Below, in pieces: positions 1 to 64,000 of a stretch of 64,000 bases of DNA. The position numbers were made by a program, and so were the translations under genes. The notes under the pieces are model-generated. The model had not been told where the DNA came from and ran no database searches. It was given only the letters and a program-made list of their open reading frames with translations. The stretch's first letter is position 1, and each line of letters starts with the position of its first letter. Location: positions 1 to 64,000 of the forward strand of contig CANRIL010000003.1 in the NCBI GenBank assembly GCA_947630625.1, read 5' to 3'. The stretch is from an uncultured Clostridia bacterium (lineage in GTDB: Bacteria > Bacillota > Clostridia > Oscillospirales > CAG-272).

Positions 1-1
1 G

Positions 2-418
2 TCACCTTATTTTCGCCTTCGTGTCGCAGTAGACGCAGCGGTACTCGCCGCGCTCGGTCAGACGGAAAACGTGGTCGAGCTCCTGCTCGCATGACGTGAT
101 GCAGCGCGGATTCTCGCATCTGATGACGTTGACGAGCCGCTCCGGCATGCCGATCGTCCGCTTTTCGACGAGCACCCCGTCGCGGATGACGTTGACGGTC
201 GCGCCGGGATCGAAAAATCCGATCACGTCCGTGTCGACGGGCACGGGCGCGTCTATCTTGATTATGTCCTTCCGCCCGAGCTTCCGGCTCGAAACGCCGA
301 GCATGATGGCGACGGGCGCCTCGACCGTCGAAAGCCCTAAAAGCTCATAAAGCTTGAGCCCGCGCCCCGCGCTTATGTGGTCAATGACCGTGCCGTTCTC
401 GATCGAATCTATGTTCAT
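2..418 (-). CDS. pyrI: Aspartate carbamoyltransferase regulatory subunit
   Basis: PyrI binds the effector nucleotides of aspartate transcarbamoylase and bridges its catalytic trimers. The 138-residue protein has the expected length and begins with the N-terminal nucleotide-binding domain. The C-terminal zinc domain is clear: four cysteines arranged CxxxxC and CxxC (CENPRC, CVYC) that hold one zinc at the contact with PyrB. A good ribosome binding site (AAGGGAAGGA) precedes the ATG. It is the last gene of the pyr operon seen here and follows pyrB by 22 bases. Whether the operon continues past the left edge is not visible. Pairing PyrI with PyrB implies an allosterically regulated ATCase of the enterobacterial type. 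Confidence 0.96.
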   Translation of the reverse strand: MNIDSIENGTVIDHISAGRGLKLYELLGLSTVEAPVAIMLGVSSRKLGRKDIIKIDAPVPVDTDVIGFFDPGATVNVIRDGVLVEKRTIGMPERLVNVIRCENPRCITSCEQELDHVFRLTERGEYRCVYCDTKAKIR

Positions 419-440
419 TTGTCCTTCCCTTTCGCGAAAA

Positions 441-1358
441 TCAGACTTTTATACCGAGCAGCATGAGTATCAGCGCCATTCTCATGTATTTGCCGTTCGC
501 CGCCTGCCTGAAATACGCGGCGCGCGGGTCGCCGTCCACGTCGACGCTGATCTCGTTGACGCGCGGCAAAGGATGAAGCACGCGCATGTCGCGCTTTGCC
601 GCGCGCAGCTTGTCCCGCGTCAGAACGTAGCTGTCCTTCAGGCGCACGTAGTCCTCCTCGTTGAAGAACCGCTCGCGCTGAACGCGCGTCATGTAGAGCA
701 CGTCAAGCTCCGGCAGCGTCTCTTCAAGGCTCGATGTCTCGTAAAATTCCGCGCTGCCGCGGCAGAGCGCGTCCTCGCGGACGTAATCGGGCAGCCGCAG
801 CTCGTCGGGCGAGATGAGGACGAATTTGATCCCCGTATACCTCGACATCGCAAGGATCAGCGAATGCACCGTTCTCCCGAACTTCAAATCCCCGCAGAGC
901 CCGACCGTCATGTCGGAAAACCGCCCGATCTCGCGGCGTATCGTCAATAGGTCCGCGAGCGTCTGCGTCGGATGGCAATGCCCGCCGTCGCCCGCGTTGA
1001 TGACGGGGACGGACGCGTTCTGCGCCGCGACGAACGCCGCGCCCTCCTTCGGGTGCCGCATCGCGATTATGTCCGCGTAACACGAAACGATCCTCGCCGT
1101 GTCGGCGACGCTCTCCCCCTTCGACGCCGACGACGTTGCCGCGTCCGTCATCGAAATGACGTGACCGCCAAGCTCGTACATCGCCGCCTCAAAGCTCATC
1201 CGCGTCCGCGTCGACGGCTCGAAAAACAGCGTCGCCAGCTTTTTTCTGCGGCACGCGTCCGCGTATTTGTCGGGGTCGGCGATTATGTCAAGCGCCGTAT
1301 TTATGAGCGCGTCAAGCTCGTCGGTCGACAGGTCGAGTATGTCAATGAGGCTTCTCAC
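441..1358 (-). CDS. pyrB: Aspartate carbamoyltransferase catalytic subunit
   Basis: PyrB joins carbamoyl phosphate and aspartate, the committed step of pyrimidine synthesis. The carbamoyl-phosphate signature STRTR lies at about residues 49-53, followed by HPTQ in the middle and HPLPR near the C-terminus. I start it at a GTG at 1358 rather than at the ATG 18 bases upstream. GGGAGG sits six bases before the GTG, and the GTG overlaps the pyrE2 stop codon as GTGA, a normal translational coupling. This gives 305 residues, the usual length; the ATG would add six non-conserved residues. It is followed closely by pyrI. Confidence 0.95.
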
Positions 1359-1999
1359 CGCCTGCCTCCCATCCATGAGTCGTCCGTCGGGTTGTCGCGG
1401 AATTTCTTCAGGCGTTCGATCGCGTCTGGCGAGATGTAGCCGTCCTCGGCGGCGACACGCGAGACGATGTCAAAATCGGTCAGCGAAACGTTCTTGACGT
1501 TCGCCGCCGCGAGGCGCTGAACGCTGAGGCGCATGCCGTACGTGAATATCGAAACGATGCCGAGCACGTCCGCCTCCGCGCGGCGCAGCGCGCGCACAAC
1601 GTCGATGACGCTGCCCGCCGTCGAGATCAGATCCTCGATGACGACGACGCGCTCACCTGCCGAAAGCTTGCCCTCAATCTGATTTTTCCGCCCGTGGTCG
1701 TTGTTCTCCGGGCGCACGTATCCCATCGGAAGTCCGAGCAGATGCGCCGCGATCGCGGCGTGCGCGATGCCCGCCGTAGACGTGCCCATCAAAATCTCCG
1801 CGTCCGGATAATGCTCGCGCACCGCGTCCGCGATCGCGCACTCAACGTGCCCGCGAACCTCCGTATCCGAAAGCGTAAGCCTGTTGTCGCAGTAAACGGG
1901 GCTGACGATCCCGCTCGCCCAGACAAACGGCTCGTCGGGTCTGATGAATACAGCCCCGATCCGCAAAAGATCCTTCGCGATAAGCTCACTCATTTCCAT
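1355..1999 (-). CDS. pyrE: Orotate phosphoribosyltransferase, second paralogue (short-type family)
   Basis: This protein of 214 residues is predicted to convert orotate and PRPP to OMP. The PRPP-binding motif [13 protein letters not shown] is present, and a catalytic-loop segment [14 protein letters not shown] follows the fold of the Bacillus/archaeal-type enzymes. The substrate loop has fewer lysines than the classic RKxxKDHG loop seen in the neighbouring paralogue. A strong AAAGGAGG site lies nine bases before the ATG. It sits directly between the other pyrE and pyrB and overlaps pyrB by four bases. Having two OPRT genes of different subfamilies in one operon is unusual; one may have changed substrate or regulation. 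Confidence 0.88.
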
Positions 2000-2032
2000 A
2001 TCACATAACCTCCTTTAAAGCTTTTGGCGGCG

Positions 2033-2689
2033 TTATAAAGCGGCGCCGTAGACGGCGAGATAGTCCCTTATCCGCCGGACGTTTTCCGCGTTCTCCGGCT
2101 TCTCTTCAAGGTACTCGATGATGTCATAAACGTCGACGACGGAATAAACCGGGAACCCGAATTCGTCCCCGACCTCCGCCATCGCGGAGCGCTCGCCGCG
2201 CCCCTTTTCCTTCCTGTCTACCATGACGAACACGGCTGCGACGCGGACGCCTTCGAGCGCCGAAAGATTCTCCATGCTCTCGCGTATCGCGGTCCCCGCC
2301 GTGATAACGTCCTCGATTATGACGACTTCCTCACCCGCCTTCGGCTTGTAGCCGACAAAAATGCCGCCCTCGCCGTGGTCCTTCTCCTCCTTGCGGTTGA
2401 AGAAGAACGGCAGATCGAGCCCGCGCCCCGCGAGCGCCGCCGACGCGGAGACTGCGAGCGGGATGCCCTTGTATGCGGGTCCGTAAAGGCACGCGCGCCG
2501 CGCCCCGAGCTTTTCCATGTACGCCTCGGCGTAAAATTCGCCGAGCCGCCTGATCTGCGCGCCCGTCTTGATGTCCCCGGCGTTGATGAAATACGGTATC
2601 TTCCGCCCGCTCTTCGCCGTGAAATCGCCGAATCTGAGCACGCCCGCGCTCTCTAAAAATTGTATGAACTCTCTCTTGTAGCTTTCCAT
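2033..2689 (-). CDS. pyrE: Orotate phosphoribosyltransferase, first paralogue (E. coli-type)
   Basis: The 218-residue protein resembles the E. coli-type OPRT. It has the full catalytic loop RKEEKDHGEGG, whose lysines and histidine contact PRPP, and the PRPP motif VVIIEDVITAGTA. It carries out step five of the pathway and lies just downstream of pyrF, which carries out step six. No strong ribosome binding site is visible at a good distance from the ATG: the purine run GAGAGGG is about 12 bases away. This copy keeps every expected catalytic residue, so it is the safer candidate for the housekeeping OPRT. Confidence 0.93.
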   Translation of the reverse strand: MESYKREFIQFLESAGVLRFGDFTAKSGRKIPYFINAGDIKTGAQIRRLGEFYAEAYMEKLGARRACLYGPAYKGIPLAVSASAALAGRGLDLPFFFNRKEEKDHGEGGIFVGYKPKAGEEVVIIEDVITAGTAIRESMENLSALEGVRVAAVFVMVDRKEKGRGERSAMAEVGDEFGFPVYSVVDVYDIIEYLEEKPENAENVRRIRDYLAVYGAAL

Positions 2690-2718
2690 TTTATGTAATA
2701 TCCCTCTCCCCTATAGCC

Positions 2719-3417
2719 TCAGCCGATGAATTCCTCGCAGCAGCGCTCGTATGCCGCGACCGGATCGGCCGCCGCCGTGATAGGTCTGCCGACGACAATG
2801 TAATCGGAACCGACGCGCTTTGCCTCCGCAGGCGTCATGACGCGCCTCTGATCCCCCGCGTCACCGTCCGCGAAGCGGACGCCCGGCGTCACGGTCAGAA
2901 ACTCGCGCCCGCACCGCTCGTGAACGACGGCGGCCTCAAGCGGCGAGCACACAACGCCGTCGAGCCCCGCGAGCTTCGCGCACTCCGCGTAGTGCATGAC
3001 AACTTTGTCGATCGGCTCCTTTATCAGAAGGTCGCGTTCCATAGATTCCTGATCGGTAGAGGTGAGCTGCGTCACCGCGATCAGAAGCGGCCGCGTGCCG
3101 TCCGGGCGAGTCAAACCCTCAAGCGCCGCCCGCATCATCGCGGACGTGCCCGCCGCGTGCAGATTGCAGATGTCGACATCGAGCCGTGAGAGCACCGCCA
3201 TCGCCTTTTTGACCGTGTTCGGTATGTCGTGAAGCTTCAGGTCGAGGAAAATTTTATGTCCCCGCGCCTTTATCTGCCGGACGATCTCCGGACCCTCCGC
3301 GTAATAAAGCTCCATCCCGATCTTGCAGAACGGCTTTCTGCCTTTGAATTTGTCGAGAAAAGACAGCGTCGCCTCAGCCGACGAAAAGTCACACGCCACA
3401 ATAACGTCACGTCCCAT
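2719..3417 (-). CDS. pyrF: Orotidine 5'-phosphate decarboxylase
   Basis: PyrF decarboxylates OMP to UMP, the last step of the pathway. The 232-residue TIM-barrel protein shows the catalytic array FLDLKLHDIPNT, in which the Asp-Lys-Asp network performs the decarboxylation. The phosphate-binding end GSDYIVVGRPIT is near the C-terminus. The length is normal for the group 1 family. CGGAGG precedes the start by about ten bases. It lies four bases downstream of pyrD in the same transcript. Confidence 0.96.
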   Translation of the reverse strand: MGRDVIVACDFSSAEATLSFLDKFKGRKPFCKIGMELYYAEGPEIVRQIKARGHKIFLDLKLHDIPNTVKKAMAVLSRLDVDICNLHAAGTSAMMRAALEGLTRPDGTRPLLIAVTQLTSTDQESMERDLLIKEPIDKVVMHYAECAKLAGLDGVVCSPLEAAVVHERCGREFLTVTPGVRFADGDAGDQRRVMTPAEAKRVGSDYIVVGRPITAAADPVAAYERCCEEFIG

Positions 3418-3421
3418 AAAA

Positions 3422-4330
3422 TCACATACCTCCGATTATATCTTTTATATTTTTGATACCGTATTTGTCAAGCGCGTCCGGAAGCGCCGTGATGATGTCG
3501 CGGCACGCGTACGGGTCGCGCAGATTCGCCGCGCCGACGCCGACGGCGGTCGCCCCGGCAAGCATCATTTCGATAACGTCCTCCGCCGACGAGACGCCCC
3601 CCATCCCGACGATGGGCAGCTTCACCGCGTGCGACACCTGATAGACGCACCGAAGCGCCACTGGGAAGACGGCGGGACCCGAAAGCCCGCCCATAACGTT
3701 GGCGATCACGGGCTTTTTCCGGCGCAGATCGAACCGCATGCCGAGCAGCGTGTTGATCAGGGAAATTCCGTCCGCGCCCGCGTCCTCGGCAGCGCGCGCG
3801 ATCTCGGCAATGTCGGTCACGTTCGGCGACAGTTTCACGATCACGGGCTTTTTCGTCACCGCGCGGACGGCGCGGACGACCTCGCCCGTCGCGCGGCAGT
3901 CGGACCCCGTGACGGCGCCGCCCGCGTGAACGTTCGGGCAGCTTATGTTGATCTCGAACCAGCCGATGCAAGAGAGCGGATCGAGAAGTGAAACGGTGTA
4001 CGCGTATTCCGCGGCGGAAAACCCGCCGACGTTTGCCATCACGGGCTTGTGGAACACCTCCGCCATGCGCGGAAGCTCGCGCGCGATGACTTCATGGACG
4101 CCGGGATTTTGAAGTCCGACCGAATTTATCATACCGGCGGGACATTCGGCGATGCGCGGCTGCGGATTGCCGAAGCGCGGCTCCTTCGTCGTCCCCTTGA
4201 ACGAGAACGTCCCGAGAATGTTTATGTCGTAATACTCCGCGAACTCGTACCCGAATCCGAACGTCCCGGACGCCGGAATGATCGGATTGTCAAGTTCGAT
4301 CCCGCAAAGCTCAACGGTCAGTCGTCCCAT
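3422..4330 (-). CDS. pyrD: Dihydroorotate dehydrogenase, NAD-linked catalytic subunit (class 1B)
   Basis: This is the FMN subunit that oxidises dihydroorotate to orotate and passes electrons to PyrK. The INISCPNV segment carries the catalytic cysteine typical of class 1 enzymes, as opposed to the serine of membrane-bound class 2. A longer open frame exists upstream. I start at the ATG at 4330 because GGAGG lies seven bases before it and the family N-terminus begins with this hydrophobic strand. The gene overlaps the end of pyrK by 13 bases, which fits the PyrD-PyrK heterotetramer. The product is 302 residues. Confidence 0.96.
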   Translation of the reverse strand: MGRLTVELCGIELDNPIIPASGTFGFGYEFAEYYDINILGTFSFKGTTKEPRFGNPQPRIAECPAGMINSVGLQNPGVHEVIARELPRMAEVFHKPVMANVGGFSAAEYAYTVSLLDPLSCIGWFEINISCPNVHAGGAVTGSDCRATGEVVRAVRAVTKKPVIVKLSPNVTDIAEIARAAEDAGADGISLINTLLGMRFDLRRKKPVIANVMGGLSGPAVFPVALRCVYQVSHAVKLPIVGMGGVSSAEDVIEMMLAGATAVGVGAANLRDPYACRDIITALPDALDKYGIKNIKDIIGGM

Positions 4331-5064
4331 ACGATCTCCTCCTTTTCGAGAACGGGGCCGTCGCGGCAGACGCGCTTTGAACCGCCGACGGTTTTGACGC
4401 TGCACCCGAGGCACGCGCCGAAGCCGCACCCCATCCGCGCCTCAAAGCTGTATTCTCCCCCCGTCGCGGCGCGACCATAGACCGCCTTCATCATCGGGGT
4501 CGGCCCGCACGAATACGTGAACGTGTAGCCGCCCGCCTCAGGCATCGCGTCCGTCACAAATCCGCGGACGCCGGCGCTGCCGTCAACCGTCGCCACGGCG
4601 ACGGAGACGCCGAGCGAGGTGAGTTCATCCGCCCCGAAAACATCATCCGCCGAAGCGAAGCCGAGAACGGCGCTGACGCGCCTGCCCTCGCCGAGCAGCT
4701 TTTTCGCGAGCATATAAAGCGGAGCCGTGCCGAGCCCGCCGCCGAGCAGAAGCGGACGTTCGCCCGACTTTGACGTGTCGAACCCGTTTCCGAGCCCGGA
4801 GAGAACGTCGAGTTTGGTCCCCGCCGTCATGCGCGACATGTCATCAGTCCCCGCGCCGACGACCTTATAAACGATGGACAGCCACCCGCCGTCCGCGTCA
4901 ACGTCGTGAACGGATATCGGCCGGCGCAGGTAACGCCCCGGAAGCGCGATATTTATAAACATCCCCGGAGCCGTAAGCATGGAGACATCGCCGCAGAGCC
5001 GCATTTTATAAACGTCCCGCGCGATCCTCTCATTCTCAGCCACGGTATAAATAGTCTCGACCAT
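4318..5064 (-). CDS. pyrK: Dihydroorotate dehydrogenase electron transfer subunit
   Basis: PyrK is an FAD and 2Fe-2S protein that carries electrons from PyrD to NAD+. The 248-residue protein has an N-terminal ferredoxin-reductase-like beta barrel with the FAD-binding RYLRRPIS motif. A nucleotide-binding segment LLLGGGLGTAPL follows. A C-terminal cysteine cluster CGFGACLGC, with a further cysteine about 12 residues later, holds the iron-sulfur centre. It overlaps pyrD. A 430-base stretch of repeats separates it from carB, so translation of pyrK is probably independent of carB. Confidence 0.95.
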   Translation of the reverse strand: MVETIYTVAENERIARDVYKMRLCGDVSMLTAPGMFINIALPGRYLRRPISVHDVDADGGWLSIVYKVVGAGTDDMSRMTAGTKLDVLSGLGNGFDTSKSGERPLLLGGGLGTAPLYMLAKKLLGEGRRVSAVLGFASADDVFGADELTSLGVSVAVATVDGSAGVRGFVTDAMPEAGGYTFTYSCGPTPMMKAVYGRAATGGEYSFEARMGCGFGACLGCSVKTVGGSKRVCRDGPVLEKEEIVWDD

Positions 5065-5091
5065 ATAATATCATCCTTGTAAATTGAATTG

Positions 5092-5490
5092 CACAAAGAA
5101 ATCAGAAAAGTTTTAGAGGGGCATCGGGGAACCTTTTCCCAAAAGGTTCTCCGATCGGGGCTCCGGGGCAGCGCCCCGAATCTGCGCCTCACGGTGTCCG
5201 CGCGAAGCGCGGCTGCCTCCCGGCACATAAACGCCCAGCACACTCACGCCGCCGCAGACCAAAGAGCCATAAAGAGTTTTAGAGGGGTATCGGGGAACCT
5301 TTTCCCAAAAGGTTCCTCCGATCGGGGCTCCGGGGCAGCGCCCCGACCCCGCGCCTCACGGTGTCCGTGCGAAGCGCGGCTACCTCCCGGCACACAAGCC
5401 CCCGGCGCACCCTCGCCGCCGCAGACCAGAAATGTCATAAAGAGTTTTGGGGGTTCTTAGGGGGGATTTTCCCAAAATCCCCCCTAAGTA
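5092..5490. repeat. Two-and-a-bit copies of a dispersed ~180-bp hairpin repeat between carB and pyrK
   Basis: Two imperfect units of about 180 bases start near 5105 and 5274, and a partial third starts near 5447. Each has, on the plus strand, a long AT-containing hairpin (ggaacctttt paired with aaaaggttcc, or a different paired sequence in the third), then a GGGGCAGCGCCCC hairpin, then a conserved block reading ctcacggtgtccg. The same family recurs at 17235-17905 inside the arg operon. No gene is supported in this interval: the short open frames come from the repeat and differ between copies. Confidence 0.85.
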
Positions 5491-5496
5491 AAAACC

Positions 5497-8400
5497 TCAC
5501 TCCGCATCAATCGTGGAGATCGTCAGTGTGGTTTCCTCGAGAACGTCGAGCAGGACGCGGACGGTGTCGAGGGAGGTAAAGATGGTGACATTATTTTCGG
5601 TAGCGCAGCGGCGGATGGCGATGCCGTCATCGAGATGGACGCCGGAGACGATGGAGCGCGTGTTTATGACGTAGCTCACGTAGCCGGAGCGGATCGAATC
5701 GAGAATTTCGGTGCTGCCTTCGGAGATCTTGCCGCGGACTCTGGTGCGGATGCCGTGCGACTTGAGGAATGCGGCGGTACCCGCCGTCGCCTCGATGTTG
5801 AAGCCCATGTCGTAGAAGCGCCTCACGAGCGGCAGCGCCTCTTCCTTGTCCTCGTCGGCGAGCGTCACGAGGACGGTGCCGTAATTCTGGAGCGTCATGC
5901 CGGAGGCGATCATCGCCTTGTACATCGCGCGGTGCAGCTTTTTGTCGTACCCGATCGTCTCACCCGTCGACTTCATTTCGGGCGAAAGATACGCGTCAAG
6001 CCCCTTTATCTTGTTGAACGAGAAGACCGGAACCTTCACGTAGTACCGATCCTTTTCCGGCGGATAAAGATCGAATATGCCGAGCTCCTTGAGCGACTTG
6101 CCGAGAATTACCTCCGTCGCAATGTCCGCAAGACTGTACCCCGTCGACTTCGACAGGAACGGTACCGTGCGCGACGAACGCGGATTAACCTCGATTATGT
6201 AAACCTTATCATTTTTGTCAACGATAAACTGAATGTTGTATATGCCAACTATGCCGATGCCGAGCCCAAGCTTTTTCGCGTATGTCAGAATAGTCCCCTT
6301 CACGCGGTCGGAAACGCTGAACGTCGGATAAACGGAGATAGAGTCGCCCGAATGAACGCCCGTCCGCTCGACAAGCTCCATGATGCCCGGAACAAATACG
6401 TCCCGCCCGTCGCAGATCGCGTCAACTTCGAGCTCGCGCCCCTTGATGTACTTGTCAACGAGAACGGGCTTGTCAACGTCGATCTCGACCGCCGTCTTGA
6501 GATAGTGCCGCAGGGATTCCTCCGTCGCAACGATCTGCATCGCACGACCGCCGAGAACGAAGCTCGGACGGACAAGAACCGGATACCCGATCTCGTTCGC
6601 CGCGCGAACGCCGTCCTCGATGTTCGTCACCGCCGTCCCCTTCGGCTGGGGAATGCCGAGCTTGTATAAAACGTGCTCGAACGCGTCACGGTTCTCGGCG
6701 CGCTCGATCGCGTCACAGTCTGTGCCGATTATCTTTACACCGCGCGACGCAAGCGGCGCCGCAAGATTGATCGCCGTCTGCCCGCCGAGAGACGCAATTA
6801 CGCCGTCCGGCGACTCAAAATCGATTATCGCCATCACATCCTCCGGCGTCAGCGGCTCAAAATACAGCTTGTCGCCGGTCGTGTAATCGGTGGATACCGT
6901 CTCGGGGTTGTTGTTTATTATGATCGCCTCGTAACCCGCGCGCTTGATGGTCTGGACCGCGTGAACGGTCGAATAGTCAAATTCGACGCCCTGCCCGATC
7001 CTGATGGGACCCGCGCCGAGAACGACGATCTTCGGCTTGTTCGTCAGGCGGGATTCGTTTTCGCCCGTGTAGGACGAATAGAGGTAGGCGATGTATTTGC
7101 CCGTGTGGAGCGTGTCCACCATGCGGAATATGGGAACAATGCCGTGCTCGCGGCGCGTCTTGTATATTTCGACCTCCGGTGTCGCCCAGAGCTTTGCGAT
7201 GAACGCGTCCGAAAAGCCGAGCTTTTTTGATTCGGCGAGAACGCCGATGTCGCCGCGGGAGGCGGCGAGACGCGATTCCATGTCGACAATTTTTTTGATC
7301 GAGTCGAGGAACAGCTCCGTTATCATCGTCTTGCGGTGAAGCTCCGAAACGGATACGCCGCGCCGTAAAAGCTCGGTGACGGCAAAGATGTTGTCGTCGC
7401 GGAACTCGGAGATGTATTCCATTATATCGTCCGTCGCCATATCGTCAAATTTAGGGAGATGGAGATGGCAGACGCCCGTTTCGAGCGAGCGGACGGACTT
7501 GAGGAAGCATTCCTCGAGCGTCGAGCCGATGCCCATGACCTCGCCCGTCGCCTTCATCTGAGTGCCGAGCGTGTTCGGCGCTTCCGCGAATTTGTCAAAC
7601 GGGAAGCGCGGGAACTTCGCCACAATGTAGTCGAGCGACGGCTCGATCGCCGCCGTCCCGCCGGCAACGGGGATGTCTTCGAGCGCCATGCCGAGCGCGA
7701 TCTTCGCGGTCACGCGGGCGATCGGATAGCCGCTCGCCTTGGAGGCAAGCGCCGACGAACGCGACACGCGCGGGTTGACCTCGATCAGGAAATATTCGCT
7801 CGTCTCCGGGTGAAGCGCAAACTGAACGTTGCAGCCGCCGTGGATCTTCAGCTCGCGGATTATCTTGATGGCGGAATCGTTGAGCATTTTCAGATCGTGA
7901 TCGTTCAGGGAGAGGATCGGCGCGACAACTATGGAGTCGCCGGTGTGAACGCCGACGGGGTCAACGTTTTCCATGCCGCAGATCGTGATGCAGTGATCGT
8001 TCGAGTCGCGCATGACCTCAAATTCGATCTCCTTGTACCCCTTGACCGACTTCTCAACGAGCACCTGATGAACGGGCGAGAGCCGGAACGCGTTCGTCGC
8101 GATGTCGACGAGCTCCGCCTCGTCGTTTGCAAAGCCGCCGCCCGTGCCGCCGAGCGTGAACGCCGGACGGAGAACGACCGGATAGCCGATGTCGAGCGCG
8201 GCGCGCTTCGCCTCCTCGACGCTGTACGTGATCTCCGACGGGATTACAGGCTCGCCGATGGACTCGCACATCTCCTTGAAGAGCTCACGGTCCTCCGCAC
8301 GCTCGATAGACTCGCGCGGCGTGCCAAGAAGTTCAACGCCGCATTCCTTGAGGACGCCCTTCTTATCGAGCTGGACGGCGAGATTGAGCCCCGTCTGCCC

Positions 8401-8673
8401 GCCGATGCCGGGAACGATCGCGTCCGGACGCTCGTAGCGCAGGATGCGCGCCACAAATTCGAGCGTCAGCGGCTCCATGTATACCTTGTCCGCGATCGTC
8501 GTGTCCGTCATAATCGTCGCCGGATTGGAATTTACAAGGATAACCTCATAACCTTCTTCCTTAAGCGCGAGGCACGCCTGCGTCCCCGCGTAATCAAATT
8601 CTGCCGCCTGCCCGATGACGATAGGTCCCGAGCCGATGATAAGCACCTTTTTGATGTCCGTTCGCTTTGCCAT
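5497..8673 (-). CDS. carB: Carbamoyl-phosphate synthase large subunit
   Basis: CarB makes carbamoyl phosphate from bicarbonate, ATP and glutamine-derived ammonia, feeding both PyrB and ArgF. The 1058-residue protein contains the two homologous ATP-grasp halves (starting KKVLIIGSGP and PKIVVLGAGP) and ends in an MGS-like allosteric domain. The length is complete for the family, which is usually near 1070. A ribosome binding site AAGGAGA lies upstream of the ATG. It follows pyrC by 34 bases. The glutaminase subunit gene carA, which normally precedes carB, is not in this operon or window and must lie elsewhere if the enzyme uses glutamine. Confidence 0.97.
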   Translation of the reverse strand: MAKRTDIKKVLIIGSGPIVIGQAAEFDYAGTQACLALKEEGYEVILVNSNPATIMTDTTIADKVYMEPLTLEFVARILRYERPDAIVPGIGGQTGLNLAVQLDKKGVLKECGVELLGTPRESIERAEDRELFKEMCESIGEPVIPSEITYSVEEAKRAALDIGYPVVLRPAFTLGGTGGGFANDEAELVDIATNAFRLSPVHQVLVEKSVKGYKEIEFEVMRDSNDHCITICGMENVDPVGVHTGDSIVVAPILSLNDHDLKMLNDSAIKIIRELKIHGGCNVQFALHPETSEYFLIEVNPRVSRSSALASKASGYPIARVTAKIALGMALEDIPVAGGTAAIEPSLDYIVAKFPRFPFDKFAEAPNTLGTQMKATGEVMGIGSTLEECFLKSVRSLETGVCHLHLPKFDDMATDDIMEYISEFRDDNIFAVTELLRRGVSVSELHRKTMITELFLDSIKKIVDMESRLAASRGDIGVLAESKKLGFSDAFIAKLWATPEVEIYKTRREHGIVPIFRMVDTLHTGKYIAYLYSSYTGENESRLTNKPKIVVLGAGPIRIGQGVEFDYSTVHAVQTIKRAGYEAIIINNNPETVSTDYTTGDKLYFEPLTPEDVMAIIDFESPDGVIASLGGQTAINLAAPLASRGVKIIGTDCDAIERAENRDAFEHVLYKLGIPQPKGTAVTNIEDGVRAANEIGYPVLVRPSFVLGGRAMQIVATEESLRHYLKTAVEIDVDKPVLVDKYIKGRELEVDAICDGRDVFVPGIMELVERTGVHSGDSISVYPTFSVSDRVKGTILTYAKKLGLGIGIVGIYNIQFIVDKNDKVYIIEVNPRSSRTVPFLSKSTGYSLADIATEVILGKSLKELGIFDLYPPEKDRYYVKVPVFSFNKIKGLDAYLSPEMKSTGETIGYDKKLHRAMYKAMIASGMTLQNYGTVLVTLADEDKEEALPLVRRFYDMGFNIEATAGTAAFLKSHGIRTRVRGKISEGSTEILDSIRSGYVSYVINTRSIVSGVHLDDGIAIRRCATENNVTIFTSLDTVRVLLDVLEETTLTISTIDAE

Positions 8674-8707
8674 TTTCCCTTGTGTCTCCTTTTGGCTTTA
8701 TGTCATT

Positions 8708-9916
8708 TTATGTAATTTCTTTGTAAACAGCTCGCCCGCCGCGCGCGGTCAGCACGCACCTGCCGAAAAACCGCCGCCCCGAAAACGGCGTCGACCGCCC
8801 GAGGGACAGAAATTCGCGTTCGTCAACGGCGCGCTCGTCCGAAAGGTCGAAGGCCGTATATTCGTCCGGGCAGTACGGTATGCCGAAGCGTATGCGCGGC
8901 GACACCGCCATAAGCTCGACGAGCCGCGCGAGCGTGATGACGCCCGTTTTCACGAGCGCCGTATAGCAGGCGGCAAACGATGTCTCAAGCCCGACAACGC
9001 CGAACGCGCTGCCCGAAAGTCCGCGCGATTTTTCATCCGCGCTGTGCGGCGCGTGGTCGGTCGCTATCATGTCAATGGTCCCGTCAACGACGCCGGCGAT
9101 CAGCGCCTCTCTGTCCTCGCGCGAGCGGAGCGGAGGGTTCATGCGGAATCTGCCGTCCTCAAAGAGGTCGCCCTCGTCGAGCAGAAGATAGTGCGGCGCC
9201 GTCTCGCACGTCACGTCGACGCCGCGCCGCTTCGCCTCGCGTATGAGCGAGGTGCTCTCTTTTGTCGATATGTGGCAGATGTGAAGCGCGCACCCGGTGC
9301 GCTCGGAGAGGGCGATGTCGCGCTCGACCTCGCGCCACTCGCTCTCGGAGGATATCCCCCGGTGTCCGTGCGCGCGCGCGTACTCGCCGTCGTGAATGTA
9401 TCCGCCGTGAAGCAGGGAGTTGACCTCGCAGTGCGCGGCGATGATTTTGTGAAGCCCCGCCGCCTTTTCCATCGCCGCCAGCATAATTTCGCCGGACTGA
9501 ACGCCGTGCCCGTCATCCGAAAATGCGACAACGTCCGGCGCGAGCGCGTCCATGTCGGAAAGCGCGTCTCCGCGCTCGCCGACGGTTATCGAACCGTAGG
9601 GGTAAACGCTGACCGCCGCGTCGCGGCGGATCGCCGAAAGCTCCGGGGCGAGATTTTCAGCCGAATCAGGCACGGGGGAGAGATTCGGCATCGCGCAGAC
9701 GGCGGTAAAACCGCCGTGCGCCGCCGCGAGCGTGCCCGATTTTATCGTCTCCTTATAAGAAAAACCCGGCTCGCGGAGATGCACATGCACATCACAAAAG
9801 CCGGGAAAAACAATATATTCGTGACCGTCAATAAAACGTATGAACTTCAAAAGCTCCCCGTCGGGCGCCGGAGTGAAGTCGGAATATTTTTCATGTCTGA
9901 AGATCGCTATATCCAT
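8708..9916 (-). CDS. pyrC: Dihydroorotase (class I)
   Basis: PyrC closes carbamoyl aspartate to dihydroorotate. The zinc ligands DVHVHLREPG (HxH) lie near residue 60, with FSDDG in the middle and the catalytic aspartate in IATDHAPH, as in class I enzymes. The open frame extends 83 codons further upstream. I reject that extension because it would read through the promoter and attenuator hairpin, and the family N-terminus fits the ATG at 9916. There is no strong Shine-Dalgarno: the ATG lies only eight bases after the T-run of the leader terminator, so translation of this first gene may itself be affected by leader folding. The product is 402 residues. Confidence 0.93.
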   Translation of the reverse strand: MDIAIFRHEKYSDFTPAPDGELLKFIRFIDGHEYIVFPGFCDVHVHLREPGFSYKETIKSGTLAAAHGGFTAVCAMPNLSPVPDSAENLAPELSAIRRDAAVSVYPYGSITVGERGDALSDMDALAPDVVAFSDDGHGVQSGEIMLAAMEKAAGLHKIIAAHCEVNSLLHGGYIHDGEYARAHGHRGISSESEWREVERDIALSERTGCALHICHISTKESTSLIREAKRRGVDVTCETAPHYLLLDEGDLFEDGRFRMNPPLRSREDREALIAGVVDGTIDMIATDHAPHSADEKSRGLSGSAFGVVGLETSFAACYTALVKTGVITLARLVELMAVSPRIRFGIPYCPDEYTAFDLSDERAVDEREFLSLGRSTPFSGRRFFGRCVLTARGGRAVYKEIT

Positions 9917-9924
9917 GGTACACC

Positions 9925-9945
9925 AAAAAACCCCGCGGCGCGGGG
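9925..9945 (-). terminator. Attenuator-type terminator in the pyr operon leader
   Basis: On the minus strand a very GC-rich hairpin (CCCCGC, three-base loop, GCGGGG) is followed at once by six T residues, ending nine bases before the pyrC start codon. About 100 bases downstream of the promoter, this is the place for a transcription attenuator. The upstream hairpin (next entry) contains GGGCGCG, which can pair with the CGCGCC of this terminator, so the two folds look mutually exclusive. Confidence 0.75.
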
Positions 9946-10027
9946 AAAAGGACGCGCCCGACCCGAAGGTCTGCGCCGCATGATCTTGCCGATATCTCCG
10001 CACCGGTTTAAAGATCGTTTTATCTGA
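9946..10027 (-). promoter_or_regulatory. pyr operon leader RNA with alternative hairpins
   Basis: The leader begins with a GATCTT/AAGATC-closed stem and a purine-rich loop. It continues with a hairpin capped by a UUCG tetraloop (GACC-TTCG-GGTC, extended by GCGC/GCGC). The 3' arm of this second hairpin is complementary to the terminator that follows. The arrangement suits anti-terminator versus terminator switching. I do not see a clear PyrR-binding consensus, and no pyrR gene is in the window, so the sensor is unknown. Confidence 0.5.
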
Positions 10028-10033
10028 TAGAAC

Positions 10034-10062
10034 AGTATACCATATACTCTCGGCGTTGTCAA
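10034..10062 (-). promoter_or_regulatory. Promoter of the pyr operon
   Basis: A consensus -35 TTGACA and a -10 TATACT are separated by exactly 17 bases. Transcription would start near 10027, about 110 bases before pyrC. Confidence 0.9.
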
Positions 10063-10723
10063 TCGGATTTTGGCCTTTTTTTGAAATAAGCGGCAGCACG
10101 GCTCCGAAAAAGCCGCCCCGCCGCGAAAAATCAGTCTTCGACATCTGCATAAGCATCATCGACAATTGCCTTATTTCCCCTTACCGCAGCGCCGCCCGCA
10201 AACAAGCCAGCCGACCTCACACCCGCAAATCTGCCCACCCATCCCCCGACAGAAACGCCGCCCCGGCAGCAACGTGAACGCTGTCCCCGACTGCAACGGA
10301 ACGCCGACCTCGCTGTAAGTTTTTCGCAGCAGATCGCCCCCCGACCAACATCACCCCCTCGCCGCCGTCGGCGAAACCGCGGGAAAATATCCCCGTTCCA
10401 AGCCGTTTCCCTTCTCCTACGCCTTCCCCTCTCCATCATCTTCCTCTGCCCGCGCCTTCCCCAATCTCTCGCTGCTTTCTTCGCTTGCGTTTCTCTCAGC
10501 ATCTTACGCAGCCTTATCCGCTTATGCCTTTCCAAACTTCCACCGTTTTCCCTTCGCCCGCGCCTTTCCACCCCTCCGCCGCTTTCCATCGCCGCGCCTC
10601 CCCACCGCCGCTTTCCCTCGCCAGCGCCTCCCCATCTCCCGCCTTTTCCCTCTCCCATCCCCGCCTCCGCCGTGCCCATCTCACGCGCGCCGCCCTCGCG
10701 GCGGAACAATTTCACCCGTTCGC
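10063..10723. other. Gene-free interval, pyrimidine-rich on the plus strand
   Basis: This divergent interval between the pyr and metA promoters is about 660 bases long and contains no credible gene. From about 10390 to 10690 the plus strand is almost all C and T, built from degenerate runs such as cgcctcccc and ctttccctc. It resembles the islands at 11740, 29430 and 52880. Open frames here are artefacts of the skewed composition. Confidence 0.7.
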
Positions 10724-10752
10724 TTGATTTGGCGCGCGCGATATGATAAAAT
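10724..10752 (+). promoter_or_regulatory. Promoter of metA
   Basis: TTGATT and TAAAAT are separated by 17 bases, about 30 bases before the metA start. I saw no SAM riboswitch or T-box in the short leader. Confidence 0.7.
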
Positions 10753-10785
10753 AGTTGCGACACCAACGAAACGGGGTGATAAACC

Positions 10786-11733
10786 TTGCCGATACGAATA
10801 CCGAACGAGCTCCCGGCAACGAAAACGCTGCGGGACGAAAACATATTTGTCATAACGGAGGACCGCGCCGTCAGGCAGGACATCCGCCCGCTTGAGATCG
10901 CGATACTCAACCTCATGCCGACAAAAATCGTCACGGAGACGCAGCTCGCGCGCCTGCTCGGCAACACGCCGCTCCAGGTGCAGTGCGAACTGCTCATGAC
11001 GGCGACGCACCGGGCGAAAAACACGTCCGAGGATCATATGCTCGCGTTTTATAAGACGTTCGACGATGTCCGCGAACGGACGTTTGACGGACTTGTCATC
11101 ACCGGCGCGCCCGTCGAGCATCTTGCGTTTGAGGAAGTCGAATACTGGGACGAGCTCTGCCGGATCATGGAGTGGTCGAAGACGCACGTGACGAGCACGC
11201 TGCACATTTGCTGGGGCGCGCAGGCGGCGCTCTACTATCACTATGGGATAAAAAAATATCCGCTCGACAAGAAGCTGTTCGGCGTCTTCCCGCACACCGT
11301 CGAATACAAGCGTTCGATCCTGTTCCGCGGGTTCGACGACGTGTTTTACGCGCCCCATTCGCGCCACACGACAGTCCGCCGCGCCGATATCGAAGCGCGC
11401 CCCGAGCTGAAAATTCTCGCCTCATCCGAACAGGCGGGCGTTTATGCCGTCATCGCCGAGCACGGGCGGCAAATCTATATAACCGGACATTCCGAATACG
11501 ACGCCGACACGCTTGAGCGCGAATATCTGCGCGACAAAGCCGCCGGAAAAAAGATCGAGCCGCCGGAAAATTACTATCCCGGCGGCGACGAATCGCGCCC
11601 TCCCATCGTAACGTGGCGCTCCTCGGCAAATCTCTTATTTTCAAACTGGCTCAACTATTTCGTCTACCAGACGACACCATACGACATAAAAACAGTCCCC
11701 GACCCCGCCACCCACACCATCATCCCAGATTGA
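10786..11733 (+). CDS. metA: Homoserine O-acyltransferase (predicted acetyl-CoA-specific)
   Basis: MetA acylates homoserine, the first committed step to methionine. The 315-residue protein has the catalytic cysteine Cys142 (HICWG) and the His235/Glu237 pair (GHSEYD). Residue 111 is glutamate (GAPVEHL). In this family Glu111 is known to give acetyl-CoA specificity and glycine at that position succinyl-CoA specificity, so this one should make O-acetylhomoserine. The start is TTG, preceded by a GGGGTGA ribosome binding site. It is a single-gene unit with its own promoter and a terminator at 12016. Confidence 0.94.
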
Positions 11734-11739
11734 CCGCGC

Positions 11740-11945
11740 GCGTTTTTGCCTGTGCCATCGTCACGAATCGGCTTTGCGGTTTCCCGTCGCGCCAGTCGCC
11801 TCAGTTCAACGAATCGGCTGAGCGATTTCTCGCCTCACCGTCTCCCGCGTTTCAGATTTCTGCCTCACCATCTCCCCATCGCTACGTTCGGGCTGACTGT
11901 GCCGTTTTTCTGCCTCGTCGTCTCCCGCGCGCCGTCTGAAAAAGC
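11740..11945. repeat. Degenerate pyrimidine-rich repeats downstream of metA
   Basis: The plus strand repeats short related phrases such as ctcaccgtctcccgcg, tgcctcaccatctcccc and tcgtctcccgcgcg. There is no coding support. It is related in style to the islands at 10390 and 29430. Confidence 0.55.
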
Positions 11946-12015
11946 ATCTGCGGCACGAATCATCCAGCGCGATACCTGAGCATCTTACAAACTTCACATT
12001 CATTTGCATATAACG

Positions 12016-12058
12016 AAAGCGCCTGCCGTAAAACAGACGCTTTAGTTTTTTTATTTTT
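12016..12058 (+). terminator. Rho-independent terminator facing metA
   Basis: The hairpin AAAGCG-C-CTG / CAG-A-CGCTTT is followed on the plus strand by a long T-rich run. It lies about 280 bases after metA and just beyond the end of the rpn array on the other strand. Confidence 0.75.
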
Positions 12059-12087
12059 ATAGATTTTAGCAGCCAGCATTTGACCCG

Positions 12088-12309
12088 TCAGTTCAGCTCC
12101 TCCATATACTTCATCTGCTGGTCGGTCGGAATACCAAGCATATCCATCACCGCTTCAGACGTGAGGTTTTGCGACTTCATCAAATGCCTAATAATGTTTA
12201 TCATATTTTTTCTCGCCTTTTCCTCACCCTGCGCAAGTCCCTGTTCAAGTCCCTGCGCAAGACCGATCGCTATACCTTCTTTTCTCGTTTCTTCAAACGC
12301 TCTGCACAT
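12088..12309 (-). CDS. Stand-alone copy of the Rpn C-terminal domain (copy 3)
   Basis: This 73-residue protein repeats the C-terminal part of the nuclease encoded just upstream: MCRAFEETRKEG, a short EQGLAQG stretch, then a helical tail ending KYMEELN. It has only one repeat block. The tail after the repeats differs from that of the full-length protein but nearly matches copy 2. GGGGAG sits eight bases before the ATG, so it looks translated. The 42-base gap to copy 2 holds a GGCGCGC/GCGCGCC hairpin. The nuclease catalytic residues are absent. Function is inferred as an antitoxin-like partner or a spare tail. Confidence 0.65.
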   Translation of the reverse strand: MCRAFEETRKEGIAIGLAQGLEQGLAQGEEKARKNMINIIRHLMKSQNLTSEAVMDMLGIPTDQQMKYMEELN

Positions 12310-12351
12310 GATCGCCACTCCCCGCGGCGCGCGTTTTCCCAGCGCGCCTTA

Positions 12352-12621
12352 TCAGTTCAGTTCCTCCATATACTTTGCCTGCTGGTCGGTCGGAATACCA
12401 AGCATATCCATCGCCGCTTCCGACGTGAGGTTTTGCGACTTCATCAAATGCCTGATAATATTTATCATATTTTTTCTCGCCTTTTCCTCTCCCTGCGCAA
12501 GTCCCTGCTCACGTCCCTGCGCAAGTCCCTGCTCGCGTCCCTGCAAAAGACCTTGTTCAAGTCCCTGCGCAAGTCCGATCGCTATGCCTTCTTTTCTCGT
12601 TTCTTCAAACGCTCTGCACAT
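12352..12621 (-). CDS. Stand-alone copy of the Rpn C-terminal domain (copy 2)
   Basis: This 89-residue protein starts at the same methionine as the internal start of the full-length gene (MCRAFEETRKEG). It carries about three 8-residue EQGLAQGR-type units and ends in a helical tail (NIIRHLMKSQNL to KYMEELN). The Shine-Dalgarno GGGGAG is eight bases before the ATG; a GTG nine bases upstream is possible but too close to it. It lies 42 bases after the full-length gene, with a partly paired hairpin between. No catalytic domain is present. It could be an antitoxin paralogue of the RpnS type, a recombination donor for the tail of the large protein, or a decaying duplication; the intact frame and ribosome binding site argue against decay. 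Confidence 0.68.
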   Translation of the reverse strand: MCRAFEETRKEGIAIGLAQGLEQGLLQGREQGLAQGREQGLAQGEEKARKNMINIIRHLMKSQNLTSEAAMDMLGIPTDQQAKYMEELN

Positions 12622-12663
12622 GATCGCCACTCCCCGCGGCGCACGTTTTTCAAACGCGCCTTA

Positions 12664-12984
12664 TCAGTTCAGTTCCTCCATATACTTTGCCTGCTGGTCG
12701 ACCGGAATCATCAGCGCGTCCATTGCCTGCTTTGCGGTCAGATTCAGTGTCCTCATAAGCTGTCTGATATTTTTGATACGCTCTTTTTCCTCGCCCTGTG
12801 CAAGTCCCTGTTCGCGTCCCTGCGCAAGTCCCTGTTCGCGCCCCTGCGCAAGTCCCTGTTCGCGCCCCTGCGCAAGTCCCTGCTCGCGTCCTTGCGCGAG
12901 TCCCTGCTCGCGCCCCTGTTCAAGTCCCTGCGCAAGACCGATCGCTATGCCTTCTTTTCTCGTTTCCTCAAACGCTCTGCACAT
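12664..12984 (-). CDS. Predicted internal product of the rpn gene (RpnS-like, in frame)
   Basis: In-frame internal initiation at Met216 of the nuclease gene would give a 106-residue protein consisting of the octapeptide repeats and C-terminal helix only. The site is AAGGAG, eight bases, ATG, as good as any true start in this window. The same start context is preserved in both downstream copies. The known RpnL/RpnS pairs use the same logic, with the small form neutralising the nuclease. This entry is an inference from ribosome-binding-site geometry. Confidence 0.5.
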   Translation of the reverse strand: MCRAFEETRKEGIAIGLAQGLEQGREQGLAQGREQGLAQGREQGLAQGREQGLAQGREQGLAQGEEKERIKNIRQLMRTLNLTAKQAMDALMIPVDQQAKYMEELN

Positions 12985-13629
12985 GATCGCCACTCCTTCC
13001 TCATTTTCCTTATAATATCTCGTTGCATCCTTTATGACATCGAAATTCATGTCGTCCGGGTCGCAGCATGAAAAATCGTGCATCAGCTTACCGATGTCGG
13101 ATTCGTCCCTGTACGCGCCGTTCACATAGAGAATATGTTCCCCGTCGCCAAACGGCTCGTTCGTCACTAAATTCACGCGCTCGATCGGATAAAATGCCGC
13201 CCCGCGGCCGAACACATCATGCTCGGTTATAAATATCGTGTACGTGTCCGGCAGCTCGTCAAATTCCTGACCCGCGTCGAGATTCTCAATGTCCATCGCG
13301 CTCGAATGATATCTCGCACGGCGCGTCCCCGCGCCGTAGTCCGAACGCTGTATCTCAAGGTCGTACTTTCGCCCTTCCGAATCGTGACCGTACGCGTCAA
13401 GGCAGATCGAACGCGCACCGACGAGGCGCTTCATGTCCTTCTGCGTCTCAAGTCCCGTTATCACAAGGTCGTATTTGCCCGTTATGATGCGAAGCACAAA
13501 TTGAGCGAGCGGGATGTTGTCGCGGAATATGCACCTCATGAAGTCGTCGTCGATAGGGCGAAGCCCGCGCAGCCTCGCGAGGTCGTCCCTGCGTTCCCGT
13601 TCTTTTCGTTCAAGCTCACTTTCCCTCAT
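12664..13629 (-). CDS. Rpn family PD-(D/E)XK nuclease with octapeptide-repeat region
   Basis: This 321-residue protein belongs to the recombination-promoting nuclease / YhgA-like 'PD-(D/E)XK nuclease family transposase' group. The catalytic core is visible as Asp78 and the E-x-Q pair Glu92/Gln94 (LDAYG...YDLEIQ). Residues 216-240 lead into five 8-residue EQGLAQGR units, then a helical tail to residue 321. GGAGGGG precedes the ATG by seven bases, and its promoter is at 13674-13702. An internal AAGGAG lies exactly eight bases before Met216, predicting a second, small product. Relatives in E. coli are antiphage toxins controlled by such small products. The 'transposase' label is not supported here because no terminal repeats flank it. 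Confidence 0.88.
   Translation of the reverse strand: MRESELERKERERRDDLARLRGLRPIDDDFMRCIFRDNIPLAQFVLRIITGKYDLVITGLETQKDMKRLVGARSICLDAYGHDSEGRKYDLEIQRSDYGAGTRRARYHSSAMDIENLDAGQEFDELPDTYTIFITEHDVFGRGAAFYPIERVNLVTNEPFGDGEHILYVNGAYRDESDIGKLMHDFSCCDPDDMNFDVIKDATRYYKENEEGVAIMCRAFEETRKEGIAIGLAQGLEQGREQGLAQGREQGLAQGREQGLAQGREQGLAQGREQGLAQGEEKERIKNIRQLMRTLNLTAKQAMDALMIPVDQQAKYMEELN
12796..12937. repeat. 24-bp tandem repeats inside the rpn gene
   Basis: About five near-identical 24-base units encode the octapeptide EQGLAQGR. Copy 2 has about three units and copy 3 one. Because 24 is a multiple of three, gain or loss of units keeps the frame and changes only the length of the helical linker. Confidence 0.9.
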
Positions 13630-13673
13630 CTGCGTTCCCCTCCGATCCGGGCGGCCGATGTCCCCACATATTT

Positions 13674-13702
13674 ATGATACACTAAAATCGCCGAAAAGTC
13701 AA
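13674..13702 (-). promoter_or_regulatory. Promoter of the rpn array
   Basis: TTGACT and TATCAT are 17 bases apart, about 45 bases before the nuclease start. No further promoter was seen between the copies, so the three open frames probably share a transcript. Confidence 0.7.
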
Positions 13703-13740
13703 CTGTTTATTATATCTGCCGCACGCGCGCGCCTCGCCGC

Positions 13741-13794
13741 AAAAAACGAGGGAGCATGACCGCCCGGCGATGTGCGCCGTTGATCACGCTCCCC
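13741..13794 (-). terminator. Terminator of the arginine operon
   Basis: Immediately after argF the minus strand forms GGGAGCGTGA...TCATGCTCCC with an inner GGCG/CGCC hairpin, followed by a run of six T residues. Confidence 0.85.
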
Positions 13795-13802
13795 AAATTA
13801 AA

Positions 13803-14798
13803 TCAAACCTCCGGGCACAGCGTCGCCGCCATGACCGCCTTGATCGTGTGCATGCGATTCTCCGCCTCGTCGAAAACGATCGACTGGCTGCTTTCAAAAA
13901 CCTCGTCCGTGACCTCAAGTTCGGGATGACCGAACAGATCATAAAGTCCCCTGCCGATCTCGGTCCCGAGGTCGTGAAGGGACGGCAGACAGTGCATGAA
14001 CCGCGCCTGCTCGCCGGCGGATGCCATCAATTTTTTGTTGACCTGATACGGCATCAGATCGGAAATGCGGCGGCTCCAGATCTTGTCGGGCTCGCCCATC
14101 GACACCCACATGTCCGTGTAAACAATGTCCGCGCCGCGCACGGCCTCGTGCGGGTCCTCGCAAAATTCGATCACAGCGCCCGTCTTCTCCGCAACACCGC
14201 GGCACCGACCGACAAGCTTTTCGTCCGGGAAATACTCCTTAGGCGACGAAATGACGAAGTGCATCCCCATCTTAGCGCACCCCGCCAGAAGCGAATTTCC
14301 CATATTATACCTCGCGTCGCCGAGATATACCATCTTGACGCCGGAGAGCGCGCCGAAATGCTCCTTTATCGTGAGGAAATCGGCGAGTATCTGCGTCGGG
14401 TGGGATTCGTTTGTAAGCCCGTTGTAGACCGGAACGCCCGAATATTCCGCAAGCTGCTCGACGATTTCCTGTCCGAAACCGCGATACTCTATCGCGTCGA
14501 ACATCCTGCCGAGCACGCGCGCCGTGTCCTTCAGGCTCTCCTTCTTGCCGATCTGCGAGCAGGACGGGTCAAGATACACCGTCCGCATGCCGAGATCAGC
14601 CGCGGCAACCTCAAACGCGCACCGCGTCCGCGTGCTCGTCTTTTCAAAGATGAGCGCGACGTTTTTGCCCTCGCAAAGCCTGTGCGGGACGCCGTTTTTC
14701 TTTTTCGCCTTGAAACGCGCCGAAAGCGCGAGCAGTTCATCTATCGTCTCGGGCGAAAGATCCATTATTTTCAAAAAGCTCTTTCCATACAGTTCCAT
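13803..14798 (-). CDS. argF: Ornithine carbamoyltransferase
   Basis: ArgF carbamoylates ornithine to citrulline. The carbamoyl-phosphate motif STRTR lies near residue 57, followed by SHPTQ, the ornithine-side VSMGE and the catalytic-cysteine motif HCLP. The length of about 331 residues is normal. I choose the ATG at 14798 over a TTG 15 bases upstream. Neither has a good ribosome binding site, and the gene is separated from argD by 39-bp repeats rather than coupled to it. It is the last gene of the operon, directly before the terminator. Confidence 0.95.
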   Translation of the reverse strand: MELYGKSFLKIMDLSPETIDELLALSARFKAKKKNGVPHRLCEGKNVALIFEKTSTRTRCAFEVAAADLGMRTVYLDPSCSQIGKKESLKDTARVLGRMFDAIEYRGFGQEIVEQLAEYSGVPVYNGLTNESHPTQILADFLTIKEHFGALSGVKMVYLGDARYNMGNSLLAGCAKMGMHFVISSPKEYFPDEKLVGRCRGVAEKTGAVIEFCEDPHEAVRGADIVYTDMWVSMGEPDKIWSRRISDLMPYQVNKKLMASAGEQARFMHCLPSLHDLGTEIGRGLYDLFGHPELEVTDEVFESSQSIVFDEAENRMHTIKAVMAATLCPEV

Positions 14799-14871
14799 AA
14801 ATATGTCTACCAAATCAATTTATTGTAATTTTTTATTCAGTCTCAACGCTCGACGGCGGAATTCACACCCC

Positions 14872-15109
14872 GCGCATTCGCAGTGAGCGGAAAACCGCTT
14901 GCCTATCAGCTTGCGCGCATCAACAAGTGAAAACCGATTTCACATCAGCCACGTACATCAACAAGCGAAAATCAATTTTTCTTCAACTCTCGCACATCAA
15001 CACGCAAAAACCGCTTTCCCATCAGCCACGGTGCATCAACACGCAAAAAAACGCTTTGACATCAGCCCCACACATCAACAAGCGAAAGCCGACCTCACAT
15101 CAACCCCGC
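14872..15109. repeat. 39-bp tandem repeat array between argD and argF
   Basis: Five consecutive units of exactly 39 bases occupy 14915-14953, 14954-14992, 14993-15031, 15032-15070 and 15071-15109. A looser 43-base unit precedes them from 14872. Each unit reads approximately catcaacaagcgaaaaccg followed by atttcacatcagcc. The units diverge from each other at roughly a quarter of positions, and there are no unique spacers, so it is not a CRISPR array. The array fills the gap between argD and argF, inside the operon. No gene is supported here. Confidence 0.9.
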
Positions 15110-15119
15110 GCGCCTTTGT

Positions 15120-16289
15120 TCAGTCCGCTTTTGCGCATGCCGACTTGATTACGGAAACGGCGCGGGAAAGCACGTCGTCCGGGATGTTGAGCGCGGGCAG
15201 AAGGCGGACCTTGTCCTTCGCCGTCAGGCACAGAACGCCGTTTTCAATGCAGTCGCCGACGACCTCCGCCGCCGGACGGCGCGTTTTGATGCCGAGCATC
15301 AGCCCAAGCCCGGACACGGACTCAACGCCGGGCGCGCCTTCAAGTTCGGCGCGGATAAAGTCCCCCTTGCGGCGAACGTCTGCCAAAAGCGCGCCGTCGA
15401 TCCTGTCAATTATCGAGATCGCACCGGCGCACGCGACGGGATTCCCGCCGAACGTCGAGCCGTGGTCGCCGTAACCGAGCACGTCCGCGACGCGCTCACC
15501 GAGGATCGCGGCGCCGATCGGGAGCCCGCCGCCGAGCCCCTTCGCCGTCGTGACAACGTCCGGCTTTATGCCGAAGTGCATGTATGAATAAAGCTCGCCC
15601 GTCCTGCCGTTGCCGGTCTGGACCTCGTCAACGATCAGAACGGCGTCGATCTCGGCGGCAAACTCGGCGACGGCGCGGATGTAGTCCGCGTCAAGCGCGA
15701 CAACGCCGCCCTCGCCCTGAACGCATTCGATCATGATCCCCGCGATCGCCACCGATTTTGAAAGCTCGTAAAGCTCGCCGATGTCTCCCGCCGAAACATG
15801 GCAGAATCCGGGAGTCAGCGGCCGGAACAGCTTGTGGAAACTGTCCTGCCCCGTCGCCGCCAGCGTCGTCAGCGTCCTGCCGTGAAAGCTGTTTTTCAGC
15901 GTGACGATCGTGAAGCAGTCCTCGCCGTGGCGCTCCGCGGCGTATTTGCGGGCGACTTTTATCGCGCACTCATTCGCCTCAGCGCCCGAATTGCCGAAGA
16001 AAACCTTTTTCATTCCCGTCCGCTCCGAAAGCCGCCGCGCAAGCTCGGCGCACGGCTCGGTATAGTAGAGATTTGACATGTGCTGGACGCGGGAAAGCTG
16101 ACGCGTCACCGCCGCGACCCACGCGTCATCAGATATGCCGAACGACGTGACGCCGATGCCGGAGCCCATGTCGATATATTCCCTGCCGTCGGCGCCGACG
16201 GCGATCGACCCGTGTCCCGACACGGTCTCGACCGGGAACCGCTTATACGTCCCGGCGACAAATTTTTCGTCAAGCTCGCGAATGCTCAT
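15120..16289 (-). CDS. argD: Acetylornithine aminotransferase
   Basis: This PLP-dependent class III aminotransferase converts N-acetylglutamate semialdehyde to N-acetylornithine. The 389-residue protein has the cofactor aspartate in LIVDEVQTG and the Schiff-base lysine in TTAKGLGGG, and ends at normal length. GGAGGG precedes the ATG. It is transcribed after argB and before argF. The final codons run up to the 39-bp repeat array. Confidence 0.95.
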   Translation of the reverse strand: MSIRELDEKFVAGTYKRFPVETVSGHGSIAVGADGREYIDMGSGIGVTSFGISDDAWVAAVTRQLSRVQHMSNLYYTEPCAELARRLSERTGMKKVFFGNSGAEANECAIKVARKYAAERHGEDCFTIVTLKNSFHGRTLTTLAATGQDSFHKLFRPLTPGFCHVSAGDIGELYELSKSVAIAGIMIECVQGEGGVVALDADYIRAVAEFAAEIDAVLIVDEVQTGNGRTGELYSYMHFGIKPDVVTTAKGLGGGLPIGAAILGERVADVLGYGDHGSTFGGNPVACAGAISIIDRIDGALLADVRRKGDFIRAELEGAPGVESVSGLGLMLGIKTRRPAAEVVGDCIENGVLCLTAKDKVRLLPALNIPDDVLSRAVSVIKSACAKAD

Positions 16290-16346
16290 TTTTACCCTCC
16301 GAATATGGCGGCGGGGACATAAGACGCCCCGCCGGGATTTTTCATG

Positions 16347-17207
16347 TCACGCGTGAACGAGCGTGCCCGCGCCCTCGTCCGTCAGAAGCTCCATCAGAAT
16401 CGCATGCGGGACTCGTCCGTCGAGAATGACGACGTTTTTGATCCCGCGTTCCGCCGCGTCGACGCAGCACTCCACCTTCGGTATCATGCCGCCGGCGATG
16501 ATCCCCTGCTCAATAAGCTCGCGCGCCTCGCCGACGGTAAGAGCGGGGATCAGCGAATTTTGGTCACCGCAGTCGCGGAGGATGCCGGGAGTATCCGTCA
16601 TCATGATGAGACTTTCAGCGCCGAGCGCGGCCGCGATGCGCGCCGCCGCCGTGTCGCCGTTGACGTTGTACGTGTGCCCACTCTTGTCGCAGCCGACCGT
16701 CGAGATGACCGGGATATATCCCCGATCGAGCAGGTCGGTGACAATGCCTTCGTTTATGCGCTCGATCTTTCCGACAAAACCGAGCCTCTCATCCCTGACG
16801 CTCGCCTCGATCAGCCCGCCGTCCATACCGGAAATTCCGACGGCTGTGCCGCCGAGCGTGCCGAGCATGTTGACGAGCGTCTTGTTCACCTTGCCGGCGA
16901 GCACCATTTCAACGATATCCATCGTTTCCGCGTCCGTAACGCGCAGACCGTCAACGAACGCGGGCACCTTGCCGAGCTTTTTCATCAGTTCGTTGATCTC
17001 AGGCCCGCCGCCGTGAACGAGCACGATCCTGACGCCTATCAGATGAAGGAGAACGATGTCCTCCATCACGTGATGCTTCAGCTCCTCGTTCACCATCGCG
17101 CCGCCGCCGTACTTGACGACAACGACCTTGCCCGCGTACCGCCTTATATATTGCAGCGCCTGCGTCAGCACCTCCGCGCGCTGCGCGTTCGGAATGATGT
17201 TCTCCAT
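16347..17207 (-). CDS. argB: Acetylglutamate kinase
   Basis: ArgB phosphorylates N-acetylglutamate. The 286-residue amino-acid-kinase protein has the glycine-rich VVVKYGGGAM and LVHGGGPEI loops and the nucleotide site near the C-terminus. It also carries the extra N-terminal helix (AEVLTQALQYIRRY) seen in arginine-inhibited hexameric enzymes, so feedback inhibition by arginine is expected. That fits the recycling pathway implied by argJ. GGGGAG precedes the ATG. It lies between argD and about 700 bases of repeats. Confidence 0.95.
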   Translation of the reverse strand: MENIIPNAQRAEVLTQALQYIRRYAGKVVVVKYGGGAMVNEELKHHVMEDIVLLHLIGVRIVLVHGGGPEINELMKKLGKVPAFVDGLRVTDAETMDIVEMVLAGKVNKTLVNMLGTLGGTAVGISGMDGGLIEASVRDERLGFVGKIERINEGIVTDLLDRGYIPVISTVGCDKSGHTYNVNGDTAAARIAAALGAESLIMMTDTPGILRDCGDQNSLIPALTVGEARELIEQGIIAGGMIPKVECCVDAAERGIKNVVILDGRVPHAILMELLTDEGAGTLVHA

Positions 17208-17234
17208 CGTTCTCCCCTTTTTGATCGGTCTATT

Positions 17235-17905
17235 TTTAACTCAAGGAAACTTTTGGGAAAAGTTTCCTTGAGAATCCTTCAAAACTTTTTAATATGGGTA
17301 AATTTGTCCACGCGCAAATCAAGCCCCAGAGCGCGCCCGGCCTCACGGTGTCCGTGCGAAGCGCGGCTACCTCCCGGCGCACGAGCGCAAGAAAATCCTC
17401 AATCGCCCCCGCCAAGAAGCCCTCTCCATGAGAAGTTTTGGCAGATTCTTAAGGTACCTTTTCCAAAAGGTACCTTAAGCAGGGCGCGGGGCAGCGCCCC
17501 GGAACAACCTCTCTCGCAAATCAACCCCCAGAGCGCGCCCGGCCTCACGGTGTCCGTGCGAAGCGCGGCTGCCTCCCGGCGCACGAGCGCAAGAAAATCC
17601 GCAGCCGCACCCGCCAAGGAACCCCTCCATAAGAAGTTTTGGGGATTCTTAAGGTACCTTTTCCAAAAGGTACCTTAAGCAGGGCACGGGGCGGAGCCCC
17701 GAATAAACTCTTGCGCAAATCAAGCCCCAGAGCGCCCGGCCTCACGGTGTCCGTGCGAAGCGCGGCTACCTCCCGGCGCACTGGCGCAAGAAAATCCATA
17801 AACGCCCCCGCCAAGAAGCCCCTCCATAAAAAGTTTTGGCGGATTCTTAAGGTACCTTTTCCAAAAGGTACCTTAAGCGGGGCACGGGGCAGAGCCCCGA
17901 ATAAA
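17235..17905. repeat. Three-plus copies of the ~180-bp hairpin repeat between argJ and argB
   Basis: Units begin near 17430, 17630 and 17830, with a diverged partial unit near 17240. Each has a long hairpin (aaggtaccttttcc paired with ggtacctt, or gaaactttt with aaaagtttc), a GGGGC...GCCCC hairpin, and a conserved block containing ggtgtccgtgcgaagcgcgg. The hairpin arms differ from the pyr-operon copies at 5092-5490 yet stay paired. The 700-base interval otherwise holds no gene. Confidence 0.88.
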
Positions 17906-17907
17906 AC

Positions 17908-19122
17908 TCAAGTCCTGTAATCGGCGTTGATCTTCACGTAGTCGTAGGTGAGGTCGCAGCCCCAGGCGGAGGCGGAGGCGGGGCCGTCTTTGAGGGTGAC
18001 GTTGATGATGATGTCGTGCTCGGTGAGGACGGTTTTGGCCGTTTCCTCCGAAAAATCGAGGCTGAAGCCGTCGCGGGCGACCTCGATCTCACCGGCGGCG
18101 GACGAAAACGAAACGCCCATTTTGGTGACATCAACATCGGCTCCGCTGTAGCCGACGGCGCAGAAAACGCGGCCGAAATTGGCGTCTGCGCCGAAGATCA
18201 TAGCCTTCACGAGAGACGAGCAAACAACGGATTTCGCGGCGATCCGCGCCGCACGAAGGTCGCGCGCGCCGGAAACGCGGCATTCTATCATGCGCGTGCA
18301 CCCTTCGCCGTCACCGGCGATCGCGCGGCAGAGCGCGACCGTCACGGTGTTGAGCGCACGCATAAATTCGGTGAAGTCACTGCCTTCGGCGACAACGGGC
18401 TCGTTGCCGGCAGCGCCGTTTGCAAGAACGACAACCATGTCGTTCGTCGAGGTGTCACCGTCGATAGAGAGCATGTTGAACGTAGAGGCAACGTCGTGCG
18501 ACAGCGCGGCGCGAAGCATTTCCGGAGAAATCGCGGCGTCCGTCGTGATGAAAACGAGCATCGTCGCCATGTTCGGATGGATCATCCCGCTCCCCTTCGC
18601 AATGCCGCCGATGCGGCACGTCTTCCCGCCGAGAATAAATTCGACCGCCACCTCTTTTTTTGCGGTGTCCGTCGTCATGATGCCCTCGGCGGCCTCGCCA
18701 CTGCCGTCACGCGAGAGAGAGGACGCAAGCTGAGGGATCCCAGCCGCGATCGGCGCGATGTCGAGCGGCTTGCCGATAACGCCCGTCGACGCAACAACAA
18801 CGTCTCCGGCGTCGATCCCCAGCGCATTTGCCGTCAGCTCGCAAGTAAGATTCGCGATCTCAATGCCGTTCTCGCTGCACGTGTTCGCGTTCCCGCTGTT
18901 GCAGATGACGGCGCGCGCATGACCGTTTTCGAGATGAGATTTAGTCACCGCAATGGGCGCGCCTTTTACGAGATTCTGCGTGTAAACAGCCGCCGCAGAC
19001 GCTTCCCTGTCGCTGTAGATCAAAGACAGATCGCGCTTTGACTTGTTTCTCCTGATACCGCAGTGAACTCCCGCCGCGGTGAACCCCTCGGCGGCACAGA
19101 CGCCGCCAGAAATAAGCTTCAT
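17908..19122 (-). CDS. argJ: Glutamate N-acetyltransferase / ornithine acetyltransferase
   Basis: ArgJ moves the acetyl group from acetylornithine to glutamate, closing the cyclic arginine pathway; some members also use acetyl-CoA. The 404-residue precursor contains the self-cleavage site HPNMA/TML. Thr187 becomes the nucleophile of the beta chain. AGGAGA precedes the ATG by nine bases. It lies 16 bases after argC. The mono- or bifunctional nature cannot be decided from sequence alone, but no argA is seen in this operon. Confidence 0.95.
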   Translation of the reverse strand: MKLISGGVCAAEGFTAAGVHCGIRRNKSKRDLSLIYSDREASAAAVYTQNLVKGAPIAVTKSHLENGHARAVICNSGNANTCSENGIEIANLTCELTANALGIDAGDVVVASTGVIGKPLDIAPIAAGIPQLASSLSRDGSGEAAEGIMTTDTAKKEVAVEFILGGKTCRIGGIAKGSGMIHPNMATMLVFITTDAAISPEMLRAALSHDVASTFNMLSIDGDTSTNDMVVVLANGAAGNEPVVAEGSDFTEFMRALNTVTVALCRAIAGDGEGCTRMIECRVSGARDLRAARIAAKSVVCSSLVKAMIFGADANFGRVFCAVGYSGADVDVTKMGVSFSSAAGEIEVARDGFSLDFSEETAKTVLTEHDIIINVTLKDGPASASAWGCDLTYDYVKINADYRT

Positions 19123-19138
19123 TTTGTTGTATCTCCTG

Positions 19139-20056
19139 TCAGGATGTCAGAACGAGCCCCGCCGTCTCCGGCGCGCCCGTCATGATGTTGAAATTCTGTA
19201 TCGCCGCGCCCGACGCGCCCTTGCCGAGATTGTCAAACCGGGCGACGAGCAGACAGCGCCCGCCGGAGCCGTAGACGGAAATCTCCATGTCGTCCCGCCC
19301 CGCGTAAGCGCCGGCAGACAAAAACCCGCCCTCGTCAGCGCCGTCAACGTATCTCACAACGCTGCCGGCGTAATATCCGGCGTAAACCTCGCGCGCAGCG
19401 TCCGCGTCAAGCCCGCTGACCGGAACGATGACCTCCATCCCCGCATAAAACGGCGCGACGACCGGACAAAAGACCGGCGGCACCTCAAGCCCCGCGACAG
19501 ATGCCATCTCCGGCAAATGCTTGTGCTGCTGCGAAAGCCCGTATGCGCGCGGGGACGAAAACGACGCTGGGCGGCCGGGGGATTCGTATTCGGCGATCAT
19601 CTTCTTGCCGCCGCCCGAATACCCGGTCAGGGAAAAGCACGACAGCTCCGCCCCCCGCCCGATCAACCCCGCGCGGACAAGCGGCTCAACGAGCGCGATA
19701 AACCCGCTCGCGTGGCAGCCCGGATTCGCAACGCGAAGCGAGGACGCAATGCGTTCGCGCCGCCCCGAAAGCTCCGGGAAACCGTACTCCCAGCCGGGGG
19801 ATGTCCTGTGCGCGGTCGAGGTGTCGATCACGCGCACACGCGGCGACTCTATCATCGAGACGGCCTCGACCGCCGCCGCGTCGGGCAGACATAAAAATAC
19901 AACGTCGGCGGAATTTATCGCCTCCCGCCGCGCGTCCGCGTCGTGCCGCAGAGCGTCCGGCAGCGTGATAAGTCCGATGTCGGCGCGCGCCGCGAGCCTT
20001 TCATGTATCCGAAGCCCCGTCGTCCCGGCGGAGCCGTCAATAAAAACTTTTGTCAT
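19139..20056 (-). CDS. argC: N-acetyl-gamma-glutamyl-phosphate reductase (short, type 2)
   Basis: ArgC reduces N-acetylglutamyl phosphate to the semialdehyde with NADPH. The 305-residue protein has the Rossmann start VFIDGSAGTTGLRI and the catalytic cysteine in VANPGCHASG. It is shorter than the 340-residue type 1 enzyme and matches the type 2 form. No Shine-Dalgarno is evident before the ATG, and about 230 repeat-like bases separate it from argH. Confidence 0.93.
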   Translation of the reverse strand: MTKVFIDGSAGTTGLRIHERLAARADIGLITLPDALRHDADARREAINSADVVFLCLPDAAAVEAVSMIESPRVRVIDTSTAHRTSPGWEYGFPELSGRRERIASSLRVANPGCHASGFIALVEPLVRAGLIGRGAELSCFSLTGYSGGGKKMIAEYESPGRPASFSSPRAYGLSQQHKHLPEMASVAGLEVPPVFCPVVAPFYAGMEVIVPVSGLDADAAREVYAGYYAGSVVRYVDGADEGGFLSAGAYAGRDDMEISVYGSGGRCLLVARFDNLGKGASGAAIQNFNIMTGAPETAGLVLTS

Positions 20057-20084
20057 TTTAATATGTAATAATATGTAAGCGCAA

Positions 20085-20283
20085 ATCCGCGCCCTATTTC
20101 ACCGTACCAGCCTAAATCAAACGCCGCACCTGCGCATAAATCCGCGCCGCGCAAACCTAAATCAAACGCGTGAACAAATCAGCGCCCGTTAAAATAAACC
20201 GCCGCGCGAACAAATCCACGTTTTTTACCGAGCCAGCCTCAAATCAGACACAGCACCGCCCCCGCCAAAACAAGCTCGCCGCC
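20085..20283. repeat. Degenerate repeats between argH and argC
   Basis: Phrases such as gcgcaaatccgcgcc, cctaaatcaaacgc and gcgaacaaatccacg recur with variation. There is no coding potential. It resembles the 39-bp array at 14872 but is too diverged to define a unit length. Confidence 0.45.
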
Positions 20284-21666
20284 TCAATCGGACGGCTCGC
20301 CGAGCGCCGCGCGAACATACATGACCTGCCGCCGGACTGACTCAGGCGATGTCCCGCCGTAACTTTTGCGGCGGCGAACGCACGCGTCAAGGTCAACGGC
20401 GTCGTAAACGTCCTCGCCGATAAGCTCCGAATATTCGCGGTAAACCGCGAGCGGCAGCGTCTCAAGCGTTTCCCCGTCGGCGGCGCAGCGGGCAACGAGC
20501 CTGCCCGAAAGCTTGTACGCCGTCCTGAACGGCAGCCCCTTGCCGACAAGATAATCCGCGAGGTCGGTCGCGTTTATGAACCCGGCTGCCGACGACGAAC
20601 GCATACGCTCCGCGTCAACACGCATCGTCTCGATCATGCCGCGCATGAGGGAAAGACACGGCTTCACCGTGTCAACGGCGTCGAAGACGCACTCCTTGTC
20701 CTCCTGCATGTCCTTGTTGTACGCGAGCGGCAGCCCCTTCATCACGGTCAGAAGCGTCAAAAGGTCGCCGTAAACGCGCCCGGTCTTGCCGCGCGAAAGC
20801 TCCGCCATGTCGGGATTTTTCTTCTGCGGCATGATCGAGGAACCTGTCGTATACGCGTCGTCAAGCTCGATATAGGAAAATTCGAGGCTCGACCAGAGTA
20901 TCATCTCCTCCGAAAGCCGCGATATGTGCATCATCAATATCGAAATGTCGGATAAGAGCTCGATCGCGAAATCCCGGTCGGAAACACCGTCCATCGAGTT
21001 TTCGCATACGGACTCAAATCCCAAAAGCTCCGACTCGAACTGCCTGTCTGTGTCAAACGTCGTCCCCGCGAGCGCGCACGAACCGATCGGGGAAACATTC
21101 ATGCGCCGCGCGCAGTCCGAAAATCTAGAAAGATCGCGCAAAAACATCATCGAATATGCAAGAAGATGCTGCCCGAACGTGACCGGCTGCGCTCTTTGCA
21201 GATGCGTGTAGCCGGGCATAACGTCGTCCGCGTGCGCCTCGGCCTTGGAGGTCAGCGCCAGAATCAGCCCCCGCGTCAGCGAGTCGATATTTTTAATTTC
21301 ACCGAGCAGATAAAGGCGGAGGTCGAGGGCAACCTGATCGTTCCGGCTGCGCGCGGTGTGCAGCTTCTTGCCCGCCTCGCCGACGCGCGCGGTCAGCGTC
21401 TCCTCGATAAACATGTGTATGTCCTCGGCGCCTGTGTCGATTTCGAGCGCGCCGGAATCGAGATCGGCAAGGATACCTTCAAGCCCGGCGATCAGCGTTT
21501 GCGCCTCGGAGTCCGTTATAATGCCCGAATGTGCGAGCATCTTTGCGTGCGCGATGCTGCCCGCGATGTCGGCGCGGTACATGCGGCTGTCAAATGAGAT
21601 CGACGAATTGAACGCGTCCGCCTCGGCGGACGTTGCGGCGTCGGTGCGCCCCTGCCAGAGCTTCAT
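20284..21666 (-). CDS. argH: Argininosuccinate lyase
   Basis: ArgH splits argininosuccinate into arginine and fumarate. The 460-residue protein carries the superfamily signature GSSIMPQKKNPD, with the catalytic serine in the flexible loop, and the TARSRNDQ and HLQRAQP segments. The length is normal. The gene starts 59 bases after argG and is preceded by AAGGA motifs. Confidence 0.96.
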   Translation of the reverse strand: MKLWQGRTDAATSAEADAFNSSISFDSRMYRADIAGSIAHAKMLAHSGIITDSEAQTLIAGLEGILADLDSGALEIDTGAEDIHMFIEETLTARVGEAGKKLHTARSRNDQVALDLRLYLLGEIKNIDSLTRGLILALTSKAEAHADDVMPGYTHLQRAQPVTFGQHLLAYSMMFLRDLSRFSDCARRMNVSPIGSCALAGTTFDTDRQFESELLGFESVCENSMDGVSDRDFAIELLSDISILMMHISRLSEEMILWSSLEFSYIELDDAYTTGSSIMPQKKNPDMAELSRGKTGRVYGDLLTLLTVMKGLPLAYNKDMQEDKECVFDAVDTVKPCLSLMRGMIETMRVDAERMRSSSAAGFINATDLADYLVGKGLPFRTAYKLSGRLVARCAADGETLETLPLAVYREYSELIGEDVYDAVDLDACVRRRKSYGGTSPESVRRQVMYVRAALGEPSD

Positions 21667-21724
21667 TCCTTGTTGTTTCCTTTAATTCCAGATTTAAAGC
21701 TGCCTGTGTGACGAATAGATTTTA

Positions 21725-22948
21725 TCACTTCCGGTGCTTCGCGTCGACCGCCGCGCTGACCTTTATCGGCAGGCCGTAAAGATTTATGAATCCCGCGGAG
21801 TCGCGCTGATCGTAATCGGACTCGCCGAACGTCGCGATCTCCTCGCTGTAAAGCGAATAATCGCTCCATACGCCCGCGTTTATGATGTTGCCCTTGTAAA
21901 GCTTCAGCCGGACCTTGCCCGTGACGCGCTTCTGCGTCTCATCGACAAACGCCGAGATCGCCTCGCGCAGCGGCGTGAACCACATCCCGTTGTAGACGAG
22001 CTCCGCGAACGTGATCGAGAGCCGCGATTTTTCGTGAAGCGTCATTTTGTCAAGGCAGACGGATTCAAGCGTCTCGTGCGCCTTATAAAGGATCGTCCCG
22101 CCCGGCGTCTCGTAAACGCCGCGGCATTTCATGCCGACGAGCCTGTTTTCAACGATGTCGATGATGCCGATGCCGTTTTTGCCGCCGACCTCGTTTAAAT
22201 GAAGGATTATGTCTTTCGCCGTCATGCGCTCGCCGTTGTACGCAACGGGCACGCCCGACTCAAACTCAAGCGTTATATATTCCGGCTCGTCCGGCGCCAT
22301 GATCGGCGAGACGCCCATTTCAAGGAAGCCGGGCTTTTCGTACATCGGCTCGTTCCCCGTGTCCTCGAGGTCAAGCCCCTCGTGGGAAAGGTGCCAGAGA
22401 TTTTTGTCCTTTGAATAATTCGTTTCCCGGTCGATCTTCAGCGGAACGCCGTGCGCTTCCGCATAGTCTATCTCTTCCTCGCGGGACTTTATCGACCACT
22501 CGCGCCACGGCGCTATGATCTTCATGTCGGGCAGAAAATGCTTTATCGCCAGCTCAAACCGCACCTGATCGTTCCCCTTGCCCGTGCAGCCATGACAGAT
22601 CGCGTCCGCGCCTTCCTTTACCGCGATCTCGCAGAGCGCCTTCGCGATGCAGGGGCGCGCCGTCGACGTGCCGAGCAGGTACGTCTCGTAAACGGCACCC
22701 GCCTTCATCGTCGGGATTATGTAATCGTTTACATATTCGTCTGTCAGATCGAGGACGTAGAGCTTCGACGCGCCCGTCTTTATCGCCTTTTCTTCGAGCC
22801 CGTCAAGCTCGTCCGCCTGCCCGACGTTGCCCGAAACGGCAATGACCTCGCAGTCGTTGTAATTCTCCTTGAGCCACGGGATGATGATAGATGTGTCAAG
22901 CCCACCCGAATACGCGAGCACGACCTTCTTAATGCCGGATTTGTCCAT
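21725..22948 (-). CDS. argG: Argininosuccinate synthase
   Basis: ArgG joins citrulline and aspartate using ATP. The 407-residue protein opens with the PP-loop AYSGGLDTS and contains the substrate motif [15 protein letters not shown]. The ribosome binding site AAGGAG is well placed. It is the first gene of the arginine operon, directly behind a fully consensus promoter with ARG-box-like sites, so it is likely the most strongly expressed gene of the group. Confidence 0.97.
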
Positions 22949-23003
22949 TGTGAATAATGTCTCCTTAAAGGTTTCTTTCGTTCATTCAGATAATTATGCG
23001 GGT

Positions 23004-23032
23004 ATTATACCGCCCAGCACTCATTTTGTCAA
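23004..23032 (-). promoter_or_regulatory. Promoter of the arg operon
   Basis: A perfect TTGACA and a perfect TATAAT are separated by 17 bases, about 50 bases before argG. Confidence 0.93.
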
Positions 23033-23040
23033 GCATATTT

Positions 23041-23095
23041 TGAAAAAATATTCGTAAATCAGGCGAAATATTCACAATAACCGAATAATATTCAT
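23041..23095. promoter_or_regulatory. Three ARG-box-like sites upstream of the arg promoter
   Basis: Three half-palindromic AT-rich sites follow each other at 23041-23054 (TGAAAAAATATTCG), 23064-23076 (CGAAATATTCACA) and 23082-23095 (CGAATAATATTCAT). They are close to the ArgR/AhrC box pattern TGAATnnnnATTCA. They lie upstream of -35, so they could bind ArgR or act partly as AT-rich UP elements. No argR gene is in the window. Confidence 0.65.
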
Positions 23096-23104
23096 TTTAC
23101 CGAC

Positions 23105-23193
23105 GTGCGCCCGTCGTTTTCGCGGCGGGCGTAGGGACTCTCCGGCAAAGGGGTTCGCCTATTGCCGGGGAAATAATGAAATTTTAAATTTTG
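23105..23193. other. Two hairpins after darA
   Basis: CGCCCG...CGGGCG and CCGGCAA...TTGCCGG stems follow each other between the darA stop codon and the arg promoter. Neither has a T-run in the darA direction, so a terminator role is only possible. Confidence 0.4.
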
Positions 23194-23520
23194 TCAGATC
23201 TTTATAGTTTCCTCGACATTGAGGACAAAGACGGTCGCGCCGCCGACGGTGACTTCGTTCGGGAGGCTGCCGTGCTTCATGCCGCGTCCGAGCGCTTCTG
23301 TCGGCGGCGGGGCGGAACGCCTCGTCGTGCAGAATTTGGCGAGTATCTTTTTGACCTCGTCTACGCAGTTGTCCTCGGTCCCGATGAGAAGCGTCGTGTT
23401 GCCGACCATGAGAAAGCCGCCGGTCGTCGACAGCTTTGTGACGAAAAAGCCGCGGTCGGTCAGCGCCGCCGCCGCGCGGGCGCTGTCGTCGTTGTTGACT
23501 ATTGCAAGTAAAAGCTTCAT
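23194..23520 (-). CDS. darA: DarA/PstA-like cyclic-di-AMP receptor
   Basis: This 108-residue PII-like protein matches the DarA (YaaQ/PstA) family, trimers that bind c-di-AMP. It starts MKLLLAIVNNDD and has the conserved TTGGFLMVGNTTLLIG stretch of the binding pocket. The open frame runs further upstream but the family N-terminus fixes the start at 23520. It is the last gene of an operon with an ABC half-transporter and a DUF1854 protein, 26 bases after the latter, which suggests that c-di-AMP signalling touches that transporter. The link is inferred from context only. Confidence 0.9.
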   Translation of the reverse strand: MKLLLAIVNNDDSARAAAALTDRGFFVTKLSTTGGFLMVGNTTLLIGTEDNCVDEVKKILAKFCTTRRSAPPPTEALGRGMKHGSLPNEVTVGGATVFVLNVEETIKI

Positions 23521-23546
23521 TATATTTATACCTCGTTTAAAAAATA

Positions 23547-24065
23547 TCAAAGGTAATCGTCGAGCAGCGCGCGGCTCTTCTTGTCGAGACGGCGGATGTC
23601 GGGTATCTCGTACCTGTTGTCGTCGTTGTCGAGGAAAAGCACGCGGATGCCGTAAGTCAGCTTGATCTGGTGGATGATGTTGCGCAGCTCGATGACGCAC
23701 TCGCCCCTGTCCGTCTCGCAGAAAAATTTCGTGACGCCGAATTTCTCCGTCTTTGACGTGATGCGCTCCACCTTCGGGATGTGGTAATATTCGTCGAGGC
23801 ACGACGCGATCACCTCGCGCTCGCGTTCGGGAAGATACGCGAGATTACGTATGACGGCGACCTCGTCCCCGTTTTCGTCGAGCAGCGTTATATACCGCTC
23901 GGCGCCCGTCATCGGGAACAGCCTGCGCGGTTCGAGCCCCAAAAACTCGCGCCCGTCGAACATGTGCATGTTGACGGTCGTGATGTCGACGCGCTCAAAA
24001 TGCGCCTCGTCGCCGTCAATATAGATGCGCTCGCGCCCGGGCTCAAGCATATCGTTTTCGTTCAT
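23547..24065 (-). CDS. DUF1854 domain protein
   Basis: The 172-residue protein fits the DUF1854 family: an N-terminal beta-rich part (NMHMFDGREFLGLEPRRLFP) followed by RYITLLDENGDEVAVI and a charged C-terminus. The family is known mainly as a neighbour of ABC transporters, including ones named after cyanophycin metabolism, but its function is not established. No cyanophycin gene is in this window. I use the ATG at 24065 because GAGGG is eight bases before it; the ATG five codons earlier has no ribosome binding site. It lies between the transporter and darA. Confidence 0.85.
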   Translation of the reverse strand: MNENDMLEPGRERIYIDGDEAHFERVDITTVNMHMFDGREFLGLEPRRLFPMTGAERYITLLDENGDEVAVIRNLAYLPEREREVIASCLDEYYHIPKVERITSKTEKFGVTKFFCETDRGECVIELRNIIHQIKLTYGIRVLFLDNDDNRYEIPDIRRLDKKSRALLDDYL

Positions 24066-24128
24066 AATTATTTCCCTCATTCAGAATCCGAAACGAAATC
24101 AAAAATTGCGGCATGATGCGGCAGCCGT

Positions 24129-26393
<2,265 letters not shown>

Positions 26394-26455
26394 AAAAGTC
26401 AGGCTTCCCTTTATAATCGCCGATTTTTTGCGCACAGGTGCGCTTTAGCGGAATC

Positions 26456-26484
26456 ATTATACAGGCAAGACCGATTTAAGTCAA
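26456..26484 (-). promoter_or_regulatory. Promoter of the ABC-DUF1854-darA operon
   Basis: TTGACT and TATAAT are 17 bases apart, about 60 bases before the transporter start. Confidence 0.8.
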
Positions 26485-26569
26485 CAAAAAGAGAGAAGAA
26501 TTTTTCGTCGTTTTTCACAAGATTTTATCGGGCTTTTGCCGCCTTTGCCAGCACACAGCGATTCGGTGT

Positions 26570-26843
26570 AAGGAATTCAGCGGCAAGTGCAGCAAATTCA
26601 ACCGCCGCGCCCGCGCAGCAATTCTGCGCCGCGCCATGTGCAGCCGATTCAGCCGCCGCGCCATGCGCACCCGATTCAATCAATCTATATTCCGGTGCAG
26701 CCGATTTCATTAGCACGTGCCACAGCACGACCAATTCAACCACCGCGCCCCGCGCACCCAATTCAATCAATCTATATTCCGATTCATCCGCCCCACCAAA
26801 CCAAGGCGCACCCAACCAAACCGACCCGCGCCGCGCTGTGCCG
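26570..26843. repeat. Degenerate repeats between the P-type ATPase and the ABC operon
   Basis: The phrase aattcaatcaatctatattccg occurs twice (near 26675 and 26760), embedded in GC-rich variants of gcagccgattcagccgccgcg. A minus-strand open frame of 96 codons through it encodes only the repeats and has no family resemblance, so it is not listed as a gene. Confidence 0.65.
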
Positions 26844-29288
26844 TCAGGCGCGATCCTTCAGCGATTTTATCATGCGACGGAGATCCTTTACGGCGTCACG
26901 CGCGCGGCGGAGCCAGCGGGAGAAGAAATCGAGCGCGCGCCCCGCGACGAGCGCGAGCACAGCCGTTAAAAGCGCGTCCTCCGGATGGATATCCACGCGC
27001 AGGATATAGCGGTGCATGACGAAGAATCCGGCGAAGAAAAACACGGTCATAAGTATCATGAGCGTGATCCTGATCGCGTTTTTCCCGTAAGGACGGCAAA
27101 CGCGGTCGACCATCTGCAATCCGACGACGCCCATCAGAAACGTCGAGATCGCGCCGAGCGCGGCGGCGTTCCAGTCAAACGCGCCGTAGAATACGAGCAC
27201 GCCGACGACCAGCACAAAATCGGCTGTCGCCGCCGGGAGCGCGCGCGTCACAACGTTTGACATGAAATGACCGCGCACGCGGCTCTCGTTCGGCTCCATC
27301 GCGAGAATGAACGACGGGATGCCGATCGTCATCATGTTGACGAGCGTGAGCTGAGACGGCGAGAACGGATACGGAAGCGAACAGAACAGCGTCATCAGCG
27401 CAAGCGCGAACGAGAAAATATTTTTGACAAGGTACAGCGACGCCGAGCGCTCGATGTTGTTTATGACGCGGCGGCCTTCCGCCACGACTGACGGCATCGC
27501 GGAAAAGTCGGAGCCGAGCAGCACGATGTTCGCCACCTGCCCCGCCGCCGCGCTGCCGGACGCCATCGCGACCGAGCAGTCAGCCTCGCGCAGCGCCAGA
27601 ACGTCGTTTACGCCGTCGCCCGTCATGGCGACGGTGTGCCCCGCCTTTTTGAGCGCGATCACGAGCTTTTTCTTCTGCTCCGGCGTCACCCTGCCGAACA
27701 CGGTATATTTTTCGGCGGCGTCCGTGATCGCCTCGTCCGTCGTCAGTGTCCGCGCGTCGACAGCGAGCCGCGCGCCCGGTATCCCCGCGGCGTCGGCGAC
27801 CTCGGAAACGGTCACGGGGTTGTCGCCCGAAATGACCTTGACGGCGACGCCCTGCGCCGCGAACCACGAAAACGTCTCCGGCGCGTCCGCGCGTATCTTA
27901 TTTGATAGAATGACGAACGCGCACGGGATGAGCTCCGCCCTGTTTATATAGTCTGCGCCGAGCGCGGCGTCCCCGAGCGCGCCGCGATATTTCGCCAGCA
28001 AAAGCACGCGCCTGCCGCCGCGCGCACATTCAACGGCGGCGGCTGAAAATTCCGCGTACCGCTCGCCGAGAAGCACCTCCGGCGCGCCGAGCAGCGCGAC
28101 CTCGCCGCCAGCAAACTCGACCCCGCCGTATTTGAACGATGACGAAAACGGTAAAACGTCGGCCGCGCGCCTGCACGCCTCGCCGCGAAAATATTCCGCC
28201 AGCGCGCGCATAGTGTCGTTTTCGGCGCGGACGGCGGCGCAGTAATCGACCATGATCCCGCGCGCCTCAGCCTCGCCCGACTCAAGCGGGCGGATGCCCT
28301 CGACGGTCATCTTGTCCTCCGTTATCGTCCCCGTCTTGTCGACGCACAGAACGTCGACGCGCGCCAGCGTCTCGATGCACGCCATTTCATGGACGAGCGT
28401 CCGCTTTTTAGACAGCCGCAGAACTCCCGCGACGAGCGCCAGACTCGTCAGCAGGTAAAGCCCCTCCGGGATCATGCCGACGAGCGCCGCGACGCTCGGT
28501 ATCACCGCCTGCTGCCACGTCTTCCCGATCACGTTTATTTCTTTATATAAGAGCGCCGCGCCGAACGGGATCGCAATGACGCCGATGAACGCGACGAGAC
28601 GCGACAGCGACCGCATCATCTCGGATTTTTTGACTCTGCCGGTGCGCTTCGCCTCGAGCGTCAGCTTTGAGGCGAACGATTCCGCGCCGACCGCGGTCAG
28701 CCTCGCGCGGCATTCGCCGGAGATCACAAAGCTGCCGGAGTAAAGACCGTCGCCCGGCTTTTTGTCGATCTCGTCCGCCTCGCCCGTAACGAGCGATTCA
28801 TTGACGCGGCACCCGCCCGCGACGACAACGGCGTCGGCATAGATCTGTTCGCCCGCTCGGAAAACGGCGATGTCGTCGCGCACGGCGTCGTCGACCGGCA
28901 GCGAAATTTCAGCGCCGTCGCGTATGACGGCGGCCTTCGGCGCGGCGAGGATCGTCAGCTTGTCGAGCTTTGATTTCGAGCGCAGCTCCTGCACGATGCC
29001 GACGATCGTATTGATGAAAACGACGCCGAGAAAGCCCATGTCGAGCCACGCGCCGACGAGCGCGAGGCAGAACGCGAGCGCGCAGAAGAGCATGTTGAAA
29101 TATGTGAAGATGTTCGTGAATATGATCTGCCCGACCGACTTTGACGGCGGCGAAACTGGCGTGTTCGCGAGCCCCGCGTCGGCGCGCGCCTTCGCCTCGG
29201 CGGACGAAAGCCCAGCCTCCGCCTCGGCGAACGCGACGGGAATTTTGTTTGCCTGAGTCCTGCTTTTAAACGACTTTGTTTTTCTCAT
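26844..29288 (-). CDS. P-type cation-transporting ATPase
   Basis: The 814-residue protein is a HAD-type P-ATPase. It has an actuator motif VTGEADEI, the phosphorylation site DKTGTIT, a proline-containing PEGLYLL motif in the fourth membrane helix, the TGDGVNDVLAL hinge and C-terminal membrane helices. It lacks heavy-metal-binding domains. The arrangement resembles the CtpE-like calcium/cation group, but I cannot fix the ion. It is a single-gene unit with its own promoter. A GNRA-type hairpin lies between a possible ribosome binding site and the ATG. Confidence 0.9.
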   Translation of the reverse strand: MRKTKSFKSRTQANKIPVAFAEAEAGLSSAEAKARADAGLANTPVSPPSKSVGQIIFTNIFTYFNMLFCALAFCLALVGAWLDMGFLGVVFINTIVGIVQELRSKSKLDKLTILAAPKAAVIRDGAEISLPVDDAVRDDIAVFRAGEQIYADAVVVAGGCRVNESLVTGEADEIDKKPGDGLYSGSFVISGECRARLTAVGAESFASKLTLEAKRTGRVKKSEMMRSLSRLVAFIGVIAIPFGAALLYKEINVIGKTWQQAVIPSVAALVGMIPEGLYLLTSLALVAGVLRLSKKRTLVHEMACIETLARVDVLCVDKTGTITEDKMTVEGIRPLESGEAEARGIMVDYCAAVRAENDTMRALAEYFRGEACRRAADVLPFSSSFKYGGVEFAGGEVALLGAPEVLLGERYAEFSAAAVECARGGRRVLLLAKYRGALGDAALGADYINRAELIPCAFVILSNKIRADAPETFSWFAAQGVAVKVISGDNPVTVSEVADAAGIPGARLAVDARTLTTDEAITDAAEKYTVFGRVTPEQKKKLVIALKKAGHTVAMTGDGVNDVLALREADCSVAMASGSAAAGQVANIVLLGSDFSAMPSVVAEGRRVINNIERSASLYLVKNIFSFALALMTLFCSLPYPFSPSQLTLVNMMTIGIPSFILAMEPNESRVRGHFMSNVVTRALPAATADFVLVVGVLVFYGAFDWNAAALGAISTFLMGVVGLQMVDRVCRPYGKNAIRITLMILMTVFFFAGFFVMHRYILRVDIHPEDALLTAVLALVAGRALDFFSRWLRRARDAVKDLRRMIKSLKDRA

Positions 29289-29301
29289 CGAATTTTATGT
29301 C

Positions 29302-29319
29302 ACGCGCCTCGCGGCGCGT
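29302..29319 (-). promoter_or_regulatory. Hairpin in the 5' leader of the P-type ATPase gene
   Basis: The minus strand reads ACGCGCC-GCGA-GGCGCGT, a perfect seven-pair stem with a GNRA tetraloop. It lies between a purine run (AAAGGG, rc at 29320-29326) and the ATG at 29288. Folding would bring the purine run closer to the start codon. Confidence 0.5.
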
Positions 29320-29385
29320 CCCTTTCGGTCACGTTATGTGCAGCGTCTTTTCCGACGATCGTTTACGACTAAAAATTACATATTA

Positions 29386-29414
29386 ATTATAGTCTATACC
29401 GCGCACATTTTCAA
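29386..29414 (-). promoter_or_regulatory. Promoter of the P-type ATPase gene
   Basis: TTGAAA and TATAAT are 17 bases apart, about 90 bases before the start codon. Confidence 0.75.
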
Positions 29415-29429
29415 GAGGTTCCGCCTATT

Positions 29430-29965
29430 TTTGCGCCCCGCCGCCGATTCCCGTACGCCCCCGTCTCCCGCAGCGCCATATTATCTCCGCTTTTCCTCCG
29501 CCGCGCCTCCCACGCCATCGCGCTTTCCTTACCCACCGCGCCATATCGTCCCCGCTTTTCTCCTGCCGCCCTCTCGATCCAACCTCCGCCTTCGCCCCAA
29601 AACCTTCCACCGCCTCCGCCCCGCGTTTCCGCACCCGCCGCTCCCTCGCTTTCGCCCTTTCCTTGCCACGCCGCCCCTCTCGCCCTCGCCCTTTCCTCTC
29701 CGCCGCGCCTCCCGCGCCTTCGCGCTTTCCTTGCCGCGCCGCCCCGCTCGCCCTCGCCCTTTTCTCGCCGCCGCACCTCCGCGCTTTCCTTAACACGCCG
29801 CCCCGCTCGCCCTCGCCCTTTTCTCGCCGCCGCGCCTCCCGCGCTTCCGCCCTTACTTCCCCAGCCGCCCTCTCCCGCCTTTGTCCCGCGTTTCCACTCC
29901 CGCCGCTCTTTTCGCCGCCCCCTTCAATTTTCCCGCCGCCCAACCCCCATCCCCCCGTCAACGGG
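29430..29965. repeat. 535-base pyrimidine-rich island
   Basis: The plus strand is almost entirely C and T with scattered G, built from variants of cgccgccccgctcgccctcg and ctttccttgccgcg. Two near-identical units of about 60 bases lie around 29740 and 29800. Open frames on both strands are composition artefacts. It separates two divergent promoters. Confidence 0.8.
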
Positions 29966-30044
29966 CGGTCACGCAAGTATCCGACATTTCACGTGCGGGG
30001 AAAAAATAATTTTTACGCGGCGGCATCTCCCCTTAAAAAAGCAC

Positions 30045-30073
30045 TTGACGTTCGGGAGATTGTGTGTTAAAAT
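30045..30073 (+). promoter_or_regulatory. Promoter of the DUF1836 gene
   Basis: TTGACG and TAAAAT are 17 bases apart, about 40 bases before the start codon. Confidence 0.8.
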
Positions 30074-30116
30074 ATATTCAAGAGAAAACGAATTTTATTA
30101 TTAAGAGGTATTAATC

Positions 30117-30716
30117 ATGTATTTCGCCATAAATGACGACAAAGTACCCGGCACAATCATGTACCGCCGCGATATGGACGGTTCAACGGGTCTTGAATTT
30201 CTCCGCAAGATATTCTATCTAAAGGACGGCATCCTTCTCTCGCAGCTCCGCCACATCTCCGGTGTTGACGGCTCAACGCTCCAGAACTGGGTCAAGCGCG
30301 GCTGGATACCGAACACGACGAACAAGCTCTACTCGATGGACATGTTCGCGCGCATCATCATAATCAACATGCTCCGCGACACGATGCAGCTCTCGAAGAT
30401 CGCGTACCTGCTCGCCTACATCAACAAGACGCCCGGCGACAAGCGGGACGACATCATCCCCGAATCGAAGCTCTACGACTACATCTGCCGCATCACCGAC
30501 GCAATGCTCGGCGACGAGAGCTACAACGGCGAACGCCTGCGTTCCCTCATCGAAAGCATGATCGTCGAAGACGACCTGAACCCGAACATCCCCGACGCGA
30601 AAAACCGCCTTGCCTCCGCGCTCGAGGTCATCGTCACCTCGCGCTACGCCGCGATAATCAAGGCGCACTCCGACAGCCTGTTTGATAAGCTCGCCGCCGA
30701 GGACGCCGCCGAATAA
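30117..30716 (+). CDS. DUF1836 domain protein, probable DNA-binding regulator
   Basis: The 199-residue protein matches DUF1836, common in Clostridia and Bacilli. The region LSQLRHISGVDGSTLQNWVKRGWIP resembles the winged helix-turn-helix of MerR-type regulators, including the Trp-x-x-x-Gly pattern. A helical C-terminal part follows. It therefore probably binds DNA, but target and signal are unknown. AAGAGG precedes the ATG. It is a single-gene unit between its own promoter and a strong terminator. Confidence 0.85.
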   Translation: MYFAINDDKVPGTIMYRRDMDGSTGLEFLRKIFYLKDGILLSQLRHISGVDGSTLQNWVKRGWIPNTTNKLYSMDMFARIIIINMLRDTMQLSKIAYLLAYINKTPGDKRDDIIPESKLYDYICRITDAMLGDESYNGERLRSLIESMIVEDDLNPNIPDAKNRLASALEVIVTSRYAAIIKAHSDSLFDKLAAEDAAE

Positions 30717-30750
30717 GCCTATATCTGACATCCTATCCTATATTGAAAAG

Positions 30751-30787
30751 AAAAAGCGTGCCCGCTTCCCACGTGGGCACGCTTTTT
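30751..30787. terminator. Bidirectional terminator
   Basis: A perfect 13-pair stem (AAAAAGCGTGCCC / GGGCACGCTTTTT) has T-runs in both directions, serving the converging genes at 30716 and 30851. Confidence 0.9.
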
Positions 30788-30797
30788 AATATAGACC

Positions 30798-30830
30798 GAG
30801 CGCCGTGAGGGTCATGCCCTCACGGCGCTC
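30798..30830 (-). terminator. Second GC-rich hairpin downstream of the zinc-ribbon surface protein
   Basis: A perfect 14-pair stem (GAGCGCCGTGAGGG / CCCTCACGGCGCTC) with a five-base loop lies 20 bases past the stop codon at 30851, in front of the bidirectional terminator. Confidence 0.6.
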
Positions 30831-30850
30831 CTGATTTATTCGCTTTTGGC

Positions 30851-32944
30851 TCAGTCGCCTGTCTTCCAGTACATGGCGGCGTTAGGATCGTCAGAGAAAA
30901 TCTGCGAACCCCTGCCTGCATAACCGCTGTGATTTGCGCTCCTGTATTCGAGCAAAAGCGGTTCTTCGCTCGCCGGAACCTGGAACGTCACGGTGTGTTC
31001 GCGAACCTCGCTCGGGAAAATTTCTTCCGTTCCGTTTTCGTCAACGATCACGCCCTCTATTCTCGTTCCGCTTTCGGTAAAGATATAGAACGTACCCTCT
31101 TCGTACGCGTCATCGCCCGACTTGTTTTCGAGCGTGTACGTCACGGTGAAGTTGATAGTGTCGGAAACATCCGGGAAATAGCTGTGCTCGATCGAGAGGA
31201 CGGTGACGTAAATATCGGAATATTTGTCCTTATATTCGACTCCCTTCGAGTTGAACGGCGCTCTCGGCTCGCCGCAGCGCTTGCAGTAGAGCTCGCCATC
31301 CTCGAATTCGTGTCCGGTCGCCGGAATGTCGGTGTCGTGCGTGTCCGTGTACGTCTTGCCGTTGAATTCGGCAGTCGCCGTCACGCGGGAAGTGCCCTTC
31401 GCCGTGCAGGTCGGGTCCTTAACAGTGGCGGGAGCGGAAAGCTTTGCGACCACGTTTTCCTTATGCGACGCGTCGTTTTTGCAGGAGAACGTCGCCGTGC
31501 ATGTGAGCGTGCCGTCGGCGCCCTCAGTCCATGCGAACGTGGGCGTCGTGTCCCAGTTGTGCCCCGTCGCCGGAGCCTCGACCGTGCGCTCGTCGCTGTA
31601 CGTCGTGCCGTTGCGTTCGACCGTCGCCGTGTATATCGTCTCGCCTTTTTCGGTGCATGTCGCGACGTTGTCATCGTTTATCGTGACCTTCGCGTTTACG
31701 GTATCCGTGTGCGTGTTGTCGCGCGTGCAGGTGAACGTTGCGGTCGCCGTCCTGTTGTCACGCGCCCATGTGAACGTGGGCTCGCCCCAGACGTGACCGG
31801 ACGCGGAGCCGGATGTCACGCCGCAGCGCGTGCAAGTCGCCGGCGCGTCGCAGGAGCCGCCGTCATAGTTGTGACCGAGCGGGCCGCCCTCTGTCGCGCC
31901 GCATTCGCTGCATGTGCGCGGCTCGGTGCATGTCGCCTCTACCCATTTATGGACGTGGAGCCCCGTCGATTCGTCCGTTCCGGGAACGACATCGGTACCC
32001 GGCTCGTCCGTCGACGGTTCTGTGTTGTTATTTGTATAATTGTTATGTACGCCGGCATTTGTGCCGCCGCCCTGCGGTCCGCCCGGCTGATTGCCGGCGC
32101 GGTTGAGAACGCCCTGGAGCGCCAGAAGCACAAAGAGCACCACGGCAACCGCCGCCGCGACGCAGATCATGATTATCCTGCGCTTTTCGCCGTCGTCGCC
32201 GCCGTCATCGTCATCGCCGCCGTCATCGTCGCCGCCGTTATATCCGCCGCCGCGCCCGTTCGAGCCCTGCGGCGCGCCGCCCGTGCCTTCCCGCCTCTGC
32301 GGGGGCTGAACGGGCGCGAACATGATAGTTTCGTTGTCGCCGTCGTCGCCGGTCTCGCCTCCGACAGGAGCTCCTGCGGAGCCACCGGCGGAACCGTCAG
32401 CGACGCCGTAATCGCGCCTCTGCGGCGGCTGCGGTCTGCGGCGCTGCGGCTGCTCGCCCTCGCCGAACCTGACCTCTTCTTGCGTGGCGTCCGTCGGGGC
32501 ATGTCCCTCGCGCCCCATGCCGGAAGCGCCGCCGACAGCGCCCGTCCGTGCGGGCGTCCCCGTTCCGGCAGCCCCGGTACGCGCGGGAGCGCCGCCCACG
32601 GCAGCCCCCGTCCGTGCGGGAGCGCCAGCGTCGTCAACACCGGCACCGGCAATTCCGGCTCCGGCAGCACCGGCAGCAGCGCCGTTGTCTGCCTCGTCCG
32701 GCAAAAGCCCCTTCTTTTTATCGTAATAGCGGCAGCATCTTTCTATGTACCGTTCAGTTTCGATGCTGATGCCCGCCTCATATAAACGTGCGTGATTGCG
32801 ATCGAATATCTTCATCGCGGGTTCGTCCGAAGACTGAATTTCGCGCAGGAATGAAGAAACGATGCGGTAGCAGTCGTCGCAGAATATTTTATTTCTGCCC
32901 TCGCCGCTTATCTCGCGGCCGCAGTTCAGACATTGCTTTGACAT
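30851..32944 (-). CDS. Membrane-anchored protein with N-terminal zinc ribbon and repeated extracellular modules
   Basis: The 697-residue protein starts with a zinc ribbon (CLNC and CDDC, residues 5-25). A linker follows with three APARTG-type repeats and Gly/Asp-rich tracts. One membrane helix lies at about residues 257-279. Outside the cell come cysteine-paired modules (TCSECG, TCTRCG, YCKRCG) alternating with beta-rich GH(N/V)W...TFTCT repeats, then a C-terminal Ig-like beta domain. The start at 32944 is chosen because GGGG lies seven bases before the ATG. No enzyme motif is visible. It looks like a surface protein whose zinc ribbon is cytoplasmic; the role is unknown. Confidence 0.8.
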   Translation of the reverse strand: MSKQCLNCGREISGEGRNKIFCDDCYRIVSSFLREIQSSDEPAMKIFDRNHARLYEAGISIETERYIERCCRYYDKKKGLLPDEADNGAAAGAAGAGIAGAGVDDAGAPARTGAAVGGAPARTGAAGTGTPARTGAVGGASGMGREGHAPTDATQEEVRFGEGEQPQRRRPQPPQRRDYGVADGSAGGSAGAPVGGETGDDGDNETIMFAPVQPPQRREGTGGAPQGSNGRGGGYNGGDDDGGDDDDGGDDGEKRRIIMICVAAAVAVVLFVLLALQGVLNRAGNQPGGPQGGGTNAGVHNNYTNNNTEPSTDEPGTDVVPGTDESTGLHVHKWVEATCTEPRTCSECGATEGGPLGHNYDGGSCDAPATCTRCGVTSGSASGHVWGEPTFTWARDNRTATATFTCTRDNTHTDTVNAKVTINDDNVATCTEKGETIYTATVERNGTTYSDERTVEAPATGHNWDTTPTFAWTEGADGTLTCTATFSCKNDASHKENVVAKLSAPATVKDPTCTAKGTSRVTATAEFNGKTYTDTHDTDIPATGHEFEDGELYCKRCGEPRAPFNSKGVEYKDKYSDIYVTVLSIEHSYFPDVSDTINFTVTYTLENKSGDDAYEEGTFYIFTESGTRIEGVIVDENGTEEIFPSEVREHTVTFQVPASEEPLLLEYRSANHSGYAGRGSQIFSDDPNAAMYWKTGD

Positions 32945-32983
32945 TGCGTAGCCCCTTTTCACCGAAGGTTATATATATAATGT

Positions 32984-33012
32984 ATTGTATCACTTTCGAC
33001 AACACTTGTCAA
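32984..33012 (-). promoter_or_regulatory. Promoter of the zinc-ribbon surface protein gene
   Basis: TTGACA and TACAAT are 17 bases apart, about 40 bases before the start codon. Confidence 0.8.
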
Positions 33013-33091
33013 GAAAAGCCGACGGAAAATGTGCGTTCTCGTTAAAAATTGCGAAATTTTCCCGCCGAACATGCAAATTTCAAGCCGTTTT

Positions 33092-33955
33092 TCAGCCGAA
33101 ACTCCCGACCGGGCGCGTCACAGTCGAATTAAATCCGAGCTCTTCCATGCGCCCGACCGCACGCGCTGCTTCCCGCTCGTCATAGAAAATTCCGTAAACG
33201 GAGGGGCCGCTGCCGCTTAAAAGCGCTGCGAGCGCGCCCGATTTCGTCAGCGCCGCTTTGACGCGCAGCGCCTCAGCGTCCGCATCGAGCACCGTTTCAA
33301 ACGCGTTATACATCGCGGAGCACACACCGGACAGCGAACCGCGCGCCAGCGCGCCCGTCATCATCGACATGGGCGGCACGTCCCCGCGCGCGGTCGAATC
33401 GAGCTTTCCGTAAGCCTCAGCGGTCGAGATTTTCCCGTGCGGGCGGACGATGACGATCGAGCAGTCCGGCAGGGGCGCGAGCGGCGAAAGCTCTTCCCCG
33501 ATGCCGCGCGCGCCGTAAGTTCCGCCCGTGAGACAGAACGGCACGTCCGCGCCGAGTTTAAGTCCAAGGCCGAGCAGTTCATCCCGCGAGAGCGCGCCGC
33601 CTAAAATTTCGTTGAGCCCGCGCAGAACGGCGGCGCCGTCCGTGCTGCCCCCGGCGAGCCCCGCCGCGACCGGTATGTTCTTTTCAATATGTATGCGCAC
33701 GTGCGCACGCTTATTCAGCGCGCGGAGATATAATTCCGCCGCGCGGTATGCGAGGTTGCGCCCGTCGGTTGGCAGCGTGCCGTCAGTCGACGAGACTGTG
33801 ATCTCTGTCTCCCCGCCGCATTCGTCCGCCTCGAGCGTCACCGTGTCCGCGAGCGAGACGGACTGCATGACGCTCTCGATGTTGTGATATCCGTCCTCTC
33901 GCCTGTCGAGCACGGAAAGGTAAAGGTTTATTTTCGCATATGCGCGTAATTTCAT
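33092..33955 (-). CDS. ispE: 4-diphosphocytidyl-2-C-methyl-D-erythritol kinase
   Basis: IspE is the GHMP kinase of the MEP isoprenoid pathway. The 287-residue protein begins with AYAKINLYL, has the ATP-binding loop PVAAGLAGGSTD and the C-terminal SGSGPSVYGIF motif. The upstream in-frame extension is rejected because the family N-terminus fits the ATG at 33955. It lies downstream of the DUF362 gene on the same strand but beyond a terminator, and no clear promoter of its own was seen. Confidence 0.94.
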   Translation of the reverse strand: MKLRAYAKINLYLSVLDRREDGYHNIESVMQSVSLADTVTLEADECGGETEITVSSTDGTLPTDGRNLAYRAAELYLRALNKRAHVRIHIEKNIPVAAGLAGGSTDGAAVLRGLNEILGGALSRDELLGLGLKLGADVPFCLTGGTYGARGIGEELSPLAPLPDCSIVIVRPHGKISTAEAYGKLDSTARGDVPPMSMMTGALARGSLSGVCSAMYNAFETVLDADAEALRVKAALTKSGALAALLSGSGPSVYGIFYDEREAARAVGRMEELGFNSTVTRPVGSFG

Positions 33956-34069
33956 AAAATGTTCGCCCTCTCTGCCTTCGAAGTCCTTCAATTTTCCGCC
34001 GATTTTTCATGCAATCGGCTCGTTTTATCCGTTGCCTTTTCCAACTGCAAAACCCGGCTTTCCCGCCTC

Positions 34070-34126
34070 AAAAAGGCGGCTGTCTTTGAGCTTTTCGCCG
34101 CATGTATATCTTATGCAGCCGCCTTT
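34070..34126 (-). terminator. Terminator after the DUF362 gene
   Basis: AAAGGCGGCTG pairs with CAGCCGCCTTT across a 34-base loop and is followed by a short T-run on the minus strand. Confidence 0.75.
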
Positions 34127-34168
34127 AATTGTTATGCAGCTGTCGAATTATGCGTTTTTCCGCCGCGG

Positions 34169-35620
34169 TCAGCTCAGAATTCGCGTTATCGGGTTCTTTT
34201 TTATCTTCACAACGCCGTGCGGGCAAAGCTCCTGACAGCAGAAGCAGCGAATGCAGCTTTCGCGGTCGATGACCGGGACGCGGTGCGCGCTCGCGCGTCT
34301 CGCCGCGAAACCCGCCTCGGACGGCGGTGTCATCGTTATCGTGTGCTGCGGGCACGACGCCGCGCACTCACCGCAGCCGACGCAGTCCGCGTAACCGATC
34401 ACGGGGTACGGTCTGAACATGTCGTATATCTTCCCGCCGAACAGGTTCCGCATGATCTCGATCCCGTTTTTCTCGACCGAATCCGGCATCGCCAGCTCGA
34501 CCGGCTCAAGCTTTTCGCCGACGACGTTCACGCCGTCAAACGACTCCGGCGAGATACCCCTCCCCGCCGCGAATTCGACGGTCGCAATCTTTTTGTCCCT
34601 GCCGATCAGGTGCGCCGCCGCCGCGTCCGAGACGAACGGATTGCGCGAGACGAGCATAACGCCGAGCGGACGCGGGTCGCCCGCGGTCGGACCGTTGCCC
34701 TCCATCGCCACGATCCCGTCCGTCACCGAGACGAACTCGCACCTGTCCGCGAGCAGCTGGCAGAGGTCGACAAGCATCTCGGCGAAATTCCCGTAATCGG
34801 GATACCTCGAGTGCATCTCAAATTTGACGATCCCCGGGATCGTGCCGAACATGTTCTTGACGGCGGCGCTCATGCCCGTCAGCGCGTGCGTCTTGAGCTT
34901 GCATACGTCGATTATCACGTCGGCGTCGAGTATCGGCGCGATTATGTCAAAGAGGCGGCAGCGCGTGCCGTCGGGAGCCGTCGTCTCGCGGAACGTGCAG
35001 TCGTAGTTGAGCTTGACGCCGTATTCATCCGCCAGCGCCTGCATCCCGGTCGCCGCGTAGATACCGCGCAGGCGCGCGGCGTTGTAGACGCCGCCGGGGC
35101 TCTCCGCCAGCGTGATGTTGTCCGCGCCCCGCGCGCGCAGCCATTCGATGACGGCGGCGACAACGGCGGGGTGCGCCGTCGCGGCGCTCTCCGGAGAACG
35201 CTTCGCGACGAGATTCGGCTTTATCACGATCTTTTTTCCCGAAAGCGTGCCTTCGAATATTCCGCATTCCGCGTCCGCCGCCGTGAGCGCGCGCAGAATT
35301 TTCGCCCGGTCGTAGTCGTCGACGTGCTTGACAGAGACGGGCTCACCCGCATACGTCGAGCGGTTTATTTTCCTGCCGCCGCGCGCGCCGTTTTTCTCAC
35401 CTGATCCGGCAGCGTCGGATGAAATCCCGTCCCGCTTGCCACCTTCAGCACCAATGGATGCGCCCTTGCCTCCAATCGCATCCGCCGACAGCCTTTTCTC
35501 ATCTGAACCAGCCGCGCCAGCTAAAAGCCCGTCCCGCTTGCCGTCTCCCGCGCCGCGAAATTCCGCATCCGCCGACAGCCTTTCACCTTTGTCGCCATTC
35601 GATCCGCCGTTATATTCCAA
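34169..35620 (-). CDS. DUF362 protein with two C-terminal 4Fe-4S clusters
   Basis: The 483-residue protein has a DUF362 domain (about residues 93-370, with KPNLVAK and the cysteine-containing VCKLKTH). A ferredoxin-like end follows with CVGCGECAASC and CIRCFCCQELC, enough for two 4Fe-4S clusters. Such proteins are thought to act in electron transfer or cofactor maturation. The first 85 residues are odd: low-complexity Gly/Ala/Ser/Asp sequence with two copies of an LSADA...GKRDG...GSGEK unit of about 31 residues. The start is TTG with GGAGG six bases before it, and no later start codon is available before the conserved domain. Confidence 0.87.
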   Translation of the reverse strand: MEYNGGSNGDKGERLSADAEFRGAGDGKRDGLLAGAAGSDEKRLSADAIGGKGASIGAEGGKRDGISSDAAGSGEKNGARGGRKINRSTYAGEPVSVKHVDDYDRAKILRALTAADAECGIFEGTLSGKKIVIKPNLVAKRSPESAATAHPAVVAAVIEWLRARGADNITLAESPGGVYNAARLRGIYAATGMQALADEYGVKLNYDCTFRETTAPDGTRCRLFDIIAPILDADVIIDVCKLKTHALTGMSAAVKNMFGTIPGIVKFEMHSRYPDYGNFAEMLVDLCQLLADRCEFVSVTDGIVAMEGNGPTAGDPRPLGVMLVSRNPFVSDAAAAHLIGRDKKIATVEFAAGRGISPESFDGVNVVGEKLEPVELAMPDSVEKNGIEIMRNLFGGKIYDMFRPYPVIGYADCVGCGECAASCPQHTITMTPPSEAGFAARRASAHRVPVIDRESCIRCFCCQELCPHGVVKIKKNPITRILS

Positions 35621-35832
35621 AATAAACCTCCGTCCGGCGCATTCGCGCCGATCAATTCAAATCCCGTCATTTCCCGCCGCACACGCGAGCCGGTAACCGA
35701 CATAAAAAAATCCGCGCACAGCACCGGGATCAATCTGATCAAAGTCCCTATAAAGTTCCTATACCGCCGGGATTTCACGCGTCAAAATCCGTTTCGCCGC
35801 CCCGGCAAGGCAAAATCGCCGCCCCGGCAGGA
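35621..35832. other. Gene-free interval with a possible weak promoter
   Basis: No gene is visible. TTGACG and TATAGG with a 16-base spacer (35758-35785, minus strand) are a possible promoter for the DUF362 gene. Short direct repeats (cgccgccccggca) occur near 35797 and 35819. Confidence 0.35.
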
Positions 35833-35880
35833 AAAAAAGAAAAAGCCCCGAAAATCCTTGAACTTCAAGCATTTCCGAGA
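35833..35880 (-). terminator. Probable terminator of the tRNA-Thr gene
   Basis: A GCTTGAA/TTCAAG-centred hairpin with GAAAT/ATTTTC extension is followed by TTTTTCTTTTTTT on the minus strand. Confidence 0.5.
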
Positions 35881-35892
35881 CTTTTAACCGTA

Positions 35893-35964
35893 AGCTAGTG
35901 GTGGGGATTGAACCCACGACCTGTTGATTACGAATCAACTGCTCTACCACTGAGCCACACTAGC
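35893..35964 (-). tRNA. tRNA-Thr (anticodon CGU)
   Basis: The 72-base gene folds as a full cloverleaf. The acceptor GCTAGTG pairs with CACTAGC, the D arm is GCTC/GAGC, the anticodon stem GTTGA/TCAAC holds the loop TTCGTAA, and the T arm GTGGG/CCCAC has the loop TTCAATC. The anticodon CGT reads ACG. The CCA end is not encoded, so it must be added after transcription. It is a single tRNA gene with its own promoter. Confidence 0.95.
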
Positions 35965-35994
35965 AAAACCCGCGCTTCTCACGAGCGCTTTGAT

Positions 35995-36023
35995 ATTATA
36001 CAATATTACATGCCGTTTGTCAA
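35995..36023 (-). promoter_or_regulatory. Promoter of tRNA-Thr
   Basis: TTGACA and TATAAT are 17 bases apart, both perfect, about 30 bases before the mature tRNA. Confidence 0.9.
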
Positions 36024-36139
36024 GGACAAATTACAATCATTTTGCGTTAATTTGCGAGTTTTTTTGCCAAATCCGCAGCGCGCCGCATGCCATACGTGCG
36101 GGGATGCCGGAAATTCCCGGCTCCCCGCGCATATCATGC

Positions 36140-36237
36140 CCGCTTTGATTCAGGACAGACCGCCTGCTCCGGACACGACGCCCGCTCCAATCAGAACGCA
36201 CCCGCTCCGGACATAACGCCCGCCCCAATCGGCAGCC
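36140..36237. repeat. Short degenerate repeats downstream of the 97-residue protein gene
   Basis: The phrase ctccggacacgacgcccgctccaatc is repeated with changes within about 40 bases. No gene is supported between 36024 and 36252. Confidence 0.5.
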
Positions 36238-36252
36238 GCCGCCGGATCGCCG

Positions 36253-36546
36253 TCAGCCCTGCTGTTCGCCGCCCGCGTAGCGTTCGAGCCAGATGACGCC
36301 CTTGTCAAACGCGTCATAAAACCCGTGCGTCACGTCCTGCTTGACGATATTCATGTTATCCTTCGTCGAGAGGATCTGAACGACGATCATATCAGGCACC
36401 TCTTTTCCCATGAACTCCGTCGTCGTCATGATCGTGAAAAGCAGCACATAATCGTCATCCATGTTGCCGTAATATATCATGTTGCCCTCGCGAACGAAAG
36501 GTCTGCCCCTGTATTCGAGATAATTCCCCTTCACTGTTCCTGCCAT
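36253..36546 (-). CDS. Conserved small protein of unknown function
   Basis: The 97-residue protein is soluble, with alternating beta strands (NYLEYRGRPFVREGNMIYYG) and a C-terminal acidic helix. I recognise it only as the kind of small protein common in Clostridia and cannot name a family or function. CGGAG precedes the ATG and it has its own consensus promoter, so it is a real gene. It lies downstream of the glycosyltransferase gene on the same strand. Confidence 0.75.
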   Translation of the reverse strand: MAGTVKGNYLEYRGRPFVREGNMIYYGNMDDDYVLLFTIMTTTEFMGKEVPDMIVVQILSTKDNMNIVKQDVTHGFYDAFDKGVIWLERYAGGEQQG

Positions 36547-36579
36547 AATAACTCCGTCGAAAATTAATATACATTATAT

Positions 36580-36608
36580 ATTTTACACTATGCGCGCGCC
36601 TTTGTCAA
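36580..36608 (-). promoter_or_regulatory. Promoter of the 97-residue protein gene
   Basis: TTGACA and TAAAAT are 17 bases apart. The -35 hexamer lies in the short gap after the glycosyltransferase stop codon. Confidence 0.75.
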
Positions 36609-36625
36609 TACAAAAAAGCGGGGGC

Positions 36626-37762
36626 TCACGCTTTTACCGCGTGAACTCCCGAAAGCTCGCACATCTTATCATGTATTACGGCGGCGCCGTCGCCGAAGCC
36701 GAGCCGTTCAAGGCAGCCCGACATACGCGAAAGCGCGCGTTCATCCTCGAGCAGGCTGACGCACCTCTCCGCGAGCACGCCTATATCGTCGTCCGTCACG
36801 GCTCCGCCGTTTTCGACGAAAAATCTGAGATTGCCCTCCTCGCAGCCGGCAACCGCGTCGACAAATACCATCGGAAGGCGCTTCGTCGCCGCCTCCGTCG
36901 TGCTGATGCCGCCCGGCTTCGTCAGATAAAGGTCGGCCGAATCCATCAGCTCGCTCACGTTTTTCGTGAATCCGAGCACGCGGATGTTCTCCCTGCCGGA
37001 ATAATGCTTTGAAACCGCGTCGTAAAGCTTCCTGTTCGTGCCGCAGATGACGGTCATGAAATCGTTCTCCGTCAGTTTCTGCGCCGCGTCGCGCACAAGC
37101 TCGCCGATAGGGCCGCATCCCATGCTGCCGCACATCACGAGCAGGTGCCTGCACCCGACCGGGATGCCGAGCGATTCCCTTGCCTCGGACTTGCCGACCC
37201 TTGAGAAAAACGCGCGGCGCACCGGGATGCCGGAGACGACAAGCGTCTCTTCCGGGACGCCCTTCTCGATAAATTCCCCCTTGAACGCGCCGTCCGGGAT
37301 GAAGCAGACATCGAGCCCGCTGTCGCACGCCATCGGGTGACACGTGTAATCGGTGCTGACGAGCGAGGTCGCCGCCAGACGCAGCCCGCACCGGCGCTCC
37401 GCCTCGGTCAGCATCGTTGAAGAGATCGTGTGAGTGCAGATGACGGAATCGTATCCGCCCGCGCTGATGAACTCGGCAAGCTTGCGGCTGCCCGCGGCGA
37501 ACAGCCTGTGTATCGCCGAACGGTCGCCGGAGAAGCGCGGATGATCTTCAAGGAAATTGTATCCCTTGTCAAACAGCTTCGGCGTGTAACGGTAAAGCCG
37601 GACGTGCCACTTCGAGATGAGCCTTGAAACCCTCGGCGACACGAACCGCAGCGAGTCTTCAACGTCGCATTCCTCGCCCGCCCCGATATAATATTCCTGT
37701 ATCGCGCGGGCTACGGAATTGTGTCCTTCGCCCGTATTGCAGCTCAAAACGAGTGTCTTCAT
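36626..37762 (-). CDS. Glycolipid-type glycosyltransferase (MGDG synthase / UgtP / MurG superfamily, GT28-like)
   Basis: The 378-residue protein has the N-terminal SCNTGEGHNS motif of monogalactosyldiacylglycerol-synthase-like enzymes and the C-terminal UDP-sugar site KPGGISTTEA. It resembles processive diacylglycerol glucosyltransferases that make membrane glycolipids and the anchor of lipoteichoic acid. The middle part (VMCGSMGCGP) matches the glycine-rich turn of the GT-B fold. The start is the ATG at 37762, six bases after GGAGA. It is a peripheral membrane enzyme by family; sugar and acceptor are not fixed by the sequence. Confidence 0.88.
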   Translation of the reverse strand: MKTLVLSCNTGEGHNSVARAIQEYYIGAGEECDVEDSLRFVSPRVSRLISKWHVRLYRYTPKLFDKGYNFLEDHPRFSGDRSAIHRLFAAGSRKLAEFISAGGYDSVICTHTISSTMLTEAERRCGLRLAATSLVSTDYTCHPMACDSGLDVCFIPDGAFKGEFIEKGVPEETLVVSGIPVRRAFFSRVGKSEARESLGIPVGCRHLLVMCGSMGCGPIGELVRDAAQKLTENDFMTVICGTNRKLYDAVSKHYSGRENIRVLGFTKNVSELMDSADLYLTKPGGISTTEAATKRLPMVFVDAVAGCEEGNLRFFVENGGAVTDDDIGVLAERCVSLLEDERALSRMSGCLERLGFGDGAAVIHDKMCELSGVHAVKA

Positions 37763-37803
37763 GTTCACTCTCCATTCGTCCCCGGGGGTAAATGTACTAA
37801 AAT

Positions 37804-37832
37804 ATCATACCGCACGAACGGTGCGTTGTCAA
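37804..37832 (-). promoter_or_regulatory. Promoter of the glycosyltransferase gene
   Basis: TTGACA and TATGAT are 17 bases apart. The spacer holds an inverted repeat CGCAC/GTGCG that could be an operator. Confidence 0.8.
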
Positions 37833-37944
37833 TATTTTTTACGACAAACTACGTGTTAATTTTACGTATAATATTATTATGCGGAAAAAGTATCACAATA
37901 TATGTCCCTTTTTGCTTAACATTGTGCAATCGCGCCGCCCGCGG

Positions 37945-37956
37945 ATATGGTACAAT
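37945..37956 (+). promoter_or_regulatory. Possible extended -10 promoter of the GH31 gene
   Basis: ATGGTACAAT fits an extended -10 (TGn-TACAAT). No good -35 is present at the usual distance, as expected for an activated or weak promoter. Confidence 0.5.
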
Positions 37957-38014
37957 ATGATAGGTGAAGACGGCACATCACTATCTATATTGTATCACGA
38001 AAGGGCATATGCTT

Positions 38015-39970
38015 ATGATTACAAAAACTGACACGTCACTCCGTTTGAATTTCGGTCACGAAAATTTGCTGCTCGAAGCGTGGGGCGGCGGAATACGCGT
38101 CCGCGCCGTGCCTATCGGCGAATTTCCCGACAACGACTGGGCGCTGACCGAACATAACGCGCCCGAAAACGTCTCGATCTCGGCGGGCGGCGACGGCGGC
38201 GTATATATCGAATGCGGCGGCGTCCGGTGCGAGGTGCACGGCGAAAAGCTCCGCTTCACCTCCGGCGGCAGGCTGCTCTTCGAGGAAGCGTCCGATCCGT
38301 GGTCGCTGCGGCTGCGCGCGCGCCGTTATAAGACGCACGCGGGCGGGGACACGTTCGGCGCCGTCATCCGCTTTTCCGCTTATGACGGCGAAGTCCTGCA
38401 CGGCATGGGACAATACCGCGATGCGCGCCATGACCTCAAGGGAATGACGCTTGAGCTCGCGCAAAGAAATTCCCAGATCACCGTTCCCTTCCTGATCTCC
38501 TCGCGCGGCTACGGCTTTTTATGGAACAACCCCGCGATCGGCAGCGCGACATTTGCCGAAAACGTCACCGAATGGCGCGCGGAAGCGACGCGCGCGGTCG
38601 ATTATTGGGTCTGCGCCGCGGACACACCGGCGGAGATAATCAAAAAATATGCGGACGCAGTAGGTCACGCCTCGCCCCTGCCCGAATCGCTTTACGGGCT
38701 CTGGCAGTGTAAGCTCCGTTACCGTACGCAGGAAGAACTTCTCAATGTCGCGCGCGAATATCACCGCCGCGGCATCAAGCTCGATGTCATAGTCGTCGAC
38801 TTTTTCCACTGGATATATCAGGGCGACTGGGATTTTGACCCCGAATACTGGCCTGACCCCAAGGCGATGGTCGACGGGCTGCGCGAAATGGGCACACGGC
38901 TGATGGTGTCCGTCTGGCCGACCGTCGACCCGCGCTCAAAAAATTATCACGGCTTCGCCTCAAACGGCTATCTCATCAGGACAGAACGCGGGATGCCCGC
39001 CGTCATGGACTTCAACGGGCAGGTCGGAATTTACGACGCGACGAATCCGTCAGCGCGCAAATTTGCCTACGGCGTGCTGAAGCAGAATTACGGCAAATAC
39101 GGCATCGACATGTTCTGGCTCGACGAAGCGGAACCCGAATATTCATACACCGATTACGACCATTACAGGCACTACATCGGCTCCTCGCTAGAGGTCGGGA
39201 ACATATACCCGCGCATGCACTCAATGATGGTGTACGACGGACAGCGTGCCGACGGCGTGCCGGATATACTGAATCTCGTGCGCTGCGCGTGGGTCGGCAG
39301 CCCGAAATACGGCGCGCTCGTCTGGAGCGGCGACATCGAATCGTCGTTCCGCGAAATGAAGGTGCAGCTCAGAAACGCGCTCAACATGGGCGCCGCCGGG
39401 ATACCGTGGTGGATCTCGGACACGGGCGGATTTTACGGCGGCAACGTCAACGATCCCGTCTTCCGTGAACTGCTCGTGCGCTGGTTCCAGTGGGCGGTGT
39501 TCTCGCCGATACTCAGGATGCACGGCGACAGGCAGCCGAATATCGGCGCGCTCGCGTACAATACGGACCGTGGCGGCGGCTTCTGCTCGTCCGGCGCTCC
39601 GAACGAGATCTGGAGCTATGGGGACGAGGTCTACGAAATATTGAAGTCGTACGTTTCGCTCCGCGAATCTATGAAGCCGTACATCAAAAAGACCGCCGAC
39701 GAGGCGGTTGCGGCGGGGCTGCCGATGATGCGCGCGCTTTATCTCGAATTCCCCGACGATGAGCTCTGCTGGCAGCTCGACGATGAATACATGTTCGGCA
39801 GCGATTATCTTGTCGCCCCCGTCACCGAATACGGCGCGCGCACGCGCCGCGTCTACCTGCCGCGCGGCAAATGGCGCGAGACAAGCGGCGGCGAAGTCAT
39901 AACGAGCGCCGGCGAATACGTCACCGTCCCCGCGCCGCTCGATCATATGCCCTGCTTTGAACGGGTGTAA
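38015..39970 (+). CDS. Glycoside hydrolase family 31 (alpha-xylosidase/alpha-glucosidase type)
   Basis: The 651-residue protein has the GH31 layout: an N-terminal beta domain, a TIM barrel with the nucleophile near Asp370 (DMFWLDEAEPE), a probable acid/base near Asp440 (VWSGDIESSF) and a C-terminal beta domain. It lacks a signal peptide, so it should act on imported oligosaccharides. The neighbouring xylanase and arabinofuranosidase genes make alpha-xylosidase activity on hemicellulose fragments plausible. I start at the ATG at 38015, nine bases after AAGGG; earlier ATGs are badly spaced. The 3' end of the gene is repeated downstream. Confidence 0.9.
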   Translation: MITKTDTSLRLNFGHENLLLEAWGGGIRVRAVPIGEFPDNDWALTEHNAPENVSISAGGDGGVYIECGGVRCEVHGEKLRFTSGGRLLFEEASDPWSLRLRARRYKTHAGGDTFGAVIRFSAYDGEVLHGMGQYRDARHDLKGMTLELAQRNSQITVPFLISSRGYGFLWNNPAIGSATFAENVTEWRAEATRAVDYWVCAADTPAEIIKKYADAVGHASPLPESLYGLWQCKLRYRTQEELLNVAREYHRRGIKLDVIVVDFFHWIYQGDWDFDPEYWPDPKAMVDGLREMGTRLMVSVWPTVDPRSKNYHGFASNGYLIRTERGMPAVMDFNGQVGIYDATNPSARKFAYGVLKQNYGKYGIDMFWLDEAEPEYSYTDYDHYRHYIGSSLEVGNIYPRMHSMMVYDGQRADGVPDILNLVRCAWVGSPKYGALVWSGDIESSFREMKVQLRNALNMGAAGIPWWISDTGGFYGGNVNDPVFRELLVRWFQWAVFSPILRMHGDRQPNIGALAYNTDRGGGFCSSGAPNEIWSYGDEVYEILKSYVSLRESMKPYIKKTADEAVAAGLPMMRALYLEFPDDELCWQLDDEYMFGSDYLVAPVTEYGARTRRVYLPRGKWRETSGGEVITSAGEYVTVPAPLDHMPCFERV

Positions 39971-40250
39971 GCGCGGTCGGATACGTCATCGTCCCCACCC
40001 TGCTCGATCTGAACGTGGGTAAGCGCATCCATATATAAGCGCGGGCGAATCCCCGCTCCGCTCGATCAAAACGGGTGTAAGCACGGGCGGGTACGTCACC
40101 GCTCCCGCTCCGCTCAATCAGAACGGGTGTGAACGCATCCATATATAAGCGCGGGCGAATCCCCGCTCCGCTCGATCAAAACGGGTATAAGCGCGGACAT
40201 ATATAAGCGCGGGCGGATACGCCCCCGCACCGCTCGACCATATCCTTATC
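39960..40250. repeat. Degenerate tandem copies of the GH31 gene 3' end
   Basis: Downstream of the stop codon about five units of 50-58 bases echo the last codons of the gene. Each has a form of tacgtcaccgtccccgcgcc, then gctcgatc, and ends in acgggtgtaa or a variant. A block of about 54 bases containing catccatatataagcgcggg occurs twice almost exactly (near 40027 and 40136). There is no open frame. It looks like repeated tail duplication followed by drift. Confidence 0.8.
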
Positions 40251-40271
40251 ATATAATAAAATGAAGCAAAC

Positions 40272-40301
40272 GGGGGAGGGGCTATAAAAAGCCCTTCCCC
40301 C
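40272..40301. terminator. Bidirectional hairpin terminator between GH31 and xylanase genes
   Basis: GGGGGAGGGGCT and AGCCCTTCCCCC pair around ATAAAA, with a T-rich stretch on the plus-strand side. Confidence 0.7.
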
Positions 40302-40322
40302 GGAAAATTTTTATGTAAATTC

Positions 40323-41534
40323 TCAACCGGCGGCGGCGAGGAACGCGTCGTAAGCCGGTTTTGGCGTGAGGTCGCCGTTGAAGAGCAGCGGGAACTCACC
40401 GGCGCGCCACGTCAGGGCGTCCGACAGACCCCAGACGGTGACGCTCGTGATATCGCAGCCGCTCTCGCGAAGGCGAAGGATGCCCTTTATCAGCTCGCCG
40501 TAAAATTTGCCCTGCGCCTCGAAATCGGCCTCGGATTTGACGCCGACATCGAGCTCCGTCAACTGAACCTCATACCCCGCCTGGCAAAATTTCTGCGCGG
40601 TCGAGATGAACTGCGGCAGCGGGTCGCCGACCGCGAGATGGCTCTGCATGCCGATGCCGTCGATCAGCCCCTCGTCCTTAATGCGGGAGAGATGTTTCAA
40701 TATGAGGTCCGGCTTCCACATGCAGGCGTAATCGTTGTAGAAAAGGCGCATCCCCTCGCCCGCGTACCGGCGCGCGAACAAAAACGCCTGATAAACGTAA
40801 TCGGGACCGACCGTATCATACCACTTGTTGTTCTTCATGCGTATCCCGTCAGCGTCGCCGTCGCCAACGTCAAACGCCTCGTTCACAACGTCAACCGCGT
40901 AGACAAGACCGGGATAATTTTCCTCAAAATAGCCGAGCACCGTTTTTATGTAGCTCTCCATCCTCGAAAGCATGACCTCGCGGCTGACGAGCGCGCCGCC
41001 GTCCGTGTAATCCTCCGTGAACAGCCACGCCGGCGTCTGCGAATGCCAGACGAGCGTGTGAAGGCGCAGCTTCATCCCGTGCTTCACCGCGAAATCGGCG
41101 GCAGCCTTAGCGGAGGCGAAATTGACCTTCGGCTCGGTGTAATATTTTTCGGGATCGGCGGCGTTCGCCGCGCGGTCGAGCAGCGCGTCCGGCTTCATTT
41201 CGTTTTCGCACGTCATGCTGTTGAAATTCGCCGTCACAACGTCCTCGTATTTCGAGAAATTACCCGTCACGCTTCCCGGCAGCGCGACGCCGACGTAAAA
41301 TTCGCCCTCAAACGCGCCGCAAAGCGAATCGGCCTCCGGCTCGTCAGCTCCTTCGTCCGGCACGGATTCGGGCGCCGACTCCGGCGCGGATGTACCTGTT
41401 TCGGGCAAAGAACCGTCATCCGAGCAGTCCTGACCGTCGGTTTCATCTGACCTTGACCTGCCGCATCCGAAAAAAGCTCCGAGCGGGAAAACGAGCAGCA
41501 TAGCAAATACAATTAAAAGCGCAACTTTTTTCAT
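40323..41534 (-). CDS. Endo-1,4-beta-xylanase, GH10, lipoprotein
   Basis: The 403-residue protein cleaves xylan chains at the cell surface. It begins with a lipoprotein signal peptide; the lipobox is FFGC with Cys24 as the lipidated residue. An acidic Ser/Glu/Pro linker runs to about residue 70. The GH10 barrel follows, with MTCENEMKP, the acid/base Glu219 (DVVNEAF) and the nucleophile Glu327 (QLTELDV). AGGAGG lies upstream of the ATG. It is divergent from the AraC regulator, which is the likely controller. Its own promoter is not clear by eye. Confidence 0.94.
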   Translation of the reverse strand: MKKVALLIVFAMLLVFPLGAFFGCGRSRSDETDGQDCSDDGSLPETGTSAPESAPESVPDEGADEPEADSLCGAFEGEFYVGVALPGSVTGNFSKYEDVVTANFNSMTCENEMKPDALLDRAANAADPEKYYTEPKVNFASAKAAADFAVKHGMKLRLHTLVWHSQTPAWLFTEDYTDGGALVSREVMLSRMESYIKTVLGYFEENYPGLVYAVDVVNEAFDVGDGDADGIRMKNNKWYDTVGPDYVYQAFLFARRYAGEGMRLFYNDYACMWKPDLILKHLSRIKDEGLIDGIGMQSHLAVGDPLPQFISTAQKFCQAGYEVQLTELDVGVKSEADFEAQGKFYGELIKGILRLRESGCDITSVTVWGLSDALTWRAGEFPLLFNGDLTPKPAYDAFLAAAG

Positions 41535-41577
41535 AAAAAACGAACCTCCTGTTTTTCGTCATTTTAACGCAAATCGC

Positions 41578-41606
41578 TTGACAAATCACGCCGTCGGGCG
41601 TATCAT
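41578..41606 (+). promoter_or_regulatory. Promoter of the araC-type regulator
   Basis: TTGACA and TATCAT are 17 bases apart, about 40 bases before the ATG at 41644. It lies in the divergent gap with the xylanase gene. Confidence 0.8.
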
Positions 41607-41643
41607 TATAGACAGAATTTTTGTTTTCACGCGGAGGCAGCGC

Positions 41644-42420
41644 ATGTTCTTTTATGAGGAACGCCCCGAAATAGACCGGAACATGTTCGCGATCGAGGAC
41701 GGCGGCAGCATATCGTATCCGATGCACCTGCACAAATGGTACGAGCTCGTCTTTGCGGCGGACGGCAATCTCGACATGATCCTGAACGGCACGCCGTACA
41801 CGCTGCGGAGCGGCGACTCGCTGTTTATTTTCCCGAACCAGCCCCACAGCTACAACGGCGGGGACGACTGCCGCCGCCGGATATGCCTTTTCAAGCCGGA
41901 GCTCATCGCGTATTTCAACGCCAAAAGGCGCGGCGTCGTCCCGCGCTGCCCGAAAAAGCGCATCGACGAGGCCGCGTGGCGCGACATGTTCCTCTCGCTG
42001 ACGGAGGACTCACCGATCGAGCGCGTAAAAGGCGTGCTATATGCCTACTGCGGATATTTTAATGACGACGAATTTGTAAGCGTGACCGACAGCGGGATAC
42101 CGGACGACCTCGACCTTCTGCATCGAATTTTCGTCTTCGCGAGCGAGCATTATGCCGAATCGTGTTCCCTCTCCGACCTGTCGGCGGGGATCGGATACGA
42201 TTACAGCTATCTGTCGAAATTTTTCTCCGAGAAGATAGGCACGTCGTTCACGGAATACGTCGGCAGCCTGCGCCTCGACCGCGCGCAGTATCTGCTCAAA
42301 AACACCTCAATGTCCGTGCTTGAGATTTCGGAAAGCTGCGGCTACGGCAGCCTCCGCTCGTTCAACCGGAATTTTCGCCGCTCGACCGGCAAAACCCCGC
42401 GCGAATATAGGCGCGGATAA
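41644..42420 (+). CDS. AraC family transcriptional regulator
   Basis: The 258-residue protein has an N-terminal cupin sugar-sensing domain (MHLHKWYELVF...FIFPNQPHSYN) and two C-terminal helix-turn-helix motifs ending GYGSLRSFNRNFRRSTGKTP. An open frame starting at 41578 is rejected because its TTG is the first part of the -35 box. GGAGG precedes the ATG at 41644. Divergence from the GH10 gene suggests it controls the hemicellulase genes; the inducer is probably a plant oligosaccharide (inference). Confidence 0.92.
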   Translation: MFFYEERPEIDRNMFAIEDGGSISYPMHLHKWYELVFAADGNLDMILNGTPYTLRSGDSLFIFPNQPHSYNGGDDCRRRICLFKPELIAYFNAKRRGVVPRCPKKRIDEAAWRDMFLSLTEDSPIERVKGVLYAYCGYFNDDEFVSVTDSGIPDDLDLLHRIFVFASEHYAESCSLSDLSAGIGYDYSYLSKFFSEKIGTSFTEYVGSLRLDRAQYLLKNTSMSVLEISESCGYGSLRSFNRNFRRSTGKTPREYRRG

Positions 42421-42549
42421 AATCGGAAAAAATCCCCGCCGCAAAAGCGGATTTTACGCTCGAAAAAACCGGATTTACCGTCGCACAAAGCGGACTTCGC
42501 ATCATCCCGCACCGATAAAGCCGAATTTCGCGCCATACAAAAAAATACA

Positions 42550-42576
42550 GCGCCCCCCGAAAAAGGGCGCTTTTTT
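42550..42576 (+). terminator. Terminator after the araC-type gene
   Basis: GCGCCC and GGGCGC pair around CCCGAAAAA and are followed by six T residues. Confidence 0.8.
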
Positions 42577-42594
42577 GCGTCGTTAAGCCAAACC

Positions 42595-42770
42595 GAACCG
42601 GACGCGCGGCGCGCGTCCTACGCGCCATCCACACAAAAAACCACGCCTCACCCGCACACGCAAAAACCAACCCTCCATCGCAAGAACCAGCCCCGCCCGC
42701 GCGAAAACCTGCCCGCCATCGCGAAAATCAGCCCCGCCCGCGCAAAAATCTGCTCCTCACCTTAAAAATG
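42595..42770. repeat. Degenerate ~41-bp repeats
   Basis: The phrases cgcaagaaccagccccgcccgc and cgcgaaaatcagccccgcccgc, each followed by gcg/gca-aaaa-ctgc, form about two and a half units. No gene is seen between 42421 and 43021 apart from the terminator, these repeats and the next promoter. Confidence 0.6.
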
Positions 42771-42960
42771 TTTGCTGAAAAAATTTTCCCTCTCGCACGA
42801 ACATTTTTTCGTCAAAGGTATTGACGCGAACATTCGTTTTTGATACAATATTCATTGCGGCTCCCCATCCGGCTGAATTATCCCGCCCACAAAATCTCCC
42901 CGCGCGGAAGCTCAACCCCCTCATTTTCTTTTTTCACCGAACCGCAAATTCCGACAACAT

Positions 42961-42989
42961 TTGATCTAATGTGTGCCGTAATATAAAAT
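42961..42989 (+). promoter_or_regulatory. Promoter of the SLOG protein gene
   Basis: TTGATC and TAAAAT are 17 bases apart, about 33 bases before the start codon. Confidence 0.7.
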
Positions 42990-43021
42990 CAAACCAAAAA
43001 ACTCTCGATCGAGGTGTTACG

Positions 43022-43546
43022 ATGAACGCGAAAACTTGCGCATTTACAGGTCACAGACCGCAAAATCTGCCGTTCGGCTTCAACGAAGCCGACAAACGGT
43101 GCGTCGAACTGAAAAAAGTCATGAATGAACAGATAATCCGGCTCATAGAAGACGGCGGCGTCTGCCACTTTATCTCCGGCATGGCGATAGGAATCGACAT
43201 GTACGCGGCGGAGATCGTCCTTCGCCTTATGAACAGCCGCCCCGACATCACGCTCGAATGCGCGATCCCGTGCGAGAGCCAGCCGCTCAAGTGGTCGGCG
43301 GAGATGCGCGAGCGCTATTTTCGGATATGCGAGAGGTGCAGCAAGAAAACGGTCCTTCAAAGGGAATACACGCAGGACTGCATGCAGAGGCGGAACAAAT
43401 ACATGGTCGACAGCGCCGACATCATCCTCGCCGTGTGGGACGGCAAACCAAGCGGAACGGGCAGCACGGTGCGGTACGCGAAATCGCGCGGAAGGTCTGT
43501 CATCGTCATCGACCCCTTCTCTTTATCCGTCAGGCGTCTGCCGTGA
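43022..43546 (+). CDS. SLOG-domain protein (YpsA/DUF1273-like)
   Basis: The 174-residue protein has the features of the SLOG superfamily, related to DprA and LOG nucleotide-binding proteins: FTGHRPQNL at the start, FISGMAIGIDMYAAE in the middle, and SADIILAVWDGKPSGTGSTVRYA near the end. The fold binds nucleotides or their derivatives. Members are often orphan genes or associated with stress and defence, and no specific function is established here. I start at the ATG at 43022 after GAGGTG. It stands alone between a promoter and a terminator, inside the hemicellulase locus but on the opposite strand to GH127. Confidence 0.87.
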   Translation: MNAKTCAFTGHRPQNLPFGFNEADKRCVELKKVMNEQIIRLIEDGGVCHFISGMAIGIDMYAAEIVLRLMNSRPDITLECAIPCESQPLKWSAEMRERYFRICERCSKKTVLQREYTQDCMQRRNKYMVDSADIILAVWDGKPSGTGSTVRYAKSRGRSVIVIDPFSLSVRRLP

Positions 43547-43558
43547 CATCGAAATTAC

Positions 43559-43597
43559 AAAAGTCTCAGCCGTGATCGTCGCGGCTGAGACTTTTCT
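43559..43597. terminator. Bidirectional terminator between SLOG and GH127 genes
   Basis: A 14-pair stem AAAAGTCTCAGCCG / CGGCTGAGACTTTT separates the two converging genes. Confidence 0.88.
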
Positions 43598-45457
43598 TCA
43601 TTCCTCTATTCTGAAATAAGTGTGATACGGCGCGCCGCCGACAAGATACATCGGAACGAACTCGCGCCCGAAGCCGACGAGCGAGAACGCGCCCGCCTCG
43701 CGGTTCAGGGAGACGCGGAGCTTTGACGCGATATCGCCACCGCCCGTATGAAGCGTGATGTAATCATGGCCGCCGCCGAGCGCCGCCATCACGAACGGCC
43801 CGTACATGAGCGCCGCCGTGCGGTGCCCGTCGGGCGAGTCCGGCGTGTATTCGAGCCGCGCCGTGTATGTAAACGAGAACGGCAGCGTCTCGCTCACGCC
43901 CGCCGCGTGCGGGATCAGAAGATAATCGCCGTCGTCGCTGTGCGCCCCGGTGCCGAACACCTCCGCGCGCGCCCATGAGGGGACGCGGAGCATCACGTCG
44001 TAGTCGCCGTCGCCGTCGAGCGTCAGCGAGCAGTCCGGGAACGGGAACGCGGAATCGAGCTTGAGCTTTATCCCGTGCTCCGCGTCCGTAAATTCGGAAG
44101 CGACGGGCAGATTCACGTAAACGACCGCGCGCCCCGCGCGTTCGGTGACGAAATAGACGGACTCGCCGTATTTGACATGATTTTCCATGCCCGTGCCGTG
44201 GCAGCAGGTGAACGAGTGCATGTCGTCGCTGTATTCGCGGCGCGCGCCGGGTCCAATCGGCAGCATGTATGTGACGCCCGCGTGCATGTCGCGCGTTCTG
44301 CGCCGCGACAAAGACGGCAGGATGTGATTGACGAGCGCGCGCTCGATGTAGTCCATGTATTTCGCGTCGTCGGGATCGAGCGCGTACATCATCCGCGCCA
44401 GCTTTATAAGATTGTATGCGGCGCACGTCTCGCAATTTTTGTCTGAGTCGATATTCGCCGCGAGCGCGTCCGCGTCGAAAAAGCTCTCCCCTCTGCCGAC
44501 GCCGCCCGTCGCGTACATGTGGTGCGCGGTCACGATGTCGAAGAAGTTCACGGCGACGTTCAGATAATATGCGTCGCCCGTCGCCTCATATATCGCGAGC
44601 GCGCCGATAATCTGCGGAATGTGCTGATTCGCGTGCTTGTGCGCTATCGTGTCGACCCCGGCGGCGAGCCCGTCAAAGACAGGCTTATTGTCAAACATGC
44701 GCGCCGCTTCGAGATACCGCGCGTCCCCCGTGAGCGAATAAAGCTCCGCCAGGGATTCGTTCATCCCTCCGTATTCACCGGCGATGTAAAGGCTCCACAT
44801 CTCCTCCCTCTGTTCGGGTGAGACGGACGAGAGCCGCGCGAATACCCAATCGCCGATGCCGCGCGCGATCTGAAGCGCGGCAGCGTTGCCCGTGCGAATA
44901 TAACATTCGAGCACGCCGGCGAGCAGCTTATGAAGCGTGTAATACGGAGCCCAGATCTTGTTATAAGGCGTTTTCTGTTCGAGCAGCGCAAACTGATCGG
45001 GCGGGTACGCCCCGATGTAGCCCTCGCCCCAGACGGACGGGTCGCGGCTCCAGTCCTCCTCGCGGACATTGTCGGGAGTCGACGCGGTCACAAACGCGGC
45101 GGGGTCGCCGTGCGACATGAGCTGAAGCGCGCGAAGCTCTGAGATTATGTAATCGAGCTTGTCCCCGAGCGCCGCGTCCCCCTCGGAGGCGAACGCCAGG
45201 GAGAGCGCCGAGATGAAGTGACCGAGCGAATGCCCGCGCAAAAGTCCGTTCGGCTCCTCCCAGCCGCCGGGCGGGACCGCGCCGCGCGTGTCAACGCCGA
45301 ACGTGCGGCGGAAGCTGTAGAGCATCGTGTCGGCGTCCAAAAAACGCAGATATGAAAGCGTGTGGTCGCGATTTTCCGTATACGGCGAAGCCGTATACCG
45401 CGTGCGTCCCGTCAGAGAAACGCTGCCGAGGGGAGCGTAATATCCTTTTGGAGTCAT
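43598..45457 (-). CDS. GH127-type beta-L-arabinofuranosidase (DUF1680)
   Basis: The 619-residue protein matches GH127/GH146, which remove L-arabinofuranose using a cysteine nucleophile next to a zinc site. The zinc and catalytic set of the characterised enzymes is visible: Glu343 and Cys345 (CETC) and the pair Cys418/Cys419 (FTCCHG), with a likely acid/base at Glu324 (GRGESFF). An (alpha/alpha)6 barrel is followed by beta domains. There is no signal peptide, so it acts inside the cell. The released arabinose could enter the AraA pathway. Confidence 0.92.
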   Translation of the reverse strand: MTPKGYYAPLGSVSLTGRTRYTASPYTENRDHTLSYLRFLDADTMLYSFRRTFGVDTRGAVPPGGWEEPNGLLRGHSLGHFISALSLAFASEGDAALGDKLDYIISELRALQLMSHGDPAAFVTASTPDNVREEDWSRDPSVWGEGYIGAYPPDQFALLEQKTPYNKIWAPYYTLHKLLAGVLECYIRTGNAAALQIARGIGDWVFARLSSVSPEQREEMWSLYIAGEYGGMNESLAELYSLTGDARYLEAARMFDNKPVFDGLAAGVDTIAHKHANQHIPQIIGALAIYEATGDAYYLNVAVNFFDIVTAHHMYATGGVGRGESFFDADALAANIDSDKNCETCAAYNLIKLARMMYALDPDDAKYMDYIERALVNHILPSLSRRRTRDMHAGVTYMLPIGPGARREYSDDMHSFTCCHGTGMENHVKYGESVYFVTERAGRAVVYVNLPVASEFTDAEHGIKLKLDSAFPFPDCSLTLDGDGDYDVMLRVPSWARAEVFGTGAHSDDGDYLLIPHAAGVSETLPFSFTYTARLEYTPDSPDGHRTAALMYGPFVMAALGGGHDYITLHTGGGDIASKLRVSLNREAGAFSLVGFGREFVPMYLVGGAPYHTYFRIEE

Positions 45458-45590
45458 AGTATCAGATCCACGTGCCTTTGCCCCGTCAAAGGCTTCCTTT
45501 CAGCTATAATTTATGCGGTCATTTTCCCGAGGTCAGGCCGCTCAACTAAGCGTCGACAAGATACGACGCTTTACCGCATAATATAAGATT

Positions 45591-45619
45591 ATTTTACCAT
45601 ACCCCGCCGCAAGTGTAAA
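45591..45619 (-). promoter_or_regulatory. Promoter of the GH127 gene
   Basis: TTTACA and TAAAAT are 17 bases apart. The roughly 130-base leader contains AAGCGTCG/CGACGCTT and GCCTTTG/CAAAGGC hairpins, the second close to the start codon. Confidence 0.65.
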
Positions 45620-45688
45620 GGTTTTTGCGCAAACTTTTTGTCAGCCGTCCGCCGCTTCCCCTTTGCCGCCGCGCCAAAGCCGCCCGCG

Positions 45689-46321
45689 CTAAAAGCTGCG
45701 GCGCTTGTAACAGATGATGCCGATGACCCACGAAAGCATGAAGACCGCGAATGCGGCGGCGAGGACCAGGAGCGAGGCCGTCACCGGGGAGCTGAGCGCG
45801 CCGAAATTATAATTTTCAAGCAAGTTCGTGCCCATAAAAAACGACATCCCGACGCCGAAGATCAGCAAATACACGGCGATATACACGACCCGCGCGTTCG
45901 CCGCGCCGAACGCGTACAAAAACGGCATCGACAGCGCCGTCTGCATTATCGCGGCGGTGAAAACGAGCGAGAACACGAGCGCCGCCGAGCCCGCGCCCGA
46001 ACGGCGCAGCAGCTCGATCGAGGCGAACGCCGCGGCGAAAACCGCGCCGTTGATGAGCGTCATCACGTATTTTGACGAGGCGAGCGCCGCGCGCGAATAC
46101 GGCAGCGTCAGGCTGTATTCCGTCCATCTGCTCCCCTCGTCCCCCATGTAAATTCCCGTCGGGAGTATCCCGATAAGGCTTCCCGTGGCAAAGTACAACA
46201 TATAATTCGGTGAGGCGTCGAGCGAGGCGAGCGCGACGGCGAAATAAGCCGCCACGATGATGAGCATGAATTTATAAGTTTTAAACAGCAGATAAAAATC
46301 CTTCCTCAAAAGTCCCCTCAT
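45689..46321 (-). CDS. ABC-2 type permease subunit
   Basis: The 210-residue protein is almost wholly hydrophobic, with about six membrane helices, and begins MRGLLRKDFYLLFKT, typical of small ABC-2 permeases. The start is the ATG overlapping the ATPase stop codon (ATGA). A longer upstream frame is rejected because it lies inside the ATPase gene. It works with the ATPase next to it; the substrate is unknown, and such three-gene units often handle antimicrobial peptides or envelope stress. Confidence 0.88.
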   Translation of the reverse strand: MRGLLRKDFYLLFKTYKFMLIIVAAYFAVALASLDASPNYMLYFATGSLIGILPTGIYMGDEGSRWTEYSLTLPYSRAALASSKYVMTLINGAVFAAAFASIELLRRSGAGSAALVFSLVFTAAIMQTALSMPFLYAFGAANARVVYIAVYLLIFGVGMSFFMGTNLLENYNFGALSSPVTASLLVLAAAFAVFMLSWVIGIICYKRRSF

Positions 46322-47175
46322 TGTCCGTTGTCCCCCTTTACAGTATAAATGAAGATATCCTCGATTCCAACCTCGCCTATAGCGCCGCACCCGGCGGGGA
46401 CGGCCTCGCGGAGCGCCAGCGCCTCCGTGCCGTACTGCCCGCGCCGCTCCCCGATTATGGCGCCGCACGCGCGCGCACGGTCAATTTCATCGTCGCCGCC
46501 GCGGAGGATGCAGTATTTTTCGAGCAGCCGATCCTTCTCCTCGCATAAGATCAGCCGCCCGTGATGCAGAAATGCGATGTAGTCACAGATTTTTTCGAGG
46601 TCTGAAACGATGTGCGACGAGATCAGGACAGAACATTCCTCGTCGCGCGTGAAATCCCGGAACATCTCAACAACTTCGTCGCGGACGACCGGATCAAGCC
46701 CGCTCGTCGCCTCGTCGAGGATCAGGAGCTTCGCATTGTGCGAAAGCGCGACCGCGATCCCGAGCTTCATCTTCATCCCGCGCGAATATTCGCGAAACCG
46801 CTTTTTCGGCGGCAGCCCGAGCGCGTCAAGATAACGCGCGTATGCGTCCGCGTCCCACTCCCGGAACGTCAGCGCCATGATGTTTCCGACCTCCTTCGCG
46901 TTGAGCTGACCGTGAATGCCGACCTCGTCCGGCACGACGCCGATCTCCTCCTTCGTCAGCCTCAGATCGTGCGCCGCGTCGCGCCCGAGCAGCGTCACGC
47001 TGCCGCCGTCCTTGTGAACGATGTCGAGGATCGTCTTGATCACCGTGCTCTTGCCCGCGCCGTTCTCGCCGATAAGCCCCATGACGACGCCGCGCGGCAG
47101 CGTCAGATCGAGCCCTTCAAGCGAGAAATCGCGGTAATGCTTTTGAAGTCCGACAGTTTTTATCGCCTCATTCAT
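46318..47175 (-). CDS. ABC transporter ATP-binding protein
   Basis: The 285-residue ATPase has Walker A GENGAGKST, a Q-loop, a signature region YSRGMKMKLG (a variant of LSGGQ), Walker B LLILDEATSGLD and a switch histidine. The start at 47175 lies seven bases after GGAGG and overlaps the gntR stop as ATGA. It is the energy subunit for the permease that follows. Confidence 0.93.
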   Translation of the reverse strand: MNEAIKTVGLQKHYRDFSLEGLDLTLPRGVVMGLIGENGAGKSTVIKTILDIVHKDGGSVTLLGRDAAHDLRLTKEEIGVVPDEVGIHGQLNAKEVGNIMALTFREWDADAYARYLDALGLPPKKRFREYSRGMKMKLGIAVALSHNAKLLILDEATSGLDPVVRDEVVEMFRDFTRDEECSVLISSHIVSDLEKICDYIAFLHHGRLILCEEKDRLLEKYCILRGGDDEIDRARACGAIIGERRGQYGTEALALREAVPAGCGAIGEVGIEDIFIYTVKGDNGQ

Positions 47176-47549
47176 AAATTTTCCTCCAGTTCGTTTCTGA
47201 TCATCTCCGAAATGTCGTCGATCGAGATGCCGCCCGTCGCCGCGAGGCGGACGATCTCCGAGATGTGCTCTTCGATCTTGCGAAGACTCTCCTCGCGCAA
47301 AAGCTCCGTGTCGCGCGTCGCGACGAAGCACCCCTTCCCCGCGACCGTGTAAATGAACCCCTCGCGCTCAAGCTCGTCGTATGCCCGCCTCGTCGTTATG
47401 ACGCTGATGCGCAGATCGTGCGCGAGCCCGCGTATCGACGGCAGCGCCGAATCCTCCGCCAGCTCGCCTGAAATGATTGCCGCCCTTATCTGCGAATATA
47501 TCTGGTCATATATCGGCGAGCCGCTCTTGTTGTCGATGTAAATTTTCAC
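47172..47549 (-). CDS. GntR family regulator, YtrA subfamily
   Basis: The 125-residue protein has the N-terminal winged helix (GSPIYDQIYSQIRAAI...LPSIRGLAHDLRIS) and only a short C-terminal dimerisation helix pair, as in YtrA-type regulators of ABC transporters. It heads the operon and should repress it by binding the inverted repeat over its own -10 box. Confidence 0.93.
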   Translation of the reverse strand: MKIYIDNKSGSPIYDQIYSQIRAAIISGELAEDSALPSIRGLAHDLRISVITTRRAYDELEREGFIYTVAGKGCFVATRDTELLREESLRKIEEHISEIVRLAATGGISIDDISEMIRNELEENL

Positions 47550-47580
47550 ATCTTCACCGTCCGTCTTTCCGTTTTCAATG

Positions 47581-47611
47581 CTTACTGTGTATATACAGTA
47601 TATACAGTAAG
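47581..47611. promoter_or_regulatory. GntR operator (inverted repeat)
   Basis: CTTACTGT and ACAGTAAG face each other across 15 bases that themselves repeat TATATAC. The site covers the -10 box of the gntR promoter, so binding would block transcription. Confidence 0.8.
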
Positions 47612-47625
47612 CACAGCTTTGTCAA
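47597..47625 (-). promoter_or_regulatory. Promoter of the gntR-ABC operon
   Basis: TTGACA and TATACT are 17 bases apart and overlap the operator. Confidence 0.88.
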
Positions 47626-47654
47626 TACGTTTTGTCAAAATTTTTTCGAAAATA

Positions 47655-47683
47655 TTGAAACGCGCGCCGCCGTGGGGTAAAAT
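47655..47683 (+). promoter_or_regulatory. Promoter of the PHP phosphatase gene
   Basis: TTGAAA and TAAAAT are 17 bases apart, about 45 bases before the start codon and divergent from the gntR promoter. Confidence 0.65.
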
Positions 47684-47726
47684 ATAATCGTAAAACGACT
47701 GATTTTGACGGAGCATTTGAGGAAAA

Positions 47727-48554
47727 ATGAAAAATATAGATCTGCACACGCATTCCGACAAATCGGACGGGTCGATGTCCCCCGCCGAAGTCGTCCGCGC
47801 CGCGAAGGACGCGGGGCTCGCCGCAATCGCCCTCTCCGACCACGACACGACGGAAGGTATCGCCGAGGCGGTGGCTGAAGGAGAGCGGATCGGCGTTGAG
47901 GTCGTCCCCGCGATCGAGCTGTCCGCCGCATCATCCACGGAAACGCACATTCTCGGCTATTTTATCGACCCGAAAAACCGCGCGCTCGCGGAAAAGATCG
48001 GATATATCCGCGAGGTGCGCGTCCGGCGCGAGCGCGAGATATGCGAAAAGCTCACCGAGATCGGGCTGCCCGTCAGCTTTGAGGAGGTCGCGGCGGAGGC
48101 GGGGCGCGATGTCGTCTGCCGCATACACATCGCCCGCGTCATGATCGCGCATGGCTATGTTTCATCCGTGCGCGAGGCGTTTGACCGGTACCTTTCGCCC
48201 GGCAGGCTGGCGCACAGCGAAAAACAGGCGCTCACCGACTCCGAGGCGGTGCGGCTCATAAAGGAGGCGGGCGGGCTCGCGTTCGTCGCGCACCTGAACC
48301 AGACGCGGCTCACGCTCCCGGAGCTGCGCGAACTGCTCACGCGGCTCAAGTCCGACGGGCTTGACGGTGTTGAGGGCTACTATACAGAGTATACGGAAGA
48401 AACGGGTCCCGCATACCGCGCGCTCGCCGGCGAGCTCGGGCTGATCCTCTCCGGCGGCAGCGATTTTCACGGCGCGAACAAGACGGTAAAGCTCGGCGAG
48501 CTTCAAGTGCCGTATTCGGTGCTTGAGGTCATGAAGGAACACGCGCGCCGCTGA
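47727..48554 (+). CDS. PHP domain phosphoesterase (TrpH/YciV-like)
   Basis: The 275-residue protein has the PHP metal-binding motifs DLHTHSDKSDGS, SDHDTTEG, the glutamate in VPAIELSA and GGSDFHGANK. Relatives hydrolyse 3',5'-nucleoside bisphosphates such as pAp or trim short RNA ends. GAGGA precedes the ATG. It sits just before rnpB, which may be chance, although both concern RNA turnover. Confidence 0.9.
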   Translation: MKNIDLHTHSDKSDGSMSPAEVVRAAKDAGLAAIALSDHDTTEGIAEAVAEGERIGVEVVPAIELSAASSTETHILGYFIDPKNRALAEKIGYIREVRVRREREICEKLTEIGLPVSFEEVAAEAGRDVVCRIHIARVMIAHGYVSSVREAFDRYLSPGRLAHSEKQALTDSEAVRLIKEAGGLAFVAHLNQTRLTLPELRELLTRLKSDGLDGVEGYYTEYTEETGPAYRALAGELGLILSGGSDFHGANKTVKLGELQVPYSVLEVMKEHARR

Positions 48555-48631
48555 CAGCGGGCAGCGGGCAGACACATTCCACTCCCCTGCCCGGCGATGC
48601 GTCAAAAAGAGTACGCCGGTGAAACGGCGTA

Positions 48632-48660
48632 TTGACATCTTTCGCACGATATCGTATAAT
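48632..48660 (+). promoter_or_regulatory. Promoter of rnpB
   Basis: TTGACA and TATAAT, both perfect, are 17 bases apart. The predicted start matches the first base of the P1 helix of the RNA. Confidence 0.93.
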
Positions 48661-48667
48661 ATTGTCT

Positions 48668-49090
48668 GCCGACATCGCCGCGTTGTCGCGCGCCGGAGGC
48701 CGTAAGGCGCCGGCGTGAGGAAAGTCCGGGCTTCACAGGGCAGGATAACGGATAACGTCCGCCGGAGGCGACTCCCGGGAAAGTGCAACAGAGATATACC
48801 GCTCCGGACACTTTTTGTCCGGAGTAAGGGTGGAAAGGCGAGGCAAGAGCTCACCGATGACGCGGGCAACCGCGCCATCCTGTAAACCCTATCCGAAGCA
48901 ACTCCCCAAAGCGCCGAGTCACTTGCCCGGTGCATGGCGCGGGGAGGCGGCGGTTTTCGCGCCTGCGAGCGTTTTCGACATATGTCGAAACGTTTTCGTC
49001 AACAGCCGAAAATACCGTGAGCCGACTGGAGACAGTCGGCAAAGATAGATGACAACGCTTGACAGAACCCGGCTTACAGGCGGTGTCGGC
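48668..49090 (+). ncRNA. rnpB: RNase P RNA, class A
   Basis: This is the catalytic RNA that matures tRNA 5' ends. The conserved core is unmistakable: GAGGAAAGTCCGGGC, GGGAAAGTGCAACAGAGA, GGTGGAAAGGCGAGGCAAGAG, and the 3' AGATAGATGACAACGC and ACAGAACCCGGCTTAC. The ends form an 11-pair P1 helix (GCCGACATCGC with GCGGTGTCGGC). At about 423 bases it is longer than the usual 350-400. The extra length lies around 48950-49050, including a CGTTTTCGACATATG palindrome-like helix and a GCCGACTG/CAGTCGGC helix. Confidence 0.96.
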
Positions 49091-49102
49091 ACTTGATTAT
49101 AA

Positions 49103-49130
49103 GCGCGCCCCAAAGCGCGCGTTTATTTTA
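49103..49130 (+). terminator. Terminator of rnpB
   Basis: GCGCGC and GCGCGC pair around CCCAAA and are followed by TTTATTTTA. The ribosome binding site of the helicase gene comes immediately after. Confidence 0.75.
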
Positions 49131-49143
49131 AGGAGGCGCAGCA

Positions 49144-52100
49144 ATGGACGGTATTCTTTCCGGTCTGAACGAGCGGCAGCTCGAAGCGGTCACGGCGACC
49201 GAGGGATATCTGCGCGTGATCGCGGGCGCGGGCAGCGGCAAAACAAAGCTGCTCGTCAGCAGATACGCGTATCTCGTCAAAGAATACGGGATTTCGCCCG
49301 CGAACATTTTGTGCGTCACCTTCACGAACAAGGCCGCCGGGGAGATGAAGCGCCGAATCCGCGCGCTCGCCGGCGGCGAATACGACACCTCGCTGATCTC
49401 GACGTATCACGGATTCTGCGTCCGCGTGCTGCGCGAGGACTGCGAGCGCGTATTTTATCCGCGCGAATTTGAGATAATCGACAAATCGCGCCAGAAAACG
49501 ATCCTCGGCGAAATTTACCGCCGCCGCGAGCTGAAGCTCGACCACGCGAGCTTCGAAAAAATGCTCGACCTCATAGCCGAATACAAGGCGAAAAACCGCT
49601 CCTACGTCGCCCGCATGTGCGCCCGCGACGGGCGCGCGGTGATCGAATCGCCCTCGACGCTCAACGAAGCCATCATCGGCGAATATATGGAGGCGGAGCG
49701 CCGAATTTTCGCGATGGATTTTTCCGATCTATTGTATTTCACGCTCGACGTGTTCAACCGCTGCCCGGACGTGCTCGATAAATGGCGCGACAGGCTGAAC
49801 TACGTTATGGTGGACGAGTTTCAGGACAGCTCCGGGACCGAGATGGAGCTTGTCGACCTCGTCTCCGCCAAATACAAAAACGTCATGATCGTCGGCGACC
49901 CAGACCAGAACATATACGAATGGCGCGGCTCCGACGTGCGCCTGCTCGTCGACTTCGACAAGACGCACACGCCGACGAAGACCGTCATCCTCGACCGCAA
50001 CTACCGCTCGACGCCGGAAATTCTCCGCTGCGCGAACAGCCTTATCGGGAAAAACGTCCTCCGCCTCAAAAAGGACCTCTACACGGAGCGCGGGCGCGGC
50101 GAGCCCGTCATACATTACCACGAAAAGAGCGAATACGCGGAGGCGCAGCGGATCGCCGACAATATTGCTGAATTCAGGCGGCATGGACGCCGCTTCAGCG
50201 ATATCGCCGTGCTCTATCGCTCCGGCTTCATCTCGCGCGTCATCGAAAAGAAGCTGAACGAGGGCGGCATCCCGTATGAAATCTTCGGCGGCGTCAAATT
50301 CTACCGCCGAATGGAAATTCTCGACATCATGGCGTATGTCCGCCTTGTAGCCGCCGGAAGCGAAACTGCTGCCGGCGAGGAAAATCAAAAACGCCTCGCC
50401 GGAATTGCCGACCCGCAGGCGCTCAGGGCGGAAAACGACGCGTTTCGCCGCGTCGTCAACACGCCGCGCCGCAAATTCGGGCGCACGCGGCTCTCAAGGC
50501 TCGAAGCTCTCACAGACGGCGGGTCATTATATGAGGCGCTCAAACAAAATCTCGACGACCCGGCATTCGCCGGGAGCGGCGCCGCCGATTTCGTCCGCGT
50601 CATCGAGGACGCGCGAAAAAACGCGCGCGGCGCGCGCGTTTCAAAGACGGTCGCCGACGTGCTCACCGGCTCCGGCTATGAGCGGTACATACGCGAGCTC
50701 GGCGACATGGAGCGGTTCGAAAACCTCTCCGAATTCAAGCGGATCGCGGAGGAATACGAGCGCAGCTTCGGCGAGGACATAACGCTTTCAGAGTTTGTCC
50801 GGCAGATCGACATACAGGCGAGCGAAGGCGAGGACGGCGAAATTTCGGACACGGTCAAGCTGATGACGATCCATTCGGCAAAAGGGCTCGAATTCCCGAT
50901 AGTGTTCGTGCCCGGTCTGTCGGAGGGTATCTTCCCTTCGTCGAAGACGATAGAGGAGCGTCGCGGCCTCGGGCTCGAGGAGGAACGGCGGCTCTGCTAC
51001 GTCGCGATAACGCGCGCCGAGGACAGGCTGTTTCTGCTCGATTCGGAAGGAACGTCCGGCGGCGGCAGGACAAAAACGCCGTCGCGGTTCCTCTTTGAGA
51101 TAGGAGAAGAAAATTACGTCCGCGTCGGCGCGATCCCGAAGGAGCTGCGCGAAGCTGCCGAGCGCGCCACGCTCGGCGAGCCGGAACCGTCGCGGATGCC
51201 CGTCGTCGGCGAGGCGGTCACACACCCCGCGTTCGGCGATGGAGTCATCGTGTCATACGACGCGCGCCGCCACAGCTTCCGCGTGCGGTTCTCAAAACTC
51301 GGCACCACGCGCGACATATCGGAAGATTTCTTCACGCGCCGCCGCGAAACATCAAAATCAGCCGAAACTGGACGCGAAGCGAACACCCACGCCACAGATG
51401 GAATCAGCACCGCCGATTCCGGCACGACTTCCACCACAGATGGAAGCATCGCCGCTAATTCCGGCGCGTCTTCCGCCACTGACGGAAGCAGCACCACCGA
51501 TTCCGGCACGTCTTTCACCACGAATGGGAGAAGCACTGCCGATTCCGGCACGTCTTCCACCACAGATGGAAGAAGCGTCGCTGATTCCGACGCATCTTCC
51601 CCCACAATTGAAAAAATCGTCTCCGATTTCGGCACGTCTTTCCCCACAGGCGGACAAAATACTTCATCTTCCTCCGATCGCCACGCCGCCAATAGTGGCT
51701 CCACATCCTCACCCGACACCCCCTCCGCCGCGGCGCATGACGACGGCATTACAGCCGCCGAAGCCGCGCGGCGTGCGATAGAGGCTGTCGCCGCGGCTGA
51801 ACGCCGCGCCGCCGACAGAGCCGCCGAGGAAGCATCAAGACGGGCGAGCGGCACGGGCGAAGGCTCAACGCGCAAACTCGAAGAGGAACTTCGCGCCGCC
51901 GTTGAAGCCAGGCGCACAGCGCTTTTGAGCCGCGCCAAATCAGCCGACACCGCAAACTCAAACGACACCGGCGACACACCAACCGCCGCCGCAATGACCG
52001 ACATCGGCGACACCATATCGATCGACATCTCCCCCGCCTCGTTTGCCGCCGCCGACACAACCGCATCGACAGGCACCGGATCAGCCGACATCGCAGCGTC

Positions 52101-52791
52101 GACCGACTCCGCGTTAACCGACACCGCATCAACCGACTCGACCGAGTCGACCGCCCCTACCCCCGAATTTGAACTCCCCTTCGACATATTCCCACCGGCG
52201 GGCGAGGAAGGGGACTTTGAAGAGCCCGAAACCGACGAGCTTGAACTGCTCGAGGACGGCACATTTTTCGAGGACATAGACGACGCCCCGGACACCGCCG
52301 CGGAAATGCCCGCCTCCGCCCGCCAGCGCGACACCTCAAACCTTTGGAATGACCCGACCGTACCGAAAACGGGCTGGACCTGCACGGGCGTGACCGACCT
52401 CGGCGCGCCGAACGGCGTCTGCGGCATGTGCGGGCACCAGATAATACGGTACGTGCATCACATGACGCACCCGAATTATCATTCGCTCGGCGTCGGCTGC
52501 GTCTGCGCCGGGAAGATGGAGGGCAGCATCGAGCGTGCCCGCGCGCGCGAACGCGAATTCAAGAACCGCGAGGTGCGGCTGAAAAATTTCCTCGCCCGCA
52601 AATGGCGCGTCTCGAAAAACCACAACGAGTATATCAAGGTGAAGGGTCACATCATCGTCCTCTGCCGCGACGCCGCGCGGGGAACTTATAAATATTCCTT
52701 CGACAGCGTATTTTCCCGCGAAATTTTCCCCGACAGAAGATCCGCCGTCATCGCCGTCTTCGCCCGCCTCTCCGAAGCGGAAAACAAATAA
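49144..52791 (+). CDS. UvrD/PcrA-like superfamily 1 helicase with a repeat linker and C-terminal zinc domain
   Basis: Residues 1-735 are a standard UvrD/PcrA helicase: Q motif LNERQLEAV, Walker A AGAGSGKT, motif II VDEFQD, then motifs IV-VI (LMTIHSAKGLEF, VAITRAEDRL). After about residue 738 come some 320 residues not found in PcrA: six 14-residue units like ADSGTSSTTDGRS, an Ala/Arg-rich helix, then acidic sequence. The last 140 residues form a compact domain with Cys1080, Cys1093, Cys1096, His1098 and a later GVGCVCAG, probably zinc-binding. AAGGAGG precedes the ATG. It is 1215 residues against about 730 for PcrA. The tail may bring a partner or DNA structure to the helicase. Confidence 0.9.
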   Translation: MDGILSGLNERQLEAVTATEGYLRVIAGAGSGKTKLLVSRYAYLVKEYGISPANILCVTFTNKAAGEMKRRIRALAGGEYDTSLISTYHGFCVRVLREDCERVFYPREFEIIDKSRQKTILGEIYRRRELKLDHASFEKMLDLIAEYKAKNRSYVARMCARDGRAVIESPSTLNEAIIGEYMEAERRIFAMDFSDLLYFTLDVFNRCPDVLDKWRDRLNYVMVDEFQDSSGTEMELVDLVSAKYKNVMIVGDPDQNIYEWRGSDVRLLVDFDKTHTPTKTVILDRNYRSTPEILRCANSLIGKNVLRLKKDLYTERGRGEPVIHYHEKSEYAEAQRIADNIAEFRRHGRRFSDIAVLYRSGFISRVIEKKLNEGGIPYEIFGGVKFYRRMEILDIMAYVRLVAAGSETAAGEENQKRLAGIADPQALRAENDAFRRVVNTPRRKFGRTRLSRLEALTDGGSLYEALKQNLDDPAFAGSGAADFVRVIEDARKNARGARVSKTVADVLTGSGYERYIRELGDMERFENLSEFKRIAEEYERSFGEDITLSEFVRQIDIQASEGEDGEISDTVKLMTIHSAKGLEFPIVFVPGLSEGIFPSSKTIEERRGLGLEEERRLCYVAITRAEDRLFLLDSEGTSGGGRTKTPSRFLFEIGEENYVRVGAIPKELREAAERATLGEPEPSRMPVVGEAVTHPAFGDGVIVSYDARRHSFRVRFSKLGTTRDISEDFFTRRRETSKSAETGREANTHATDGISTADSGTTSTTDGSIAANSGASSATDGSSTTDSGTSFTTNGRSTADSGTSSTTDGRSVADSDASSPTIEKIVSDFGTSFPTGGQNTSSSSDRHAANSGSTSSPDTPSAAAHDDGITAAEAARRAIEAVAAAERRAADRAAEEASRRASGTGEGSTRKLEEELRAAVEARRTALLSRAKSADTANSNDTGDTPTAAAMTDIGDTISIDISPASFAAADTTASTGTGSADIAASTDSALTDTASTDSTESTAPTPEFELPFDIFPPAGEEGDFEEPETDELELLEDGTFFEDIDDAPDTAAEMPASARQRDTSNLWNDPTVPKTGWTCTGVTDLGAPNGVCGMCGHQIIRYVHHMTHPNYHSLGVGCVCAGKMEGSIERARAREREFKNREVRLKNFLARKWRVSKNHNEYIKVKGHIIVLCRDAARGTYKYSFDSVFSREIFPDRRSAVIAVFARLSEAENK
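51412..51663. repeat. 42-bp tandem repeats inside the helicase gene
   Basis: Six imperfect units of 42 bases (gccgattccggcacgtcttc, then caccacagatggaagaag and a spacer) encode the 14-residue ADSGTSSTTDGRST motif. Changes between units keep the reading frame and mostly the Ser/Thr/Asp/Gly character. Confidence 0.85.
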
Positions 52792-52832
52792 GCCGCCGGA
52801 AATAAACGCGGCGCGCCGGAATGCACAAAAAC

Positions 52833-52874
52833 AAAATCCCGGAGACAACGCATGCCGTTCCCCCGGGATTTTTT
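52833..52874 (+). terminator. Terminator of the helicase gene
   Basis: AAAATCCCGG pairs with CCGGGATTTT across a 20-base loop and is followed by further T residues. Confidence 0.8.
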
Positions 52875-52879
52875 GCGTC

Positions 52880-52972
52880 CCCGACATCTCGCCCCTCTCT
52901 TTCCTACCGCCGCGCGTCCATCCCGCCACGCCTCCATCCCGCCGCCCTTTCCACTCCCCCTCAAAAAATCCC
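52880..52972. repeat. Short pyrimidine-rich island
   Basis: The plus strand has variants of cgcgtccatcccgccacgcctccatcccg, like the longer islands at 10390 and 29430. It lies just before the marR promoter. Confidence 0.5.
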
Positions 52973-52974
52973 TC

Positions 52975-53003
52975 TTGACACGCGGACGAAAATAGTATAT
53001 AAT
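52975..53003 (+). promoter_or_regulatory. Promoter of the marR-citrate synthase pair
   Basis: TTGACA and TATAAT, both perfect, are 17 bases apart. Confidence 0.9.
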
Positions 53004-53008
53004 TGAAC

Positions 53009-53024
53009 TGTTCATTTTTGAACA
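53009..53024. promoter_or_regulatory. Probable MarR operator
   Basis: TGTTCA-TTTT-TGAACA is a perfect inverted repeat right over the predicted transcription start, the usual place for MarR autorepression. Confidence 0.75.
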
Positions 53025-53053
53025 TTATTGTCACATCAATTTGAGGAAGACAA

Positions 53054-53500
53054 ATGAACGACATACTTGAAAGCATGTTTTATGCGCGGGAGCTGTATTC
53101 GCGGCTGCTCGCGCCGATCGCCGAAAAATACGCGCTGTCCCCGGCGGAGCTCGCGATATTGATGTTTTTGCACGATACCTCCCCCGGCTCCCCGGCGCGC
53201 GACACCGCCGCCGACATCGTCCGCGAGCGGCACATGACAAAATCCGCCGTCTCGATGGCAGTCCGTTCGCTCTCACTGCGCGGGCTTTTGTCCGGCAGCT
53301 TCACGGACGGCAACCGCCGCTCCGTTCACCTGTGCATCTCCCCCGAAGCCGCGGCGATCGCCGAGGACGGACTTTCGGCGCAGAGAGAATTTGTCGCGGA
53401 GGTGACGCGAGGATTCTCCGACGAAGAGCGGCTCCGGCTGCGCGACCTTCACCGGCGGATGATCGAAAACATGCGCTCGCAAAGTCAGCGGGAGGTCTGA
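53054..53500 (+). CDS. MarR family transcriptional regulator
   Basis: The 148-residue protein has the winged helix-turn-helix of MarR regulators (LSPAELAILMFLHD...HMTKSAVSMAVRSLSLRGLL, then the wing FTDGNRRSVHL) and a C-terminal dimerisation helix. GAGGA precedes the ATG. It ends 28 bases before citrate synthase, so the two are probably cotranscribed and the regulator may control entry to the citrate branch. The ligand is unknown. Confidence 0.92.
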   Translation: MNDILESMFYARELYSRLLAPIAEKYALSPAELAILMFLHDTSPGSPARDTAADIVRERHMTKSAVSMAVRSLSLRGLLSGSFTDGNRRSVHLCISPEAAAIAEDGLSAQREFVAEVTRGFSDEERLRLRDLHRRMIENMRSQSQREV

Positions 53501-53528
53501 CCCGCCCATCAAAGAAAGGAAACTTATC

Positions 53529-54854
53529 ATGGAAATGAACAAACTGAGCGAATACGCACGCCGCGCGGAGGAGGTCTGCCTCGAAAACGACTACATTGAC
53601 CCCGCTCTCTTTGACAAGCTCGGCGTCAAGCGCGGTCTGCGCGACAAAAACGGCGACGGCGTTCTCGCCGGGCTTACAGGCATTTCCAAAATAACGGCGT
53701 TTGAGGTGCGGGACGGCGTCAAAACGCCGTGCGAAGGGCAGCTCTTTTACCGCGGCTACAAAATAAACGACCTGCTCGCCGGGCTTGGCGAAAATCTCGG
53801 ATTTGAGCGGATCGCGTATCTGCTTCTCTTCGGCAAAATGCCGACCGAAAATGAGGAATCCGAATTCCGCGAGCTGCTTGGCGAATGCCGCACGCTGCCG
53901 ACTAATTTCGCGCGCGACGTTATAATGAAAGCGCCGAGCGGCGACATAATGAATTCGATGACGCGCAGCATCCTGACGCTCGGCGCCTACGACGAGAGCG
54001 CCGCCGACACGAGCGTTTCCGCCTCGCTGGCGCAGTGCATACGGCTCATCGCCGAATTCCCGCTGCTCGCCGTCTACGCATACCACGCCCACAACTACTA
54101 CGACAACCTTGACAGCATGTTCATCCACCGCCCCGACCCCGCCCTCTCGACGGCGGAGAATTTTCTCACCATGCTCCGCCCCGACAAATCATACACGCCG
54201 ACCGAGGCCAAAGTGCTCGACACGGCGCTCATACTTCACATGGAACACGGCGGCGGCAACAATTCGAGCTTCACAACGCGCGTCATAACCTCGTCCGGCT
54301 CCGATACATATTCGACGATGGCGGCGGCAATGTGCTCGCTCAAAGGACCCAAACACGGCGGCGCGAACATCAAGGTCATGGAAATGATGGACGACATCCG
54401 CGAAAACGTCCGGGACACGCGCGACCTCGACGAGCTCTCCGACTATCTTTCCAAAATAATAAACAAGGAAACGTTTGACAAAAAAGGGCTCGTATACGGC
54501 ATGGGACATGCCGTTTACTCGCTCTCCGACCCGCGCGAGCGCGTCTTCAAGCAGTACATAAACGCGCTTGCCGCCGAAAAAGACAGGCTCGACGACCTTA
54601 TGCTTTACGAGGCGGTGGAGGATATCGCGCCGAAGCTCATCGCGAAGTACAGGCGAATTTACAAAGGCGTCAGCCCGAACGTCGACTTCTATTCCGGCTT
54701 CGTCTATGACATGCTCGGCATCCCCCGCCAGCTCTACACGGCGGTGTTCGCCGTCGCGCGTATCGTCGGCTGGAGCGCGCACCGGATCGAGGAGCTGATC
54801 TGCGCCGACAAGATAATCCGCCCCGCGTACCTGAGCGTCATGGCGGAGCGCTGA
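53529..54854 (+). CDS. Citrate synthase
   Basis: The enzyme condenses acetyl-CoA and oxaloacetate. The 441-residue protein has the first catalytic histidine in LHMEHGGGNNS, GPKHGGAN, the second in GMGHAVYSLSDPR and the aspartate in NVDFYSGFVYDMLG. The length is that of the type II-like enzymes with an N-terminal extension found in anaerobic Clostridia. AAAGGAAA precedes the ATG. 2-Methylcitrate synthase is the alternative, but no prp genes are nearby. In a fermenter it would serve glutamate, and so arginine, synthesis. Confidence 0.92.
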   Translation: MEMNKLSEYARRAEEVCLENDYIDPALFDKLGVKRGLRDKNGDGVLAGLTGISKITAFEVRDGVKTPCEGQLFYRGYKINDLLAGLGENLGFERIAYLLLFGKMPTENEESEFRELLGECRTLPTNFARDVIMKAPSGDIMNSMTRSILTLGAYDESAADTSVSASLAQCIRLIAEFPLLAVYAYHAHNYYDNLDSMFIHRPDPALSTAENFLTMLRPDKSYTPTEAKVLDTALILHMEHGGGNNSSFTTRVITSSGSDTYSTMAAAMCSLKGPKHGGANIKVMEMMDDIRENVRDTRDLDELSDYLSKIINKETFDKKGLVYGMGHAVYSLSDPRERVFKQYINALAAEKDRLDDLMLYEAVEDIAPKLIAKYRRIYKGVSPNVDFYSGFVYDMLGIPRQLYTAVFAVARIVGWSAHRIEELICADKIIRPAYLSVMAER

Positions 54855-54907
54855 GCGGCCGCGCGCCGAATAAGCCCGAAAAAATTAAAAAATTATTTCA
54901 TCGCCTA

Positions 54908-54936
54908 TTGCAATTCCCGATTCCTTATGATATAAT
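54908..54936 (+). promoter_or_regulatory. Promoter of rpmB
   Basis: TTGCAA and TATAAT are 17 bases apart, about 45 bases before the ribosome binding site. Confidence 0.75.
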
Positions 54937-54989
54937 ACCCTTGTTCGTGATTTGATGATGATTTATTCATATACTTGGAGGTGATCCCT

Positions 54990-55178
54990 ATGGCAAAATG
55001 CTGTATCTGCGGTAAGGGCGTGACTTTCGGTCACAACGTTTCTCACTCCGAACGCAAAACGTCGAGAACATGGAAGCCCAACATCAGAAAAGTTCGCATA
55101 GATGATAACGGAACGCATAAAACCGTTAGCATTTGCTCTCGCTGCCTTCGCTCCGGCAAGGTAACGCGCGCCGTCTGA
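54990..55178 (+). CDS. rpmB: Ribosomal protein bL28
   Basis: This 62-residue protein of the large ribosomal subunit keeps the zinc-binding cysteines CCICGKG and CSRCLRSGK of the C+ form, along with the NVSHSERKTSRTWKPNI segment. The ribosome binding site is unusually complete, GGAGGTGATCC, ending four bases before the ATG, as expected for a highly expressed gene. Presence of the four cysteines means it depends on zinc. It is a single-gene unit with its own promoter and terminator. Confidence 0.97.
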   Translation: MAKCCICGKGVTFGHNVSHSERKTSRTWKPNIRKVRIDDNGTHKTVSICSRCLRSGKVTRAV

Positions 55179-55194
55179 TCGTTTGAACGCGGAA

Positions 55195-55228
55195 GGGCAG
55201 ACTTTTTATCAAAAGTCTGCCCGTTTTT
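55195..55228 (+). terminator. Terminator of rpmB
   Basis: GGGCAGACTTTT pairs with AAAAGTCTGCCC and is followed by GTTTTT. Confidence 0.92.
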
Positions 55229-55245
55229 ATTGCTGTTTTAAATTT

Positions 55246-55983
55246 ATGAGCATCCTGCTCCTTTCACACAATACGCCGGAAAAGGTCGTCCTCGCCGCGG
55301 AAGCGCGCGGATTTCGGACTGTCGTCATGCCGCCCGTCCCGTCCCTTCCGTCGCCCGTCGCCTCGCATCCGGACATGCTTTTGTTCTGCCGCTGGAATAC
55401 TCTCTTCGTCCGCGCCGCGCACATGGAGCGCGCCGATTTTTCGCGCGCTGTCGAAGAAATAATCTCGGCGGAGCCCTCCCTGTCGCTTTCGCTGACCTCC
55501 GACGATGCCGGGGCGCGGTATCCCGGAGATATCGCCTTCAACTGCACCGTGATCGGCGGCGCGCTCGTCGGCCTCGCCGACCATATCTCGCCCGCCGTCA
55601 GGCGCGCCGCGTCGGCGAATCTGATGCCGGTCGTAAACGTCGCGCAGGGCTACGCCAAATGCTCGACCGCGCATCTCGGAGACGGCGCGCGCGCGCCGAT
55701 AATCTCCGCCGACGAAACTATACTCCGCGCCGCCCGCGAACGCGGCGTCCCCGCGTATAAGATCATGCCCGGCGGCGTCTCCCTACCCGGCTACGACACC
55801 GGATTTTTCGGCGGCGCGTCCTTTTTCGCCGACGGCACGCTCTATACGCTCGGCGACGTTGATCAACACCCGTCCGCCGAAACGATAAAGGACGCCGCGC
55901 TCACGCACGGCGTCCGGGTCCATTCTCTATCCGATCAGCCGCTCTTTGACTCCGGCTGCCTTTATATCGGGAAGGAGGTATAA
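55246..55983 (+). CDS. DUF6873-like protein
   Basis: The 245-residue protein starts MSILLLSHNTPEKV and contains VNVAQGYAKCST, a glycine-rich middle (PGGVSLPGYDTGFFGG) and SLSDQPLFDSGC. I associate it with the DUF6873 (GME) group of Clostridia, whose fold resembles amidinotransferases; the function is not established. No Shine-Dalgarno precedes the ATG and the gene starts 18 bases after the rpmB terminator, so expression may be low or use readthrough. It is followed at once by a DUF1294 gene. Confidence 0.75.
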   Translation: MSILLLSHNTPEKVVLAAEARGFRTVVMPPVPSLPSPVASHPDMLLFCRWNTLFVRAAHMERADFSRAVEEIISAEPSLSLSLTSDDAGARYPGDIAFNCTVIGGALVGLADHISPAVRRAASANLMPVVNVAQGYAKCSTAHLGDGARAPIISADETILRAARERGVPAYKIMPGGVSLPGYDTGFFGGASFFADGTLYTLGDVDQHPSAETIKDAALTHGVRVHSLSDQPLFDSGCLYIGKEV

Positions 55984-55986
55984 ATT

Positions 55987-56280
55987 TTGGACATATCCGC
56001 AATTCTTGAAGCGCTGCGAATCCCGCTCGCGTGCTGGTTCGCGCTCGCCTCCGCCGCCGCGGTCGTTTTGACCGTGTACGACAAATCGGCGTCGTGGAAG
56101 CGCGGGCGCAGAATCCCCGAACGCGTGCTGCTGCTCGTCGCATTTCTCGGCGGGGCTTTGGCGATGTACGTCACGATGCAGCTCATCCGCCATAAGACGA
56201 AGCACACAAACTTCATGATCCCACTGCCGCTGTTTATCCTGCTCCACCTCTTCGTCGCGTGGGCGGTCTATATTATGTGA
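55987..56280 (+). CDS. DUF1294 small membrane protein
   Basis: The 97-residue protein has three or four membrane helices with the family motifs VLTVYDKSASWKRGRRIPE and LGGALAMYVTMQLIRHKTKH. The start is TTG, three bases after the stop of the upstream gene, with GGAGG in the preceding tail. The two probably form one transcript. Function is unknown. Confidence 0.87.
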   Translation: MDISAILEALRIPLACWFALASAAAVVLTVYDKSASWKRGRRIPERVLLLVAFLGGALAMYVTMQLIRHKTKHTNFMIPLPLFILLHLFVAWAVYIM

Positions 56281-56283
56281 GCG

Positions 56284-56916
56284 TCAGAGCCGCACAAACG
56301 CGAGGATCGAATATACTGTCCCCGCCGCGCCGAGCGCAAACATGATGACAGATACGACACGCGCCGCCGTGACCCATATGAACGTCGGCTCTGCGCCGAC
56401 GCCGTAGGCGTTCCGCATCACCAACGTATCGAGGCTCCAGATCGCTTTCGGAAAGAGGAAGATCAGCATCGGAATAATGAGGAGAACGAGCGAGATGAGC
56501 GCTACCATCGAGATCTCTTCAAGCTCGTATATCTTTTCGGGATATTCTAACAAAACGGAATGCTCCGTGCTTCCGTCCGCGAATACGAGGTCGCCGCTCC
56601 CGTCCGTGACGACGCCGAGCGCACCCATCCGGTCCTCCATCTCGCGCCTGACGCTGCCCACCCGCGACGACGTGATGCACAAAAGAATCACGAGCGCCGC
56701 AATTGATGCCGCCGAGACGAATCCAAAGATTCTGAGGATCAGCGGCGTGTAAAACAGCTCCGTCCGCTCGCCCGCCCTGTCGATTTTGTCAAGCGTCGCT
56801 TCGTTTATCGCCGCCTCCTCATCGGAGGACACCGGCGCGCCGAGGCGCGCGCCGCAATCTATGCAGACGGTGCGCGAATCACTCTGCACCGCCCCGCAGC
56901 TTGAACATCTCTTCAT
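56284..56916 (-). CDS. Zinc-ribbon membrane protein of unknown function
   Basis: The 210-residue protein begins with a zinc ribbon (CSSC and CIDC, Cys4/7/18/21). A charged segment follows, then about three membrane helices near residues 60-84, 135-157 and 183-207. The loop after the first helix is acidic and probably external. No catalytic motif is visible. AAGGAG precedes the ATG and the promoter is fully consensus. It converges with the DUF1294 gene, leaving a gap of three bases and no terminator hairpin. Confidence 0.82.
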   Translation of the reverse strand: MKRCSSCGAVQSDSRTVCIDCGARLGAPVSSDEEAAINEATLDKIDRAGERTELFYTPLILRIFGFVSAASIAALVILLCITSSRVGSVRREMEDRMGALGVVTDGSGDLVFADGSTEHSVLLEYPEKIYELEEISMVALISLVLLIIPMLIFLFPKAIWSLDTLVMRNAYGVGAEPTFIWVTAARVVSVIMFALGAAGTVYSILAFVRL

Positions 56917-56963
56917 TTCAGCCGACTCCTTCCCGCAATATCATGACTTTATCATGTATCTAT

Positions 56964-56992
56964 ATTATATCATCATATGACGTGATTGTCAA
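56964..56992 (-). promoter_or_regulatory. Promoter of the zinc-ribbon membrane protein gene
   Basis: TTGACA and TATAAT, both perfect, are 17 bases apart. Confidence 0.9.
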
Positions 56993-57003
56993 CTCTTTTT
57001 ATG

Positions 57004-57054
57004 AAAAAAATTTGCCCGCATCGGAGCGGCTTTCCCTGCCCCCGACGCGGGCGT
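57004..57054 (-). terminator. Terminator downstream of the C39 peptidase gene
   Basis: GCCCGCGTCGG pairs with CCGATGCGGGC and is followed by AAATTTTTTT on the minus strand. It lies after the duplicated gene tail. Confidence 0.65.
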
Positions 57055-57205
57055 TTATTTTATTATCTTTCTCCGATGTTTCCGTCCGGCAGTACCACGA
57101 CCGCCTGCATATTGAGCGAATTATACGCGAGAACGGACTCGTCGATCGAACAGCGCACGTCCCGAACGGCAAGGCTTTCCCTGCCTCCGATGCGGGCGCT
57201 TATTT
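57028..57205. repeat. Duplicated 3' end of the C39 peptidase gene
   Basis: A segment of about 145 bases containing the last 26 or so codons, the stop codon and the following bases of the peptidase gene is repeated directly downstream. The extra copy still reads SIDESVLAYNSLNMQ...LPDGNIGER and a stop, with only a few changes from the genuine end. It has no start codon or ribosome binding site of its own. Confidence 0.9.
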
Positions 57206-58540
57206 TTATCTTCCGCCGATATTGCCGTCCGGCAGTACCACGACCGCCTGCATATTGAGCGAATTATACGCGAGAACGGACTCGTCGATCGAATAGCGCA
57301 CGATCCCGTTTGAGCCGTAGGGGTCGGCGAAAATGTAGCCGTCGCTGTCGTAGCCGCAGAACACCATGCAGTGCTCGTTTGCGGGATACATGAAGCTTTC
57401 GCTCCCGTCCGTCGACTGCCAGAGGATTATTTTGTCGATCTCCTTCATCCCGACGGTCGCCCACACCGCGACAGGTATGCCGCGGTCGATATATTCCTTC
57501 TTAAGCTGTTCAAGCGACATTCCGGAGACGTTTTTGGCGTGATATTCCTCGTCCGCGAGGAATTTGTTCAGCGCGCGGACGATAACGGGCGCAAAGCACC
57601 CGTAACCCGCGTTCTCGGAGCGCGGGTCGCCCGCGTAAACGAGCTTCGGATTCGGTCCGTACCTGCACCCCCACTTGATCGAAACGGGCTCGCACTCAAG
57701 ATAGTCGTCGACGAACTCCTCCGGCGCAATGTCAAATCCGAAATAGCGCAAAAGCATCGTCGCCGAGACGGATTCACACCCGTTCGGCAGAATTCCCTCC
57801 TGCGAAATATACGGCACGCCGAGCAGCGCGTTTTTCTTTTTCGCCGTCGACTCAAACGTAAGCTCGTGCCGACACAGAAGGTCGTGTTTGAACGCCCCCT
57901 CCACAAGCCTGTCCGACGCGGGGCAGACGCCGTATGAAGTGTATGTGCTGCGCGCGTAATCGAAGAACGATTCGAGCCGCGCGACAATATTTTCAAGGTC
58001 GAACGTCTCACTATATTCCTTTCGGGAATAGCCGTCCGGCGCTTCATAATCGCCGATATCGACATACTCAGCGCTCTCATATTCCATTGCGACGCCGTTT
58101 GCAGGCTCGCCCCAGACCTCGACCGTGCCGTCGTCCCTGTAATAGTCATAGACAACGTAAAACCACCGCATCATGTCTTTCGCGAACTGATCCCGCGCCG
58201 TCATGTCAACCGAAACGACGCCGTCCTCGTGAAAGGTCAGATACTTCATCGGCACCTTGAAGTCGTCAAGCTCGCCGACGGCACGGAAAAGCTGATCGAC
58301 CGCGTATATCACGGGGTCGATTTGCGCGTCCGCGCCATCGTTGTCGTAATTGCCGTTCGGATTGAGGATATAGTTATTGTCGACGAGGATGCTCTTTATG
58401 AAAAGATTGTTGCGGTTCAGCTTGGCGATCACAAAAAGCGACGATGCAAGCGCGGCAAGCAGACCGCATAATATTGTCACTATGACCGCGATAAGTATCG
58501 CGCGCCGTCTTTTAGTCCTGTCCCTGTTCTTATCAAACAT
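57206..58540 (-). CDS. C39-like peptidase, membrane-anchored
   Basis: The 444-residue protein has one N-terminal membrane helix (about residues 13-35) and a large external part. Its C-terminal half is a C39-type cysteine peptidase domain with the catalytic cysteine in LPNGCESVSATMLLRYFG and a later histidine in NEHCMVFCGYD and aspartate in FADPYGS. It lacks an ABC transporter fusion, so it is a stand-alone surface protease or amidase rather than a bacteriocin processor. Only AAGGA very close to the ATG precedes it. Its 3' end is duplicated downstream. Confidence 0.87.
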   Translation of the reverse strand: MFDKNRDRTKRRRAILIAVIVTILCGLLAALASSLFVIAKLNRNNLFIKSILVDNNYILNPNGNYDNDGADAQIDPVIYAVDQLFRAVGELDDFKVPMKYLTFHEDGVVSVDMTARDQFAKDMMRWFYVVYDYYRDDGTVEVWGEPANGVAMEYESAEYVDIGDYEAPDGYSRKEYSETFDLENIVARLESFFDYARSTYTSYGVCPASDRLVEGAFKHDLLCRHELTFESTAKKKNALLGVPYISQEGILPNGCESVSATMLLRYFGFDIAPEEFVDDYLECEPVSIKWGCRYGPNPKLVYAGDPRSENAGYGCFAPVIVRALNKFLADEEYHAKNVSGMSLEQLKKEYIDRGIPVAVWATVGMKEIDKIILWQSTDGSESFMYPANEHCMVFCGYDSDGYIFADPYGSNGIVRYSIDESVLAYNSLNMQAVVVLPDGNIGGR

Positions 58541-58571
58541 TTCCTTATATTAAAAATCCGCAGCAGATATT

Positions 58572-58609
58572 GAAGGGGCGCCCCTTTTTTAAAGACGCCC
58601 CTTCTTTTA
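58572..58609. terminator. Hairpin between araA and the C39 peptidase gene
   Basis: GAAGGGGCG pairs with CGCCCCTTC. The T-run is on the plus-strand side, so its role for the minus-strand genes is uncertain. Confidence 0.45.
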
Positions 58610-58619
58610 TTCACTTAGC

Positions 58620-60116
58620 TTATCTATAGTAAACTTCGCCGAGCATGAGGTCGCGCTTGAGCGAATCGACCGTAGCGCCCTCGCCGATCACGACGCTTTC
58701 GATCCCGAAATAGTCGCAGAGATCGACAACGTTTTCACGCGTGAGGTCATACGTGAACGCGGTGTGGTGAGCGCCGCCGCACATGAGCCAGCCTTCCGTG
58801 CCCGTCTGGAAATCGGGCAGCGTGCGCCAGAGCGCGCTTGCGACAGGCAGGTTCGGCATCGGCTTTTCCTGCGGGAGGCACTCGACCTCGTTGATTATCA
58901 TGCGGAAACGCGGTCCCAGATCGACAAGCGAGCATGCGACGCCGCGTCCCGGCTTTGCCGTGAATACGAGGCGGGCGGGGTCTTCCCTGTCGCCCATCGA
59001 GAGCGGGCAGACGCGGATAGCGGGCTTGCCGGACGCGATCGACGGGCAGACCTCAAGCATGTGCGCCTGAAGGATCGCCTCATGACCGGGTTCAAGGTGA
59101 TACGTGTAATCCTCCATGAAGGATGTGCCGCGCGCGTCCTTTTTGCCTGCGGTCATCAGCTTGAAGAGGCGGACAACGCCTGCCGTTTTCCAGTCGCCCT
59201 CGGCGCCGAAGCCGTAGCCGTCCTGCATCATGCGCTGCATTGCGAGTCCGGGCAGCTGATGGAGTCCCGCGAGCATCTGGAAGTTCGTGACGACGGCGTG
59301 ATAATTGTGCTCCTCAACGAAGCGGCGGAAGCCGAGCTCGATTTTAGCCTGTTCTGCAACGTGAGCGCGGAATTCGGCGGGGTCCCTGCCGTCCGTGATG
59401 AGGTCGTATGTATCGTAGTATTCGTCGGTCAGCGCGTTCGTGTCGGCGTCGGAGACGGCGCGGACGTATTCGTCAACGTCGGTGATGTTGTAGGCGTCGA
59501 TCTCCCAACCGAACTTCTGCTCGGCCTCTACCTTGTCGCCTTCGGTGACGGCGACATCGCGCATGTTGTCGCCGACGCGGAGAATACGCAGCGAGCGGGA
59601 TTCAAGCGCGCCGATGGCGGTGCGCATCCAGTCCGCGATCCTCTCCTGCGTCTTCTCGTCAGACCAGTGACCGGAAACGATCTTTCTCGGCGTCTTCATG
59701 CGTGTCAGCATGTGCGAGAATTCGCGGTCGCCGTGCGCCGACTGGTTCTGATTCATGAAGTCCATGTCGATCGTGTCAAACGGAATGTCGCGGTTGAACT
59801 GCGTGTGCAGGTGCAGAAGCGGCTTTCTGTATTCGTTGAAGCCGCGTATCCACATCTTCGCGGGTGAGAACGTGTGCATCCAGACGATGCAGCCGGCAAC
59901 GTCGGGAGATGCGTTCGCGGAGGCAAGCGCCTCGCGAATCGAAACGCTGTCGATCAGCGTCGGACGCCACACGATCGGATACGGGAACTTGCCCGACGCG
60001 TTGAGCGCGTCGACGATCTTGTGCGAATGCTCCGCAACGATGCGCAGGCACTCATCCCCGTAGAGGTCCTGCGACCCCGTGAGGAACCAGAATTCGTAAT
60101 TTCTTGTCTTAAGCAT
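58620..60116 (-). CDS. araA: L-arabinose isomerase
   Basis: AraA converts L-arabinose to L-ribulose. The 498-residue protein has the expected length and the manganese-ligand regions YGFGAEGDWKTAG, FMEDYTYHLEPGHEAI and GGAHHTAF. GGAGG precedes the ATG. It stands alone: araB and araD are not in the window. It probably uses the arabinose released by the GH127 enzyme at 43598. The upstream AT-rich stretch attcaaattataaattc could be a regulator site, but no clear promoter was seen. Confidence 0.96.
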   Translation of the reverse strand: MLKTRNYEFWFLTGSQDLYGDECLRIVAEHSHKIVDALNASGKFPYPIVWRPTLIDSVSIREALASANASPDVAGCIVWMHTFSPAKMWIRGFNEYRKPLLHLHTQFNRDIPFDTIDMDFMNQNQSAHGDREFSHMLTRMKTPRKIVSGHWSDEKTQERIADWMRTAIGALESRSLRILRVGDNMRDVAVTEGDKVEAEQKFGWEIDAYNITDVDEYVRAVSDADTNALTDEYYDTYDLITDGRDPAEFRAHVAEQAKIELGFRRFVEEHNYHAVVTNFQMLAGLHQLPGLAMQRMMQDGYGFGAEGDWKTAGVVRLFKLMTAGKKDARGTSFMEDYTYHLEPGHEAILQAHMLEVCPSIASGKPAIRVCPLSMGDREDPARLVFTAKPGRGVACSLVDLGPRFRMIINEVECLPQEKPMPNLPVASALWRTLPDFQTGTEGWLMCGGAHHTAFTYDLTRENVVDLCDYFGIESVVIGEGATVDSLKRDLMLGEVYYR

Positions 60117-60262
60117 ACAAAACCTCCGTTTTATTTTAATATTGCTTTTTGAATTTATAATTTGAATGTCCGTCTTTTGTATACCGCTCGAAGCCGCGCT
60201 TCACGCGAAAGCTCAGCGCCCGATATTGCAGAGCGCCGCATAAATTCGGGAAAATTTACGCC

Positions 60263-60877
60263 TCACTCGAAAAGCCCCGGATCGATTTTTTTGTCCCTGA
60301 AATAATATTCGCGGTCGCGCTCGCCAAGCTCGCGGAGCACGCGGCACGGATTTCCGACCGCAACGACGTTTGCGGGAATGTCTCGCGTGACGACGCTGCC
60401 CGCGCCGATCACCGTGTTGTCCCCGATCGTGACGCCGGGCAGAATTATCGCGCCCGCACCGACCCAGACGTTCGAACCGATCCTCACCGGCACGTTATAC
60501 TGGAGCCCCCGACGCCGCAGCGTCGGCTCCGTCGGATGCGCCGCCGTCGCGACCGTGACGTTCGGCCCGAACATCACGCAGTCGCCGACGTAAATGTGAG
60601 TGTCGTCGACGAGGGTCAGATTGAAATTCGCGTAGACGTGATTCCCGAAATGTACGTGATGACCGCCCCAGTTCGCGCGCAGCGGCGGCTCGATATAGCA
60701 GCCCTCGCCGACCTCGGCGAACATGAAGCGCAGAAGCATTTCGCGCTTATAAGTCTCGCTCGGCCTTGTCGCGTTGTATTCGTAGAGCCGCTCAAGGCAC
60801 ATCACCTGCTCAGCCATGATGGATGAGTCGGACGGGTCGTAGATCTCCCCCGTGTGGAGCTTGTCGGACTCATTCAT
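60263..60877 (-). CDS. Sugar O-acetyltransferase (LacA/Maa type)
   Basis: The 204-residue protein is a left-handed beta-helix (hexapeptide) acetyltransferase that uses acetyl-CoA. The N-terminal Maa domain is followed by repeats such as VRIGSNVWVGAGAIILPGVTIGDN, and the catalytic histidine is in TAAHPTEP. Its ATG overlaps the stop codon of the V-ATPase subunit D gene (ATGA), so it is translationally coupled to that operon. A role there is not known; the link may be regulatory chance. The natural acceptor sugar is not predictable. Confidence 0.92.
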   Translation of the reverse strand: MNESDKLHTGEIYDPSDSSIMAEQVMCLERLYEYNATRPSETYKREMLLRFMFAEVGEGCYIEPPLRANWGGHHVHFGNHVYANFNLTLVDDTHIYVGDCVMFGPNVTVATAAHPTEPTLRRRGLQYNVPVRIGSNVWVGAGAIILPGVTIGDNTVIGAGSVVTRDIPANVVAVGNPCRVLRELGERDREYYFRDKKIDPGLFE

Positions 60878-61542
60878 ATGTTGCCTTGTTCCCGCGCGCG
60901 GTTTGCCTCGCGCTGCGCTTCGAGCATCATGTCCTTGACCTTCATGAGCCGCGTCGTGTTGCCGCGCTCGTTCTCGTCAAGCTTCATCGAAATGCTCTTT
61001 ATCGTCTCCTCGTACTGAGGTATCATTATATTTTCAAGCGCGTTGACGCGCCTGCGCGTGCGCTCGATCTCGGCTGCCATCAGCTCCGCCGATTTTTCAA
61101 GCTCCGCCAGCTTTACAAGGTCGGCGGTCATGCCTGAAAGCTCCTCGACCGCGCGGTCAAGCTCACCGGACGTGAAGAGGAACCCGTAGCTCACGCCGTC
61201 CGTTCTCGCCGCCTCCTCATACGAGAAATGCGGCACCATGACGCTCATCACGTTCTCCTCGGACACGGAAAGCGACCCTTCCGCCCTCGGCAGCAAAAGC
61301 GCCTCCGTCAGAACCTGGCGGCTCATCGTCGCGGACGCGACCTCAAAGCTGCCGCGCACCTTCGCAAACCGCTCCTCAAGCTTCCCGCGCAGCTCGCGCT
61401 CCTCGCGGACAACGTCCAGAAACCGCTTCATCAGCTCGTCGCGCTTGTCTTTCAGGAGCTTGTGCCCGCGCCGCGCCGTCGTCAGGCGTCCCTTGAGCTT
61501 TTTGAGCTCCATGCGCGTCGGGTTTACATTGATCTGCGGCAT
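60874..61542 (-). CDS. V-type ATPase subunit D
   Basis: Subunit D is the central rotor shaft. The 222-residue protein is almost all long alpha helix (MELKKLKGRLTTARRGHKLLKDKRDEL at the start, RTRRRVNALENIMIP near the end), as the family requires. GAGGTGA precedes the ATG, 11 bases after subunit B. It ends in a four-base overlap with an acetyltransferase gene. Confidence 0.95.
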   Translation of the reverse strand: MPQINVNPTRMELKKLKGRLTTARRGHKLLKDKRDELMKRFLDVVREERELRGKLEERFAKVRGSFEVASATMSRQVLTEALLLPRAEGSLSVSEENVMSVMVPHFSYEEAARTDGVSYGFLFTSGELDRAVEELSGMTADLVKLAELEKSAELMAAEIERTRRRVNALENIMIPQYEETIKSISMKLDENERGNTTRLMKVKDMMLEAQREANRAREQGNI

Positions 61543-61553
61543 AAACCGTCACC

Positions 61554-62918
61554 TCACCAGTATTTTTCAAGTATCGCGGGCTTGATGCGCTTCATCTCGG
61601 ATTTCGGCAGAATGTGCAAGAGCTCCCAGCCGAGGTCGAGCGTCTGCTCGATCGTCCTGTCTTCGTAAAATCCCTGATTGACGTATCTCGCCTCGAATTC
61701 GTCCGAGAACTTGGCATAAAGCCGCTCGACCGGCGTCAGCGCCGACTCGCCGAGGACGACCATCAGCTCCTTCGCCTCCTTGCCGCGCGCATATGCGGCA
61801 AAGAGCTGGTTCATCGTGCCGGAATGATCTTCTCTCGTGCGCCCCGCGCCTATGCCTTTGTCCTTAAGTCTTGACAGCGACGGCAGAACGTCGACCGGCG
61901 GGAGATATCCCTTGCGGTAAATTTCGCGCGAAAGGATGATCTGCCCCTCGGTTATATATCCCGTAAGGTCGGGGATCGGGTGCGTCTTGTCGTCTTCGGG
62001 CATCGTCAGGATCGGTATCATCGTGATGCTGCCGGTGCTGCCCTCGCGCCTGCCCGCGCGCTCATACATCGTTGCAAGGTCTGTATAAAGGTATCCGGGA
62101 TATCCGCGCCGCCCGGGGACTTCCTTGCGCGCGGCGGAAACCTCGCGCAGCGCCTCCGCGTAGTTCGTGATATCGGTCATTATAACTAGGACGTGCATAT
62201 TGCAGTCAAACGCCAGATATTCAGCCGCCGTCAGCGCCATTCGAGGCGTCGAAATGCGCTCAATCGCGGCGTCGGACGCGAGATTTATAAAGAGCACCGT
62301 CCTGTCGATAGCGCCTGTCTTCTTGAAATCGGAGATGAAGAAATCGGCTTCCTCAAACGTGATACCGATCGCGGCGAATACGACGGCGAATTTTTCATCC
62401 GTTCCGCGCACCTTCGCCTGCCGCGCGATCTGCGCCGCGAGATTCGCGTGCGGCAGACCGGAGCCGGAGAAAATCGGCAGCTTCTGCCCGCGGACGAGCG
62501 TGTTCAGTCCGTCTATCGTCGAAACTCCCGTCTCAATGAACTCGGACGGATATTTGCGGGACGCCGGATTTATCGGCGTGCCGTTGATGTCGCGCACCGC
62601 CTCCGGGATCAGCTTCGCGCCGCCGTCTATCGGCTCGCCCATGCCGTTGAAGACTCTGCCGAGCATTTCACGCGAAACGGGGAGCTCAACGCCGTGCCCC
62701 GTGAAGCGCACCTTCGAATATTCAAGATTCAGCCCCGCCGACGATTCGAACAGCTGAACGAGCACGTCCGAGCCGTTGACCTCGAGGACGCGGCAGCGCC
62801 GCACCTCGCCGGACGGCATGATTATCTCGCCGAGCTCGTCATATTTTACGCCGTCAACGTTGCGCACGAGCATCAGAGGACCCGCGACTTCTTCTATCGT
62901 TCTATACTCTCTGTACAT
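61554..62918 (-). CDS. V-type ATPase subunit B
   Basis: Subunit B is the non-catalytic nucleotide-binding subunit of the V1 head. The 454-residue protein lacks the canonical Walker A and instead has [18 protein letters not shown]. The FEEADFF and [21 protein letters not shown] stretches are also typical. Its ATG overlaps the stop codon of subunit A by one base. Confidence 0.96.
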
Positions 62919-64000
62919 TATCTTTTTCCTCCGAGAGACGCGATCTCCGCGTCGATCTCCGCCCTGATCGCGGCAAATTCCCGCTTATACTCAGCCGTCG
63001 GCGCCGACTTTGCGCGGCCGATCCTTTCACGGACGGCAAGCTCGGATATCGCCTCGATGTCGGCGCCTCCCGAGATCGCGCGGGACGCCGCGTCGCGGAA
63101 ATAGAGGATCAGCGCCAGAAGATCGTGCTGCTTTTCGGGCGGGCAGTACGAATCGTCGGGCGACATTGCATCCTGCTGCAAAAAGTCCTCCCTTATCGAC
63201 TGCGCGACCTCAAGGGTCAACCTGTCGGACGCTGAAAGCGCGTCGATGCCGACGAGCTTCACGATCTCGTCAAGCTCAGCCTCCGCCGAAAGTATCCTCA
63301 TCGCCTCCGTGATCTGCGCCATCCAGTCCGCGGCGACGTTTTTCTCGTACCACGGCGCGAGTCTGTCCTTATAAAGCGAATACGAATTCAGCCAGTTGAT
63401 CGCCGGGAAATGACGCCTGTAAGCGAGCGAGGAATCGAGCCCCCAGAAGACCTTGACGATTCGCAGCGTCGCCTGTGAAACGGGCTCGGAAATGTCGCCG
63501 CCCGGAGGCGAGACTGCGCCTATCGCCGTCAGCGCGCCGATCCTTTCATCGGAGCCGCAGCAGCGAACCATTCCGGCGCGCTCGTAGAACTGCGCGAGGC
63601 GCGAGGTCAGGTACGCGGGGTACCCCTCTTCGCCGGGCATTTCCTCGAGTCGGCCTGACATTTCGCGCAGCGCCTCAGCCCAGCGCGAAGTCGAATCCGC
63701 AATGACCGCGACGGAGCAGCCCATGTCGCGCAGATATTCCGCGATCGTGATGCCCGTGTAAACGGACGCCTCGCGCGCCGCGACGGGCATGTCTGACGTG
63801 TTCGCGATGAGCACCGTGCGCTTGATAAGCGACGACCCCGTTTTCGGGTCTGCGATCTCGGGGAATTCGAGCAAAACGTCCGTCATCTCGTTGCCGCGCT
63901 CGCCGCAGCCGATATATATGACGAAGTCGGCGTCGCTCCACTTGGCGAGCTGGTGCTGTACGACCGTCTTACCCGAACCGAAAGGTCCCGGAATGCACGC
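62918..64000 (-). CDS. V-type ATPase subunit A (catalytic), 5' end beyond the window
   Basis: Subunit A hydrolyses or makes ATP in the V1 head. The visible 360 codons begin in the P-loop: GPFGSGKT is read in frame at 63959-63982, upstream of the first methionine in the window. [11 protein letters not shown], the catalytic region and the helical C-terminal domain follow. About 230 N-terminal residues lie beyond the right edge. In a fermentative anaerobe this complex could be a proton or sodium pump; the coupling ion is set by subunits outside the window. Confidence 0.95.

Follow-up and report, generated by a model that had tools for sequence, protein, structure and literature searches.

Between argJ and argB, the arginine operon of an uncultured Clostridia bacterium (GTDB lineage Oscillospirales, CAG-272) carries a gap of 703 nt. 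What kind of element fills this gap, and does it matter to the genes on either side? The sequence analyzed, referred to below as the window, comprises positions 1 to 64,000 of contig CANRIL010000003.1 (assembly GCA_947630625.1). The operon lies on the minus strand, and the gap is filled by three direct repeats of ~200 nt with an identity of ~91% (17313-17511, 17515-17710 and 17714-17905), for which TRF returned a period of 202, 3.0 copies, 90% matches and a score of 972. Each of the three units contains a perfect palindrome of 15 bp. Relative to dinucleotide shuffles, RNA folding gave z values of about -5 for single units and of -8.9 for the entire gap; thus, the structure of this region is far beyond chance.

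The units share a core element of ~72 nt, hereafter E, whose consensus was derived from aligned copies in related genomes and is described by covariance model R1. In operon sense, E consists of a GGGGC-NNN-GCCCC hairpin, the linker NGCCCCG, a palindrome of 14-17 bp (for example, CTTAAGGGGCTTTTT-GA-AAAAAGCCCCTTAAG) and a tail, AATCC-N-CAAAAACTTT. The features of the argJ-argB junction and of a second array in the carB-pyrK gap are listed below; argJ, argB, carB and pyrK-like identities were checked against NCBIfam.

4318..5064, minus strand: pyrK-like dihydroorotate dehydrogenase electron-transfer subunit, downstream of the second array (NF000799, 207 bits, below the equivalog cut-off)
5107..5180, minus strand: core element E, carB-pyrK gap (R1, 66.1 bits)
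5273..5347, minus strand: core element E, carB-pyrK gap (R1, 66.4 bits)
5440..5494, minus strand: half-element (palindrome and tail), first copy of the pyrimidine-operon array, directly after the carB stop codon (R1, 36.5 bits)
5497..8673, minus strand: carB, upstream of the second array (TIGR01369, 1380 bits)
16347..17207, minus strand: argB, downstream of the array (TIGR00761, 268 bits)
17219..17288, plus strand: inverted half-element adjoining argB, with the palindrome at 17240-17272 and AAAAGTTTTGAAGG (R1, 43.2 bits)
17313..17905, minus strand: tandem array of three ~200-nt repeats (repeat comparison, TRF)
17341..17378, plus strand: module X, 38 nt, in the array spacer (further copies at 17543-17580, 17740-17777, 5187-5224 and 5354-5391)
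17432..17503, minus strand: core element E, unit 3 (R1, 85.9 bits)
17632..17703, minus strand: core element E, unit 2 (R1, 88.5 bits)
17830..17901, minus strand: core element E, unit 1, with GC hairpin, 15-bp palindrome and CAAAACTTTTT tail (covariance model R1, 93.1 bits)
17908..19122, minus strand: argJ, upstream of the array in transcription (TIGR00120, 451 bits)

The gene names argJ and argB given in the original prediction are right (TIGR00120 and TIGR00761); carB is likewise confirmed (TIGR01369), and the gene downstream of it is pyrK-like (NF000799). It was also correct that the argJ-argB units and the array at 5 kb (5107-5494) are oriented alike with respect to operon transcription; all lie on the minus strand. 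Where three units and a partial one had been described between argJ and argB, there are indeed three tandem units, while the partial copy is an inverted half-element that has a palindrome and a tail, a different stem (CTCAAGGAAACTTTT) and no GC hairpin. Three further species of the genus (G004, G005 and G009) also have this half-element conserved upstream of argB. The head of the half-element and the unit 1 tail (AATCC..AAAACTTTTTAT) are complementary, and the two are paired in the predicted fold, closing off the array. Unit 1 itself starts 6 nt past the argJ stop codon.

The carB-pyrK array is made of two full E cores and the half-element directly behind the carB stop. The core and module X (five copies) are common to both arrays, and the stem sequences differ; an exact-pattern scan of the genome collection found no module X outside the window. 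Strong full copies of E in the window's own genome number only five, all of them in these two arrays; weaker ones also occur. On contig C40 of this genome, two sense and three antisense half-elements with an X-like module form an array between a gpsA-like gene and the next gene. An Rfam search of the window at gathering and relaxed thresholds returned nothing relevant; at gathering, only RNase P and one tRNA were reported. Among 32 window genes with room for a hairpin behind the stop codon, one starting within 30 nt was seen only for carB, argJ and one gene with an ordinary terminator-like hairpin, which rules out stop-proximal hairpins as a trait of all window genes.

The window's genome is rich in tandem-expanded spacers. 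About five copies of a ~39-nt repeat (CATCAACAAGCGAAAACCGATT-like) occupy the argD-argF gap of the arg operon (14890-15104), and more tandem repeats of 58-143 nt, mostly intergenic, are located at 29641-29854, 39960-40215 and 57028-57308. The reading frame at 12664-13629 shows a weak likeness, below cut-off, to Rpn-type recombination-promoting nucleases and has internal 12/24-nt repeats (CCCTGCGCAAGT).

In an alignment of 24 sequences, the structure of E pairs 93% of cells, with 60 double-sided changes in the stem versus 15.6 in shuffles, and only five cells are G-U. Both arms of the stem are thus shown to change together by Watson-Crick rules. The rarity of G-U pairs suggests that pairing is upheld at the DNA level, or by copying of one arm from the other, more than through RNA selection alone.

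Distribution of the element and its position behind stop codons

Matches to R1 were found in 68 of 116 related genomes, representing 55 of 96 genera, with at least 40 matches per genome in several relatives, where the search scored no more than 42 candidates per genome. In sister species G006 and G009, a finer search returned 87 and 78 matches at an E-value of 0.01, of which many were weak or read the same palindrome from the opposite strand. At the G080 loci (L259-L278), a species-specific module, AAACTAAATCGCTAAT..GCAGCGCGGGAGCCCATATCCCGCGC, comes after most of the E copies, which makes these composite elements.

Gene neighbors of 102 elements from five genome groups were identified by a simple codon model rather than by full annotation, and collapsing arrays and sister-species duplicates left 70 independent sites. 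The upstream gene was on the same strand at 53 of these and antisense at 17. E started within 8 nt of the upstream stop codon at 29 of the 53 sites and within 15 nt at 33, with a median distance of 7 nt; at the 3' end of E, a facing stop lay no more than 15 nt away in just 1 of 31 cases. Between co-directional genes, E was in sense orientation at 34 of 46 sites and antisense at 12 (p = 0.0016). Convergent sites numbered 19 and divergent ones 5, and convergent gene pairs often carried one E each. Random orientation and position, which the original prediction had named as contrary to it, were therefore not seen.

E occurs singly, as inverted pairs (L239, L249 and L255) and as arrays (the window, L292, L293 and L294). 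The bracket formed by a sense copy at the stop codon and an inverted copy before the next start is also present at gyrB-gyrA in G004 and G005 and in the C40 array. E is often found within core operons, at junctions such as gyrB-gyrA, ftsW-murG and carB-pyrK; priA-def and metG-gpsA are further hosts. Gene names at these junctions were read from protein sequences and family-searched only for carB and pyrK. Given this wide range of flanking genes, to which the gpsA-like gene can be added, the proposed link to carbamoyl phosphate looks like a coincidence and we reject it.

A literature search that covered few subscription journals found no description of palindromic repeats in these Clostridia. 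The closest resemblance is to REP and BIME sequences of enterobacteria, characterized in PMC12306157 as extragenic palindromes that are single, in inverted pairs or in tandem arrays, that also lie inside operons and that frequently come no farther than 15 nt from a stop codon. E likewise is an interspersed extragenic palindrome with many copies per genome (few strong ones in the window's own genome), occurs single, in inverted pairs and in tandem clusters, and shares the translation-linked position within 15 nt of a stop. It differs from REP/BIME in its unrelated sequence, longer stems, variable arms, the conserved GC hairpin in front and the mirror tail behind, and it has neither the GTAG/CGTC tag nor, in this genus, a RAYT.

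History of the insertion sites

Two sister species carry E at ftsW-murG; seven others of the genus lack it and have short gaps there. E at this junction is a discrete, clean insertion of ~70 nt between the stop codon and the ribosome-binding site. In the two species that carry it, the flanks are 95-97% identical and E only 68%, with both arms and the tail changed together, so E has been replaced in place. In the other nine of the ten pairs compared, E diverged by only 0-8%. A new hairpin lies upstream of gyrA in one sister species, and behind it the 3' arm of the previous hairpin has been left over. The in-place swaps and the leftover arm look like signs of template switching or conversion between copies.

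The clean insertion at ftsW-murG and the many near-identical copies in some genomes are what one would expect of a non-autonomous transposon (MITE or REPIN) that depends on a transposase acting in trans, and REPINs of RAYT systems are likewise short palindromes that are amplified and exchanged within genomes. We nevertheless judge such an origin very unlikely. Flanking direct repeats at E were no longer than in a swapped-flank control; a GTAG/CGTC tag at the foot of the palindrome was looked for, and any such tetramer near the edge was found in 19 of 102 elements, below the chance estimate; and the Y1 (RAYT-type) transposase family PF01797, which mobilizes REPs and is present in some other relatives, is absent from all 11 genus genomes (G000-G010) and from the E-rich genomes G024 and G027. 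Since target duplications, tags and a Y1 transposase were all missing, neither a MITE nor a REPIN mechanism is supported. What remains of the idea of a mobile element is that copies are interspersed, cleanly inserted and swapped in place. They may spread by template switching during replication or by gene conversion among palindromes, without a dedicated transposase, and triplets or larger arrays may result from unequal exchange of E together with adjoining sequence. The anchoring of E at stop codons would be a Clostridial parallel to REP-based translational control without a RAYT transposase, one that separates what such repeats do from how they move.

The argJ-argB junction and a possible role of the element

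The argJ-argB gap is shorter than 60 nt in most relatives and 147-703 nt in seven of the eight genus genomes with a match. In G001, G004, G005 and G007, the gap contains an unrelated structured unit of 84-89 nt (model R2) with the apical loop CAAACAACG, present in 2-4 tandem copies; its first hairpin includes the argJ stop codon. The R2 arrays are as follows:

G004:C17:2073-2355 (L075)
G005:C25:4269-4511 (L078)
G007:C35:12162-12525 (L076)
G001:C52:11084-11271 (L077)

R2 was found nowhere else in the eleven genus genomes, and its unit is a candidate cis-regulatory RNA of the arg operon. In G003 (L081), the gap holds a third, unrelated A/T-rich tandem hairpin array, whose first stem again includes the argJ stop codon. 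The recurrence of one architecture with differing sequences at one junction suggests selection for a stop-anchored structured spacer between argJ and argB, but other intergenic tandem repeats also exist in the window's genome.

On balance, we slightly favor the interpretation that E is a REP/BIME-like extragenic palindromic repeat that resides mostly behind stop codons, that the argJ-argB array is a local tandem expansion of it, and that stop-proximal structure may tune the upstream gene and insulate the two halves of the operon. E. coli REPs closer than 16 nt to the stop have been reported to lower translation (Liang et al. 2015, as cited in PMC12306157). By analogy, a hairpin 0-15 nt behind the stop codon could meet the terminating ribosome and lower or time the output of the upstream gene; E might also shield the 3' end of the upstream mRNA. 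At argJ-argB, the predicted pairing of the unit 1 tail with the inverted half-element on the argB side would loop out the array and could hold argCJ and argBDF as separately tunable blocks of one transcript. Differential expression of the flanking genes, one of the roles originally proposed, is thus plausible and compatible with the anatomy of E.

Points against the favored interpretation are the 17 of 70 sites with an antisense upstream gene, the mere five strong copies in the window's own genome, all of them inside the window, and the lack of a footprint or of regulatory activity reported for a related E. coli triplex motif (PMC4666352). Stop proximity could also come about through a neutral insertion bias. 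E might be a selfish repeat without host function that lands where it is least harmful, just after stop codons, with tandem growth reflecting slippage at a palindrome that blocks replication. The template-switch dynamics seen in the in-place swaps and the leftover arm, the species-specific 3' modules and homogenized copies, the other, unrelated tandem repeats that crowd intergenic gaps of the window's genome, and the association of triplex motifs with instability in E. coli (PMC4666352) all agree with this. Yet neutral landing predicts both orientations, whereas sense is favored 34:12 between co-directional genes; starts of E are concentrated in the first 8 nt after the stop instead of being scattered over the gap; and the difference of only 0-8% in nine of ten sister-species comparisons also speaks against it. 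We therefore regard a purely selfish repeat as rather unlikely. That E is a transcription terminator or attenuator, reducing expression of the downstream part of the operon, is improbable. Strong hairpins behind stop codons and convergent gene pairs with one E each would suit such a role, but the palindrome, read in sense, has no U-tract behind it, a terminator scan of the operon strand found no terminator at E, and E precedes essential genes of the same direction, murG and gyrA among them. An intrinsic terminator is ruled out by the scan and the consensus, which has a GC stem with no following U-tract. A terminator-like alternative pairing, GCCCC-GCTTAA-GGGGC-TTTTT, is destroyed by stem variants (GGTACC, CCCC) that keep the palindrome.

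The mirror tail and a possible third strand

The tail of E mirrors the 3' arm of its palindrome. A-run lengths of the tail and the arm are correlated (Spearman 0.68), AAGAA arms go with tails that contain AAGAA, and GAAAA arms have mostly tails ending in AAAAG. The mean mirror score was 6.60 versus 5.89 +/- 0.10 for tails shuffled within genomes, a value reached in 0 of 2000 shuffles; among the control readings, direct and complement were also slightly elevated, and reverse complement was not. A second, independent set comprised 35 elements, the majority from genera new to the test; the mirror score again exceeded that of shuffles (4/5000), and direct and reverse-complement readings did not. 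Both tests are inflated by subfamily ancestry: the mirror covariation reflects in part a small number of subfamily-level events, so the shuffles overstate independence.

A mirror relation is impossible by Watson-Crick pairing and possible with a Hoogsteen third strand. The tail thus mirrors the arm as would a third strand in an intrastrand triplex, where the third segment mirrors one arm of a hairpin. In the stem of E, GGGGCTTTTT/AAAAAGCCCC, purines alternate between the strands and no single uninterrupted homopurine strand exists; E accordingly lacks the single-strand homopurine triads of ITxF classes I-IV (PMC4666352). Under established triplex rules, every triad would be permitted provided that the third strand swapped its partner strand at the C/G step, giving an alternate-strand triplex.

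TM_ECO/BoxC of E. coli offers the nearest comparison: like E, it is an intergenic palindrome with a third segment mirroring one arm, it forms inverted pairs, and a link to instability has been reported for TM_ECO (PMC4666352). Unlike TM_ECO, E has a purine strand that switches within the stem (a G-run in one arm, an A-run in the other), a hypervariable stem and three-part covariation; E is also strand-biased and anchored at stop codons, whereas TM_ECO has no strand bias and no distance trend (PMC4666352). For the E. coli motif, neither a footprint in vivo nor activity as a promoter or terminator was seen (PMC4666352).

As a tentative extension, and one we consider possible but doubtful, E may be a selected triple-helix element: anchored at the stop codon, with stem and third strand coevolving by Watson-Crick and Hoogsteen rules, it would form an alternate-strand triplex on the template strand or the transcript at gene ends across a large group of gut Clostridia. 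At operon junctions such as argJ-argB, it would determine how much upstream product is made relative to downstream product. We found no earlier evidence for selection on the third strand of natural triplex-forming repeats in bacteria, and three-part covariation across genera provides a comparative test of it.

In a separate locus of the window's genome (L295, G000:C40, 2060-2320), two half-elements in inverted orientation lie 188 nt apart near a tRNA-like sequence; they carry a mirror third strand of 16 nt (TTTTTGAAGAGGGGG / GGGGGAGGGACTTTTT).
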